A DNA stretch of 64,000 bases from Gyromitra esculenta (Eukaryota > Ascomycota > Pezizomycetes > Pezizales > Discinaceae): NCBI GenBank assembly GCA_038503075.1, contig JBCAML010000023.1:124001-188000 (forward strand), read 5' to 3'. The translations under genes and the position numbers were made by a program. Below the pieces are notes generated by a model. That model saw only the letters and a program-made list of their open reading frames with translations, made no database searches and was not told the origin of the DNA. Position 1 is the first letter of the stretch, and every line of letters starts with the position of its first letter. Shown here one piece after another: positions 1 through 64,000 of the stretch.

Positions 1-2418
1 TGCTGCGGGGGTGTCATGATGTCTTTTAACAAGTTCCAAGCGAAGGGGGTCGAAATCTGGTACGTAAAGGTTTCCTCGGTAGTAGAGTCTGTCATTCTCA
101 TTGGTACACTCGCTAAGGGTAATTTCCTTTGACTGTTGTTCCTTGTTCTTCAGTGCTAGAAGTATTTTTTCAGGGAATTTGTCAGCGATATATCCTTCTA
201 GAAAGAGTTTTTCTAGGGGGGCATCCAATTCAGCGGCTTCATTTGACAAAGAAGCCGACAACAAACTTAGCTTAGGATCAACGTTTTCTTTCTTCAACAC
301 TACTTGGCTCTGATGTGCCAGTCTTTCATCCCCTTCCTTGGGGAGATCTCCTGATCTCCTAGTCAGTGCATCGGGTTTTCCTCCTTGGCTTCCCGGTCGA
401 TACGTGATTACAAAGTCGAAACGGGATAGATACTCGGCCCATCTAGCCTGACGTCGATTGAGTTGTTTGGTGCTCATGAAGTATTCAAGATTCTTATGGT
501 CACTAATCACATCGATCGGGTGCTTTGATCCCTCCAGCTCTGGGCGCCATTCTTCGAAAACACGGATGATGGCTAACAGCTCTTTATCGTAGATCTCATA
601 GTTGCATTCCGCCGGGGAATGTTTCTTCGAGAAGAAGGCCACTGGGTGTAGGACACCGTTATCATCGTACTGGGATAGTACTCCTCCGGATACGAAGTCC
701 GAGGCATCTGTTTCCACAATGATTTTCTTGTCTGGATCGAAATGGATGAGGATGGGGGCAGTGGTAAAGGCATGCTTGAGGTTTTCAAAAGCTATATCGG
801 CTTCGACATTCCATTCGAAGACAATGCCTTTCTTGGTAAGGGCGGTGAGCGGTGCAGCGAGTTTGGAGAATCCTAGGATGAATCGACGGTAAAAATTGGC
901 AAAACCTAGAAATGCTTGGACATCCTTTACACTCCTTGGTGTTCCCCACTCTCGGACGGCTTTAAGTTTCTCCTCGTCCATTTTAATACCGTCAGGGGTG
1001 AGAATGAGACCAAGGTACTTAGTGGTCTGTACCTCGAACTCACATTTCTCCGGTTTCAATAGGATCTTGTTATCTTGGAGGGTTTGGAGGACCTTGCGGA
1101 CATGAATCTGATGCTCTGCGAAGGTATCGCTATAGATGAGAATGTCGTCCAGATAGGCGGTGCAGAATATATCTAAATATTCTTTCAGACAGTCGTTGAC
1201 AAATCGTTGAAACGTCCCGGGTGCATTAGTTAGGCCGAACGGCATAACTTGATACTCATAGAGCCCATAACGGGTGCGGAAGGCGGTCTTCCACTCATCC
1301 CCTTCAGCGATACGGATTTGATGGTAGCCATCTCGGAGGTCGAGTTTGGTATACCATTGTGCTTTCGCTAGTCGGTCCAGTGTTTCACGGATAAGGGGAG
1401 AGGTATAACGGTCCTTGACTGTAATCGCATTAAGGCCACGATAGTCTACGCATAGCCGGAGAGAGCCGTCGGCCTTTTTGACAAAGAGGACAGGGGATCC
1501 GGCGGGTGAAGAACTGGCTCGGATAAACCCTTTCTCGAGATTGTCTTCAATGTATTTTTTCAGGACGATAAGCTCTTCCCGAGACATTCCGTACAGAGGG
1601 CCAAATGGTGCTTCCTTCCCATCTTGAAGTTGTATCTTGTGGTCATAGGGTCGGCGTGGGGATAGACCTTGGGCTTTCTTCTTATCAAACATATCTAAGA
1701 AGTCGTGGTATTCGGCGGGAATTCTAGCCCTCCATTCATCTTTTGTGGTTTTCTCCTCTAGAATCCTGTTGATTTCGTAGAGTGACATCGCGTAAGCCTG
1801 TAGGGACCGTTTTCGAGTAAGGGTCCTAAAGCTGGCGGCGTTGATAAAAGAAACGTTGAGCTTAGCTGGTGCGGGGATTGAGGGGGCAGAGACGATAGCG
1901 GTATCAGAGGAGCAATGGGTGGTGCAAAGTTTAGAGTTAAACTCAATGCGTTTATCGGCAAAATGAAGGCGAACATCATGGTGATTCATCCACGGAATTC
2001 CTAACACCAGGGGGTAATGACCTAGCTGGGTTACAAAACACGGGGCTTGTTCTTGGTGCTGTTGGATGGATAGGTTGAGGTTCACTATATGTGTGATGGC
2101 TCCTGAGGCAACAGGTCGTCCATCTATAACTTCTAGTTGTCTAGGGTGTTTTAGGGGGGAGAGAGGTAAGGAGTGGTGACTCGCAAATTCCTTATCAATG
2201 AAAGCGAATCCAGAGGCTCCAGTGTCCAATAGTGCATGGGTTTTAATGATTTTATTGCTATGGGAAATGTTACAAGAAATAACGAAGTGTTCCCCATCCA
2301 GCTGATCCTCCATGCAGATATCCGATACTGAAAACCCCGAGATAGAAAACGCAGACAAAGGTAAAGAAAAAGGAACCGAAGCAGGGTCACTGGTCGACTT
2401 CGGTGAAACTAGTTTAAA
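1..2418 (-). CDS. Pol polyprotein of element 1 (protease, RT, RNase H, start of integrase), partial
   Basis: Aspartic protease, reverse transcriptase, RNase H and the start of integrase of a Ty3/gypsy element; it copies the element RNA to DNA inside virus-like particles. Visible motifs in order: protease LLDTGASGF, RT CVDYRGLNA and the catalytic YLDDILIYS, RNase H ETDASDF and YDKELLAII, and the integrase zinc-finger start KRHHDTPAA at the window edge. I translated the minus strand from the gag overlap to base 1 and found no stop, about 800 codons. No start codon is needed: the frame is minus 1 relative to gag and is entered at the slippery site at 2412-2418. The 3' end (integrase core, chromodomain) lies outside the window. 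Confidence 0.92.
2375..2418 (-). promoter_or_regulatory. Gag-pol minus-1 ribosomal frameshift signal, element 1
   Basis: On the minus strand the gag frame ends GCT TTA AAC TAG, so TTTAAAC (2418-2412) is an X XXY YYZ heptamer in register directly before the stop. After a 7-nt spacer comes ACCGAAG (2404-2398), a 16-nt loop and CTTCGGT (2381-2375), a perfect 7-bp stem. Slipping back one base enters the pol frame. Element 2 has the same heptamer, spacer and loop length with a different but still perfect stem. Confidence 0.85.
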
Positions 2419-3749
2419 GCCTCGTCTGAGGCGCCTGGTGCATCGATAGCAAAAAACTGTGGAGGCAACGGAGGAGGGGGAAGTTGGCGAGCGGAGGAGG
2501 CGGGGGGTGTTCTATTGGCGGGTGGTGCGGTGAGGGCTCCCCTCATAGTGGGTTTCTTGGGGGCAGAGGGACAGCTGGCGTAGGAGTGGTCGGGGGCGGC
2601 GCAGAACATACATTTCCCAGTAGAGCGGCGCCACTGTTTTTCTTCCTCCGAAAGCTTTCTTCTTCCATTTACCATCGTGTATCGTTGATCCTGCGGGGGG
2701 CGAGACAGGTTACTGGTTCTTCCGAAGGAAAGATCCATTGGGGCAAGGCCGCCTGGTACGAATGATGAGGCGGGGACAAAGGGGGTCATTGCTTGAGAGC
2801 TAAATTGTCCCATATTGTCTCTTGTGTTGCCTCGTTTTTCGGCTTTTCGGGCTCGGATGCGATTGTCCAGGCGGGTGAGGGTGGTGATCATTTCTCCGAG
2901 GTTAGTGGGGACGGCGGTGGCAAATACCATGGCTTCTTTCAACTCTTCTGACATCCCGTGCTCCAAGGCGTCCATCTTCGAATTTTCATCGAAGTTGAGT
3001 TGGCCCATGATGCGTTGGAAATCGGCCAGGTAAGCAGAGAAGTCACGTTTTCCTTGACGGAGCTGGTGAAGTTCCCTTCGTGCGGTACCGGTGGGATCGG
3101 GGTCTCCAAAGGCAGTTTCTAACGCGGCAATGAGAGCGGCTGCACTGGTCCAGGTAGTAAGGCCAGAGGGAAGGACGGTGTGTCGAACTTGTTCCAGGGC
3201 TGCTCCTTCCAGACGGTTAATTGTGTAGAGGATCATGGTATTTTCGTCCGCGAATCGGTCCCTGTTAACAGCGAGTTTTGAGCGAAGTTGGAGGATGAAG
3301 CCGGGGAGTTTGACTCTAGATCCGTCGAATTTCTCTGGATCTGGCATACGTTCGGAGCGATGGATAGAAGATGTCGGCGGTGGGGGAGTGGCGGTGAGGT
3401 TTGGTGGGGCCGGGGGGACGGAGAGGTTTGCGCGGGCTTCGTTTCGTTCTTGGCGAAGTCTAGCGATAAGGCTGACTGCTTCTGTAACCCTTTGATCCTG
3501 TTGTGTAGCGTGTCGGAGGGCATTGTCGATTTGGATTTGGGCAGTGCTGAGTTTTACCTCAGCGTCTTTCTCGTTGTCCTGGAGGATGCTTATTTGGTCC
3601 TCTAGGCTCTGGTTCAGTTCTCGTAGTTGATTGTACAACTCGACTGGGTCATCTCTGTATGCTTTGGCGAAGGCTTCTTTAGTGGGGAAGCTCGAGGCTG
3701 CGACGGCGGCTCCTTCTGTGCTTGAGGAGGGGTCAACGGGGGAACTCAT
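2409..3749 (-). CDS. Gag capsid/nucleocapsid of element 1
   Basis: Structural Gag protein of 446 aa that packages the element RNA. It starts at an ATG 42 nt inside the 5' LTR and has an N-terminal coiled-coil-like region rich in Glu and Gln, a proline-rich linker, the gypsy gag core (DPEKFDGSRVKLPGFILQL, about residues 137-155, and LHQLRQGKRDFSAYLADF) and a zinc knuckle CMFCAAPDHSYASC (C-x2-C-x4-H-x4-C) near the C terminus. It is collinear with the Gag of element 2 with many substitutions, so the two belong to related but distinct families. It ends ...DEALN at the slippery site. Confidence 0.93.
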   Translation of the reverse strand: MSSPVDPSSSTEGAAVAASSFPTKEAFAKAYRDDPVELYNQLRELNQSLEDQISILQDNEKDAEVKLSTAQIQIDNALRHATQQDQRVTEAVSLIARLRQERNEARANLSVPPAPPNLTATPPPPTSSIHRSERMPDPEKFDGSRVKLPGFILQLRSKLAVNRDRFADENTMILYTINRLEGAALEQVRHTVLPSGLTTWTSAAALIAALETAFGDPDPTGTARRELHQLRQGKRDFSAYLADFQRIMGQLNFDENSKMDALEHGMSEELKEAMVFATAVPTNLGEMITTLTRLDNRIRARKAEKRGNTRDNMGQFSSQAMTPFVPASSFVPGGLAPMDLSFGRTSNLSRPPQDQRYTMVNGRRKLSEEEKQWRRSTGKCMFCAAPDHSYASCPSAPKKPTMRGALTAPPANRTPPASSARQLPPPPLPPQFFAIDAPGASDEALN

Positions 3750-3780
3750 GATGAGTTATCGGTAGGAGGTGTAGATAAGT

Positions 3781-3789
3781 AAGCAACGT
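3781..3789 (-). other. Primer-binding site (self-complementary), element 1
   Basis: Two bases inside the 5' LTR the minus strand reads ACGTTGCTT. This is not complementary to a tRNA CCA end (no TGG). It is complementary to AAGCAACGT in the LTR of the same element (plus strand ACGTTGCTT at 4011-4019), downstream of a TATA-like site. That fits self-priming as in Tf1/sushi elements. Confidence 0.65.
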
Positions 3790-3791
3790 AA

Positions 3792-4207
3792 TCTCACGGA
3801 TGGCTTCTCGTTAAGCCCTTCAGTATCCCTGAAGGTGAGCAGTGCTACTTAAGCGAGAAACCAATACGTTCGAGGAGTGCGGTATGGTCTACAGGTCCTA
3901 CGGAGAGTATACTTCAAGGCGAAGTATCGGCGGTGTTTCACAGCGGCAGCGAGGATTCTAAGGCAGAATCGAAGTGGAATTATAACAGATACACTAGAAG
4001 TGAAACGAGAACGTTGCTTAAAAAAAGAAGAGAAGAAAAGACACAGAACAACCAAAAACCCGTCGCTTAAATACCCCGCTTCCACAACCAAAAACCCAAT
4101 AGCCGATAACACCCGAAAATACAATAACATTATGACACAATAACCCCACAGCCTATATCCAACTTCGAACCGAAACCTAACCCTTATCCAATCCTTAATC
4201 CGTGAAA
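3792..4207 (-). repeat. 5' LTR of element 1 (subfamily A2)
   Basis: A 416-bp LTR. On the plus strand it runs TCTCACGG...CCGTGAAA. It carries the conserved hairpin CCTTCAG/CTGAAGG near the U5 end and the invariant AAGCAACGT. Its ends are the same as those of solo LTRs whose target duplications are visible (for example 11102-11513). Confidence 0.9.
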
Positions 4208-4209
4208 CT

Positions 4210-4368
4210 GAGCTCCTATCAGAGGTTCTATGCGACACCTTGTCAGATTTCAAAGCACCCCAAGTTGCAAGAGAAGTATCCCTAGTCAAGTCTTCGAAGA
4301 GACCTAGGGTATTTGCATTTACGATCGATGAAACCACCTCAAGAAACAAGAATGTTCGGCTCGAATAA
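4210..4368 (+). pseudogene. C-terminal remnant of an unknown host gene cut by element 1
   Basis: Immediately right of the element 1 LTR there is an open frame of 52 codons ending at TAA (4366-4368), reading ELLSEVLCDTLSDFKAPQV and onward with a codon composition that looks coding. No start codon is present; the upstream part would lie left of element 1, outside the window. I do not recognise the protein. It may be chance, since 52 open codons alone are weak evidence. Confidence 0.3.
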
Positions 4369-5068
4369 CTATGTGTAGGTATGTAATACCTGAGTTGCAT
4401 TGTTGGGTCAACCTTTCTTATTCCTGGTCAGGTGTGCTTGATTAGCAAGAGATTGTTTGTGACTGGTTACATGTATGATTGAATATTTTTGTTCCTACTC
4501 CTTTATCACCTGCTTTTCTCATGTTCATTACTTTTTCTCGTTCCTGTAGGTTGCAGAGTTGAAGTATTTTCAATATATTTCTCTTATGTGCGTTAATAGA
4601 AGTCACGTTGCCTCAATAGAAGACCCCCTAATCCTCAATTGCAACTAAAGAGTTGCGAAGCTGTTTGGATTTAAGAAATTTACATACGAAATACTAGAAA
4701 ATAGTGGTATCTTATTTAGAATCAATATCCTAAAGGCGCTACGGAGGAAGGAGATGCATTAAAAAGCTTTCAAGCAAGGTGTAAGAGACTGCTCAAGTAA
4801 CACGACTTCAGAACGGCCGCATGAGTATAGTATATTTTTAAATTGCGCAAGCAAGCGGCGAGGTTCCCAGTGAGGCGGTTATTTTGGTAGCACAGAGCCG
4901 ATTGGGCGCTGTTTATTAGGCGTTTAGTTTCACAAAGAGCCGCGTCATCTGACAGAAGGATGCGCCACCAGGCACGTATGTTCACAAAGAGTTGCGTCAT
5001 GGAAGGATTTACGATAAGAGGGTAACCCTACCATCTACATCATTACAACACAACATCGAACTGAAGAA
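4369..5068. other. No recognisable gene; AT-rich spacer
   Basis: No supported coding frame. The end of the stretch, just before 5069, reads like a fungal 5' leader (CAACATCGAACTGAAGAA before ATG). Confidence 0.4.
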
Positions 5069-6569
5069 ATGAAAGATCCAAGATCCCCAAACGAAAGTGT
5101 CACAAATCTCTGGGATGTTTTTTCCATTGTCCCACTAAATGCTTCTTCTACGCGAGAAATACAGCTTGCTGGAGATCTTATCCGTAAAGATACCACCAAT
5201 GACCAAGACATCGCAGACCACATTGTCGGTTTCCTGCGTGAGGGTTATCTGCCCGATTCCGGTGCATTTTCACGCAGGCTTATCGATTCTTATACAATAC
5301 ATGGCTCCCGGAGGCTTTTATAAGGAGATTCCGAGGTGGCATTAGCTTCATGCGTACCGGTGAAAGGGGACAACCTGGCATGAATGATGATCACCATGCC
5401 TCAAGTACGACATCTCTACCAAGCCTGCAATCAGAAGGGGGGGCATCCGCCTCTTCTGGGCGCTCATCAGGTTTTGCCACTGGGTCTCACGGCTCAGTCC
5501 CTTGTTAAGCCCTTCAGTATCCCTGAAGGTGAGCAGTGCTACTTAAGCGAGGTACTAACACGTTCGAGGAGTGCAGTGTTTCTACAAGTTCTACAGAGGG
5601 TATACGTCAAGGCGAAGTATCGGCGATATTTCACAGCGACAGCGAAGGTTCTGAGGTAGAACCGAGATAGTATTCCAGCGATTACAGAAGAAGGTAAACG
5701 AGAACGTTGCTTAAGGAGAGAAGAAAAAGAGAACAAAAAACGAACGAGATCTATCATTTAAATACCCTGCTTTTTCCGACAAACCCAGTAACCGATCACA
5801 ACCGAAATACAATAACATTATGCGACAGCTCAAATCCCATAACAACCATCGAACCGAGACCTAACCCTGTTTCCTATCCTTAATCTTTGAAACTGGGCTT
5901 TAGAAGTGTGACGGCCGCAAATGTGAGATAAGCGGAAACTCCGACGACAAATCTCTAGTCGGCGCGCACATCTTCCCCTTAGCCGTTGGCGGCGGCAATA
6001 GAAAGCAACGATACCTCTGGGAGCATTTGGCTTGCTTTTGGCCCCCAGGGGTGGTCGGCAAGATCAGGACCAAGTGCTCCCTAATCAACAAATTCAGTAA
6101 CGGAATTTCCATGAGCTCTGAGGCACATATGTATTTTGACGGCCTCGATTTTTACCTCATGCCAGATTTGAGCACACTCTCTAATAAAAGATATTCAGCT
6201 ACATTCAACTGGGTCCGACGCCCAAATGAGGGCGCGATTCCGAATTATCGTCCCGAGTTTAAGCGTAGGATCGACGGTCATATTTATAGAAGGTCAATGT
6301 GCGACGGGGACGTGATCGTATTCAAGACAATTGATCCTGGCAAATATCCACTCCCAGACCCAGGCATGTTATGGGCGAGAGCACTACTATCTAGAATTTC
6401 ACATCCCTTCGGTAGGGCTGGGGATATGCCATTGTTGGACGACCATGGGGCTCACGATGATCAGTCGCAACTAGCTTACATGTTGCCGCCAGAAACTGCA
6501 GATAAGCCGAAGGATAGAGAGAAGGTCTCAAAGTGGCTTCTAGATAGCGAGGATTTCGATACCCTCTAG
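5069..6569 (+). pseudogene. HNH-nuclease-like gene, broken by a solo LTR, a stop and a frameshift
   Basis: Remnant of a fungal HNH_2-type endonuclease-domain protein. N-terminal part 5069-5323 starts at ATG (MKDPRSPNES...) and contains FLREGYLPDSGAFSRRLIDSY, like the region before the HNH core in this family. After an apparent frameshift near 5300-5323 the frame continues as a Ser/Gly-rich linker up to 5484. The HNH core follows the LTR: RKCEISG, then VGAHIFPLAV (His of the motif), then RYLWEHLACFWPPG; the C-terminal part (EAHMYFDGLDFYLMP ... DPGKYPLPDPGMLWARALL) runs to the stop at 6567-6569. A solo LTR (5485-5892) with target copy CTGGG splits it; the reading frames on the two sides are in register without the LTR and one target copy, except for one in-frame TAG at 5901-5903. 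Family assignment rests on motif pattern only. Confidence 0.6.
5485..5892 (-). repeat. Solo LTR, subfamily A2, TSD CTGGG
   Basis: A 408-bp LTR running TCTCACGG...CTTTGAAA, flanked by CTGGG at 5480-5484 and 5893-5897. It has the hairpin CCTTCAG/CTGAAGG and the invariant ACGTTGCTTAAG. It interrupts the HNH-like gene. Confidence 0.93.
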
Positions 6570-6994
6570 GCGGGTTCTCTAGGTAATGTTTGAGAAGGGC
6601 ACTATGTATTTAACGAGCGCTAGTGTATAAAAAATTGTTTTGTTTTGTTGGATAGTTTACACCTAGGTACCTTGAACGCTGTTTCTATTTTCTACTATAT
6701 TAGTTCCACAGCCTTGTAACCGCCCGGTATGCTAAACATCGTATTTCTATTCCTGCTCTTCAGTCACTCGTGCTAGATAAATAGAGGGGCACTGGCCGTC
6801 TCGCTGGTATCCCCAATCCGCAATTTATCCTCAAATATCTGTCGTTAAAAACTGCTATGTCACTGGTACGTTCTTCAACATTTAATAAATTCCGTAACTA
6901 ATCATAATACCATTAGAATTCCCTTGCAAACTTCGCATCTCGAATTCTAGATCTCGAATTACCCGTAGAGTTTCTGAACCTTGGGCTGCTAGAC
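6570..6994. other. Intergenic, nothing recognised
   Basis: AT-rich sequence after the HNH remnant; no coding frame or repeat end that I can support. Confidence 0.4.
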
Positions 6995-7746
6995 ATGATA
7001 TGCTGTGACTTTTTGGAAGACCGTACCATTACCCCTAGCTGGGCACTGAGATCACACTCCTTTGAAGGTTTTTGGAGGTCTTGCTTCGATATATCGGAAT
7101 ACCCTATTTCTCCTGTAAAGATGGTGGCGGGTATCTTTTTGTGCCTAGTAATTTTGGAAGTCGCTGGCCTTGAGGAAGTAGAGCTCTCGAAGGAAATTTT
7201 GCCTATTGTGGAGCTGTATAAAACCTTTGATACAACGGCTAAGACGAGACATCATCTCAAGGGGCGAGGTTTTATCTTCAAGCTCTCAGGTATCCCCCGA
7301 GATGAGCAGTGCTACTTGAAGGGAAAACTAAGCGACGAGAGTAATCACGGCGTTCCACAGGCTCTACGGAGTGTTCAAGTATAGAGGACTTGAGGACGGC
7401 GACAGCGTGAGGTTATGAGGTATAACCGAGGTTTGTATTGTAAAATACAAGAGTGTACTACAGAAGACGTTGCTTAAAGAAAGAAGAAGGAAAAGTACAA
7501 CAAGAGGGGAAATCCCTTCGCTTATATACCACTTTCCAACTCGTTCGATGACAAAGACTTGACTCACTGCAACGGAAACCCAACGAAATATAGAGAACAA
7601 TAACGTAACACAACAACCTTATACCCGTGCATCCAATAAAACAACGAAAACGGTTATCCATGAAACATCAGCACTTTATCAATAGCTCGGTACAGAAGAC
7701 CTTCTGCAAAACATGCATCGAGCTCAGAGAGAAGTATGTGTGGTGA
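6995..7746 (+). pseudogene. Unknown ORF split by a solo LTR
   Basis: ATG at 6995 opens a frame (MICCDFLEDRTITPSW ... VEVELSKEILPIVELYK region) that reaches a solo LTR at 7255. Skipping the LTR and one copy of its CATCA target duplication, the frame continues in register from 7671 for 24 codons (HFINSSVQKTFCKTCIELR...) to TGA at 7744-7746, 111 codons in total. There is a hydrophobic stretch around VAGIFLCLVILEVAGL. I recognise no family. The restored register could be chance, because the second part is short. Confidence 0.3.
7255..7665 (-). repeat. Solo LTR, subfamily A1, TSD CATCA
   Basis: A 411-bp LTR, TCTCAAGG...CCATGAAA on the plus strand, with CATCA at 7250-7254 and 7666-7670. Closely related to the LTRs of element 2. 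Confidence 0.93.
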
Positions 7747-8236
7747 GCCGGGACGGTATCAAGAGCTCTCACGAATCTGGTAAGTAAAATTCCCTAAAAA
7801 GTTAGGTTTGGAGTACTTAATGATAAGCCGAAATGACAAAGGGATGTGTCCTATCTGTGTTGGAGGTAGTTTCTTATCGATGGATCAGCCAGGGGTTGGG
7901 AATTTGAATCTTCCTGGTATTTCGACGTACCATAAGCATAGAATGCGGTTGGTTTATTTTCTCGTAGCTCAGGCGATTTTTTTTTTGATATCTCCAAAAT
8001 GTATTTAGAGTAGTGCCGTCGTTGATATATGCAGTATAGAAATATTTCTGCCTTATCTCCTATTAATTTGTGTCCTAAAACACGATCTATGTCACGACTA
8101 GCATAATATGACAGCCTGGGCCAATCAGTTAATACTAGAGTCCGGGTATTTATAAATATAGATGGCTAATACCCGAGAATATCCTACTCTAATATTGCTA
8201 TCGTTACAAGGCCAGAGCACACCAAAACCCACGATA

Positions 8237-8906
8237 TCAGTCCCTAACACCGTTCACATCTCCACACACTATCTCCAAAACACCCCGTCGCCAGCTTTCC
8301 AGATCATCTAATTCAAAAATTTCCCACGCGAAACAGTCCTCATAAAATTTTAGATCAAGATCATTATCCATCATTCTTTCCTCCCAAATAGTTTCAATCC
8401 CGGTCATTAAATTCCCCCGAAGGCCCCTAAACATATAAGGGTCCTCATTTATTTAATCTTGGGCCAACAATTTCCCAGAACGATGTAATCTTAATAGCTC
8501 CTCCGGACTGCCTCTGAACACGAAGTGGTGGAGCGCATCTAGACTTATATGAGCATGGCTTCTGATATTGAAAGTTAGGCGGAGCCTTACGTATACAGTG
8601 AGAAGACCTCCTGGTATTATACTCCTTGCAGATATCTTCCATGAATCAGGGAAAGAAGCATGTTTCAAAGAATGTCACCTCCAACCATTCTCAGATGGAA
8701 AGTGGACTATAATATTCTTCGAAGGTTTTCGCGTTTATGTCGCTATAACTTCGATAGTGCCTGCGTTCTGGGACGAAGTCACAGTAGAGCTCACAAAGAA
8801 TCCAGTAGCGGTATATAGCCCTTTTCAATCGGAACTCCGCATGACCGAATGATTTGGGGGGTTTTCTACATGTACCCATTACCTCCATCCAAAGCTCTAA
8901 GGCCAT
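8237..8906 (-). pseudogene. Unknown minus-strand gene remnant
   Basis: Three coding-like frames follow each other on the minus strand: 8906-8691 from an ATG (MALELWMEVMG ... FRLKRAIYRYWILCELYC), 8668-8453 (...LDALHHFVFRGSPEELLRL) and 8434-8237 (MFRGLRGNLM ... CFAWEIFELDDLESWRRG). The composition and the RAIYRYWILC-type pattern resemble large families of unnamed fungal proteins with an F-box-like start (LELWMEVM). They are separated by stops or frame changes; small introns could join some of them, but I could not fix splice sites. No function is claimed. Confidence 0.33.
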
Positions 8907-9208
8907 ATCCTTGACAAAAATTCATGCAAGGTTATCAACTATTTGACCGATCGCGAATAATCTCTTTAACTTGTTCACACCAATTTCACTATCAGCCCAT
9001 GAAAATAGATGGAAGGATTTTATTTTTTTAAGTCTCATTCCCTCGGATGTTGCCCCCGAAGCATGACCGATTGCTAAAAATAATGCTTCCCTTGCAAGAC
9101 ATCCGAATTAATTTCTGATAACCAATTTTAAAATTGTAGACCGGTAGCTCTGAAACACTTCGAAGAAGAACTCTTGAGACAAAACGAGATTCCTTAAATC
9201 GGATAGGC

Positions 9209-9619
9209 TCTCAAGGGGCGAGGTTTATCTTCAAGCTCTCAGGTATCCCCCGAGATAAGCAGTGCTACTTGAAGGGAAAACTAAGCGACGAGAGTGTTTA
9301 CGGGATTCCACAGGCTCTACGACGTGTTCAAGTATAGAGGACTTGAGGGCGGCGACAACGTAAGGTTATGAGGTATAACCGAGGTTTGTATTGTAAAATA
9401 CAAGAGTGTACGATAGAAGACGTTGCTTAAGGAGAGAAGAAAGAAAAGTACAACAAGAGGGAAAAACCCTTCGCTTATATACCCATAATCCAACTCTTTG
9501 ATGACAAACGCATGACTCATTGTAACGGAAACCAAGGGAAACATATCGAACAAAATAACAAAGCAACACGATCAAACCTCCATACCATCCATCAGGCGAC
9601 CTAACAACCATCCATGAAA
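9209..9619 (-). repeat. Solo LTR, subfamily A1, TSD TAGGC
   Basis: A 411-bp LTR, TCTCAAGG...CCATGAAA, flanked by TAGGC at 9204-9208 and 9620-9624. Near identical in layout to 7255-7665. Confidence 0.93.
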
Positions 9620-9757
9620 TAGGCATGGGACCATCTCCATGACTAAAAGGCAAACTTCCGGAGGTAGTTCCCTTGATTTTGTGATAAGGGGGGAGTGGAA
9701 GAAAATGTTAGGGATTACGTTGGCCTGTTGTTTGCTTATTTTTATGAGGAGGATATA

Positions 9758-10012
9758 TATTGATATCATCATGACCGGAAAGAAAAAGGCCATTTTGAGG
9801 ATGCACGCTTTGTGCTCACGTTCCGGTTGTTTATGCCTTTCTTTGATGCTATATTTAATATGTTTAAAGCTAGTATTCTCCTGGGAAAATTCACGCTCAC
9901 CGCTGGGGATAGAGGTGGTTTTCCAAAAAGAAAAACACGGTGTAGGATTAATGAGATTAGTAAATCCATGCGGAAAGATAAACCTGTTTTTATATCTACC
10001 GCTAATGGGTAA
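9758..10012 (+). pseudogene. Unknown coding-like fragment between two solo LTRs
   Basis: A frame open from a TGA near 9757 to the stop at 10012 reads YHHDRKEKGHFEDARFVLTF, then LFMPFFDAIFNMFKASILLG and CRINEISKSMRKDKPVFIS. It has protein-like composition but no suitable start, so it may be one exon or a fragment. Long open frames on other strands here look like shadows. Unrecognised. Confidence 0.25.
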
Positions 10013-10053
10013 TTCACCCGCCAAGAAAGGAGCCAAAAATGGATCACTATTGC

Positions 10054-10479
10054 TCTCACGATTGAGTCCCTCGTTAAGCCCTTCAGTATCCCTGAAGGTA
10101 AGCAGTGCTACTTAAGCGAGGTAAACAACACGTTCAAGGTAAGCGATATTTCTACAAGTTCTACGAGGGGTCTATCTCAAGGCGAGATAAGTGTGGCGAG
10201 GTAGATAGCGACAGCGAGGGTTCTGAGGTAGAACCGAGATAGTATTCCAATGATTACAGCAGAAGGTAAACGAGAACGTTGCTTAAGGAAAGGAGAAGAA
10301 AAGAGAGTACAAAAATGACTAGAAACCTTCACTTAAATACCCCGCTTTCTCGTAACACAAGCCAACAATCCAACGACAACCGAAACATAACCGAACAACA
10401 AAGCCATTATACCCAAAGGAAATTCTCCGTGAACACCAACCATTTCGTCCTAACCCATTACCCGGTTCCATCCGTGAAA
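10054..10479 (-). repeat. Solo LTR, subfamily A2, TSD ATTGC
   Basis: A 426-bp LTR, TCTCACGA...CCGTGAAA, with ATTGC at 10049-10053 and 10480-10484. Nearly the same sequence as the copy at 54352-54774, so these two are recent relatives. Confidence 0.93.
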
Positions 10480-10484
10480 ATTGC

Positions 10485-11096
10485 AGATGGTGCTGGGGAG
10501 CCTGAAATGGGCACTGGAGATCCCTGAACAAATTCGAGAGCCAAAACTAGATCTATAGACCCATAAAGCTTTCACTACAAATTATGTCACACCCGCCCAT
10601 CTACACTCCATATATTCTTCAAGCATTATCTACAGCCCAAACAAATCTGTCTTGTGAGTAACCAGAAATCTAGTTTCACTGCCTACAAATATTACCATTG
10701 TCACACTAATATGACACAAGGAATCATCTACAAGTAGTACACAACCCATTCCGTAGATTTTCGGTCAAAATGGCTAGTGAATATTAATATTCACATATAA
10801 TGCCACCGCCACCCTCCTCTAAAGGACACATACACAGTTTCTGGGAGCATTCTAAGTGATTTTTCAAAACCCGTCGCGAGCAAAGAGGAAGGATATCATT
10901 CACATTTGGAGTTCTCATTTGGTTTGTTTGTGTGAAAAGCAGGAAAGAGGTAAGGGGTGGGGGTGAGGGTGAGGTTCAGAGAAAGAATGAGTTAGAAGTT
11001 GCTGGGATTGTCTTCCCGGGGGTATGGTGGCCATGGTAGCGGAAATTTCAGTTCAAGTAGAGCGAGAAGAAAGTAGGGCCAAGAATGGAAGATAGG
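10485..11096. other. Spacer between solo LTRs, nothing recognised
   Basis: No supported frame; a G-rich stretch (AAGGGGTGGGGGTGAGGG) lies near 10950. Confidence 0.4.
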
Positions 11097-11101
11097 GTTA
11101 G

Positions 11102-11513
11102 TCTCACGGTTTGATCTTTCGTTAAGCCCTTCAGTATCCCTGAAGGTGAGCAGTGCTACTTAAGCGAGAGATCAAGTGACAAGAGTCACGATGTTTCTAC
11201 AGGTCCTACGGGGGTCTAACTCAAGGCGAGTTAAGTGTAAAGGCTTTTCACGGCGACAGCGACAACGAGGATTCTGAGGTAGAATCGAGATAGTATTAAA
11301 ACAATACAATAGAAGTAAAGTAAGAACGTTGCTTAAAGAAAGAGAAGAAAACCATAACCACCGTCTAAAATCCATCTCTTATATATCCCGTAATCCCTCT
11401 CGTGACTCATAACCGAAACCCAGCCGAACAACAAAGACATTATAAAGAAACCATGATCCATTACAACCGTTACTTCCCGAACCCTAACCCATCATTCCAC
11501 TTCATCCGTGAAA
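11102..11513 (-). repeat. Solo LTR, subfamily A2, TSD GTTAG
   Basis: A 412-bp LTR, TCTCACGG...CCGTGAAA, flanked by GTTAG at 11097-11101 and 11514-11518. One of the cleanest copies for defining the ends. Confidence 0.94.
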
Positions 11514-11518
11514 GTTAG

Positions 11519-12108
11519 TGGGATAGAAATCATAAGGAGGGAGATATATGAATTTGGAGGGAGTGTTTTTTCAAGGATGTTTTGTTTTGTTTGTTGGTAT
11601 AAAATAAATTTTAGAATTCGAAAATATCTGAATCCATAATTATAACCTACTCGCAAGAGGCTGTTCCCCCGCTAAAGCTTGAGTTTAAAACCTAGAGTAA
11701 CAAATTAGAGTCTGCTTTTCACACCTAGTTGATATTATGGTCGCTAGCACGGCCGGAAGAAAAAGCAAGATCTTCACAAAAAAGTTAATCCAATGCAGTA
11801 CTAGTTCACAGTGTATTATCTAGGCACGTGCTTTAACTTTAACCGACAACGAAAATCCCTCCACAGGAACGAAACGGCAAGATTACAGAAATACATCAAA
11901 AGTTTTTTAAACCCCCAGTCTTATGGCACCAGCCAGTAAAGCGACAGTTAGCGACTACAAACTGTGGGCTGTGCTAGGTTTGGATATCCTCTACCAAATC
12001 CCCCTCTCCACTCTCTCCGCACCGTTGTCATAGTGAATCGGATATGAGGTATCAGTATACTACAGCTGACAGGGTTCCTCAAAAAAGAATGCGATAATTA
12101 TTAGCTAA
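11519..12108. other. Spacer, nothing recognised
   Basis: AT-rich, no coding frame or repeat end that I can support. Confidence 0.4.
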
Positions 12109-12859
12109 TTAGAGTTGGCTAAAATTTGGCCTATGATGACTTACATTGGCTAAATCATCCCAGGAAGCCCAGGAAGCCTTGCTAACGAAATTATTTGCCA
12201 ATGAAGACCAATTTTCTGGATTTGGCAGGATTGGAGGTTTTCCGGTCAGGTCTGCAATAAAAAAGACGTTTCTATCCATCATTTCCAGGGCTAATAGACT
12301 CAGTGACTGATAAATTCTCACATCAGGTTGGCGTTTCTTGCAGTAAGAGAAATTTCCAATTTTAACTGCACCAACTATCGAGAGTAGGACGTTTTGGGGC
12401 ACGATCTCTTCGTGGACAAGGTTTAGCGACCCAAGAAATCTCATTCCACTCAGAACCTGGCAAAAATTAATACGTGTTTGACAAGTAAATCCGGTCACCC
12501 ACCTCTACACACACAGTTACTATCTGTTCTTCTTCAAAGTCCCAAGTACAAGCAATCGTTTGCAATAAGGAGACATCCATGTATTCTTCAACGTGAAAGA
12601 AGCTGTCGGGGACAATGAATGTGTCGTAGAGCTTGACAATGTTCTTATGGCCATTTCCCAACAGCACCCAAAAATCCTCAACCATACCTTTGAGGTGCCT
12701 TATAGCGAACACCTGGTGATCAGGCTTTCTTCGGTAGGCAAGTGTTGCAGGACCTCCAAGATCAATGTGCAGAAATCCTTGATAAAAATTCCCAGGCTTT
12801 GCCATCCTAGGGGTTATATGATTGCTCTCCTTTGGGATAGATTTGAGTGCTACTGGCAT
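12109..12859 (-). CDS. PAK/STE20-like pseudokinase, two exons
   Basis: Kinase-fold protein related to p21-activated kinases but apparently without catalytic residues. Exon 1 is 12859-12503, exon 2 is 12456-12109; the 46-nt intron 12502-12457 has GTGGGT...GCCAG with a TATTAAT-like branch site, phase 0, giving 234 aa. PAK-like pieces in order: degenerate Gly loop (DLGGPATLAY), beta3 FAIRHLKG (VAIK Lys replaced by Arg), NIVKLYDTFIVPDSFFHVEEY (hinge), EEEQIVTVCVE, VLSGMRFLG, catalytic loop VHEEIVPQNVLL (HRD Asp replaced), VKIGNFSY (DFG Asp replaced), then a jump to LALEMMDR and NPENWSSLANNFV. The activation segment and APE motif seem deleted. No CRIB domain is visible upstream. It may be a pseudogene, though the open splice-joined frame suggests expression is possible. 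Confidence 0.68.
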
Positions 12860-13877
12860 ATGAGCCTGGGGGGCGACCTGGGCAGGCTTTGCTCGCAGGG
12901 TAATTTGGTGGGGTTGAACAATTTGTTAGACACCAAGCCTACTAGGTCAGGCAGTCAGGCAATTTTCATTACCTCGGTCTATGGTTTCCCGGTTTACTTT
13001 TGCTGAGCTGGCCTAAATGGTGGTTTATAAGGAATTATTGAACGCCCCCATTTGTAATTTTTTTCCTATGCTCCTATTTTCTGCTCCCACCTTGTCTAGC
13101 CACATCTCGGCGGCTTTGTTAGGCCTTTGTTAGGCGAGCCATTCTAGAGGGTAGATTGTAGACACTGCCGGCTTCTAGGAGCTAGTAGGAGATGGGCTCG
13201 GGTAGTGACACTGCTAGATATTAATTATTCAGTCAATAAAAGGCAATAGTCATTAAACAAATAGAGATATTGCTTACATAGCATAAACGAAGCGAAAATA
13301 TTGTTATACAAGCTGCAAAGGTATCTAGGATAAGATCTGGCGCTTCTAGGTATGGAGTTGATGTGTGTGTAGTGTGTAAATGATGTAAAGCGGGGTCTCC
13401 GCTATTCCCGTATATTTGAGCATGGCTGTGTATTTCTCAGAACGTTCCAAAGCACGATTTTTACAGCCAAAACTGGGGGTTTATTCCACCACAACAGCCG
13501 CTCACTTTGCTCTAAAAAAACTTCAAGTTTTTCATTACTATCTTGCTAAGGTTCTGAAGTTTTCCTGAAAGATTAGGCTGGTTGTGGAATTTGGAATAAC
13601 CGCCTAAAATCCGCGGTCTACACTTAAAGCGACGCGCACCATACCTGTGTCGGTTCTAGAAAGTCGGAGCCTGAATGACCTGGTATAGTAGTGAGAACTG
13701 GAGATTAAATTTAAAGATATGTATTATGAGATAGTTTGTGTTTAAAAATAATTTCTAATATATTTATACCTCGAGGCATTTATCTTATTGCGCAAACCAC
13801 TCGATGCAAATCTCGCGAGGTGTCTCGAGGCCTAGACCCTTGTTCGCCTCGAGCTACCTCGCGGACTACATTACGTA
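12860..13877. other. Spacer upstream of the pseudokinase, nothing recognised
   Basis: The minus-strand frame of the pseudokinase stays open to about 12930 (HQITLRAKPAQVAPQAH) but I see no earlier start. The rest has no supported gene. Confidence 0.35.
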
Positions 13878-13879
13878 TA

Positions 13880-14070
13880 CCGTATGTGCTCTACTGTCGA
13901 AATACGACCTGCACCTGCCCAGGATAAACCTAGTATGGTACAAAATGTGGCATAGGATGATCTATCCCCCCGCTCAGAAGGCTGCTCTCTGCTTAAGGCA
14001 CGTAGTCTTTTCATCTAGCCCAGACTTTCGTATGGGGCAAGTGCAGGTCGTAATTTGACAATACATACGG
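13880..14070. mobile_element. MITE with CCGTATG ends, TSD TA
   Basis: A 191-bp element with inverted ends of about 40 bp: left CC GTATGTGCTCTACTGTC and GACCTGCACCTGCCC, right GGGGCAAGTGCAGGTC and CATACGG. It is flanked by TA on both sides (13878-13879, 14071-14072), as for Tc1/mariner-type transposons. No coding sequence. A half copy starts at 41358. Confidence 0.82.
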
Positions 14071-14072
14071 TA

Positions 14073-15683
14073 TTCAGAGCTCCATCAATCACTCATCCGG
14101 TCACATGATCCGGTACTCCTTTCCTATACCCTAACCATTCCAACTCCACATCGTAAGCACTTGCCCTACTTCTCACCCTTCTGTCACTCCCTCGCGACAC
14201 ACTCCAAATCTAGCTTTTGTCAACGACTCTACTAATTATCAGGGCTAGCATAAAGAAGGTTTTTTTTCACTTCAGTTCGAGTACTTGTGATGAATAGTAG
14301 ATCTGATATTCCGCTGGGTGAAAGGGCTTCACAGGTATATTTAATCGATCGAGCACACAGAGTTCAACATGGCAGCTATGCGTAGTGCGAGTACACACTA
14401 GAGACCAAGGAGAACAACCAACCAAGACAGAAAAATGCACGATTTGGTGCGCTCTCAAAACTTTCGCTCTAATAAGACGAGAAACAATAACACGATAAAC
14501 TACTCGAACACCAGGAAAGTAATCTACATAGACAAAAGCACGCTTGAATCTGTTTGTTTTCTCGACTTCGCTTTTGATGAGAAAAAAAATATGAACCCGA
14601 AAATTTTCGATCGGATCGTGGTTCAACTTCAACCTCAGCAAGCTCCTTGCAGCATATACCATTGCAAGAGCTCAAAAAGAGATAAAGTTAAAAGAGTACT
14701 AACTCTTGGAGTTGAAAAGCGAAAAACAAGGGAGAAAACCCTCGAAAGCAAGGACATAAGCCAGGGAAACTCGTCAACCAGATCGGTGATGCCTCCCTCC
14801 CTCCTCCTTAGGATCAGCAAAATCAACTTAGAAACCTCCGAACAAGGCCCGCAACGCAGCAAGAGGACGCAGAGCCCTTGGCAGTGGCAGTGAATCGAGG
14901 GGAAATTCTGAAAACAAGAAAGGAAACTAAAGGAGAAGGCGCAGGATATTGGAAAGAGCATAATCAGGAGTTTATTTTTATTTTTATTTTATGGACTCGA
15001 ATTTGTTGACTATATACTTACGTGTACAACTTGTTCCCTTGTCCGTCTATAACCGTAATTAGCAGCACCTATCATAGGTATCTGGATGGCTATTTGTGTG
15101 AAAGTGATACATGTACAATTGCAAGCGTATGGACTGGGTTTGAAATGGCTAGAATATTTAGCGACGGCGATTAGGTTCGTATGTAGTACAGAAATCGGGG
15201 ACATTTCCAGAGTCCTCGCTACCACCATATGGCTGTCCACACATACGTTGTGGGATTTTTTTTGAAAGATGTGTAAGTATATCGTGAAAAAAAAGAGCTT
15301 AAGAGACTGAATAACCCAATAGAATAAAAGGAGGGTCAACATTAAAAAGCGAAATAAAATCGGAAGAATAAAAACTGACAGCCTGAGATGGAGACGAGAG
15401 CATTGTCAAGGGACCTAGTATACTCTACGTAGTCCATAGAGTAGATGGGCTCCTGGAATGGTACAAGCACTAAAGTTAGTAACAGCCCTCTACAGCTACA
15501 GCTAGTAGCCAGGGTATCGACGGGGCGCCCCGCTACAAGATCTCTTAGCGTCTCCTTACACTCAAGACCACAAAATAAAATATATTATTTCCAGGAAGTT
15601 TGCAGCTTCTCTGAAAGGATTTTCCCTGCAAAGACTAATCAAATGAGTCATGAAATATCACTCGTGTGTAGTCTGGGGTGGAC
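14073..15683. other. No supported gene
   Basis: Contains long open frames on both strands around 14267-14893 without domain signal, and mixed AT-rich sequence. I cannot support a gene. Confidence 0.35.
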
Positions 15684-15877
15684 TGTTGTAATATTGGGGC
15701 GCGTAGGGAGAAATAGAGGACTCGATTGTTTGCTTGCTAGAGGTGGGCATACGGTCTCTATCTAAATAGCTCTTTGGGTGACCGAGTACCCGTGTGCTTG
15801 GGTACCTGTCTCTCAGCCATTTCCGACTTCGAAGCCGCACCAATGGAGGCACCTCGTATTGGGAAGCTTCTCCAACA
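15684..15877. repeat. Small solo LTR (family G), TSD TGGAC
   Basis: A 194-bp repeat with TGTTGTAATATTGGGG at one end and AAGCTTCTCCAACA at the other, flanked by TGGAC at 15679-15683 and 15878-15882. TG...CA ends and a 5-bp duplication are typical of a solo LTR. An internal hairpin GTACCC...GGGTAC is GTATCCG...CGGATAC in the copy at 21808. Orientation of the parent element is unknown. Confidence 0.8.
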
Positions 15878-15882
15878 TGGAC

Positions 15883-16040
15883 ATTGAAAAAGCTCGATTG
15901 ATTGCTTGCTTGATGAAGGCTCAGCTTTCATCCCTCTATATATTAAATATTCAGGTCCCAAGGTACTCGTTCTTTTCCTTCTTGGGTTCCTGTCGAGAGA
16001 CGCCAAGAGCGCGGAGAGCCCCTCCTCTGATCAGGCGTCG
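15883..16040. repeat. Family G related repeat fragment
   Basis: Sequence such as CTCGATTGATTGCTTGCTTG and GGGTTCCTGTCGAGAGACGC matches, in reverse, the block at 21640-21790. The 15684 LTR therefore appears to be inserted in an older relative. Confidence 0.5.
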
Positions 16041-16047
16041 GTGTCGA

Positions 16048-16431
16048 TATATATGTTCTGACCCGTTTATAAGAATCGTGGATTTTAAAATCGGGCAACC
16101 AGTCTTAGAATAGGCCAGCTTTGAAAATCAATTAGCCGATTTTCAAAGTGTGCCTCACCGGCATCGGTTGTTGTCTTACCTAAAGCTTGGATTAGCCTGG
16201 CCTTGCAAAAATACCCTTAAGTTGAAGCCATCCCACCTGTTTATTTGCCAGTGCATCTGTATGTGGTTTGCGCCTTACTTGTTGCAAAAATAGTAACTTT
16301 ACTTTGAGTATCGGCCAACTGTGAAATTTACTTTGAAGATTGGCCAGCCGATATGTAAAGTTGAACGGGTTGTACATGGGTTGACCGGTTTGTAAACCGT
16401 CTTTCTAGGAATATCGGACAGAACATATATA
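16048..16431. mobile_element. Foldback-like element E1 (TATATGTTCTGACC ends)
   Basis: A 384-bp element with inverted ends TATATATGTTC and GAACATATATA, and internal palindromic ACCGGTTTGTAAACCGT blocks. E2 and E3 at 23273 and 24484 share the end GTATATGTTCYGACCGGT. No coding frame and no clear target duplication. Confidence 0.65.
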
Positions 16432-16460
16432 CATACTAGGAAATCAATCCCAGCAGTGGA

Positions 16461-16861
16461 TAATCTCCCATCTTTAATCGCTCTTGCTGAATTTATTTCA
16501 AAAACAAGAACAAATTTTCCTCCAATTAATGAAATTTCTTTTTCAGATCTTTCATCTTCCGGCTCATCAGATATTTTATCATCTGTTTCTTTAAATTCTA
16601 TATCATCTCTTTCATCTTTATTAAATTTTTTCGATTTAATGGAAGGTTAACTTTTTCACGCTAGTTTTGGTTTATGGCATGTGCTTGCCTTTAGGGAATC
16701 TCTGTTTAAGAAAGCTTTTTCAGTTATAAAATTGCGGTCTTTGTTTTTGGAGGGTTGAGGAGTTTGAGGGTTTTGTTCACGCTATAACTTCGGTTGCATG
16801 TGGCATTCTTGTACCAGATATATAAAACAATGAAACAATGATTTAACAAAAAAAAAAAAAA
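16461..16861 (+). mobile_element. Poly(A)-tailed retrocopy or 5'-truncated LINE insert, 16-bp TSD
   Basis: A 401-bp insert ending in a run of A is flanked by a perfect 16-bp duplication CAATCCCAGCAGTGGA (16445-16460 and 16862-16877). This is the mark of target-primed reverse transcription. It starts inside a reading frame (LIALAEFISKTRTNFPPINE, then a Ser-rich run SSSGSSDILSSVSLNS) that stops at 16650, followed by a 3'-UTR-like tail, so it may be a processed copy of a host mRNA rather than LINE sequence. I do not recognise the protein. Confidence 0.85.
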
Positions 16862-16968
16862 CAATCCCAGCAGTGGAGTTTATTGTTGTAACAGTAGGCA
16901 CACAGAGAGGTCAGTATCGATCGATCGTTTGAATGAATGAGAGGCTTCGCATTCTCCTCCACTATATA

Positions 16969-17099
16969 CTCGGATACCACATGAGGAACCTGAAAATACA
17001 TGTTCGAGGTCGAGGTGTTTTGTTGGCTGGATCTAGCTATACCAACTTACTAATTGGTCAACTTGATACTCTTTTCAGGTTCTTCGTGATGTATCCGAG
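16969..17099. mobile_element. MITE with CTCGG...CCGAG ends, TSD TA
   Basis: A 131-bp near-palindrome: CTCGGATACCACATGAGGAA at the left and TTCTTCGTGATGTATCCGAG at the right, flanked by TA. Same end type as 19635-19779, 40697-40866 and 61167-61538. Confidence 0.75.
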
Positions 17100-17101
17100 T
17101 A

Positions 17102-18888
17102 CATCCTGAGTTTTTCGAGGCACCCGTACCCATGTCGCCAGATTTATAATGTCGGATGACTAAGATCTGACTATGAATATTTTATGCGAAAATTAAATGG
17201 GTGCCAGGCAGCAGTGGAAACCCCCAACTCCCGAGAAGCTCAATTTTTCAGCGAAAACAAGTTAGGGAAAATTGAAATAATCAGGATAGATTGTTTAAAA
17301 TGCGCTGAAATTGCTACTACTCTCAGAACCCGACTTTTTCCCAATCTCCTACCACAAGCTTAAGAATAATAATTTCACCCTTTACCAGATTTTTGTCAGC
17401 TGGCATTATGGAGGTTCAGCACACTTGAATCTGTCACGTTCGGGCCAAAAAAAATAGGTCTTGGCATCTCATGTAGGTCTAGCGCCGAAAAAGCCATACC
17501 CAGATAAAATTTATGGTCACGTTAGACGGCTATATACCCGCCTAGAACACCACCGATTTCATAAAATCAATAGAAATATCGAAACTTCCTCTAATAAATT
17601 AAAATCAAGTCTAATCTATAGTTTATATACAGGAGATTTTGGCCATTACTTTCCTGCTAAAATCTATCAGGTTTTGGGGGCACAAGAATTAATTAGCGTG
17701 GGTGGTGTGCTTTTTACAGTTTCAAATTGGCGAAAATTTCGATGTGTTGTGGGTTGCAACGAAGCCTAGGAGTCCCATAGCAACCGCGACAGCCTGGACA
17801 AAAAAAAAATACCCTGCTGTCACAGTTAGGGGAGCTGCTGAATCCCCCTATTATAGTATGAATCTGGAGACATGAGTACTCATCCATCGCCGTCCTCCAC
17901 CAAGTGGCGCTGAAAACACAGCCTCAGAAACTTCCCATAGCTATAGGCCTCCGATCAATTATCAGGCCTGTGCCGATTATGAACCCATATCCAACATTTG
18001 CATAGGAGCTATAAGCCTTTATAGATATACTTCTCTAGCAATAGACAGCCTTCTTCACCACCTATCAACAGGCTCGAGAACTGCTAGTCAATACGCGATC
18101 CTAGTCTGTCGCTGGAAACCACGGAATAGCTTGCGTGTTCTCAGATATTTTAGGCCCAGAAGAAGAGAGTACCAACTCGTTCAGTTACCACACCCTCTAT
18201 GATGTGTAGGCTACTCACGTCAGGCAAGAAGTTGGGAAAAACAAAGGGAACCCCTGCGGCGAATGGAAAATGTGGAATTCGTGACTCTGAAGACTTCTCG
18301 CCTGAATTGAGTATATATGAGTATTAACGGTTGTTGAAACATGGTGCATGTGTCATGAGGCTATCTCCAATAGCCATGTTACTGATTCATCTGACGAGAT
18401 AAATTGGGACTGCCTAGACTATGCAGTACCGTAATTATTCGAAAAATTAGGTAGATTAATCGCTTTATCACTAATCGACTAAAGAATTTATTAGAGATCC
18501 AGTAGCGAGTCTAAGCCTATTTCAGGTCATTCTTAAACCAATCTAAGATAGCTCTAGGAAAGTGCGCTACCCATCATTTTGATTAGCTACAATACATAGT
18601 TCTATACTGAGTGTACGCCAGGAGTTTGAATATTATTGGTAGTTACTATCACATAAGCCTCGCCATTGCCTTTTATTACTCAACGTCCATGCAGAGATTG
18701 TGCGCAATTTGCAACTGGATCGAAAGTACGGAGGAGTGCCCGTAGTGATACACGATGGGTGTTAATAAAATGGAAGGCTATCTAAAAACTTCAAGGTGGA
18801 GTATGAGGAGGCGCAGAAAATAGTGTAAGTATTTATAAGAATGAAGGTTTCCTCATTAATTAATCAACCTTCAGAGCTTTTGAGAATT
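17102..18888. other. Gene-poor spacer with MITE fragments
   Basis: Holds a 102-codon frame at 17461-17769 without an ATG or domain, and half of a 19635-type MITE near 18214 (AGGCAAGAAGTTGGGAAAAA). Nothing else recognised. Confidence 0.4.
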
Positions 18889-19366
18889 ATGGAACCCATA
18901 AGGTTCGCTGTAGGTATCCTGGGGCTCTCCAATATCCTTGCCGTCAGCCACGAGACGATTTCTAGCATCAATAAATACGGTACGTTGGAGTGCCAGTTTC
19001 AAGTTCAAATCGAAAATCACTACTCTCGTTTCAGAAATCTAGAGAAGTTTGTTAGAGCTCAAAATTTCCAGTGTTACGTTGACACGGTTGTCTTAATCAG
19101 TGAGACTTTTGACGAAATCAGCGAGCTTCAAAGCCGATTCATTAAGCGACCACTGCCAGCAGCTCCGCCAGCGTCCAAAAATGTATGCTATACATTTTAT
19201 GTTCAGGAGAGCGGTATTGCTACAACACTCAGAAAAAATAAAAAAGCGAGCTACGATGTTTGGTAAAACCATGTGGGGTCTTCATGGCAAAAGAAAGCTG
19301 CAGATTTTGATCGACCAGCTTGGGATACAGATTGAAGGCTTAAGCAGCCTTATCTCTGCGGCATAA
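18889..19366 (+). pseudogene. HeLo-like domain gene fragment with one frameshift
   Basis: N-terminal domain resembling HeLo (prion-inhibition and propagation family), which in fungi is linked to heterokaryon incompatibility and regulated cell death. From the ATG at 18889 the frame has MEPIRFAVGILGLSN, a helix-rich Glu/Arg segment (QVQIENHYSRFRNLEKFV) and ends at TAA 19264-19266. The expected C-terminal piece, W-x-L-x-GKRKLQ with DQLGIQIEGLSSLI, sits in another frame from about 19268 to 19366, so a single-base shift near 19263 breaks the gene. The family call is by pattern only. No downstream NACHT, ankyrin or prion-motif exons are seen, so even the unbroken gene may have been only this domain. 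Confidence 0.5.
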
Positions 19367-19634
19367 AAGATCGAGAAACCGGGGTCTTAACAGCAGAGCC
19401 CTGCGATCAATACTGCTAGTATCTCCGTCAAAATTCTTGGCGAGCCAATAGTAGCCCCGGACTTCATGTCTCGCGTTTTCCGATTTTTTTGCTGCACGGC
19501 TGATATGTCGAGGACTGCCACGTGATGGGAGCTCGAGTTGTCGTGCATGGTGCTGTACGATTTTGGTTAAAGTTTTTCATTATGGTTCATCACAAGAGAA
19601 TAGACTTGAGTGCTCATTAGACTACATGTATATA

Positions 19635-19779
19635 CTCGGGTTAGCCAAGAAGTTTGGAAATACAAGAGGGATCCTAGCGGCGAATACGAAACTTACAATT
19701 CTTGACTTTCTATTATTCTAGCCAATCGATATCCTTCAAGGATATCCCTTGTATTTCCAAGCTTCTTGCCTGGCTAGAG
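19635..19779. mobile_element. MITE with CTCGGG...CTAGAG ends, TSD TA
   Basis: A 145-bp element with about 45-bp inverted ends: AGAAGTTTGGAAATACAAG at the left and CTTGTATTTCCAAGCTTCT at the right, flanked by TA (19633-19634, 19780-19781). Non-coding. Confidence 0.78.
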
Positions 19780-20047
19780 TACATACATGTATTTTTCATA
19801 AAAAATAGTAATTTTAGGCCAATTTGGGATAAAGGTTTTAGATTACGAATCGAGTCACATTGAAACCTCTGCACACAATTAATGCTCACGTAGTACTAAT
19901 CTAACTGCTAAAAGGGGCTTAATCTACAATATATGCCAAGAATTACATGAAGCATGCATATATACTGTATTTACTCGGATAATTGGTTAAGTCAGGTATC
20001 TCCGAGGCACTTGTAGCAACCAGCAAATTATATATAAAGTTGTTGTA

Positions 20048-20432
20048 CTACGGGTGCAGGGGAAAGTCTGTCACCAGGTGGCGGTGCTGGTGGTAGTGCA
20101 AGATGTGGAACTCGTTGGATTTAAGCTATTGAGGGGTCAAGATCTCAAGCCAAGAAGCTACCCCATAGACTGTTAAAAAAATGCTGACCCCTGTACTATG
20201 GGTGTCGAGATAAGTCTGTCACCAGGTGGCGGTGCGAATAAGAGAAAAGAACCTTTCCTCTCAGTCCACAACTCTCAGCGAGCCCTGATAAGGCTTCTAA
20301 TAGGTGAAGGATGATATGCACTAGGTATCATTCTACGTTAATTGGTAAAATCTAGAGATTCAGGCAAGCTTAGGTCCCCCAAGAGAAGGGCTGCACTGCC
20401 ACCTAGTGACAGACTTACCCCGGCACCCGTAG
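20048..20432. mobile_element. MITE with CTAYGGGTG ends, two left ends sharing one right end
   Basis: The core 20196-20432 (237 bp) has inverted ends CTATGGGTG...CACCCGTAG flanked by TA, with the long arm AAGTCTGTCACCAGGTGGC matched by GCCACCTAGTGACAGACTT. A further left-end copy starts at 20048 (CTACGGGTGCAGGGG), so either a 385-bp element has a second one inserted, or the left end was duplicated. Confidence 0.75.
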
Positions 20433-20775
20433 TACAACTGTGGCTCAACTCAGAGTCAACTGAAATCTACCCAATAAAAGTGATCCCCTCAACAGGGGGG
20501 TTCAGCTTTACCAGTCTATGGGATACAACCAACTCCTGAGTCTGAGCTAGAGATACTAAAGCGGACCAGCCCCGCGAATAGTAACGAACATAACATAAGA
20601 CACTCAAAGAAACCGCCGCTGCTTCAGATGCTCTATCTTCAAGCCACTGGACCGACTTGAAGGCAATAGAATAGTATAGAAAATCCTATCTTGGTTTCTA
20701 GCTTGTTAACTGACGATAGGCGTTAGGTTAAAAAAAGATTCACAGATAATCACTCGCTTCCAAATGGATCCATCT

Positions 20776-21016
20776 TGTTGGATATACAGTATATCCATAG
20801 GCTTCCTAGTGCGTGTTTCATGGTACCATCTGTTCGGGATACCGAGAGGGTTGGGTCTCATGTACTAATGGGGTCTCCTCAGGCCGATCTATTCGGCGCC
20901 CAAAAAGTCCCCTGTAGAGTATATATATGGAGCTCTTCTCCCGTTCATCGATTCTCTCTTCTCCTTACTACTTTACTGGATACCGAATATCATACTTCTA
21001 TTCTATTCGTTCAACA
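20776..21016. repeat. Small solo LTR (family H), near-TSD CATCT/TATCT
   Basis: A 241-bp repeat with TGTTGGATATAC...GTTCAACA ends, TATATATGG box and flanks CATCT and TATCT (one mismatch). The copy at 22374 shares TATTCGGCGCCCAAA and the 3' CT-rich end. Confidence 0.68.
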
Positions 21017-21380
21017 TATCTCATTGTAAAGGCTTGATTAACTGCTTTCTTGCTAGAGTAGGTGTAGCTTGTTCCCTATATCCTACGACAACTTACCCAC
21101 TAAGGTCCATGTACTATTTCTATTTCAGGGACTCCGCCGAGTATTCTTCCACGGCGCTCTACCATGGGCGCTTGAGCCCTACCCCGAGACCTCAGAGTGC
21201 AGCCGCAGAGTTCTTACCTATTAGATGTTTCTTTATACGGAACGTGGCTTCGGGGTCGGAAATGATTGAGAGAGGCACCCGAGAGAGCAGTCTATATAGG
21301 GGTCGTACTGTCTAACTAGCAAGCAAGCAATCGAATGTTATATACCTCCCTATAGCTATACGCCCAATATTACGATATAA
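21017..21380. repeat. Family G related repeat in reverse orientation
   Basis: The reverse complement carries TTGCTTGCTTGCTAG, GGGTGCCTCTCTCAATCATT and GTAATATTGGGCG, like the family G LTR, so this is a diverged inverted copy. Ends are not defined. Confidence 0.45.
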
Positions 21381-21579
21381 GTTGGGGAAACAAATGACGA
21401 TTTTTGTTGATTTGGCAGAGAACTGGATATATTCGATACAGAAGAAAAAGGCGAAGATGCAAAACGACTAAGTATGATGTAGAATTCTTGGGTAGGTGGA
21501 GTAAAGGATAGAACCAAATAGTAGAGAATAGTCGGAAGCAAGAAAATACCCAAAATGAGTAACGGCTTAGGACCCGAGT

Positions 21580-21802
21580 TGTTGGAAATGGCTTCCTAAT
21601 ACGTACGGGCTCCGGTACTCGACCGGAGATTCCCGTGGAGGTCTCAGGGGAGAGCTGTCGGCACTCTCAGTGTCTCTCGATGGGAGCTCAGGAAGGAAAA
21701 TAATAAGTACCTTTGGGGCCTGAATATGTAGTACATAGAGGGGAAGACGGAGCCTTCCTCCAGCAAGCAAGAAAGCAATCAGTCAATCGAGCTTTCACAA
21801 CA
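21580..21802 (-). repeat. Solo LTR family G, reverse copy, TSD CGAGT/CGAAT
   Basis: A 223-bp repeat, TGTTGGAAATGG...TTTCACAACA, opposite in orientation to 21808-22331. Left flank CGAGT (21575-21579), right flank CGAAT (21803-21807), which is also the left flank of the next copy. Confidence 0.66.
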
Positions 21803-21807
21803 CGAAT

Positions 21808-22331
21808 TGTTGTAATATTGGGGCGCGTAGAGAAGAATAGAAGACTTGATTGCATGATTGCTTACTTTCTAGAGGTGGACATACAGCCCTATCTAAATAG
21901 CTCTTCGGATGCCCGAGTATCCGTGTGCTCGGATACCTGTCTCTCAACAATTTGCGACTCCAAGGCCACGTCCGTGGAGGCATCCCGTATTAACTAGAAA
22001 GCTTAAGAGGGTGGGACAAAATTGACCAAGAGAATGGGAGAGAGATGAATGATGAATGTGAGTTAGCATTATGGGGGTATGGTGAATAGAATGTAGTTTG
22101 TTTATTTCCTTTTGTTATTTTATTATTATTTATTTGCGTTGCTTTTAGGAATAATTAGATGAAAACGGGGAATGGGAGAGTGCTTGAGGCGCTAGACCAT
22201 GTGGCCAAGAAGAAGGTATATGAAGGAGGAGAGACACGGAGGTAGAGAGTTATATGTATCGTCATAGCTTTAACGCTAGTTACAATTAATAAGTTAAACA
22301 AAAAAACAAAGACTAGAAAGCTTCTCCAGCA
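21808..22331 (+). repeat. Solo LTR family G with nested A-tailed insert
   Basis: Starts TGTTGTAATATTGGGG and ends CTTCTCCAGCA at 22331; flanks CGAAT and CGAGT. Matches 15684-15877 once the insert 22005-22311 and its duplicated target are ignored. Confidence 0.7.
22005..22311 (+). mobile_element. SINE-like or truncated LINE insert, 12-bp TSD
   Basis: A 307-bp insert ending TTAAACAAAAAAACAAAG, flanked by the perfect duplication ACTAGAAAGCTT (21993-22004 and 22312-22323). Such long duplications and an A-rich 3' end fit target-primed insertion. I see no coding frame and no clear RNA polymerase III boxes. Confidence 0.75.
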
Positions 22332-22373
22332 CGAGTGATGGTTGATGAATCGAGTGATGATTTATGATACAAG

Positions 22374-22628
22374 TGGCTGGATATATCGTATGTATCCATA
22401 AGGCTCCTAGAGTTCACGTCTCTGACGGGATCCCGATCTTAGAAACTTTTGCTACTATAGGGGTTCTCGGGTTGATATATTCGGCGCCCAAAGAACCCTC
22501 ATAATACCGGTTTATACGGCTCTATCAGGGGTATATATACACGGGTTCTATGCTGGTTCTTCAATTCTTCTTTCTCTTGAGTACTTTACCGATCTATGCA
22601 TATCCATATCTATTCGTTCTATTCAACA
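22374..22628. repeat. Small solo LTR (family H)
   Basis: Shares TTCGGCGCCCAAAG, GGTATATATACACG and TATTCGTTCTATTCAACA with 20776-21016. Flanks are ACAAG and CAAGT (overlapping by CAAG). It sits between two copies of GAATCGAGTGATGATTTATG (22347 and 22645). Confidence 0.62.
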
Positions 22629-22664
22629 CAAGTGATAGTTAATGAATCGAGTGATGATTTATGA

Positions 22665-23272
22665 CTCGATTAACGGTTTAGAAGGCATGGATTCGCCGAT
22701 TGCGGATATACCTAAATAACATATCAAGACAGATACTTTCTCCTGACTTATAGACGCTATCTTGTGTGAACTACTTTATGCTTGAGTAAGTGTGAGGAAA
22801 TTTGCTTATTGAATCAAAGAATTGATGAGAACGGAATAGCTAGCAGTAGGTATATTAATGTTAACCTTAATAAAATATAGGCACAGGACAGCGGGTAAAC
22901 AGGATAGCTGGTATGAGGGAGATACAGAATGATATTGATGATGAACTAAACTACTCCTTAACCCGTACTTAAGGAAAAACAATACCAGTACTGTTGCCTC
23001 AGTACTACAGTTCCCCGCACACTATTCCATCCGTCTCGGGATAACATTCTATCCGAGTCGGTGTAACAAACTATCCGCATCGGACTGCTATGTAACCGAT
23101 CACATGATGCACACGTGAGTCTTACTTTAACAAACCTCTCTATCATCGATTTTGTGATTAAATTTATTCCATATACCGTTCTTTTATAATTAGCTTGGAT
23201 TCTTAAATTAGGGCTGTTGATCAGAAACGACGAGCCTGACTAGCCTCTCTAGGGATTCTAGTGTATATGTTC
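22665..23272. other. Spacer, nothing recognised
   Basis: AT-rich; no supported gene or repeat boundary. Confidence 0.4.
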
Positions 23273-23803
23273 TGACCGGTACCTCAAAAACGCTGGTTGG
23301 CAAACTGGTCAGACCGCTTTACAAATGGATCAACCGGTTTATAAACCGTGCAATTTGACATATTAGCTGGCCGATACCTAATGTTTTTTTTCTTTACTGG
23401 CAAAACGTTTAGGATATCACAACTACTCAATTTACAACTAACCTTATACCATTATCTGCTTACTCCCGGACCCTTTAGTCCACATAGTCAGGCAAAGAAA
23501 ACCTCATATATACTAGCATTTGAAGAAATAAAATAACAGAAAGTCAAGCACTATTCTATTTTTCTCTTAACATTCTTAAATAAAATAGATAGCAATCAGG
23601 AGGGTTTTTGGGTTTGAATTCTACATAGTGTGCATGTAGGTAGTAATGTTGTGGTGAGTAGGTGGGCACAGTCAAAGTAAAATAGTTGTGGTATATCTAG
23701 CAACTGCAAAAACTGGACCAACACTTTGGAAACCGGTCAACAGGTTTCCAAAATTGGCCTCTCTACCAACCGGCCTCACTTACAAAACGGTCGGAACATA
23801 TAC
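23273..23803. mobile_element. Foldback-like element E2
   Basis: A 531-bp element with inverted ends GTATATGTTCTGACCGGT and ACGGTCGGAACATATAC. Inside are alternating palindromes such as ACCGGTTTATAAACCG and GGAAACCGGTCAACAGG. Non-coding; same family as E1 and E3. Confidence 0.7.
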
Positions 23804-23974
23804 AATTGCCCTCTTAGAGGAGAGTTGAGTGCAGGTTTTAGATATCGTATCACTCACGGGGAATTCACTATTGAGTTGGGGGTGTGAGGAAGCGTAAGTT
23901 TTTATTATTATTAATGCTCACTAATTTGGGGGATGCTTGCTGGGGTGCAACTGGTGTATATTCAGGTAAAAAAC

Positions 23975-24300
23975 TTCGCTTTATCCACTGAGGAAAAAAC
24001 ATACTACTCTAGTTATTTAAAATATTTCGAAGAGGGGAGTGTTCCCCCTCTTACCAATTTTATCAGGCTTCTCAAAGAGCTGTGGTCGCTCTTGCTTGCA
24101 CCACCACCTGTCATCAGACTTTCCTCCACATCAGTAGTACAGTGTTGACGTGATACCACATGGTATGTTAAACTGACACCCCCCTGTCGGCCATGGTATC
24201 CTAAACGTGTTCCCACGTAAAAGAGACTTGCTTTATCTACTGAGGAAAAAATATACTACTATGAGTTATTAAAATACTCCAGAGAGGATGAAATCCTCCT
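23975..24300. repeat. Direct repeat pair, about 70 bp each
   Basis: CTTCGCTTTATCCACTGAGG with AAAAAACATACTACT near 23975 recurs as CTTGCTTTATCTACTGAGG with AAAAAATATACTACT near 24228. Both then run into TTAAAATA-rich sequence. Origin unknown. Confidence 0.5.
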
Positions 24301-24483
24301 AATCCCCCCCCAAACCTAATGTTTATAATTCAAATCCTTTTAAACCGAAACCCCCTAACCCAAAGCCACCTAATCTGAACCAAATAAACACTAACCCGAA
24401 TCACTAAACCGATAATTTAGTGGGATGGTAGCATCTAGTGGACCCCAGAAGCAAGTTTTTTTACATGTACTCTATTCCTTAGT

Positions 24484-25361
24484 GTATGTGTTCCGACCGG
24501 TTTATAAGTGGGGCCGGTTGACAAATCGGTCAGCTGGTTGATAAAGAGGCCAACTTTAGAAACCGGTCAACCGGTTTCTAAAGTGTTGTTTGCAGTTGGC
24601 CGGTTTCTTAACTTGAAGTGCAGCAACCATCCCGTTAACCTCTCTCTACACCATGACTTTTACGCTCAAATCTTACAACCCAAAGACAACAACCACGGGT
24701 AGGGAAAGCCTTTCTAATGCCAACCACTCGCCACAACAACCTTTAGAATACCATGCAACGCCGAGTACAACCAGAGGCACACGGAACCCTCCGCCTACCG
24801 CATAAACAGCCCTGCTATTGTAATGTCTACTAGATATAGTAACACTTTGAGCGTGTCATCTCCCCAAGCTTCTTTAAGCTTCAGATGCCCAAATACGCTT
24901 CGCTTAAACTAAACAATATCCGACAGGACCATATACGCCGGCCCAAAGGGTTCCTACCGCTAAATGCTTCTAATTACTATTATTTATTTAATTTAATTTG
25001 TTCAATTTTATCCTAAAACTTTAGGCTCAAGTGGTAAGGATAGTATGGTAGCGCACTGTGTGTGTGGGTTAGGCAGGGGGTTCCGTGTGTCTCTGGTTGT
25101 GCTTGGTGATGGATGGTATTCTGGAGGTTGTTGTGGCTAGTGCTGGCATTAGAAAGGGTTTTCCTATTCTAAAGGTGTTTGTGGCTAGTGACTGGCATTG
25201 GAAAGGTTTTCCCTTGAGGTATCGGCTAGTCCAGATTTCACTTTAGATACCGGCCAGCCAATATGTCAAGTTGGACGGTTTATAAACTGGTTGACTCATT
25301 GGTAAAGCGGCCTGGCCAGTTTGTCAACCGGCTATCTTGAGAAACCGGTCAGAACATATAC
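24484..25361. mobile_element. Foldback-like element E3 with about 300-bp arms
   Basis: Ends GTATGTGTTCCGACCGG and CCGGTCAGAACATATAC. The arms pair far inwards: ATGCCAACCACTCGCCAC and CCAGAGGCACACGGAACCC on the left are matched by GGGTTCCGTGTGTCTCTGG and GTGGCTAGTGCTGGCAT on the right. The unpaired centre is about 250 bp. No coding frame. Confidence 0.7.
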
Positions 25362-26886
25362 TTATTCGCAGTTGACATGCATTACCTTTCAAGGTCTTGC
25401 GTTACTAAAAGACACATCGAGTACACGGTTGCTAGCAGTCGCGGTTAACCTGAGCTTTTGCAGCTAGAGCGAGATCTTATATCCCCGGTTCCCTATTACC
25501 TACTAGCCAAAAAATAAATCTGTACAGTTTAGTACAAGCGACTGGGGAGAAAGACTCAAGGATAACGATCTTCTCTATTTACTATGCATCCTGGTTCGCA
25601 TGAATATGATGGTATGGGGTTTTCCTATTTCATTTTATTAATTCCTATGGACATGATGAGATTTAGTTAACTAGATGGAGGGAATGCTGCTTTGTACTGA
25701 TCCGAACAGGCTTTATTTTTTAGCTAGTATCTATGTATTTACTTGTTTATTCATTTATTCATTCCGCTCATGTAATATAGGAGCTAGATAGCCGATTGTG
25801 AGTGTCGGCTCCCTTAAATTCTTGACAGATCTAGAGTTTTAGACGCTAACGTCCCTCCAGTCCCATAATTACCTAAAGAAGCATCCAAAAAACCTGGGGA
25901 AAAAATTTCCCATAATGACCGTATGAATTACCGGCACCAGTAAAGAAGAGCTATCGGCTCTAAGAATTTTCCCTCCAACTTCCCCGAGCGAGATAGGCCT
26001 AGAATTAGCGAAAGATTAGCCAGTTATGAACCTCATACATAACTATCTTTACCACACCACTAGTTCTGATTAGTAGATAATACCGGCGAGTTCAGTCAAA
26101 TTTTCACTCGCTCGGGGCGTAGGAAATAGCCACGGGAATTATCGGCTAATAGAGACCTCATGTTTTAAAATAAAATATTTAAATGTGATACCAATTCAGA
26201 AAAGTTGACAGAGAAGATACATGCACTAGTAGTTTCTACGCGCCAGGACTTGCGCAACACCAGAAGACGATACCCAAGTGGAACATCGGTGAAAGCGTTT
26301 CACAGAAGATAGTAAGATGATGAGGACCCATAGGTGAGATAGAAGCCGAAAAATTCGACATCTACACATCACAGCCATATTCTTCAAGGCTGAATTTGGT
26401 TTGGCTACTATTCAAAGGCAGCTATTGTTTATATTTTTAAGATTAAGCGCAATATATACTATAAGTAAATAAGACTGTTATAAATGATCCATAGCCCTAG
26501 ATATAGAATGGCGAAATATATCGAAAGAAGAGCAACTGAACTACAGGACCAGGGCTAGGGAAGATGACTCCAACCAAGAAAAAGCTTCGTATTGGCATTG
26601 TGATGCTTCCAAGATCTAACTTTCGTTATCCCTTGTATGTTGGCGGAGCTCCTTGTTTTGTTTTGCTGTAGGTATTTTTCCTTGGATATAATGCGTCTAA
26701 TCTGCGAAACACATGATCAGTTGCTGGTAAGGCGTCTCTTTCGGCACTGCTGATATCAGCCAGCAAGATATCGATGGATATATAATTTTTAAGAATGGGT
26801 TGGAAGGAATAAGCGCGGAGTTAAAGAATGCCAAAGCTGAACTTCAATCCTTGTTTTGAAGAGTTCAAAGAGATTTACTCAAATAC
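25362..26886. other. Spacer, no supported gene
   Basis: AT-rich; nothing I can name. Confidence 0.4.
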
Positions 26887-27232
26887 AAACTACAGGTTAA
26901 CGAGTGGATGGATTAGATCATTATATTTGCACCGATCTTCCTCAGAGGTCGCCTCACGGAGAGATTTTACTCTAAAGGGATAAACCTCATCAAGCAGTTC
27001 AGCCTGTTCGTCAGTAGGGCCTGCAGCTGATCAACAATGATATTGATACAATAGAGAGATTAATCGTACGATTCGTCAAGCGCTATGAGTGAGAATATTA
27101 TCCGTATAAAGATGAGCGACTGGATGCGTGTATGGTTAATCCAACTATCTATCTAAAGATGAACGACTCTCAGCTTGCGAGCCAAAATTTCATGACCTTT
27201 TGCATGTGGTACACAAATCAGTGACTGTGGAT
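26887..27232 (+). pseudogene. Relic of a tnp2-like (CACTA/EnSpm-type) transposase
   Basis: Two frames with interior stops read NEWMD-stop-IIIFAPIFLRGRLTERFYSKG and then INNDIDTIERLIVRFVKRYE, YYPYKDERLDACMVNPTIYL. The order W..., L-x-GRL-x-x-RFY, IERLI...F...YE, YY-Y-x-x-ERL-x-AC resembles the C-terminal part of fungal tnp2-type transposases. It is only a fragment, with a frameshift between 26990 and 27024, and is followed directly by a solo LTR. Assignment is by pattern memory and needs a profile search. Confidence 0.4.
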
Positions 27233-27481
27233 TTCTGGGGTTCCACTGGTAGTCCCGATGGAATAGCGATAGATTATTATTCAAATCTCAAAAATGTGCC
27301 CTCTCATTACCACTCTACAAGTCTCCAGCGCCGATGCAAGCCAGCACAGCAAGAATATAAAGCTCTAAAAGCAATGTTTCAGCAACAGTATAGCCTTGAA
27401 GACAATATTAGAACACCTCACCAGTCCTTATTTCGGGCAGGCATTAGGAACCTGAAACTGGATTCGCTCTTAACTAGATTA

Positions 27482-27742
27482 TTTCATGGCTATTATGAGG
27501 TAATGGGTTAGGATGGGATTATTGGTTGCCACAGATAATGTTTGGGTTATAATGTCTTTGTTCTTCGGCTAGATTCGGGTTATGAGTCAGAGTATGGAAA
27601 AGCGGGGTATTTAAGGAAGGGATTTTGGTCGTTTGTTGTTTTCTTTCTTTCTTTCCTTAAGCAACGTTCTCGTTTACTTCTGCGGTACTCGTTCAAATAC
27701 TATCTCGGTTCTACTTCAGAACTCTCGCGGTCACTGTCCACC
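27482..27742 (+). repeat. Solo LTR, subfamily A2, left part (interrupted by element 2)
   Basis: Starts TTTCATGG after ATTA and continues to ...GTCACTGTCCACC, where element 2 is inserted. The rest of the LTR resumes at 33568. The intact homologue at 55160-55567 has an uninterrupted CTGTCCACCTTTG at this point. Confidence 0.88.
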
Positions 27743-28152
27743 TTTCATGGATGGTTACTGTGTTGCTCGATTAGTGGTATAGGTGTTGTGTTGCGTTGCT
27801 TTGTCGATCGTTCTATATGTTTCCCTTGGTTTCCTTTACAATGAGTCATACGTTTGTCATCAAAGAGGTGGATTATGGGTATATAAGCGAAGGGATTCCC
27901 CCTCTTGTAGTACTTTTCTTCTTCTTTCCTTAAGCAACGTCTTCTATCGTACACTCTTGTATTCTACAAATACAAACCTCGGTTATACCTCATAACCTTA
28001 CGCTGTCGCCGCCCTCAAGTCCTCTATACTTGAAACTCTTGTAGAGCCTGTGGAATTTCGTGAACACTCTCGTCGCTTGGTTCTCTATTCAAGTAGCACT
28101 GCTCATCTCAGGGGATACCTGAGAGCTTGACGGAAAACCTCGCTCCTTGAGA
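27743..28152 (+). repeat. 5' LTR of element 2 (subfamily A1)
   Basis: 410 bp, TTTCATGG...CCTTGAGA. Identical to the 3' LTR for the first 243 bases and about 10 percent different in the remaining U5 part. Confidence 0.95.
27880..27940 (+). promoter_or_regulatory. LTR promoter: TATA box and conserved start-region AAGCAACGT
   Basis: TATATAAG at 27880-27887 is followed 52 nt downstream by AAGCAACGT (27932-27940), which is nearly invariant in all LTR copies of the window. The spacing fits a fungal transcription start near TTAAGCAACG, but the start is inferred. Confidence 0.6.
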
Positions 28153-28154
28153 TT

Positions 28155-28163
28155 ACGTTGCTT
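28155..28163 (+). other. Primer-binding site of element 2, complementary to its own LTR
   Basis: ACGTTGCTT two bases after the LTR end is the exact complement of AAGCAACGT (27932-27940). No tRNA-type TGG start. Consistent with self-priming. Confidence 0.65.
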
Positions 28164-28221
28164 CCTCATCCACACCCTCTACCCCGCTTTCACACGCTGC
28201 CACACAAACCCCAACGCCATC

Positions 28222-29466
28222 ATGAGCAATCCTGCCCCCGCCCCCTGGACGTTCCCAACCTTCGAGAACTTCCAGGCTGCCGCCAACGCCGACCTCGCCT
28301 CCGCCTATGAGGAAATTCGATCCCACTATCAACAACGGGTCGACAACCTCACGTATGCAGACCTACAGCTGGAAGAGGCTATACAAGAGCGCAACAACAT
28401 GACGGCAAGATTTAATACTTGCCAGTCTCAATTGCAGGCAGCCGAAGCAGAAGTCACCCGCCTCCGCAACGTTGCCCCCCCACCACCCGCACCATCGCCA
28501 CCCCCCCCTCCTGCTCACACTCAAGGAGGTCGCTCGGATAAAATGCCGGATCCAGATAAATTCAACGGATCTCGCGATAAACTTCCCGGATTTGTCTTGC
28601 AACTTCGGTCAAAGCTCTCGGTTAATGCCGACCGCTTTTCAAACAGCAACAATATGATATTGTATGCTATCAGCCGCCTTGAGGGAGCCGCCCTTGAACA
28701 AGTTCGTCACTCTGTCCTCCCTGACGGGACTACCACTTGGAATAACGCCGCTGAATTGATTACCGCCCTGGAAACCGCCTTCGGAGACCCCGACCCACTT
28801 GGAACGGCCCGCCGCGAGCTACACCAACTTCGACAAGGAAAGCGAGATTTCTCCGCCTACCTTGCCGACTTTCAACGAATCATGGGACGGTTAAACTACG
28901 ACGAGTCAGCAAAGAACGATGCCCTGGAATACGGAATGTCGGACGAGCTGAAGGAAGCCGTAGTGACTGTAGCCGACTTCCCTACCACCTTCACCTCCCT
29001 CTGCGCCTTCCTCCTTCGCTTGGACAACCGTATCCGAGCAAGAAGAGAAGAGAAAAAAAATGCTGCCCGCAATACCATGGGACAGTTTACCGCCCCCGCC
29101 GCCGCCCCCGCCGCCTTCACTCCTGCCTCCTCCTCCTTTGCTCCTGGAGGACTTGTACCCATGGACCTTTCCTTCGGCCGCACTTCTACCACCCGCCCTG
29201 CTCCCGAACAACGATATGTTCAGATCAACGGAAGAAGAAAACTGTCTCCCGAAGAAAAATCCTGGAGGCAAACTAACAACCGCTGCCTGTTCTGTGCCGG
29301 AGAAGGGCACATTTTCTCAAACTGCCCTTCCGCTTCAAAACGCCCCGCTATGAGGGGAGCCGTTACCAATGCCGCTGCCCCTCCCGCTCCCTCTGTTTTT
29401 CCACCACCACTGCCACCTCGCTTTCCTGCCTTCGATGCAGCAGACTCAGTCGAGTCTTTAAACTAG
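28222..29466 (+). CDS. Gag of element 2
   Basis: 414-aa capsid/nucleocapsid precursor from ATG 28222, chosen because the open frame before it has no ATG and lies over the priming site. N-terminal coiled coil (AYEEIRSHYQQRVDNL, LEEAIQERNNM), Pro-rich hinge, core DPDKFNGSRDKLPGFVLQL and LHQLRQGKRDFSAYLADFQR, basic LRLDNRIRARREEK, and zinc knuckle CLFCAGEGHIFSNC (C-x2-C-x4-H-x4-C). It ends ...VESLN at the slippery site. Intact reading frame; collinear with Gag of element 1. Confidence 0.95.
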   Translation: MSNPAPAPWTFPTFENFQAAANADLASAYEEIRSHYQQRVDNLTYADLQLEEAIQERNNMTARFNTCQSQLQAAEAEVTRLRNVAPPPPAPSPPPPPAHTQGGRSDKMPDPDKFNGSRDKLPGFVLQLRSKLSVNADRFSNSNNMILYAISRLEGAALEQVRHSVLPDGTTTWNNAAELITALETAFGDPDPLGTARRELHQLRQGKRDFSAYLADFQRIMGRLNYDESAKNDALEYGMSDELKEAVVTVADFPTTFTSLCAFLLRLDNRIRARREEKKNAARNTMGQFTAPAAAPAAFTPASSSFAPGGLVPMDLSFGRTSTTRPAPEQRYVQINGRRKLSPEEKSWRQTNNRCLFCAGEGHIFSNCPSASKRPAMRGAVTNAAAPPAPSVFPPPLPPRFPAFDAADSVESLN

Positions 29467-29501
29467 TTCAACCAGAGTCGCCTCGTGACCCTGCTCTGGT
29501 T
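29457..29501 (+). promoter_or_regulatory. Gag-pol minus-1 ribosomal frameshift signal, element 2
   Basis: Gag ends TCT TTA AAC TAG, giving the in-register heptamer TTTAAAC at 29457-29463 directly before the stop. A 7-nt spacer leads to ACCAGAG (29471-29477), a 16-nt loop and CTCTGGT (29494-29500); an extra A-T pair can close it (29470, 29501). The minus-1 frame from here is pol (FKLVQPES...). Confidence 0.88.
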
Positions 29502-32500
29502 CGTTTTTCTTCTTTGTCAGCGTTTTCCATTTCTGGGTTTTCAGTGTCGGATGTGTGTGTGGAGGATAATTTGGACGGGGAACATTTTGTAGTTTCATGT
29601 AGCCTTTCCCACCAAAATAAAATCATAAAAACACACGCACTTCTTGACACTGGAGCCTCAGGATTCGCTTTCATTGATGAAAACTTTGTGCGTCACCATT
29701 CCCTTCCCTTATCTCCCCTAAAAACCCCTCGTCAATTGGAAGTCATTGATGGCCGAACAATTGCTTCGGGAGATATTACAAATCTTTGCCACCTAGAGCT
29801 TTCCATCCAACAGCATACTGAGAAAGCCCCCTTCTTCGTCACCAAGCTAGGCCACTACCCCCTGGTACTTGGGATCCCCTGGATGAACCTCCATGACATT
29901 CTTCTACAGTTTGCCAACAAAAGCATTGAATTCAATTCTGAATTCTGCACCACCCACTGTGCCCCCAAGCAACCCGTCGTCTCAGCCACCGCCATTCCCC
30001 CTCCACCAAAACTAAACGCCGCCTTTATCGGTGCAGCTAGTTTCCGCATGCTCGCCAGGAAGAAGGGTATCCAAGTGTATTCCATGTCCCTCTATGAAAT
30101 TAACAGAGTCCTTGATAGCAAGACTACCAAAGAGGAGTGGAGACAACGAATACCCGCCGAATACCACGAATACCTGGACATGTTCGACAAAGCTAAGGCT
30201 CAAGGACTCCCCCCCCGACGATCCTACGACCATAAGATTACCCTGCAAGAAGGCAAAGAACCACCATTCGGCCCGCTCTATGGTATGTCACGAGATGAAC
30301 TTCTAGTTCTCAAGAAGTATATCGAAGACAACTTAGAAAAAGGGTTTATCCGTGCCAGTTCATCTTCCGCCGGTTCTCCAGTCCTCTTCGCCGCCAAACC
30401 CGATGGTTCCCTCCGCCTTTGTGTCGATTACCGTGGCCTTAACGCTCTCACGGTAAAAGACCGATACACTTCCCCCCTGATCAAAGAAACCCTGGATCGC
30501 CTTGCAAAAGCTCAGTGGTACTCCAAACTTGATCTCCGTGATGGCTTCCACCAAATTCGTATCGCTGAGGGGGAAGAATGGAAAACAGCCTTTCGAACCC
30601 GATATGGCTTGTATGAATATATGGTAATGCCATTCGGCCTCACCAATGCCCCTGGAACCTTTCAACGCTTCGTCAATGACTCCCTCCGGGAATACTTGGA
30701 CCTATTCTGCACGGCGTATCTCGATGATATTCTGATCTACAGTGATACCCTGGCAGAACATAAAGTGCACGTCAAACAAGTTCTCGATGCCCTTAAAGCC
30801 AATAACATCCTTCTCAAACCCGAGAAGTGTGAATTCCACGTCCAGTCAATAAAATACCTTGGCCTAATCCTCACCCCTGAAGGAATTAAAATGGACGAGG
30901 ACAAACTTAAAGCAGTACGAGACTGGAACCGACCTAAATGTATCAAAGATGTCCAGGCCTTTCTAGGTTTTGCAAACTTCTACCGAAGATTCATCCTAGG
31001 ATTCTCTCGCCTCGCCGCGCCCCTTACTGCCTTCACAAAAAAAGGCACTATCTTCGAATGGACAATCGAAGCTGAACTTGCATTTGAAGCCCTTAAGGAT
31101 GCATTTACCAAAGCCCCGGTGCTTATCCACTTCGACCCCCGAAAGAAAATCTTCGTGGAATCCGATGCATCCGACTTCGTCTCCGGCGGTGTACTCTCCC
31201 AGCTCGATGACAACGGCGTACTTCACCCTGTGGCATTCTTCTCTAAGAAACACTCACCCGCTGAATGCAACTATGAGATCTATGACAAGGAGTTATTGGC
31301 CATTATCCGTTGTTTTGAAGAATGGCGCCCTGAACTTGAAGGATCTGAACTCCCTATCTCCGTTATCACAGACCATAAAAACTTGGAATATTTTATGACG
31401 ACCAAGCAACTAAATCGAAGACAGGTCAGATGGGCGGAATACCTTTCACGTTTCGACTTTGTCATTACATATAGACCAGGAACACAGGGAGGAAAGCCGG
31501 ACGCTCTAACTCGGAGATCAGGAGATCTCCCTGAAGAAGGGGATGAAAGACTACAATACCAACACCAAGTAGTCTTGAAGGAGAAGAACGTTGATCCCAA
31601 GCTAAGTTTGTTTTCGGGTTCTTTGTCAAACGAACCCGCCGAATTGGATGATACCCTTAAAACATTGATGAATGACGGATATATCGCTGACCCATTCCCA
31701 CAAAAAATTCTTTTAGCACTCAGGAATGGCGAACAACAATCCAAAGAAATATCCCTCGGCGATTGTACAGAAATAAACGGCTATCTTCTATACCGTCAAA
31801 AGTTTTACATCCCCAATCATGACCCTCTCCGACTGTCTATCCTTAAACGACACCATGATGCCCCCTTCGCAGGTCACCCTGGACATGAAAAATCCTTCGA
31901 ACTTATCTCTAGGCATTTTTATTGGCCAAAAATGAGAGAGTACATTGGATGATATACTCTGAACTGTCATACCTGCTGACGAGCGAAACCTAATACCCTT
32001 GGCACTCATGGCGTCCTTAAACCCCTTCCCATTCCAAATCGTCCTTGGGAAGAACTACCGATGGACTTTGTCACTGGCCTCCCAGATTCTAGTGGTTTCG
32101 ATGCAATAATGGTCGTAGTGGACAGGCTATCGAAGATGCGACATCTGATCCCCTGCAATACCACCATCAACGCTGAACAAACGGCAGAACTCTATCTTCA
32201 AAATGTCTGGAAGCTCCAAGGATTACCTTCCCATATTACTTCTGATAGAGGAACACAGTTTACCGCCAAGTTCTGGAAATACCTCTGCCAACGTTTAAAC
32301 ATCTCTGCTCGTATGTCGACTTCTTTCCATCCGGAAACAGATGGTCAAACCGAACGTCTCAATGCCGTTATGGAACAATATCTTCGCTGTTATGTTTCAT
32401 ACCAACAAGACGACTGGGCAAAGTGGTTACCGATGGCTGAGTTTGCTGCTAATAACCAAGAGTCAGCCAGTACCAAAGCCACACCCTTCTTCGCCAATTA

Positions 32501-33143
32501 TGGCTATCACCCCCGCTTCGACACTGCAATTATCCCTAATGATCGATCCCCACAAACCCTCGACGCCAACCTCTTCGCTTTAAAAATGGAAGAACTTAGG
32601 GACTTCCTTCGAACTCAGATGAGAACAGCCCAGGATATTTTTGAAACCAATACTAACCGGCACCGTACCCCTGCTCCTTCGTTTAAGATCAACGATCGAG
32701 TCTTCGTGTCAATGAAGAATATGAGGACGACCCGAAATTCAAGAAAGTTGGACTGGAAATGGAGTGGCCCCTTCCCTGTGAAGCGAGTGATTTCTGCACA
32801 TGCCTACGAAGTAAACTTACCGATGTCAATGAAATACCATCCAGTATTTCACGTTTCGTTACTCAAGGCAGCTCCCACTGACCCACTTCCTGGCCAAATT
32901 ATTCCACCTCCTCCCCCCATCCAAGTAAACGACGTCGAAGAATACCTCATCGAAAGCATATTGGACTCTCGCCTCCACCGAGGAAGACTCCAATATTTGG
33001 TCGAATGGACGGGGTATGCGTTACCTACGTGGGAACCTGCGGAGTATCACGAAGAAACGGAAGCAGTAGACGCATTCCACCAAAGATATCCGAATAAACC
33101 AAAGGAAGGTCTGGTTAGTGTTCGCAGGAGCTCACGGCTATGA
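29457..33143 (+). CDS. Pol of element 2 with two in-frame TGA codons
   Basis: Polyprotein entered by minus-1 frameshift. Domains in order: protease LLDTGASGFAFID (29641 on); RT LRLCVDYRGLNAL, PFGLTNAPGTFQRF and catalytic YLDDILIYS (30718 on); RNase H ESDASDFVSGG, YDKELLAII, TDHKNLEYF; integrase zinc-binding HH...CHTC (31850-31975); integrase core MDFVTGLP (Asp), TSDRGTQFTAKF (Asp) and FHPETDGQTERLN (Glu); then a chromodomain VEEYLIESILDSRLH ... YLVEWTGYALPTWEPAEY near 32930-33050. TGA codons at 31950-31952 (after REYIG) and 31977-31979 (after CHTC) interrupt the integrase zinc region; both are one C-to-T step from CGA (Arg), and the frame is otherwise continuous. The chromodomain suggests targeting to modified histones. 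Confidence 0.95.
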
Positions 33144-33155
33144 GGGAGGGGGTAC
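33143..33155 (+). other. Polypurine tract
   Basis: GAGGGAGGGGG followed by TAC just before the 3' LTR; the usual plus-strand DNA primer position. Confidence 0.75.
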
Positions 33156-33567
33156 TTTCATGGATGGTTACTGTGTTGCTCGATTAGTGGTATAGGTGTT
33201 GTGTTGCGTTGCTTTGTCGATCGTTCTATATGTTTCCCTTGGTTTCCTTTACAATGAGTCATACGTTTGTCATCAAAGAGGTGGATTATGGGTATATAAG
33301 CGAAGGGATTCCCCCTCTTGTAGTACTTTTCTTCTTCTTTCCTTAAGCAACGTCTTCTATCGTACACTCTTGTATTCTACAAATACAAACCTCGGTTACA
33401 CCTGATAACCTTACGCTGTCGCCGTCCTCAAGTCCTCTATACTTGAACACTCCGTAGAGCCTGTGGAACTTCGTGAAACTCTCTCGTCGCTTAGTTTTCT
33501 CTTCAAGTAGCACTGCTTATCTCGGGGGATACCTGAGAGCTTGAAGGTAAAACCTCGCCCCTTGAGA
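33156..33567 (+). repeat. 3' LTR of element 2
   Basis: 412 bp, TTTCATGG...CCTTGAGA, followed by the CCACC target copy. Confidence 0.95.
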
Positions 33568-33719
33568 CCACCCTATTGCACTTATCTCGCCTGGAGATAG
33601 ACCACACTGTAGAACCTGTAGAAAACATTGCACTCTTCGAACATGTCGATAACTCATTTAAGTAGCACTGCTCACCTTCAGGGATACTGAAGGGCTTAAC
33701 GAGGGATCGAACCGTGAGA
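33568..33719 (+). repeat. Solo LTR, subfamily A2, right part
   Basis: Continues the LTR of 27482-27742 after element 2 (CCACC, then ...CTCGCCTGGAGATAGACC...) to CCGTGAGA. Right flank ATTAC against left flank ATTA suggests a 5-bp duplication with one base lost. Confidence 0.88.
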
Positions 33720-34529
33720 ATTACCAGGCTAATTGGGACGGCTTCTGCTTGCATTTTAATGTTTTTCATGTCTGCCCTAAGTAGATATCGAAGAGTTCTT
33801 CAACTGCTGGAAGGCCAACAAAACCTGGGTCATTGATCTCGTTGACTGCTCAAACCGGTCCCCGGAGCAGTGCAACTATTGCATACCATCTACTTCCAAG
33901 ACCACATCCGAGGTTTTGGCAGACAATTTTCCATGTTTTTATAGAATCGGTGATTTAATTGGTTTTTAGTCATAGAGAAGTTCACTATTAGGAGAGTCGA
34001 AAATTAGCACTCTCTGTGAGAGGTATATCGTTAGAAAGGAGTGGATCGACTACATACCAATAGAGAGTATTGTATCTGCGATGTGAGTTTTATCGTCGCG
34101 GCCGAGGAGATAGCTCTGCAATAGAACCTCTTCGTTGTTCAATTAGGACTTTCTATCTTGACACTTCAAATATCTCCTAACCAGGTGTTTTATATACTTA
34201 TATCCGGCATATTTGAGGCATAAACGATTCGATAAGGATATCAGGATCTTCATGAAAGCATCTCTCTAGTATTCTCTTCCATTTATTACGTCAACATTCG
34301 GTAATGGATATAGTAGTGATATTCATATGGGAGAGCGAACCCAAAGGCGGCCTGAGCGTAGAAATACTCCTCCCTCCCTCCCGGAATCGCTACTCTCCTC
34401 CATCTCCACTACAACTTCGCTGCACTACATCCTCCTCCTACTGCACCCCCCCACTACATTCTCCCACTACTTACAACTATTCTATCTCCACCTCCCTACC
34501 TCAGAGTATCTCAACACACACTCAAAACA
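33720..34529 (+). other. Spacer ending in a CT-rich gene leader
   Basis: 34360-34529 is strongly CT-rich (CTCCTCCCTCCCTCCCGG, CTACTCTCCTCCATCTCC) and ends AACACACACTCAAAACA before an ATG, like fungal promoters and 5' leaders. The rest shows no gene. Confidence 0.45.
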
Positions 34530-34967
34530 ATGGCTGAGAGGGAGAAGTCACTATCAATCAAGCCGATTAAAGTCTGCGCTTCCCGCCTGTCATCGTATCC
34601 TCGAACAAAAGTAATTGCAGCAGCAACAAATAATACGTAAGTGAGTCCTTTCAGCAAGCTATGCAGCATGTACTTCCACTGATATTCGTCCAGCCGTTAC
34701 AATCATGCTATCACGGAAATCAACTCCTAAAAGAGGAGGGCTAAGCGCGGGCCGAGGTTCGGGTATCTTCGGCCAGTCCACTTATACTATGGCAAACATC
34801 ACTCCCTCGCACCAAGGTACTTGCGCCACGCCCACTGGTTGACGATCGCTGATTGGCATCAGTTGGGCATATTTTATGGCCTGGAATACCCCACCGATGC
34901 CACTGCAGACCAGTGCAAAGCCTGCTACTATGCGGCTTTTGGTTTAGTCTAAGTGGTATATCTTTCA
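34530..34967 (+). pseudogene. Unknown gene start with one intron and an in-frame stop
   Basis: Exon 1, 34530-34636, from an ATG in good context reads MAEREKSLSIKPIKVCASRL and onward, ending at donor GTAAGTGAG. A 57-nt intron (34637-34693) ends GTCCAG, and exon 2 continues in phase (RYNHAITEINS) to TAA at 34728-34730. The same frame is then open for a further 70-odd codons (YLRPVHLYYGKHHSLAPRYL ... YYAAFGLV) to a TAA near 34948-34950, with strong protein-like composition. Either the TAA is a disabling mutation or a further splice is missed. No family recognised. Confidence 0.42.
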
Positions 34968-35763
34968 CAGATCCTTTATCACTTTACTGAGTACAATTAT
35001 ATATAGCTAGCTGAATGCAGATAACAGTAGGATGGAGATGGGCTTCAGGGCCTAGCTTAGAGAATGCTGGGTTGCGGTTTGGTTCGACCCATACATTCCT
35101 CGAAAAGTCTCACCATGGTCATATATATTGATGCATTAATAAATAAGTATGGGGGATACGGATATTTTTTTACGTGTCGTCGAGGGGGAATAATATCAAC
35201 CACGGTTTACAGAATAGTGCCTAACTAGGCCTATGCTATTCTATATATTATAATATAATTACAATCAAAGAAATTCTATTTTGACTAGTATTATATATCT
35301 TGTGTCGATTTTCAGTGTCTTTTACCGTAGGGACTTGACAAGTACAGACCGTTGCCCAGAGGGGGCGGCTGGTACAGTGGGACCTAGTTGTTTAATGAGG
35401 CGACAGCATCATTAATACCCCCCAGCAACAGGACTAACTTCACCATGCAGACAATGGAGTTTAGGTATAAAATAAACAAGTGGGAAGAGCTACATGGGAA
35501 ATAATTTTATCTTGAAGCATAGCTTTAAATTGTCTTGAGAACATGGAGAAATAGCCCACATTGCTGGTGTGAGGAATTGGCATTGTCGCTTCATTAAACG
35601 ACTACCACTGTATACTATCCCAACAATATGAGATTTTTTCTCTGTGAATGGATTCCTATGGTTGGGAACGCCTTGGATCGGAGGGGAGCGACATTCATTT
35701 GGTTTACTAATACATACAAAATAGGTATGGTGCGAGAAGGCGTAGGGGAGACCTGGGCAACCT
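34968..35763. other. Spacer with repeat fragments
   Basis: TTGTTTAATGAGGCGACAGC near 35389 recurs at 63048 (TTGTTTAATGAGGCAACAAC). CCTATGGTTGGGAACGCC near 35655 recurs near 56965. No gene. Confidence 0.45.
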
Positions 35764-35764
35764 A

Positions 35765-35889
35765 GTCCACACCCAGGAAATGAACCCGGAAACAGGGGGT
35801 GTGTGGCTTTAATGCTAATGGTATCGGGCACGGTTCCGCTACATACAAAGCCACACCCATGTTTCCGGGTTCTTTTCCTGGAGGACAAG
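35765..35889. mobile_element. MITE, GAACCCGGAAAC palindrome family, TSD TA
   Basis: A 125-bp palindromic element whose core reads GAACCCGGAAACAGGGGG and, inverted, CCATGTTTCCGGGTTC; TA flanks. Homologous to 56833-56959. Confidence 0.65.
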
Positions 35890-35891
35890 TA

Positions 35892-36044
35892 CAGCCTCTG
35901 GTAGAATTATTGTAGAAAAACAAGGGTAAGCGAACGCCCAAGCAGCCAATACCGCAGCCAAGATCTTTCTGATGAACCTGGAAGATCAATAAAAGCTTTA
36001 GATCCTGAGTTGCCACAATTCTACAATAATTCTACCGGAGGCTG
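35892..36044. mobile_element. MITE with 27-bp CAGCCTC ends, TSD TA
   Basis: A 153-bp element with inverted ends CAGCCTCTGGTAGAATTATT and AATAATTCTACCGGAGGCTG, flanked by TA at 35890-35891 and 36045-36046. The left TA is also the right TA of the preceding MITE. Confidence 0.85.
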
Positions 36045-36139
36045 TAGTCTAACCTGGCAGTCAAGAGTAAGGGATAGACGCGATGGAGCATGCATGTAGT
36101 TTTCCGTTGCTTGACACGGTGTAACCTTGAAACGGGGCG

Positions 36140-36652
36140 GTGCAAGAGGATGCGTTGTCAAAATCCCTCGCTGCCAATTGCAACTTGCGCTTCGAAACTT
36201 TAGAAAAAAACACAAAAAAGTTCTACAGTACTTCCCTGCCTACCGGCGCACCCCCAGTAACGTTGCGGCATTTTGACCAGATTGCAACGCCCAAAGTTTC
36301 CCAACAAGCATTGGTAGAATGTACTGCAAATTTACAGTATGATAGCATGATATCTGGTGTATAGTCTACCAAGTTTAATTTATACAAACTTGTTGAGCTT
36401 GGTGCTGTCCCTGTCCTTGCAGCTGAGTATCGTGGTCATCGCTCTTTGCACAAATTAAACCAGCACAAAACACCAACTCCAGAGCTGGGCTACTGCAACC
36501 AAGAACAATTGCACACAATAGATTTTCTCCTATATTACTTTACTGATATTATTCCTCAATTTGCATTTTTTTTCAAATTTTTCGAATTGTTTTTGGTGCT
36601 CCCAAAATCTAGTGACCCAAACGCCACGCCGCTACCAATGGAGCGCTGGTAG
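36140..36652 (+). pseudogene. Unknown coding-like frame with one in-frame TAG
   Basis: One frame runs from about 36140 to the stop at 36650-36652, about 170 codons, interrupted only by TAG at 36362-36364. Pieces: LPTGAPPVTLRHFDQIATPK, ALVECTANLQYDSMISGV before the stop and YKLVELGAVPVLAAEYRGHR, HTIDFLLYYFTDIIPQF after it. No ATG at the beginning, so an upstream exon may be missing. Not recognised. Confidence 0.38.
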
Positions 36653-36677
36653 GGAGGGAAGCACTGTACTTAGTCTG

Positions 36678-37256
36678 ATGAATCCTGAAGGAAGCTGTGA
36701 ATCTTGCGAACATACGTCAGTAAGAGACAATGACAGGGCCTACTGCATGAAGTGCGCCCACAAATTCAAACTGATTCCGTGGCCAAAAATCGCAAAAAAT
36801 CGAAAATCCATTACCGCCATAACCTGGAAAGAGCTTATCACTGCAGATATTGAAGAAATCATTGGTAAATATGGGTGGAAATCTGGCCTGGTAGTTGTCT
36901 TTCATATCCAGAGAGTAATGAAACTGTTAACGCTCAAAAAGGCGCGCTGTGGGATGGTGTCATCAGAATTCAGCAAGTGCGTAAGGCCTAACCTCTGGAC
37001 CAACATAACACTTGGGCAGGGGGAGAAGATGTACGCAGCCGTGAAGATTGATCTTGAAAATTATGAAAGTTTCCGGCAACCACCTCAAACCCACTGGTTT
37101 GAAGACGATGTGATCTTTAAGAGCATCGCCTATAGGCTGCACAACACTGAACTAAGAAGGAAACGAAAGGCGAACGAGGAGCAGCGGAAGGCAGATAAGG
37201 GGAAGTACAAAGTGGCCGAAAAGCAGAGGCGGCTTGATCGCAATATATGGAGTTAG
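36678..37256 (+). CDS. Hypothetical zinc-ribbon-like protein
   Basis: 192-aa product from ATG 36678 (the longer open frame upstream has no ATG). It begins MNPEGSCESCEH and has CMKCAHKF, giving a C-x2-C ... C-x2-C pattern that may bind zinc. The middle is a mixed alpha/beta-looking region (WKELITADIEEIIGKYGW, PNLWTNITLGQGEKMYAAVK), the C terminus is very basic and helical (ELRRKRKANEEQRKADKGK). The frame is intact. No family recognised; nuclear or nucleic-acid binding is only suggested by the basic tail. Confidence 0.5.
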   Translation: MNPEGSCESCEHTSVRDNDRAYCMKCAHKFKLIPWPKIAKNRKSITAITWKELITADIEEIIGKYGWKSGLVVVFHIQRVMKLLTLKKARCGMVSSEFSKCVRPNLWTNITLGQGEKMYAAVKIDLENYESFRQPPQTHWFEDDVIFKSIAYRLHNTELRRKRKANEEQRKADKGKYKVAEKQRRLDRNIWS

Positions 37257-37326
37257 CGATGTTACTTCCACTCTGATGTAAAATTTAGGGAAATACAAGG
37301 CTATATCTTGCTTTGAGCAATATTAG

Positions 37327-37429
37327 GCACTTTACGCGAAAGACTTCAACCCTAACTTCAATCAAACAGATTTCTGGTACTTGAGGCTTGATCCGCCTGC
37401 GCAAAGAGCCTGGTATTCTACAAAATTCG
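37327..37429 (+). pseudogene. Possible exon of an unknown gene
   Basis: Between an acceptor-like ATATTAG and a donor GTGAGT, an open stretch reads ALYAKDFNPNFNQTDFWYLR and LDPPAQRAWYSTKF. It looks coding but neither neighbouring exon could be placed. Confidence 0.25.
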
Positions 37430-38365
37430 GTGAGTAAACTGACAAATTCTGTTTACGAAGGAGACCTGGGTTTGCTGGTCCGTCACTCAACTGCTTTGGC
37501 CTACCATCTGGAAGCCTTCAGTTATGCATATGCCCCACACTCCATACTCACTGGCACCTCCTATGCTCACTAATAACCCATCAAGCAACGTACTTTTCGC
37601 CCTAGTCTCGTCCCCTGTCATGCCATCAAAAGCTGCTGTGCATTGTAGGGTTCAGAACTGAGATCACTTGAGGTAAGCTGATTTTTTCTTTGAGGGAATT
37701 CAGCCCTCTGAGCTTCCAGAATTTTTGTGGCAACCAACCTCGATTTTGCTAGTAGGTTACATACAATAGCCTATATCATGGTTTTGAAGAGTGGGACCCC
37801 CCAAATTCTCTAGAGCTTCAAATTCCCCCAAGTCATAATGTAGTCTGGCACTTATACTTATAAGAAAACCTATAGAATTATCTGTACTTTTGGGGTGAGG
37901 GGAACCATTAGGTCCAAAAATCCCCTAAGAACCTTCAGCTTAATTTGAAGAGTTTATTATTTTCGACCAACAATACGCAGCAAGTTGCGTGTATGGGGCT
38001 GGAGGTTAAGTAGTGTCACGGCTTATGGATATAATGGCTGAATTTTATGGAACGTACTGTATATTGCTCAGAATAAAAAGGAGGTGAAACAAATCATGGG
38101 AGTTTGAAAATGTTTAGAAAACTACAAAGTTTAAGGAATAAAGAGAATTGCAATAGTAAGTGGCAAGTGAAGTATATAGAAAAACAAGAGAAGGAGAGGT
38201 TCAGTTCCCCCTGATTATTACCGGGAGATTGTGACATATTTTAGTTGCCACTATAGATCTATTCATCCACCTCCTAGTATCGCTATGGATAAACCAGTTG
38301 GGATGCCATTGAAGATAATTTCTAATCCTCGTCCCTTTCCTAAACCGCACGGAGGGGAATCAGCT

Positions 38366-38810
38366 TTAATTGTTTCTCAGTAGATGGCAGCAGAGTATAC
38401 CTACCCGGACAGGTATTCTATCGCGATCTTGTTTATAATTCCGTACAACATCGAATGAAATCTTTTGAATGGGCCAGTTATTAGAAAAATTAAATTTCTT
38501 AAATTGGCCCTCGACGAGATCTCTTTTAAGATATTGCATATCAGCACACAAAGCTACCATGAACGCTTTTTTGCAGTCATCTGTCAACTGCATTCAAGTT
38601 GGTCGAGACTTTTCAGGAGGAATCATCCTGTAAAACGTCCTATAAAATGCGCTTGCGGGCAAGTTGCAGCGAATCTATTTTGGCATAAATAATCCTCCTC
38701 AAAGATTAGTTGAACCGAAGAATCCTTACCTTCATTGCCGTAAGTTTGGCCTTGTCGAAATACTCTTGACAACTTGCGGGGTTTACCGCTGATATTGTCC
38801 TTGTAGGCAT
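38366..38810 (-). pseudogene. Unknown two-exon gene with one in-frame TGA
   Basis: Exon 1, 38810-38730, from ATG reads MPTRTISAVNPASCQEYFDK and AKLTAMK; donor GTAAGG. The 55-nt intron 38729-38675 has CTAATC and ends AAATAG. Exon 2 continues in phase 0 from 38674 (IRCNLPASAFYRTFYRMIPP...) to TGA at 38596-38594, after which the same frame is open again to 38366 (MQLTDDCKKAFMVALCADMQ ... YLKRDLVEGQFKKFNF). Ignoring the TGA, one 130-codon protein results. Not recognised. Confidence 0.42.
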
Positions 38811-39516
38811 TGCTACCTCCTGCACATTGCATTTGCCGCAGCGATCCCATGGCATCTGTTCATCCATTCCTTCTGTCTTTGGTCTTTCATTTCCGCCAAG
38901 CAGAGGAAGTTCGGTGTCCTCCCTTTCTACGCTCTCGCGATCTCAGCGGTACTCAGGAGATTCACCGGTGGAGAGAGATTTAAAGACTGCTTCGTGGATA
39001 CTCATGGTATGTGATTCTGCGATGGGAGGGTAGCTTTGCCCCACCATGAACAATTTGATGGTGGGGTGCACTGGGTTAGGGTTTCCTGTTGGCGTGACAT
39101 GACCAAGCCTACTGAACAGGGGTTTAGTGCCCAGATATAATCGCTTAGTCATGAAACGAGTGGTATTCTGTGCATAAATAAACCACCCTCCCATTGCTAC
39201 TAGCTGCAGCCTCAAAATTTATCATGCCGTTATTTTTAAGCTACCATATTTGTAAAGAAATGGTTTGCCTGCTCAACTTCACTTGGGCTTGTATGTGTTA
39301 CCGGAACAAGTAGTTGATCGTTAGTCTGAGGAAGGCAGTGGGTTGGTAGAGGATTGGAAAGAGCTCACATCAGAAGGACGGTCCTAGGATGGTACTGCAA
39401 TTGAATGAATTGGCGAACAAAGTAAAAATTTAACTGCCCTAATCTAACTTTGTCATCACCGGCAATCGCATGTAGTATTATAAGCACATACAAGCGACAA
39501 AAGTCAAAGGAACCGT

Positions 39517-39840
39517 TTACTGTTTGTCGCTAAACTCACTCATGGCCTTGCCCCAATTCACCATGAGCTCCTCACACTCAGGCTCCTGGGTTCTCATCTT
39601 CTTGCTGATTATCACCATCTCCCATTGATTCGCCGCCTCTTGCATCTTCCCCTTCAACTCGCATCGTGTCCTTATTATCTGCCCCTCCTCTTCGAGCTTC
39701 AGCACTGTTGGAACAGCTTTCTCGGCATCCGCATGGCCACTTGGCCCCTCTTGGCACGTGCCGAAATGTGCTCGATTGTGAGCTGTATCGTGACCTCAAT
39801 AGTTTCCCTCACTATCTCAAATCCATGTCAAATCTTGTGT
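39517..39840 (-). pseudogene. Charged, coiled-coil-like gene remnant with a frameshift
   Basis: Two minus-strand frames abut: FEIVRETIEVTIQLTIEHIS ... QVAMRMPRKLFQQC up to about 39706, then LKLEEEGQIIRTRCELKGKM and SKKMRTQEPECEELMVNWGK to TAA at 39517. Heptad-like Leu/Ile/Met spacing and many charges suggest a helical protein. A one-base shift would join them. No family recognised. Confidence 0.35.
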
Positions 39841-39952
39841 CCGAATGGACTGGACTGTCTATGATATCTACGTCGTGGTTCCCTGAAGCAAAGTAGTCTA
39901 GATACATAAGTAGGACTGAATCTACGTCCGGATTGAAGTTCGTGCGCGTTAA

Positions 39953-40285
39953 GATGGTATATGCAGGACTATCCTGGATAGTTCATTTACGATTGGATAC
40001 CCGGTGGAGTGGGTGGTAGGCAGAGAGGATGGAAGAGTTTTCGACTCGGGGGTTGCAGCGGAGGAACTTTGCGCAAGTGATCATGCACACTCTGTAGTCA
40101 TAACGGAGAGACCACATTTTGGCACGGCACAGAAGGGAGGTGCTTTTCTGGCAGTGACTAACTTCTCGGTCAATTTCTGGGACGATGCCCCAGGGGTAGT
40201 AGTGTGGCGTGCAACCGAGCATGGGTTCATACAGGGTTGCAAACCCTCAGTGGTGGATTTGATAAAGCCTTGTAGACGAGATTAG
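39953..40285 (+). CDS. Hypothetical protein fragment
   Basis: About 110 open codons between TAA (39950-39952) and TAG (40283-40285): ILDSSFTIGYPVEWVVGRED, HSVVITERPHFGTAQKGGAF, NFSVNFWDDAPGVVVWRATE. The composition is protein-like but there is no ATG, so it is probably a last exon. Unrecognised. Confidence 0.38.
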   Translation, partial: DGICRTILDSSFTIGYPVEWVVGREDGRVFDSGVAAEELCASDHAHSVVITERPHFGTAQKGGAFLAVTNFSVNFWDDAPGVVVWRATEHGFIQGCKPSVVDLIKPCRRD

Positions 40286-40696
40286 TGAGCGAATGGAAAG
40301 GGTCAATAGATAAAGGGAACCTACTTTTACTGTTGATGAATAGAGATCGAATTCGTTACGGGGCCGCGAGACTGACCTTGTGCATCCCAAGGTAGGCATG
40401 GTCAGTCATAAACTTGAACGAGAAGTCATGGAACGCAACTGAGAAAGGGATAGCTATTATCTTGAGCCTCTCAGTTACATACCCTCACCTTGAACACATG
40501 AGGAGTTAGTCGCTGATTATATGTAGGTTGAGGGGGCTAGTTAGCTACGACGGAGAGAGCAAGAAACCTAGAATACGTGAAAAGTAGTTGGCTTGAGGAG
40601 ATGCAAGATGGCGGAAGATAGGGAGGATTGCGAATGGGGGATGAAAGAGGAGAGATTGGGATGAAGGAGTTGAAAGGGAAATAGCAGACTACCATA

Positions 40697-40866
40697 CTCA
40701 TGTCTCTGAGTTGCTATTGTTTTCCCCTTTATAGAAGTAGATCTACCCACCAAAAAATACCCAGCAAGACCGTTATGAGAGGCTAATTCTTGGAAAGTTT
40801 CCTACTTGCGTAAGAATCCAGATCTATTTCCTAGATCGGGAAAGCAATAGCAACTCGACGACAGAG
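40697..40866. mobile_element. MITE with CTCATGTC...GACAGAG ends, TSD TA
   Basis: A 170-bp element; inverted ends CTCATGTCTCTGAGTTGCTA and AGCAACTCGACGACAGAG, flanked by TA. It shares AGAAGTAGATCTACCCACC with 61167-61538. Confidence 0.75.
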
Positions 40867-41357
40867 TACTGTACTGTTGAATTAGCTGTTCCAGGTAGGG
40901 ATGTGAGAAAATCCTCGTTGACCGTATGATTGTCACTGACTTTCGCTTGGCAAAGACTGGAATAGTTTTCTTCGGAGTTACGCAAAAAGCTCCTTGGGGA
41001 ATCTATTTGTGATAGTATGATAGGCAACCGTGCACACGTGATTTCATATTTCACTTGATTTCATATGTTGTCTGCAGTCCCGTTTCTCGCCAGATGCATT
41101 GCAGGGACCCATAAATCTATCAACTCAGAGGCTGTCTGGTTTAGCTGAATCGACTGTAGACTATTGGCAGAGAACAACGGCTGGGTCAGAAATTATACTG
41201 GGGAGCATATCTTGACACATTTTCCCCGCTCGCAACCCGATCCCTGATGTGTTAAAAGTTAAATTTACCACTGGTGGTATTCAGTTTGTGTATCCAGCAC
41301 TTGGGTTTGCGCACTAGCGAGACCTATTAGTGGTGGCAGATTTTGGTACTAAATATA

Positions 41358-41392
41358 CCGTATGTACACTTCCAGGTCGTATTTCCCTACTA
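41358..41392 (+). repeat. Half copy of the CCGTATG MITE
   Basis: CCGTATGTACACTTCCAGG followed by TCGTATTTCCC after TA; matches the left end of 13880-14070. No right end found. Confidence 0.55.
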
Positions 41393-41654
41393 CATATAAT
41401 AGGGTTTAGTGAGCTCCGGTCATAGCGTGGGTAATCCAAATCCCTTTAGGTGTTTCAAACTCGGACTCTCCCAAGATCTTCTGGCACGGCTTATGAGACT
41501 TGGATCAAATACTGGAGTTAAATAGTCGAGTCACTCAGCTCATTGCATCTCCAACCACAAATGATAAAGCTACCAGAATCAGGGTTTATCACTCTTTATT
41601 CCCTTTGATCCTTCCCCGCCAAGCTCATCAACCTGTGCTGAAAACAATGGTTGT

Positions 41655-41680
41655 CACCTTATAAATACCATACTTCCAAC
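41655..41680 (+). promoter_or_regulatory. TATA-like promoter element of the PLAC8 gene
   Basis: TTATAAATACCATACTTCC lies about 65 nt before the ATG at 41726. Confidence 0.4.
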
Positions 41681-41725
41681 CTCAGTGCTTAGTATCAAAC
41701 AAGCCGACAAAAAATATTACAGAAC

Positions 41726-42239
41726 ATGTCTGAATGGAAATACGGCATATGTGACTTCGGCAGCGATCGGGGCGTGTGTAAGTTGCCTAAAACTTTCAAT
41801 AGTTCAAACTAATGTTTCGCTAGGCTGTGTTGGGTGCTTGTGCCCTTGTATTTTGTATGGAAAAGCCAAGCATCGATTGTGTAATTCCACAATGGGTAAT
41901 TACAGTTTCTGTAATAAAAGCGTACCTTGATACTCCTCTTCCCCTCCTAACCAACTGGCTCTCTGGTCTAATATCCAACTATAGTGCATGAGCTTTGCCG
42001 CTTTAGCAGTTTGTATCTCACCATTTCAGTTCATTCTTGCAATGAGATAACGTACCGAGATCCGGGAGAAGTACAAGCTTGCGGGGAGCAGATGCGGAGA
42101 TTGCTCTAGATCACTCTTCAGTACAAATCTTTCCCTAATCCAGGAGGAAAACGAAGTTACGAAAAGGGCAGTGGTGTACGCCGTTCCCATCATGGTCTGT
42201 CCACCCCAAACGGAAGCACCACAGGTAGAGAGCAAGTAA
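41726..42239 (+). pseudogene. PLAC8-domain gene, three exons, one nonsense codon
   Basis: Small cysteine-rich PLAC8-family protein (plant FWL/PCR and animal PLAC8 relatives; membrane-associated, linked to metal handling or cell size in studied members). Exon 1 41726-41777 (MSEWKYGICDFGSDRGV), intron 41778-41823 (GTAAGT...GCTAG, 46 nt), exon 2 41824-41921 (signature CLCPCILYGKAKHRL), intron 41922-41984 (GTACCT...TATAG, 63 nt), exon 3 from 41985 (SFAALAVCISPFQFILAMR). TAA at 42048-42050 follows, yet the same frame continues with the conserved C-terminal part REKYKLAGSRCGDC and LIQEENEVTK to TAA 42237-42239. One C-to-T change (CAA to TAA) would explain the break. The second CCPC-type cluster reads CSRSLFS, so it may also be degenerate. 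Not visible as one reading frame because of the introns. Confidence 0.75.
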
Positions 42240-42776
42240 ATACTTTTTTGTTCACATTCACTTTTCAAGTTTGTGGTTCTAGATATGTGCATCAAACTGC
42301 CGAACAACATGTATTTAGCATAAGTTTGTCCTTAGAGCGGTTTTGCTGAAGAACACAAACCTTAAGCCCTTTGTTGGTATTCTAATCACCTGAATTTACA
42401 CCGAACTAATTTTCCCTGGCGAGATCATCATAGGGGAAACATCCCAATAGTTATCAGTGCCTTTTAAATTGAGCGCATTTCATAGTAAATCACAATGTTT
42501 TGCTCATAGCTATTCTTGAAAACATGTTAAAAACTGTGATTGTACTAGCTTTCCCAACACTACTATTGTCTCGAAACAGACTCTGGGACTCTGATATTGC
42601 TCGTTTTCAGCTGATGCTAGCACTTGCGCTATTTGGTTAAAGGGAAGCCAAGGTGGCGTAGGTGTGTTAAACCAGCTTGACTCCTCCATTTTCACCCTCT
42701 ACCCCTTTTTGCAGCGCATCTGAAGTCATACTATGGGTTTCAGAATTGCTATCCCATGGACCATAGTTTCATGGAT
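42240..42776. other. Spacer, nothing recognised
   Basis: AT-rich region between the PLAC8 remnant and a solo LTR; no supported gene. Confidence 0.4.
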
Positions 42777-43177
42777 AAGAACGAGTAAGAGGTCCAGGAT
42801 AATGTGTTGGTTGTAACGGTTTCGGATTAAGGAGACAATGTCTTTGTTGTTCGGTTGGATCTCGGATATGAGTCATTTGGTATGGAAAGCAGGGTATTTA
42901 AGTAATGGGTTTTGGTCGTCTTGTACTTCTCTTCTTCTTCTGTCCTTAAGCAACATTCTCGTTTCACTTCTACCTGTACTATTCAATACTACTTCGGTTC
43001 TACCTCAGAACCCTCGCTGTCGCTATCCTAGCCGCTGCACTTAACTCGCCTTGAGTTAGACCCCCTTGTAGAACTTGTAGAAACTCTGCACTCCTCAAAC
43101 GTGTTGTTTCCTCTCTTGAGTAGTACTGCTTATCTTCAGGGATACCGAAGAGCTCAAAAGGAGACACAACTGTGAGA
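42777..43177 (+). repeat. Solo LTR, subfamily A2, TSD CATAG
   Basis: 401 bp, TTTCATGG...TGTGAGA, flanked by CATAG at 42772-42776 and 43178-43182. The start-region motif is mutated to AAGCAACAT here. Confidence 0.92.
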
Positions 43178-43461
43178 CATAGTTTCTCGTTTTTGCATGA
43201 AAATTTGTTCAAATTTTTAGCCGGTCCTCTTTTCTCGACAAAAAATTTAATGCGCCCTTTTGACCCTACCTCATGGCGTAGAACCCGAATATCATGGCTG
43301 ACCGATATTCACAAGGCTTTATCAAAACCTTTCTACAGCTATTATTCTGCAAAGAGATAACTCCCAGAAGTTAAAAGATTGTGAGATTGAAAAACGTTCA
43401 TCGCAAAATGGGTTCTGAGCATGTTATAATAGCTTTTCTCACTGCCCATTTCCAGCCCAAA

Positions 43462-43873
43462 TTTCACGGATACGAATGAGTAAATGGGTCAAGGATGTGG
43501 CATGGGTTGTGATAGGATTTCGGTTAGGGTTATAATGTCTTTGTGTTTTGGTTGCTATCGGTTATGAGTCACAGTGATGTAAAAGAGGGGTATTTAAGGG
43601 ATGGGTTTTGCTCGCTTGTGTCTTCTTCTTCTTCTTTCTTTAAGCAACGTTCTTACCTTACTTCTACTGTATTGTTTTAATACTACCTCGATTTTACCAC
43701 AGAATCCTCCCGGTCGCTGTCGCTGTGAAAACCTTTACACTTAACTCGCCTTGAGTTAGACTCACGTAGGACCTGTAGAAACTTCGTTACTCTTACTGCC
43801 ACGATCCTCGTCTAAGTAGCTCCGCTCACCTTCTGGGATACAGAAAGGCTTAAACAAGGATCGAACCGTGAGA
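43462..43873 (+). repeat. Solo LTR, subfamily A2, TSD CCAAA
   Basis: 412 bp, TTTCACGG...CCGTGAGA, flanked by CCAAA at 43457-43461 and 43874-43878. Its U5 hairpin is TTCTGGGATACAGAA, with both sides of one pair changed. Confidence 0.93.
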
Positions 43874-43878
43874 CCAAA

Positions 43879-44293
43879 TGACCGCTTTCATACTTAAATT
43901 TCAACTTTAGAGCTGCGAAAATTGAAATAAATTACATCTCCTTTTATTTCTTCTAATTTTGCTACTCTTTCTAAAATGCATAACCTAAAATGAAATCTCT
44001 GGTACAAGGCTCTACAAGGTATGCAGATGCATCTGTAAACGCAAAATAGTTTAAAAGTTATCTAGCTTGAGCCAAGGTACACATTCCTTCCCAATCATAT
44101 GAATAATTTTGTCACTGTAAGTGTAACAGGATATAAGAACTAGAAGGACAAATAAGGTAAAAGCTAATAGACGCAAGGGCTTAAGCTTTCCTTCGAGAAC
44201 AAACGTAATTAGTCATAAGTGTGTTGGACAGGTACTTGGCAGAATTGATAATAGCATGAACAACGGAAATGAGCAAGAGAATCAACAAAATGA
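43879..44293. other. Spacer, nothing recognised
   Basis: AT-rich, no coding frame. Confidence 0.4.
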
Positions 44294-44744
44294 TCTCAAG
44301 GGGCGAGATTCCGTCAAGCCCTTAGTATCCCCAAAGGTGAGCAGTGCTACTTGAATGAAAACAAGCAACAGGAGTTATGCAATGATTCCAAAGGCTCTAC
44401 AACAGTAAGAAGTAAGGGAGGTTTTGACAGCGATACTACATTGATGTAGTGACGTGATTTGGATACTGTCCAAATCATGGCAGTGCGAGTGGACTACTGG
44501 AATCCAGGCTTGTATTGTAGAGTACAAGGAGAGTGACAATAGAAGACATTGCTTAAAGAGAAGAGAAGAAGAAGTACAACAAGAGGGGGAAACCCTTCAT
44601 TTATATACCTGAAATCCAACTTTTCAATGACTAACACATGACTCATTGCAACGGAAACCAAAGGAAACACAAAGAACAATAAACAAAACATAACAACCAA
44701 GTACCCATGTACCTACCCAACCAACGAAACAACCATTCATGAAA
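44294..44744 (-). repeat. Solo LTR, subfamily A3, TSD AATGA/TATGA
   Basis: 451 bp, TCTCAAGG...TCATGAAA, with flanks AATGA and TATGA (one mismatch). A3 copies have an extra U5 block with the ACTAC...GTAGT hairpin. Confidence 0.85.
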
Positions 44745-45294
44745 TATGAGTAAAATAGTATCAGGATAACCTATAATAATTTTGATATCAAATACTCAGG
44801 CGTAATAGGAACGAAGAACACGAGTAAATATTGAATGGTGGAGGTGATACCATAGGGACATGAGAGCACAGCTTGGCTGGGTTTTCGAATACTAGCCAGT
44901 AAGGCGCAGGTGGGTGAGGGTTTTTAAGTGGCAAAGACAAGTACCATAATTACTCGAAAAATTGGGTAGCTCTGTGGCAGCTGAATCTAAGTTAGGCGAG
45001 GATGATGTGGCAATCCTTGGTGGCAAGTTATGTCTCATGAGCTGTTTCATTGCAAATTCAATTACAAGTGAATTGTCGAAGGATATATAACACGATAGAG
45101 AGTTCTAAACATCCAGAGAATGTGTAAATAAATTGAAACATCATGTTGAATACCAAAAGTAACTAAAAAACACAGTAAAGAAAAGCAAAATGGCAAGATC
45201 ACAAAAGCATCCAATTCTTCATCAATAGATTCCTAGCGAGAAAAACTAAAACAAGTACCACTGGTGCAGAGGTCAAAAACCAAAGCTGAGGCAA
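44745..45294. other. Spacer, nothing recognised
   Basis: AT-rich, no supported gene. Confidence 0.4.
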
Positions 45295-45418
45295 TTTCAT
45301 GGATAGACCTTTCATTGAATAGTTTGGTACATGGGTATGGAGTTGTCTCGTTTGGTTAAGGTTTTTCATGTTTCCGTTGGTTTCCTGTGTAATGAGTTAT
45401 GTGTTAGTTATCTAAGGG
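45295..45418 (+). repeat. Truncated LTR (A1/A3), U3 part only
   Basis: Starts TTTCATGGATAGACC and matches other copies to AATGAGTTATGTGTTAG, then stops where the element at 45419 begins. Confidence 0.7.
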
Positions 45419-46670
45419 TGTAACAGTACTACCATTAGTTACATGTCATGAGCAATATTTGCAACAGGGACCCGCCTAGAGTCAAGGACTCTGGAGCGTA
45501 GCCTTGCGAATGTGTGTGTATGTGTGGATAAAGATAATTGCTTGAGCAAAAAGCTGTAGCTCGCCAAGCTAAATATAAATTAGGTTTCACTTGGCAGGTA
45601 ACACGCTATTGCTACTATCGGGGAAAGATGAGGATTCTTTACAGGTGGTCATGATCTTGATACTTTTTATACTAGTAATCCAGGCCCAAGGCCTTAAACC
45701 AACCTGTACTTAATTTGTTCACTGGCAGGTTCTACTTCAGCAGGTTTGCATACTGTCACTGAGAAAACACTTATCTCCAACGGCTGGCCGTACCACATGG
45801 TAAACTCAAGCCTGGGGATTACACAGACATTCCAAGCAACAGAGCCTGCTGCAGAATACTGCATCGGCAGAAGTATCTGCTTCTGTGGTCTCTTCACCTC
45901 TCTGCCTTCAGCCTGAGGCCCTGATATCACTCCAATGCAATTGGCAGGAGTCTGGGAGACATTCCAAGCAGCCAACTTTGGAAGCTCATAACTCAGCCAA
46001 TACTTGTCCCATTGAATTCATTTTTTCACAGGAGCTCCCTCACATACCCTCCGGGCCACGTTCCGCCGGACGGTTTGGCTTGACAACCCGGGAGTTACTT
46101 TTACCCTCCGGGACACGCTTTTTTTGCCCATGTCCCTCCTTCTCCAATAATATTTATTAGGATGGCTTTGCTGTTGCAATGGGGCTAGTAGCACCTGATA
46201 GAACTGTGTAGAGACTATTTCTGAGCCCTCTACATGTGTTGGCTTGTACTGGATCGCCTGCGCCAGGTGCAGTGCGCCTGCTACGTCAATGGTTCTTACT
46301 GAGCGGTAACCCCAAGTACAATCCAATCCAACTCCCATGACTTTCTGCAATGTTATCATCAGCTTGTCACGTACCTAGAGTTCTTGGCCTATGGAATAGA
46401 ATCTCCACCATCCAATTATCACACCAGTAGTGGTTGCCCATCGGCAAAACCCCTCATGGTGTTACATTGTAGATCATATATGTCATAGTGTGCTGATGTG
46501 GCTCATGGGAGTGACCCCGTGTTCTACTCCTCTTTTCCAACTAAAGTTCAGTTACTGGCTCCCAGTTGTTACCTTGCCGTGTAGAGCTCTAACTGCTTAC
46601 TAAGTTCAATGACTACACACAACTCAAATAATAATGTTCATAACCTGTAACTAATTGTAGTACTGTTACA
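45419..46670. mobile_element. Element with inverted ends TGTAACAGTACTAC
   Basis: A 1252-bp segment whose ends TGTAACAGTACTACCATTAG and CTAATTGTAGTACTGTTACA are inverted repeats (24 of 25 bases for the outer part, weaker further in). No transposase is visible. A block at 46020-46145 (CGTTCCGCCGGACGGTTTGG) recurs at 54230-54350 and after. No clear target duplication. Confidence 0.55.
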
Positions 46671-46952
46671 GATGGAAGTTCATCAGCAAAAATATTTTTT
46701 TCCTCCCTGACCTCCTGGAGGCCCAGGAGACCTGAGAGGCTTGGGAGGCTCAGGGAGTAAATGTGCCTTCGTGGAGGAGCGTACGGAGACCCACTTCCTC
46801 AGGGAGTCGAGGCGGCCCAGGCACCTTCTCCCAGTGTCTCCTGGAGAGCTTGCCTGCTCCAACATGCGTCTCCTAGAGATGTAGTTGTCTCCTCCAGGAC
46901 GCCTCCAGGAACTTCATGGAGAGTTTCACAAAGCGTAATATCCAGGGCTGAT
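46671..46952. repeat. Short relative of the large inverted-repeat arms
   Basis: CATCAGCAAAAATATTTTTT, then TCCTCCCTGACCTCCTGGAG resembles 49291-49350. It ends at GGGCTGAT beside a solo LTR. Confidence 0.5.
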
Positions 46953-47402
46953 TTTCATGGATGAGTGTTTCGTTGGCCAGTTAGGTACATAGGTATCTGG
47001 TTGTTTTATTTCGTTGTTATTCTTTATGTTTCTTTGGGTTTCGATTATTATGAGTCAGGGATTTGTCATCGAAAGGATGGATTGTGGATATATAAGCGAA
47101 GGGCTTTCCCCTCTTTGTATCTTTTCTTTCTCTTCTCTTTAAGCAACGTCTTATATTGTCACTCTACTTGTATCCTACAATACAAGCCAGGATTCCCACA
47201 CAATCCTTCGTCGTTTCGATGATACTTCTCGTTTATCATGACCACTACACCAACGTAGTTTCACCATCGAAGTCATCTTAACTTCCGTTGACCGTAGAGC
47301 CTGTGGAATTGTTACCTAAACTCCTGTCGCTAGTTCTCGTTTAAGTAGCACTGCTCACCTTTGGGGATACCAAAGGGCTTAACGAGATCTCGCTCCTTGA
47401 GA
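46953..47402 (+). repeat. Solo LTR, subfamily A3, TSD CTGAT
   Basis: 450 bp, TTTCATGG...CCTTGAGA, flanked by CTGAT at 46948-46952 and 47403-47407. Confidence 0.93.
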
Positions 47403-47492
47403 CTGATCCAGGACTGATTCAAGTCTGTCAAGCTGTCATGTCGCTTATGTGGGATAGTGGATTTTTTCTGTTGCGTGAAAATGTTTATTACT

Positions 47493-47640
47493 AGTCTATA
47501 TGCTCTATATGCTCTATATGCTCTATGTACAACATATGTATACCAATTGACCCAATACAGCCCCTCCCAAGGATCCTGCCCATCCCACGGATCCTGCCCA
47601 TCCCATGGATCCTGCCCATCCCACGATCCTGCCTATCTCA
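47493..47640. repeat. Microsatellite and minisatellite
   Basis: TATATGCTC-type 10-mers (about 3-4 units near 47493-47527), then four units of GGATCCTGCCCATCCCAC (about 47572-47635). Confidence 0.8.
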
Positions 47641-47644
47641 AGAT

Positions 47645-48127
47645 CCTGACAGCGTTTGGGGGGTCGGGCCGTCTTTATATAGCGCGATCCCAGGCGAGCG
47701 CAAGGGGGTAAGGAGTGTGTCTGTATTGCAGTCAGTGAGCAGTCAATATAGGAGTGCCCTAGGTGAGCTTTAGGAGGGTCGTAGCGCTTCAATATGGCAG
47801 GCAGCGAGCAGTCGATATAGGAGTTCCTAGGCAGGATATAGGGGGGTAGGGAGTTCGCCTATATGGCAGTCAGCAAGCAGTCAATGTAGGAGCTTCCTAG
47901 ACAAGCTCTGGAGGGGGGTACGAAGCTCGTCTATATGGCTGTCAGCGAGCAGTCGAAGCAGGGGCTCCTAGGCGAGCTGTACGAGTGTTAGGAGATCGTC
48001 TATATGGTCTATATGGCAGTCCATAGAGCAGCTTCCTAGGGAGGGTCTGGGGTGCTGATGTGGACAAGGAAGGAAGAGTTCAAGGGTTGGAGCGAAGGGA
48101 GGCGTGACTAAATGCTCTAAGTCCCAT
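47645..48127 (+). repeat. Left arm, outer part: about 5 tandem units of ~70 bp
   Basis: Unit markers GGCAGTCAGCGAGCAGTC recur at about 47730, 47800, 47870, 47940 and 48020. It ends in AAATGCTCTAAGTCCCAT, the mirror of 51320-51340. Confidence 0.8.
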
Positions 48128-48547
48128 TCTCAAGGGGCGAGGTTTTCCGTCAAGCTCCCGGGTATCCCCCGAGATGAGCAGTGCTACTTGAATAGAAAAC
48201 TAAGCGATGAGAGTGTTCACAAGATTCCACAGGCTCTACGAGGTATTCAAGTATAGAGGACTTGAGAGCAGCGACAGCGTAAGATTATGAGGTATAACCT
48301 TGGTTTGTATTGTGAAATACAAGAGTGTACGATAGAAGACGTTGCTTAAGGAAAGAAGAAGGAAAAGTACAACAGGAGGGCATTCCTCTCGCTTATATAC
48401 CCAAAATCCGACCCTTCGATGACACATGTCTGACTCATTGTAAATGGAAACCAAAAGAAACGTAAAGAACAACCACAATACCAAGCACCCTTATAATCAA
48501 ACCGACGACAGAACACCCATACCACAACACAGCAACCATCCATGAAA
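48128..48547 (-). repeat. Solo LTR, subfamily A1, TSD CCCAT
   Basis: 420 bp, TCTCAAGG...CCATGAAA, flanked by CCCAT at 48123-48127 and 48548-48552. Its U5 hairpin is a GC-rich variant (CTCGGG/CCCGGGAG). Confidence 0.93.
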
Positions 48548-48871
48548 CCCATGGATTAGGGGTCTTGAGTGTGGGAATCCCTCCAAGTCCTGTGGGATAG
48601 GGCTTTCTAGGGAGAGATTCCATTGAAATTTTCTCTAAGTCCTGTGGGTTAGGGTTCACCTAAGGCCCTTTAGCGGAGGGGAGCACTTCCGGAGGACGGG
48701 AGATGGGAGGCTTCCTCCAGGAGGAAAAAGCTGCCGCAACGAGGTTCTAAATTCTCCGGGAGGAAAAAGCTTCTGTAGAGCAGTGCCAAATGCTCCGGGA
48801 GGAGGTGTCTGGGCTCCTGTTTCTCCAGGAGACATGCCAGATCTCCAGGAGGCAGAATTTTTTTTCCTGAT
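48548..48871 (+). repeat. Left arm, inner part
   Basis: CTCCAAGTCCTGTGGGATAG, GGAGGCTTCCTCCAGGAGGA and CTCCAGGAGGCAGAATTTTT, inverse of 49292-49623. Confidence 0.8.
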
Positions 48872-48941
48872 ATTGTTCTTTGCAAAGCTGTGGGCTGCTA
48901 TCCTTTCAGCTATATTTGCAATGTTGACAAAACACCCTTAT

Positions 48942-49181
48942 TCTCAAGCAGTGAGGTTTTGTCAAGCCCTTTGGTATCCCCAAAGGTGAGTAGTGCTACT
49001 TGAACAAAAACAAGCTATAGAAGTTGTGCGATGATTCCTCAGTCTTTACATCTACTTGGAGTAAAGAGAACTCCTACAGCAATACCATGTTGATGTAGCA
49101 ACGTGATTTGGATGCTATCCTTATCGTGTGTATGTGAATAGTCTACTGGAATCCAGGCCACGACTGTAGGATACAAGGAGA
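48942..49181 (-). repeat. Truncated LTR, subfamily A3
   Basis: Starts TCTCAAGC, has CCTTTGGTATCCCCAAAGG and GATGTAGCAACGTGATTTGG, and is cut after GGATACAAGGAG by the fragment at 49182. Left flank CTTAT, no right end. Confidence 0.8.
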
Positions 49182-49291
49182 TGTAGTTGGGGTTGTCCTA
49201 CTGCTCTATAGTGGAAATAGGTATTAGTATAAAGATGTTGCAAATACAAGAAATCAGGTGGAGATGTTAAGAGTATTTTCGTGCAATGTAC
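49182..49291 (-). repeat. Fragment of family B
   Basis: TGTAGTTGGGGTTGTCCTAC is the reverse complement of the family B right end; GAGATGTTAAGAGTATTTTC is 51190-51210 reversed. Only about 110 bp are left. Confidence 0.7.
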
Positions 49292-49623
49292 ATCAGCAAA
49301 AAAAATTATGCCTCCTGGAGATAAGGCATGTCTCCCGAGGAGATGTTTTCCTCCCTGACCTCCCTGAGCACCTGGAGAAATAGGAGCCAGACCCCTCCTC
49401 CTGGAGCATTTGGCACTGCTCTACAGAAGTTTTTTCCTCCCTGAGAATTTAGATCCTCTCTGCGGCAGCTTTTTCCTCCTGGAGGAAGCCTCCCATATTC
49501 CGTCCTCTTGGAGAGCTCCCCTTCCTAAGAAGCCTTAGGCGAACTCTAACCCACAGGACTTGGAGAAAATTTTGAAGGATTCTCTCGCTAGAGTGTCCTA
49601 ACCCACATGACTTGGAGGGATTC
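49292..49623 (-). repeat. Right arm, inner part
   Basis: ATCAGCAAAAAAAATTATGC through CTTTTTCCTCCTGGAGGAAG to CCACATGACTTGGAGGGATT; inverse of 48548-48871. Confidence 0.8.
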
Positions 49624-51281
49624 TGTAACGGATCTACATAGCCATTACCTGCAGTGAAGCATAAGAGTACCGGACCAGCAGAGAGGTAGTAAGGATCAGC
49701 ATGAATGGTGTAGCTGCCACATGCTAGAGGACACCTGCTATCCTGCTGTTCCGATGGAGTGGAACCAACGAGAAAAGCATTAGCTGACGAGTTAATGATA
49801 GATCTCCGGTGATACCAAACACAGGAAATTCCTGTGGTGGCGTTCCCAATCCCTCTGTGCATGTACCAGTGGCCCAGAGCCATTGGCGCAACAATAGGGA
49901 AACTATTAAATGCAGGACACCTCACATGCAACAGTAGACTGATCACCACCAATTCCTGCATCCTGCACAGGCATAGTATGCAGCTGGCGGATCTAGTAGG
50001 TCTAACAGGACAGAACAACCAAGGAGTGCCGGAGAGCACCAAAGTGATCATTTATGTAAGACCGGTACTTCTTACCGCACAGGAAATCTCCAAGAAGGTT
50101 TAGATAACAATCTAGACGCTATAACCTGCCCGGTTGCTATCCGCAACACAATACACAGGCGCAAGTCCTAACTGCTTCTTATGAACCGCTAAAAAATAAC
50201 CGTAGGGTTCAAAGTAGGGATTGAGCAAAGTTCCATGAATAACTTTCAATAGTAAGGTTTTAATAACTAACGCTGAAGGGTCCTTGGCCCTGGGTGTAGT
50301 TTGAATATCGCTTGCTTTGCTTGTTGGGTATCGTGTTCGTTCGAATATACTCTTCGTCTAACCAATCTGGAAGGACGAGGTCTGTTGTGGACGTGTCGTG
50401 ACTTTGAGGTTCGTGTCGCGTGAAGCAACAACAAAGTCTCTTGAAGAAATAAAAGATTCTTTGCATGAAGAAAGTATTACTTGAAGATGAAACGAACGCA
50501 GGACCTTGAGAGTATGAATGAAAGTCGTATACCGCTAAGTTATACAATATAATATTGATAAGGCTCGTTCTTCGTCGCTAATGATCAGGAAGAAGACCCT
50601 TCTCAAAGGTAGAACACTGGACTACTTATAGTAGTCAAGCGTCGAATACAAAGGCTATGTAATAACATGAACTAACATGAAGAAATCCCATAGACCCTGA
50701 AACGCCTTCCTTCGCTCCTACCCCTCTCATTATCGTATGGCGTGATTGTCGGAATTAACCGGCGACGCAACGTATAAGCGAATCGGGAAAGTGTTGATCA
50801 AAAGAGTGGGCCATTGATGACACAAGGAAACCAAACATCCAATCCGATTCTTATTAATAATCAACCAAGATTAATAATAACCGACATGGTCGGGGATTGA
50901 ACGCTAGTCCATATGTGTGCACCATAAGCGAACTCAAGTTGTAACCATCTAAGCGACCAATAGGTATAACAATTTACTGAATCCTGTGGTGCCTCGCCTG
51001 CAATAGCTTGGCATGTTCTCAGGGTCTTGACGGGCCCCCAGCAGAGTAGAACAGAAAGAGGACGGCGAGTCACCAGCACTATAAAGATAGCGCATGACCC
51101 CGCCACCTGTTGCTCTTCTTCCCAGCCTCATCAGGCGGGATACTACCGAGTAGAGCCCTTAAGATTATTGAGTACCTTGCACAAAAATACTCTTAACATC
51201 TCAACCTGATTTCTAGTATTTGCAACGGCCGTATTTGAAAACATTTTCACACTACAGAGCAGTAGAACTACCCCAGTTACA
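49624..51281 (+). repeat. Family B LTR-like repeat, copy 1, with nested insert
   Basis: TGTAACGG...AGTTACA, 1658 bp including the insert 50055-50971 and its extra target copy; 736 bp without them. Flanks GATTC and TATTC (one mismatch). It lies inside the right arm. Holds the empty target TTCCG (CTGCTGTTCCGATGG, about 49746-49760) that is occupied by a solo LTR in copy 2. Confidence 0.8.
50055..50971. repeat. Family D solo LTR-like insert, TSD ATTTA
   Basis: 917 bp, TGTAAGACC...GGTATAACA, flanked by ATTTA at 50050-50054 and 50972-50976; the uninterrupted sequence is seen in copy 2 (GTGATCATTAGCTCAATCC, about 53840). The first 280 bp match 52358 onwards. No coding frame. Confidence 0.82.
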
Positions 51282-52353
51282 TATTCCCTCGCTAGAGACT
51301 CCTAACCCATAGGACTTAGAGCATTTAGTCATGCCTCCCTTCACTCCAACCCCTGAACTCTTCCTTCCTCATCCACATCCGCTCCACAGAACACCCCCTA
51401 GAAAGCTGCTCTATTGGCTGCCATATAGACCCTCTTCAAAAGCTTGCCTATGAAGCCTCAATATAGGCAGTTCTATTGAGACTTCGCTGACTGCCATATA
51501 GACGCGCTCCCAACACCTCTACAGCTCGTCTAGAGAGCACCTATATCGGTTGCTCACTGACTGCCATATTGACACGCTCCCTACCACCCTAGAGCTCGCC
51601 TAGGGAGCTCCAATATTGACTGCTCGCTGCCTGCCAAAGAGATGCGCTCCCTACCACCCTAGAGCTTGCCTAGGGAGCTCCTATATCGACTGCTTGCTGA
51701 CTGCCATATAGACGCGCTCCCTACCCCCTTGGAGCTAGCCTAGGGAGCTGATATATTGACTGCTCGCTGCCTGCTGGAGAGATGCGCCCCTAGAGCTTGC
51801 CTAAGGAGCTCCTATATGGACTGCTCGCTGACTGCCCTATAGACCCGCTTCCTACCTCCCTAGAGCTTGCCTAGGACGCTCCAATATCAACTGCTCACTG
51901 CCTGCCCAAGAGACGCCACCTGACCCCCCTAGCAAGCTCCTAGGGAGCTCCTATATTAACTGCTCGCTAACTGCCATATAGACACGCCCCCAACCCCCAT
52001 AGCTCGCCTTGAGAGCCCCTATAATGACTGCTTGTTGACTGCCATATATATGCGCTCCCTACCCCCCTAGAGCTTGCCTAGGGAGCTCTTACATCGACTG
52101 CTCGCTGCCTTCCATATAGACGCCTCCCTACCCCCCTAGAGCTCGCCTAGGAGCTTCTATATTGACTGCTCACTGACTGTCATATAGACGAGCTCCATAC
52201 CCCCTCCCTAGAGCTTGTCTAGGGAACTCCTATATTGACTGCTCGCTAACTGCTGCAGAGACGTCCTCCCAGCCCCCTATTGCTCGCCTAGAGAACTCCT
52301 GCTTCGACTGCTCACTAACTGCCATATAGACACGCTCTTGACCCCCCTAGAGA
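51282..52353 (-). repeat. Right arm, outer part: about 14 tandem units of ~70 bp
   Basis: Units carry GACTGCTCGCTGACTGCC, ATATAGACGCGCTCCC and CTAGAGCTCGCCTAGGGAGC. They begin after CTCTTCCTTCCTCATCC (about 51360), which mirrors the left arm at 48070. Confidence 0.85.
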
Positions 52354-52357
52354 TTGA

Positions 52358-52958
52358 TGTTAAACCGGACTTCTTACCACGCAGGAAATCTCCGAGAAGC
52401 TTTAGATAACAATCTAGACGCTATAACCTGCCCGGTTGCTATCCGCAACACAATACACAGGCGCAAGTCCTAACTGCTTCTTATGAACTACTAAAAGATA
52501 ACTGTAGGGTTCAAAGTAGGGATTGAGCAAAGTTCCGTGAAGAACTTCCAATAGTAAAGTTTAATAACTAACACTGAAGGGCCAAGGCCTTGCTTAGCGA
52601 GATAAAAGTAATTCACAAGTAAAGTGGTAAATTGCATGGAAGTACATTTGCTAGAAACAATATAATATTGATAAGGATCGTTCTTCATCGCTAATGATCT
52701 GACTCAGAGTTTACATCCACTGCAAGAGTATTTATAATGCCTCCTCTCTACTATGCTTGGGTATAGTGTGGTTTAGAGGCGCTAACTACTATGATAACAT
52801 GAAACAACTTCGCCTTATCTCCATAACTGATACTCCATTGAATTCCCTGGCCCCGATCCGCAATTCTCCAAGCAGTATGCATGTAGGTAACATGGGAGTT
52901 ACGTATTCATCTTCATTGCATTCGTCTCTTGGAGACAATCATTTTGCCTATCCGAATT
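52358..52958. repeat. Family D LTR-like repeat, partial copy
   Basis: Starts TGTTAAACCGG and matches 50055 on for about 280 bp (CTATAACCTGCCCGGTTGCT), then again at ATATAATATTGATAAGG. The right end could not be defined; it runs into family B copy 2. Confidence 0.6.
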
Positions 52959-52963
52959 GTCGC

Positions 52964-54154
52964 TGTAACGGATCTACAATACCGTTACCTGCAGTGAAGC
53001 ATAATAGTACCGGGCAAGCAGAGAGGTAGCAAGGATCAGCATGAGTGGTGTAGCTACCACATGTTAGAGGATACCTGCTACCCTGCTGTTCCGTTTCACG
53101 GATGGTTGTCTTGTTGGTTAGTTTGGCATATAGATATATGGTTGCTACGTTTTGTTGTTGTTCTTTGTATTTCTTTGGGTTTCGGTTGCAATGAGTCATA
53201 TGTTGGTCAGCAAAAGGTAAGATTATGGGTATATAAGCGAAGGGTGTTCCCCTCTTGTTGCACTTTTTCTTCTTTCTTCTTTAAGCAACGTCTTCTGTTG
53301 TCACTTTACTTGTACTCTATAATACAAGTCAGGATTCCTACATAATCCTTCGTCGCCTCCGTGATACCTCTTTTTCTATCACGTCACTAAATCAACGTAG
53401 TCTTGCTGTCGGAGTCATCATAACTACCTTTTATCGTAGAGCCTGTGGAATCGTCGCCCAAACTCTTGTCGTTAGTTCTCGTTCAAGTAGCACTGCTCAC
53501 CTTTGGGGATACCAAAGGGCTTTACGAGATCTCGCTCCCTGAGATTCCGATGGAATGGAACCAGCGAGAATAATATTAGCTGACGAGCCAATGATATATC
53601 TCCGGTGATACCAAACACAGGAAGCTCCTGTGGTGGCGTTCCCAACCCATCTGTGCATATACTAGCGGCCCAGAGCCACTGGTGCGGCAATAGGGAATCT
53701 ATTAAGTGCAGGACACCTCACATGCAACAGTAGACTGATCAGCGCCGATTCCTGCATCCAGCATAGGCATGGCATGCAGCTGGCGGATCTAGAAGGTCTA
53801 ACTGGACAGAACAACCGAGGAGTGCCGGAGAGCGCCGAAGTGATCATTAGCTCAATCCTGAGGTGCCCCACTCGCAATAGCTTGGCATGTCCTCAGGGTC
53901 TCGACGGGCCCCCATCAGAGTAGAACAGAAAGAGGACGGCGAGTCAGCAGGACTATAAAGATAGTCCATGGCCCCGCCACCTGTTGCTCTTTTTCCCAAA
54001 TCTCATCAGACAGAATACTACCGAGTAGAGCCCTTAAGATTATTGAGTACTTTGCCCAAAAATACTCTTAACATCTCAACCTGATTTAGTATTTGCAACG
54101 GCCGTATTCCTATACCTATTCCCACTACAGAGTAGTAGGACTACCCCCGTTACA
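52964..54154 (+). repeat. Family B LTR-like repeat, copy 2, TSD GTCGC
   Basis: TGTAACGG...CCGTTACA flanked by GTCGC at 52959-52963 and 54155-54159. 1191 bp, about 735 without the nested solo LTR. Its ends and 5-bp duplication suggest a solo LTR of an unidentified retrotransposon. Confidence 0.85.
53094..53544 (+). repeat. Solo LTR, subfamily A3, TSD TTCCG
   Basis: 451 bp, TTTCACGG...CCCTGAGA, flanked by TTCCG at 53089-53093 and 53545-53549, inside family B copy 2. Confidence 0.95.
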
Positions 54155-54159
54155 GTCGC

Positions 54160-54930
54160 GTAGCATTGCATTCCCTTATCTTTGTCAGTCTGTAACTACG
54201 CCAGTTTTGGTCCGATTCGAAATCCGTTTGAACCACAGCGAAGCCAGACACTTCCCCTACATACCCTCTGGGTCCCTTTCCGCCGGACGGTTTTGCTTGA
54301 CGGCCTAGGGGTTACTTTTGCTCTTCGGGACAGGTCTTTTCTGGTGCTGTCTCTCACGGTTGAGTCCCTCGTTAAGCCCTTCAGTATCCCTGAAGGTAAG
54401 CAGTGCTACTTAAGCGAGGTAAACAACACGTTCAAGGTAAGCGATGTTTCTACAAGTTCTACGAGAGGTCTATCTCAAGGCGAGATAAGTGTGGCGAGGT
54501 AGACAGCGACAGCGAGGGTTCTGAGGTAGAACCGAGATAGTATTCCAATGATTACAGCAGAAGGTAAACGAGAACGTTGCTTAAGGAAAGAAGAAAAGAG
54601 AGTACGAAAATGACTAAGATCCTTCACTTAAATACCCTGCTTTCTCGTAACACAAGCCAACAATCCAACGACAACCGAAACATAACCGAGCAACAAAGCC
54701 ATTATACCCAAAGGAAATTCTCCGTGAACACCAACCATTTCGTCCTAACCCATTACCCGGTTCCATCCGTGAAACTGTCCCTCCTTCTCCAAATACTATA
54801 CCTACTGGAAGGATTGGAGGCAGGGTAACAGGCACCAGTCCTGATCCGGAAGGTGGGAAAGTATTGTAACTCCAAAGATAGGGTAACTCCAGGGCCAGGA
54901 ACTCCTTCAAATGGTACAGGTATAACAGGC
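54160..54930 (+). repeat. Repeat C, related to 46020-46150, with nested solo LTR
   Basis: CCGCCGGACGGTTTTGCTTG and TGTCCCTCCTTCTCCAAATA match the block inside 45419-46670; the LTR 54352-54774 sits between them. Confidence 0.65.
54352..54774 (-). repeat. Solo LTR, subfamily A2, TSD CTGTC
   Basis: 423 bp, TCTCACGG...CCGTGAAA, flanked by CTGTC at 54347-54351 and 54775-54779. Nearly the same as 10054-10479. Confidence 0.94.
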
Positions 54931-54934
54931 AGCT

Positions 54935-55159
54935 ATTGGGCGTACGGGTGTCCTGGGCATGGGTGTACTGGGCGTGGGCGTATGGGCGTACGAGGAGGAT
55001 AGACGTATTGGGCGTATGAACATATTGGGCGTGCTATTTGGGAGGAGATTGAAGCAAAGGTATGGGTGTATGGGTGTATGAGAGTACTGGGCATATTGGG
55101 TGTGCTATTCAAGAGGAGGTTGAAGCAAAAATATGGGCGTATTGGCGTATGGGTGTACT
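54935..55159 (+). repeat. Minisatellite, TGGGCGTA-rich units
   Basis: Repeats of TGGGCGTATGGGTGTACTG type, with a longer period that includes GAGGAGGTTGAAGCAAA(AA)TATGGG. Units continue between the next two LTRs (55573-55629) and after the second. Confidence 0.75.
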
Positions 55160-55567
55160 TTTCATGGATTGGAACAAAGTATTGCGGTAGAAGCATGCTT
55201 GGCGGTTGCGACGGGTTGCGGGTATTAATATATTGTCTTTGTGTTTTGGGTTGTTGTCGGTTATTGGTCGTTGGTTGGAAAAGCGGGGTATTTAAGTGAT
55301 GGATTTCAGTCGTTCTTTGTCTTCTTCTTCTTCTTTCCTTAAGCAACGTTCTCGTTACCTTCTGCTGTATCTGTTAGAATATTACCTCGGTTCTACATCA
55401 GAACCTTCGCTGTCGCTGTCCACCTTTGTCTCTATCTCACCTTGAGATAGACCGCTTGTAGAACTTGTAGAAACATCGCACTCTTTGAACGTGTTGTTAC
55501 CCCGCTTAAGTAGTACTGCTCACCTTCGGGAATACCAAGGGTTTAAACAAGGGACTCAACCGTGAGA
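55160..55567 (+). repeat. Solo LTR, subfamily A2, TSD GTACT
   Basis: 408 bp, TTTCATGG...CCGTGAGA, flanked by GTACT at 55155-55159 and 55568-55572, inside the minisatellite. Confidence 0.93.
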
Positions 55568-55634
55568 GTACTGCACGTATGGATGTGTTATTCAGGAGGA
55601 TTTTGATGCAAAAATATGGGCATATGCACGTACC

Positions 55635-56062
55635 AGACATGGATGGACGCACCCTTAACGGATGTAATCGGATTAAAGGTCAAGGATTAGATAAGGGTTG
55701 CTATGGGTATTCGGTTGTAGTATAATGTCTTTGTTGTTCGGTTGTTGTTCGGTTAAGGGTTAGGGAAAAGAATGTGAAGTATTTAAGCGATGGATTTTGG
55801 CTGTTTGTTGTTTTCTCTTCTTTCTTTTTTTAAGCAACGTTCTCATTTTACTTCTACTGTATTGCTTTAATACTACCTCGATTCTACCTCAGGATCCACG
55901 CTGTTGCTGTCGTTATCACGCTGCACTTAACTCACCTTGAGTTAGACCCCTCGTAGAACTTGTAGAAACCTCGCACTCTTTGAACGTGTTAGAACTTCAC
56001 TTAAGTAGCACTGCTCACCTTCAGGGATACTGAAGGGCTTAACAAAGAACTGAACCGTGAGA
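55635..56062 (+). repeat. Solo LTR, subfamily A2, TSD GTACC/GTACT
   Basis: About 428 bp; the first bases are changed (AGACATGG), the end CCGTGAGA is intact. Flanks GTACC (55630-55634) and GTACT (56063-56067). Confidence 0.85.
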
Positions 56063-56067
56063 GTACT

Positions 56068-56357
56068 TGTTGCAGATGGAAGTACGGGAGCACCATATTA
56101 GCAATGTACTAGACATACTGGTGCAGCTAAATACATATAGACGCATATAGACACATATAAACACATATAAACGCACGAGCTTTTAGGGCAGCGTCCAGAC
56201 ACTTGCCCATGTGCACATACGCACATCTGTTTTTACTAATGGAGAGAAAGAATAGGGATTGCTAGTGAAACAGAAAAAATCCTCAAATCACTGGGGTCAG
56301 GGTTGGAGAGCTACTTTTTAGACGACTCTAGTTAAAGAAGATCACGATGGTCGGCAG
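56068..56357. repeat. Short tandem repeat and spacer
   Basis: CATATAGACGCATATAGACA-type units near 56132-56180, otherwise nothing recognised. Confidence 0.6.
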
Positions 56358-56819
56358 AGCCATGGATGGTCGTTGTGTTGTGATACGGGTACTTTATTGT
56401 TCTGTTCGGTTGTAGGAATGCTTGGCGTTGCGATTGTTCTTTATGTTTCTTTTGGTTTCCATTTGCAATGAGTCAGACATGTGTCATCGAAGGGTTGGAT
56501 TTTTGAGTATATAAGCGAGGGGAAAGCCCTTCAGTTGTACTTTTCCTTCTTCTTTCCTTAAGCAACGTCTTCTATTGTCACTCTACTTGTATCCTACAAT
56601 ACAAGCCAGGATTCTCTCAGATTCCTTCGTCGACCCCGTGATACTTCTCGTAACTATCACGCCACTACATCAACGTAGTCTCGCTGTCGGAACCTTAAGT
56701 TCCCCTTATTGTAGAGCCTGTGGAACCATCGTTCAAACTCTCGCTGTTAGTTTCCGTTCAAGTAGCACTGCTCGCCTTTGGGGATACCAAAGGGCTTGAC
56801 GAAAACTCACTCCTTGAGA
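56358..56819 (+). repeat. Solo LTR, subfamily A3, no clear TSD
   Basis: About 462 bp; start altered (AGCCATGG), end CCTTGAGA. Hairpin CCTTTGGGGATACCAAAGG. Flanks GGCAG and ATGGC do not match. Confidence 0.82.
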
Positions 56820-56832
56820 ATGGCTTGCTGTA

Positions 56833-56959
56833 CTCGTGAGCCAGTGTATGAACCTGAAAACATGGGGTGTGTGGCTTTGTATGCGACGGAGTGGTGCACG
56901 GATATTTCGACATACATATTCACCACCCATGTTTTCAAGTTCATACCCTAGTTCACAAG
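56833..56959. mobile_element. MITE, GAACCTGAAAACATGG palindrome family, TSD TA
   Basis: A 127-bp element, CTCGTGAGCC...GTTCACAAG, flanked by TA. The core ATGAACCTGAAAACATGGG is mirrored by CCCATGTTTTCAAGTTCAT. Related to 35765-35889. Confidence 0.75.
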
Positions 56960-57162
56960 TACCTATGGTTGGGGACACCTATATCCGGAGGGTCGCGACA
57001 TTCGTTGTTTTAGCTTAGTAATACATAAAACTTCCCGCTTCAGGTAATTTATTGCTTGGGAGCGGGCTCTGGAGTGCCAAGCGTCAGCTTGTAGGCGCCC
57101 AGATACCAATGTAAAATTAACGCCTAACTATATTGGGTAATAAATGAGATTACTAATGGTAC

Positions 57163-57552
57163 TCTCACGGTTCGATCCCTCGTTAAGCCCTTCAGTATCC
57201 CTGAAGGTGAGCAGTGCTACTTAAATGAGGTATCAACACGTTCGAAGAGTGCAATGTTTTCTACAGGTTCTACAGTGTGGTCTATCTCAAGGCGAGATAA
57301 GTGTAGCGGGGGGACAGCGACGGCGAGAGATAGTATTTGAATGAGTACCGCAGAAGTAAACGAGAACGTTGCTTAAAGAAAGAAGAAGAAGAAGAACAAG
57401 AACAACCGAAATCTAACACTTAAATACCCCACTTTCTCTGACAAGATCCTATAACTGAAAATAACCGAACAACAAAGAGATTGTACAACCATCCGGACAA
57501 CAATACAACCAACAACCAAACCCTAACTTGTTGCTTAAGTTAATCCATGAAA
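57163..57552 (-). repeat. Solo LTR, subfamily A2, TSD GGTAC
   Basis: 390 bp, TCTCACGG...CCATGAAA, flanked by GGTAC at 57158-57162 and 57553-57557. Confidence 0.93.
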
Positions 57553-57557
57553 GGTAC

Positions 57558-58493
57558 CCACTATAGGTAATTACCAGAATAGGTAACTTTCGAGCGACAT
57601 TTGTTGGGTTCCCCACCAAAAATCCATGCTATCAAACCGCTATAGCTCTACCACTATAACAGATAAAATAAATCGGGCTTTATTAAGTTGTAGAGCAGAA
57701 GCAATAGAGTCATTCTATAGAGAGAAAATATTTTTCATCTTGTGTTTTGGTGGAGCTATAAGCGCTCAAGTTTGCGGCTTAAAAGTGCACCGGTTATAGG
57801 TGTCCCCAACCATAGTCCCCAGCGCTCCATGAGCGTATATGGGAGGTTCAGCGAGCTCCACAGACCCCCTGTAGTCTAAGCGACCTGTCTTAGACAGTGG
57901 AGGCGACGCCATATGCGCCAGGACCAGGGGTGGAGCGGGTGGCTTGCTCAGGACCCCTGGCTGTCGTTCTCGGATCTGAGAATTTTTTGCTGATGATCCC
58001 AAGGGTTTGATGAATCTGCAGCTTGCCTTTTACTCTCTTAAAAAGCTTTTGTGCCTTGTCAAGGCGCACTAAAAGGTCTTGAGAGATCTCGATCCATGGC
58101 TTCTGGGTGAATATACGCAGTGTAAAGATGGCTGCTCGAATACTCAAGGATAACTCGGTGGATCCGCGTGTATTTGCCATTATTGCTTCCTCGATCGGCT
58201 CCTTCCTTGCTTGCTTGCTAGCTTGCGTATTATTTAGCTCGCTCGTTGCTCTATTCGTTGCTTTACTTGAAAGTTCGTTCTCACAATCCCCCGTTGCCAT
58301 GCCCTACCTGCGCGCACGTGACTGAATGACTTCTCGGCGGCGCCAGTACTGTCGGTGGGGTGATCTGCACTCCTGCTCTGCAGCAGCACCCGGGGGTTGG
58401 ACTTATCGGCCCATCTGACGTGTTCCAGGCATCGCCAGCAAAATCTCTGCAGTTCTAAACCAGTCCAAGACGCTAGTGTCTTCTGCTCTATCA
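57558..58493. other. No confident gene
   Basis: Minus-strand open frames at 58300-57890 and 58503-58234 lack domains and overlap. CTTGCTTGCTTGCTAGCTTG near 58208 is a short tandem repeat. A pogo-type transposon end (CAGTCACTCAAAGTCC) starts at 58496 after TA. Confidence 0.4.
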
Positions 58494-58616
58494 GTACAGT
58501 CACTCAAAGTCCCTGAACCAGCCTACGGACTCCATCACAACGAACGAGCGAACGGCGAAGTGGATATGCGTCACGTCAAAAAAAAAAAAAGTCATGTGTA
58601 TAGTCTCGCTGGACTA

Positions 58617-58908
58617 CAGTCACTCACGGGGTGACGGCGAATCCTGTCTGATGGCGAACAAGGGTTGCTCGGGCCAAGCACTAAACCAGCAATGGTAATT
58701 CCCCAAGAAAACACGAAAAGCACCCAACAGCAAATTCAAGAATAAAATAGTCCTTAAATAGCACCTATGATCAATAGATTGAAGAGACTAATTAGGAATC
58801 TAAAATTTCTAATGTTTTGTGAAAAAGTTGTGAATCCTATGGTTTGGAGATGTAACCGGACCCCTGTTCGCCATCAGACAGGATTCGCCGTCACCCCGTG
58901 AGTGACTG
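58617..58908. mobile_element. MITE with 44-bp perfect CAGTCACTCACGG ends, TSD TA
   Basis: A 292-bp element whose first 44 bases (CAGTCACTCACGGGGTGACG to TGATGGCGAACA) are perfectly inverted at its right end, flanked by TA (58615-58616, 58909-58910). The end type recalls fungal pogo/Fot1-like Tc1/mariner elements. The perfect ends suggest recent activity. Confidence 0.88.
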
Positions 58909-58974
58909 TAGTCATGCATGCAGCCTATTGGTAATACCGATGATGCCAGCTGCACTGAGTTAACAACCCCCATT

Positions 58975-60083
58975 AGCGAAAAAAAAATGCGCCCCGACAC
59001 AAACTGACCCTAGGAATGCTATCTTCCGCCCAATGAGTTTTAGGTCGCTCACGGCGCCCCCGACCGCCAGGAGGCCGTGCTTTTGACTCCCCCATGCTGC
59101 GCGCCCAGCACCCTTTTTCTCCACAGCGCCCTCCCAGAGCCATGTGCAACCCTAGCCCTGAGCACTCGGAAAGAAAATTCAAAAAAAATTTATATTGCGA
59201 AAAATGCGAAGTCGAAACCCTGACCCTAGGGACTTAGAGAATTATCGCAAAGCTCGAACACTGGCCCACAGTTACCCTGCCTACGCAGGGGTGACCCGAC
59301 CTCGCTAGGCGAAGTTGCTCCGACGACGCCGCAATCTCCCCTATTCCGCTCCACCCGTCCCCCTTTCCCCATATCAACACCATTCCCCTCCCATTCTCTC
59401 CATTCTCCACCTCTTCCTCTCCACAGACGAATACTGCTAACATCGCGCGTATTCTAATACCCAAAGTCTTTGGGCTTCCGACCCCCCCCCCATTAGGATC
59501 CGCCAGTTTCGACGCCTGCTTCCTGCCTGCTTCCTGCCTGCTTCCTGCCTGCTTCCTGCCTGCTTCCTGCCTGCTTCCTGCCTGCTTCGGGGCCCGATTC
59601 GGAATCTGTTTCCTGCCTGCTTGCCTGCCAGTCCCCCCTACCAGCTCTCCCGCCAATCCCCCGCCAGCTCGCCAGCCAGCTTCGGCGCCTACTTCCCGCT
59701 CGCTTTCCTGCTTTGTTTCCTGCCTTCTTCGGCGCCCGCTTCCCTGCTCGCTTCGACGCCAGTTTCCTGCCCGCTTCCGCCCCAGTTTCCCTCCTACTCC
59801 CTATAGCCGTAGATATATGTATATAAAACGAGAGTTATATAGATCAATAGACTAAACCAGTGCGAGCCAAAAAGTGTGGGAGCGAGCTCCAGGCCAGGAA
59901 CCAAGCGCCGTCCGGATCTCAATAGCCTGCACACAACCTCCAGGCAGAGCGCCCTCCCCAAAACCTCGCCCAGGGGAGCCGACCTGCGCCCAGACAAGAG
60001 GGCACGAAAAGTACCCGAGGGAGGGCTTTATTCCGCCTCGTGTACCCTGGGCGTACGGGGCGCCATTCTTTTTTTTTTTTGCT
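58975..60083. mobile_element. Possible element with AGC(A)nTGGCGCCCC ends
   Basis: Left end AGCGAAAAAAAAATGCGCCCC and right end GGGGCGCCATTC followed by a T run and GCT are inverted over about 20 bp. Internal AACCCTGACCCTAGGGACTT (59214) recurs at 63008. No transposase. Boundaries are tentative. Confidence 0.4.
59516..59590. repeat. 11-bp minisatellite (CTGCTTCCTGC)n
   Basis: About 6-7 head-to-tail copies; looser CGCTTCCTGC-like units continue to about 59790. Confidence 0.88.
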
Positions 60084-61166
60084 GATCCCGCTGCCTGCAG
60101 CTCTCTTAAGCTTGCAGATGCAGCTCAACCTTTACTGCATGCATAGACTTGTCAGCCTTGCACAGTAAAGCTGGGTTGCACTCTATGTGTGTGAGCTCGG
60201 CTCCATCTGCCTCTGTAGCAACTCCCACTGACGCATATCCGGTTATCTCACATCATCATAGACTCTATTATACTACACTCACGGTAATACGTTCAGAGAC
60301 CTGTTACATATCAATAGACCTGTACCTACCGCATTAACTAGCGAGAACGAGAATGGAGTTAGAACGTTCAAACAAAGTGTGGCTGGAAAATCTTACTTAG
60401 AAGGGTTTGACAGCAATGTTTTCGCCACTCGCTACACCAAGAAAAGGAGTTTTCTTGCCCCCTCTTTGCTCATTCAAAGGTAAAAACTGCCAGTACAAGT
60501 TAGGTGCTTTGCCACTTCTTATTTCAACCTCTTGGCTCCATTCTCGTTCTCGCCAGTTAATGCAGTACTCGATAGTCCTTGCCAAGCCCAGACCCCTGTC
60601 TGCCATCCGACCGTACTAGCGAATTCAAAAAGTATCGAGCGGACAGGAAACCCTAACCCACACCTAGGAGACTCTGAACCCAAGTCTGTTTCGCTGAAAA
60701 ACAATCAAAGAATATATTTAAATAAGAATAAAGATACAATATGAGTTAAAAATGAGAATTATCGCTAATATTAACTGTAATATAGCGTTCGATTTTGGTA
60801 AATTACATTTATGCTGATGCAGATTGCGGCTCAGGTCATGGTTCAGGTGGGCTAGGTTTCCGGCTTGCTCAATACTTTTTAAGCTCGCGAGTATCCTCCG
60901 TGCCCCGTGACCCCCTATAGCGAACCAGATGATTCGCTAAAGGTTCGACTTTTTTTTGCAGGTGTCCGAATTTGAGCATCTTGAAATGAAGTGCATGGTT
61001 GTGGGGTTTCAATGTCGCTGTGGCTGGAATCAGGCCTAGGGGTTCAGACTTTACTCGTGTGTCTTTACCAAGAATTTTCACGTGACTTGGTTAGACCAAT
61101 CAAACATTGTTATCAGTATATGAATTTTTTGATTGGCGGGGCTAGGGCACGTGAAAATTCTTTATA
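60084..61166. other. Spacer, no supported gene
   Basis: Short open frames only, none with domain signal. Confidence 0.4.
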
Positions 61167-61538
61167 CTCATGTCACCGGATTGCTATTGCGTTCCCTCTT
61201 ATCCCTTACGCTGGTAAAGTTGCCAACTAGTTTGGTGGCTGAGGGCAAGGTCTCATTTCAGCCCTATATCCGGATAGGAAACTCCTCAATACAGCAAGAT
61301 CGTCCGTTTATCTACCTGATCGAAGTTGACATATTTGGCAGCCTCTAAGTACCGGCGTAAGGGATAGAAGTAGATCTGCCCACCAAAATCACCCGGCAAG
61401 ACAAGCAGCTATGGTAGGTTAGTTTCTGGAGGGAGTATCTGACCAAGAACTTGGTTGTCGCGCTAGAAAGTTTCCTATTTGCGTAAAGATACAGACCTAT
61501 TTCCTGGACAGGGAAAGCAATAGCAATCCGGCGGCGAG
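61167..61538. mobile_element. MITE, CTCATGTC family, long copy, TSD TA
   Basis: 372 bp with inverted ends CTCATGTCACCGGATTGCTA and AGCAATCCGGCGGCGAG, flanked by TA. Shares its central AGAAGTAGATCTGCCCACC with 40697-40866 and carries about 200 bp more. Confidence 0.78.
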
Positions 61539-61639
61539 TAAAGACGCACAAGTAGATCACGCGACACTCATCCCTAAAGTGAGACAGCTAGCAGTGGATT
61601 CCGCCTCGTTGTTCGCTATGCGATAACCCTCCTTATACT

Positions 61640-61808
61640 TTGTATAAATGGTCTCTCTTCTCCCTAAAAAACCATCAGTTATTCTACTTCCTATAGAAAC
61701 CACAAACATCCGAATCCTCCCCTAACCCTGCCCTTCATCACTAAAGTCACCGCAACAATGAGTAATCAAGCCTCGCCACTACCAAGCAGCCCCAGAAACC
61801 ATGCGAAG
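61640..61808 (+). promoter_or_regulatory. Gene-start-like region (TATA, CT-rich leader, ATG)
   Basis: TTGTATAAATGG (61640), a pyrimidine-rich leader (TCTCTCTTCTCCC) and ACCGCAACA before ATG at 61759 look like a real fungal promoter. The frame MSNQASPLPSSPRNHAK stops after 17 codons at 61810-61812; the final AAGTAAAAG could also be a donor, but no following exon was found. Probably a truncated gene. Confidence 0.3.
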
Positions 61809-61812
61809 TAAA

Positions 61813-64000
61813 AGCCCTTGAACCCTCAGCTTTTGCCATCACTAAGTCTTGTAATAATGTAGGCTACTCGAGAAGGGTCAAGGGAGTGGGCAAGTTTTAC
61901 AGTGGGCCAATATGAGACGGCCGGTATTCACACACCAACAAACTTAACGTAAGCCACAATTAACCCAGCTGTTGACTGTCTCTCTGTAACAAGCTAATTT
62001 CATAAAGCCGCCATCAGAATTTTAGCCACGGTGCTGATTCCAATGCCAAATGTCACTTCCAAATAAGCCAGCTTAACCACAACTAAACCGAGTTTGCCCA
62101 GGCTTACCTCTTTATATCCTCTTTTGTATTCCGTTCTTCACACGTCATTATGCCAAATATGTTTTATTGTGCGAGGTGACAAACTATAACTTTTACCTTC
62201 GCTTCAAGAATTAGTGAATTATTCACCACTACTAAAATTGGCTTGGGCTTGTTCACCACCCAAATACCATAGGCGTGATGTTCTCTACTCTAAATACCTT
62301 CACCCCACCCTCCTTTAATTACTGTGCTCATAATCGTAACATCCTGGACACAAACACTCAAGAACCTACATCATCTGGAACGCTTTGCAGACCATTCTTC
62401 ATCCATAATACCTGTAAACTACCGTTACTACCTCCAAGAATATCCATTTAGGTTACCAGCAAGAAATAAAGGGATTAGCCCTTTATGGGTTTTCATCTCA
62501 CGGTATGTTAGGACATTGAGGTGGAGGCTTATACCTAGGGATTGAAAGTTGAAACCACAATGATTCCGAGAACTCGGGACTATTTTCCGTAATGTAATCG
62601 AACATATCCGAGCCCTTCGCATTTCAAGTATGAATTGGGTACCCAACTGTGATACCGCAACAAAGCGGAGAAATCACAGTAGAAAATCATTACTCACAAA
62701 TACTTTAGAGTCTCTTAATATTTAAAATGAAGCATGTTATTAAAATACTAAAACCAGGTTTTATTACCTGTATCAGATCTAGTTATGATATATCTCTAGT
62801 TTTAGCACTATTTCTTTTGTTTAAATGTCTCCAGTTATCTAAATTCCACCCATTGCAGTTTGACGCCCGCCTTCTCGGGACGGCTTCAGGTGCGCCCGGA
62901 GTCTTTGCTTTGCTTCAAAGCTCTCTCCCCCCATGGCCAGGCACTTGCGCAGCCCGGGCCCTAGAGAACTAGCAAAAAAGAATTGCCATCACGAAAAGTC
63001 AAGTTGAAACCCTGACCCTAGGGATTTAGAACCCTGTAGCGGGTTTGTTTAATGAGGCAACAACGGCAATGCCACACTCCAGCAATATGCTGTTTCTCCG
63101 TGTTCGCAAAGGGATTTGGGACAGAGCTTCAGGACGGCGATATTTCTTATGTAGTTCGACACACTTGTTTACCTTAATATTTCAACTTCATTGTCAGCAT
63201 GGTGAGGTTGGTTGATTCAACAGGGGTTATTTTGTGTGTACTAAGTAGGCTTCTTTGTAAGAATATCTACTCTATATAAATGCAGGATTGCTTCAATTTC
63301 ACATCTGTTAGAATAAGTGTGCTTTCACAGTTATCGTGTTTATTTTGTTTCATAATTTTCTTTCTACAGAAACTGTAGCCTCGCCTGAGAGGAACTTGCT
63401 TGACAGTGAGTAAAATATCCCTAGCCGTTCAAACCCAGAATTATATTTTGTGTCATTCATAAACTATACTGTAAACCACATTAACACTCGCTCTATGGCC
63501 ATAGTTTCGCAAACAATGGAAAATAAATTGTTCTCCCTATCTCTTCTCCCTCCTCTCCAGATAGCTCAAGATATCTGCTCGTTTTCATGCTACTCAATGA
63601 AAAATATCGACAGCGCAGTATTGGTGTTCACATAAAAAGAATCCGTTAAGCATTGAAACTCAGTACCCAGTATATCTAGGTGTTGGCTCATCGAAATTTA
63701 TTGTCTTACATAACTAATATGATAACTTGAGAGATTTTACAGTCATCAGCTATAAGGAAATCAAACACATATTCTAAATCCTAAAGCCGTGATTAACACT
63801 CAACATACAAACAGTTCCGCAGGCCTTATAGGTGACCTTATTTCCACAAGAGAACTCGTAGAGCCCCCGGAGCTCTCAACAACCAGCTCAACAGCCATTC
63901 CCAGCTCCCGTGCCGCTAATTCCGAACCCAGTTGGCGAGTCATATTTTGAATGTAAGGCAAATAATAGGATAGAAAGATATCTATAAACGTAGGAAACAC
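61813..64000. other. No confident gene
   Basis: AT-rich with short frames only. 63000-63050 holds GTTGAAACCCTGACCCTAGG and TTGTTTAATGAGGC, shared with 59210 and 35389. An open minus frame at 63800-64000 runs off the edge without recognisable motifs. Confidence 0.4.

Follow-up and report, generated by a model that had tools for sequence, protein, structure and literature searches.

The window analysed here, a stretch of 64,000 nucleotides of the Gyromitra esculenta genome (positions 124001-188000 of contig 23; 47.1 Mb in 23 contigs), carries two chromovirus (Ty3/gypsy) elements in which gag closes at a stop codon and pol lies in the -1 frame relative to gag. How, then, is Gag-Pol made? A preliminary description of this DNA proposed that the gag-pol of the lineage is produced by -1 frameshifting, a proposal supported here by the retention of a slippery heptamer, the covariation of a stem and a frame overlap of 10 nt. 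From the comparison of copies, we conclude that the junction is very probably a programmed -1 ribosomal frameshift site making Gag-Pol in a family of fungal chromoviruses.

The gag-pol junction in two chromovirus elements

Element 2 lies on the forward strand and element 1 on the reverse strand (Table 1). In both, Pfam identifies Retrotrans_gag and DUF4939 in gag, and RVP_2, RVT_1 and RNase H in pol; rve, SH3_Tf2-1 and Chromo are identified in element 2, so that its domain order (gag, then protease-RT-RNase H-integrase-chromodomain) is that of a chromovirus, and element 1 reaches the window edge past RNase H and is truncated there. The LTRs of element 2 are 95.9% identical over 414 aligned positions. 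Its pol has an in-frame stop at 31950-31952, ahead of the integrase-chromodomain part, and longer open frames occur in other copies; given this stop, the element 2 copy looks inactive.

Table 1. Positions of the junction features, the surrounding coding regions and the repeats in the window
Feature	Position	Strand	Basis or remark
5' LTR, element 2	27742..28152 (approximate ends)	+	aligned to 33155-33567
gag, element 2, from its ATG	28219..29466	+	Retrotrans_gag, DUF4939
Upstream hairpin GACTC-AGTC-GAGTC, element 2 (candidate element)	29443..29456	+	adjoins heptamer
Slippery heptamer TTTAAAC (T TTA AAC), element 2	29457..29463	+	gag codons TCT TTA AAC TAG
gag stop TAG, element 2, flush with heptamer	29464..29466	+	direct reading
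5' arm of downstream stem, element 2 (ACCAGAG plus inner U of U.G pair)	29471..29478 (7-bp arm 29471-29477)	+	8 bp
14-nt loop, GTGACCC at 29485-29491	29479..29492	+	motif kept across copies
3' arm of downstream stem, element 2 (CTCTGGT plus inner base)	29493..29500 (7-bp arm 29494-29500)	+	covariation
pol, element 2, -1 frame: protease, RT, RNase H, integrase start	29514..31952	+	ends at in-frame stop
Remaining pol, element 2: integrase core, SH3_Tf2-1, chromodomain	32061..33143	+	Pfam
3' LTR, element 2	33155..33567 (approximate ends)	+	aligned to 5' LTR
gag, element 1	2409..3749	-	ORF and Pfam
Upstream hairpin GCCTC-AGAC-GAGGC, element 1 (candidate element)	2419..2432	-	adjoins heptamer
Slippery heptamer, element 1, then TAG 2411-2409	2412..2418	-	gag end GCT TTA AAC TAG
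5' arm of downstream stem, element 1 (ACCGAAG)	2397..2404 (7-bp arm 2404-2398)	-	direct reading
3' arm of downstream stem, element 1 (CTTCGGT)	2375..2382 (7-bp arm 2381-2375)	-	direct reading
pol, element 1, runs off window	1..2358	-	ORF and Pfam
LTR-like hairpin repeats	28084-28150, 33653-33719, 43111-43177, 43807-43873, 47336-47402, 53478-53544, 55501-55567, 55996-56062, 56753-56819		by eye

Direct reading agrees with the preliminary description that gag of element 2 ends in T TTA AAC TAG and that element 1 has the same heptamer and stop. The heptamer has the canonical eukaryotic form, X XXY YYZ in the 0 frame with the downstream ORF in the -1 frame, and the -1 reading, TTT AAA CTA..., is continuous with pol in both elements. 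The downstream stem begins 7 nt past the heptamer in both; the spacer of 7 nt described earlier holds if it is counted from the heptamer with the stop included, only 4 nt remaining after the stop. The arms ACCAGAG and CTCTGGT, 16 nt apart as are those of element 1, were likewise correctly described, except that the 3' arm ends at 29500 rather than at 29501. On its loop side the stem has an eighth pair, which is U.G in both elements and U-A or C-G in other copies, and which reduces the loop to 14 nt rather than 16. The preliminary description mentions neither this inner pair nor the conserved loop motif and the upstream hairpin described below. Stimulatory stems and pseudoknots are expected 5-9 nt past the heptamer, and the 8-bp stem at 7 nt is in this range.

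Several other features of the window were recorded. By eye, the hairpin arms of nine LTR-like repeats seem to covary around a GGATA loop (CCTTCAG/CTGAAGG, CCTTTGG/CCAAAGG and TCTCAGG/CCTGAGA, with a mismatch in some copies), and the hairpin may represent a second RNA element with covariation in these LTRs. An ORF of 231 aa at 36561-37256 has no Pfam match at E 0.001, and a repeat at 51516-52151 consists of five overlapping copies with a spacing of 70 nt and longer.

Heptamer retention and reading frames among the copies

To compare junctions we used copies from this one genome. The protease-region search found at least 150 places with element 2 and at least 150 with element 1, 150 of 746 candidates being scored each time, and sequence was taken for 110 loci. 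The starting set of 90 lost L054, which has no pol, and 8 of the remaining 89, which were identical over the compared stretch; the 81 kept, 20 protease matches hand-chosen for diversity and element 1 made 102 distinct copies. Dropping L038 (heptamer and stem present, pol match too far) and L061 (junction missing) left 100. L046 and L064 were excluded from the codon counts, the tree and the loop scans, and the windows of synonymous variation cover 68 copies, partial ones having been removed.

Since 25 of the 100 copies were found through the heptamer itself and are uninformative on its retention, we counted it among the 75 copies picked by the protease region, element 2 included: TTTAAAC is present in 73 and TTTAAAT in 1, and one has no junction (L061). 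Copies lacking the heptamer, which the preliminary description had named as evidence that would speak against its reading, are thus scarce in the same genome. A stop adjoins the heptamer in all 100 copies (TAG 95, TAA 5; 69 and 5 among the 74 protease-picked copies with a junction). The absence of variation at the heptamer codons in the codon count is no evidence, because that count took only TTTAAAC copies.

The decamer TTTAAACTAG, with one mismatch allowed, has 5 matches in the window (2 exact) against a shuffle mean of 6.8, which is not unusual. Across the genome there are 588 exact decamers, compared with 169 occurrences of the pattern in reverse. This excess, together with the position of the signal and its paired changes, opposes a chance origin of the whole.

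The reading frames confine the place at which a shift could occur. In 49 of 79 copies, a TGA closes the pol frame a short way before the heptamer, and the gag frame ends immediately behind it. The overlap of the frames is then just 10 nt long, with the heptamer at its end (GTCTTTAAAC in 45 copies), and a -1 shift can join them only within these 10 nt. The overlap is longer in the window copies: it reaches 180 nt upstream of the heptamer in element 2, and 93 nt upstream in element 1.

The frames also bear on the idea that pol is expressed from a start of its own, by splicing or by readthrough of the gag stop. Past that stop, the 0 frame stays open for 41 codons in 51 of 79 copies and for 4 codons in another 10; because pol lies in the -1 frame and the 0 frame closes so early, readthrough alone cannot give pol. 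The protease motif was located in 77 copies; in 64 of these no Met precedes it in the pol frame, and in the other 13 one does, as an independent start would need. Any of these routes would leave both heptamer and stem unexplained, and we consider expression of pol without frameshifting scarcely probable.

Paired changes in the downstream stem

Thermodynamic stability says little about this stem, which is short. The folding energies of the stem window in the two elements, -11.7 and -9.7 kcal/mol, are ordinary (z -1.8 and -1.2), a longer folding window gives z -0.8 and -0.6, and an Rfam scan of the window at gathering scores returned no match. Folding energy alone being weak, the argument depends on comparing copies.

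The stem is fully paired in 93 of the 100 copies (68 of the 74 protease-picked copies), although its arms occur in 15 combinations: ACCAGAG/CTCTGGT (51), ACCAAGG/CCTTGGT (21), ACCGAAG/CTTCGGT (5), ACCGGAG/CTCCGGT (4), ACTGAAG/CTTCAGT (4) and ACCTGAG/CTCAGGT (3) are examples. Four of the eight pairs show two-sided change. Unpaired substitutions, which the preliminary description had set down as counter-evidence, do occur in 7 of the 100 copies, three of which form a small subfamily with an A.C mismatch; in the other 93 none is found.

Shuffling gave a similar picture. Among 54 distinct 47-mers, 97.7% of 432 cells are paired, and none of 500 shuffles reaches either this percentage or the covariation score; cells with two-sided change number 51, against 16.3 in the shuffles (0/500). 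Two of the five shuffle measures are ordinary, namely the number of pairs with two-sided change (114/500) and the number of pair types (148/500). Sliding the partner arm lowers pairing to 24-52%, and RNAalifold, predicting on its own, returns the same 8 pairs. For low synonymous variation, the stem-loop stretch takes rank 3 among 199 windows in one group of copies and rank 6 among 198 in the other.

To place these changes on branches, we used a tree built from the pol of 75 copies, 20 short loci without pol being excluded. Paired changes fall on the same branch 8 times, against a mean of 1.1 expected (0/10,000) and 0-3 for slid partners, with 5 of the 8 at a single pair; when each pair is treated as one state, 13 branches carry a double change. 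These branch counts hang on one tree, which recombination among copies may distort. When independent columns were simulated on the tree, the summed covariation score stayed below that observed in all 2000 runs. No single pair falls below an E of 0.05 in the tree-based test, yet the best three (0.10, 0.31 and 1.67) are the top three of 231.

Could the matched arms instead reflect recombination, whole junction blocks having been swapped between families with no compensatory evolution? Copies within one genome can recombine, L053 has a very long pol branch, and in L093-L096 the upstream 5' side belongs to one type, the 3' side to the other. Block exchange does not account so readily for what is seen within the element 2 type, where the rest of the stem-loop is fixed and one pair still varies genome-wide: A-U 150, G-C 6, G.U 4 and A.C 2 (Fisher p 2.5e-7, a value that is too small given that the copies are related). 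Both sides of that pair change on five branches of the tree, and exchange would in any case leave the origin of each matched arm set to be explained. We therefore give block exchange a very small probability. The comparison of sequences indicates that the stem is maintained by compensatory change: pairing in 93 of 100 copies and repeated two-sided changes bear out the earlier claim that matched arm changes keep the pairing and that the stem is under selection.

Flanking elements, related systems and a possible mechanism

Within the loop, GTGACCC hardly varies and is present in 98 of 100 copies. The codon that opens this motif in the pol frame is TGT, CGT, AGT or GGT: its first base, and with it the amino acid, varies and its last two bases are fixed, which points to conservation of the RNA and not of the protein. 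Scans for a partner covered about 1450 nt before to 1850 nt past the pol start, where no conserved partner of at least 6 pairs was present in more than 25 of 77 copies, and the stretch from 200 nt upstream to 500 nt downstream of the heptamer, where no conserved partner of at least 6 pairs was found. Several 5-pair partners are widespread, one of them in 76 of 77 copies; such matches are frequent. About 180 nt into pol there is a GTCAC, the complement of GTGAC, whose third codon positions are unchanged in both groups (68 copies) and which appears in 76 of 77 copies in the partner scan.

The conservation of the loop bears on another reading, in which the stem is selected for a different task of the genomic RNA (packaging, dimerisation or Gag binding) and contributes little to the shift at the heptamer. 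The retention of GTGACCC is perhaps stricter than a frameshift loop needs, and the scans found no intramolecular partner for it, as this reading would allow. The stem nevertheless lies exactly 7 nt past the heptamer in the 93 fully paired copies, the spacing expected of a stimulator, and we judge that such a task has little probability of being the main explanation.

On the other side of the heptamer, a 5-bp hairpin ends flush with it (zero spacing) in 88 of 100 copies. The arms are GACTC/GAGTC or GCCTC/GAGGC, the loop has 4 or 7 nt, and a G.U occurs in a few copies; the hairpin is absent from L093-L096, L026, L042, L050, L051, L064, L065 and L105, and L044 has only 3 pairs. In L093-L096, whose downstream stem is ACTGAAG/CTTCAGT, the upstream 5' side of one type is joined to the 3' side of the other, a mixed junction that perhaps arose by recombination.

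The evidence for selection on this hairpin is mixed. Of 74 windows, the one covering the last seven gag codons varies least at synonymous sites in both groups. Random re-pairing of the arms among 55 distinct sequences gives a mean of 26 hairpins against 43 observed (0/5000), relatedness not having been removed; of 3289 other gag codon positions, 123 (3.7%) have a comparable hairpin ending at them. When synonymous versions are made for the same peptide with gag codon use, 39-49% of them form the hairpin for 11 of the 14 representatives (L057 gives 13.6%; L050 and L093 have no hairpin), and in the 12 representatives with a hairpin 3-27% of these versions fold as well as the native sequence or better. 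Taken together, we regard these sequence comparisons as suggestive of selection.

The heptamer is probably a trait of part of the lineage. Named relatives of gag and pol include Morchella sextelata. Two of 12 gag relatives end in LN as here (P0001, P0003), 4 end in FQ (P0002, P0004, P0005, P0006), and the remainder end otherwise or are partial; because 4 of the 12 end in FQ and not LN, the heptamer is probably confined to some members, and the FQ-ending relatives should use a different recoding site. The FQ-ending gags come from Morchella and metagenomes, and the Morchella gag P0005 matches 103 places in the genome. A comparison of element 2 pol with viral_contigs gave no relatives, and a phage search gave one short weak match.

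Neither the mechanism nor its use by such elements is new. Outside the fission yeasts, -1 frameshifting is the predominant strategy of Tf1/sushi elements (PMC10085805), and in Verticillium the elements VdLTRE2/3/4 combine a chromodomain with a pol in the -1 frame (PMC3441728). The Tf1/sushi chromoviruses of fungi and fish (MAGGY, skippy, Cgret, grasshopper, sushi-ichi) are alike in -1 frameshifting, a likeness drawn from published descriptions. PEG10, a domesticated gene of the same Ty3/gypsy superfamily, also uses -1 frameshifting, but it is a host gene rather than a mobile element and has a pseudoknot stimulator (PMC5009743). The plant Sirevirus LTR elements share a covariant stem at the gag-pol junction and differ in having pol in the +1 frame, an 11-bp stem and a 4-nt loop (PMC5009743). 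In the literature searched, which included little subscription literature and is weak evidence of absence, we found no earlier report of this retrotransposon signal.

Among viruses, the coronavirus IBV has the same heptamer, U_UUA_AAC, at ORF1a/1b (PMC5009743). SARS-CoV has a hairpin just upstream of its site, like the candidate here; the viral hairpin lowers -1 frameshifting, and more so when it is closer (PMC3639245). The coronavirus site differs from the fungal elements, in which the 0-frame stop is flush with the heptamer, and the SARS-CoV stimulator is a pseudoknot, whereas none was found in the fungal elements scanned. In equine arteritis virus a stop directly follows the heptamer, and the stimulator is a pseudoknot. 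The heptamer of this arterivirus at ORF1a/1b, where X_XX is G_UU(A), differs from the fungal TTTAAAC (PMC5009743).

In the proposed mechanism, the ribosome would meet the stem while decoding UUA in the P site and AAC in the A site, and both tRNAs would slip back to UUU AAA; a minority of ribosomes would continue into pol and the others would terminate at the codon that follows. With mammalian ribosomes, UUUAAAC ranks among the heptamers most prone to shifting (PMC5009743). Less certainly, the flush stop may help shifting, the GUGACCC motif may make a further contact, and the upstream hairpin may tune the shift rate. By analogy, these parts can be combined into a two-sided RNA clamp, in which the covarying stem would stimulate, the flush upstream hairpin would refold behind the ribosome and lower the rate, the stop would be adjacent, and the GUGACCC loop would bind in trans or far away; this combination is tentative, and we think it unlikely.

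If the clamp were true, it would provide a natural, many-copy upstream frameshift attenuator in a retrotransposon, and the authors of PMC3639245 hope for searches for overlooked upstream regulators. The many copies in one genome amount to a natural mutation experiment on a frameshift stimulator, in which heptamer, stop, spacing and the loop GUGACCC hardly vary and the stem varies in pairs. The site is a compact one for asking why a plain stem suffices at some sites and what role a heptamer-adjacent stop plays, and it also suits the question of whether upstream hairpins tune natural ratios of Gag to Gag-Pol.
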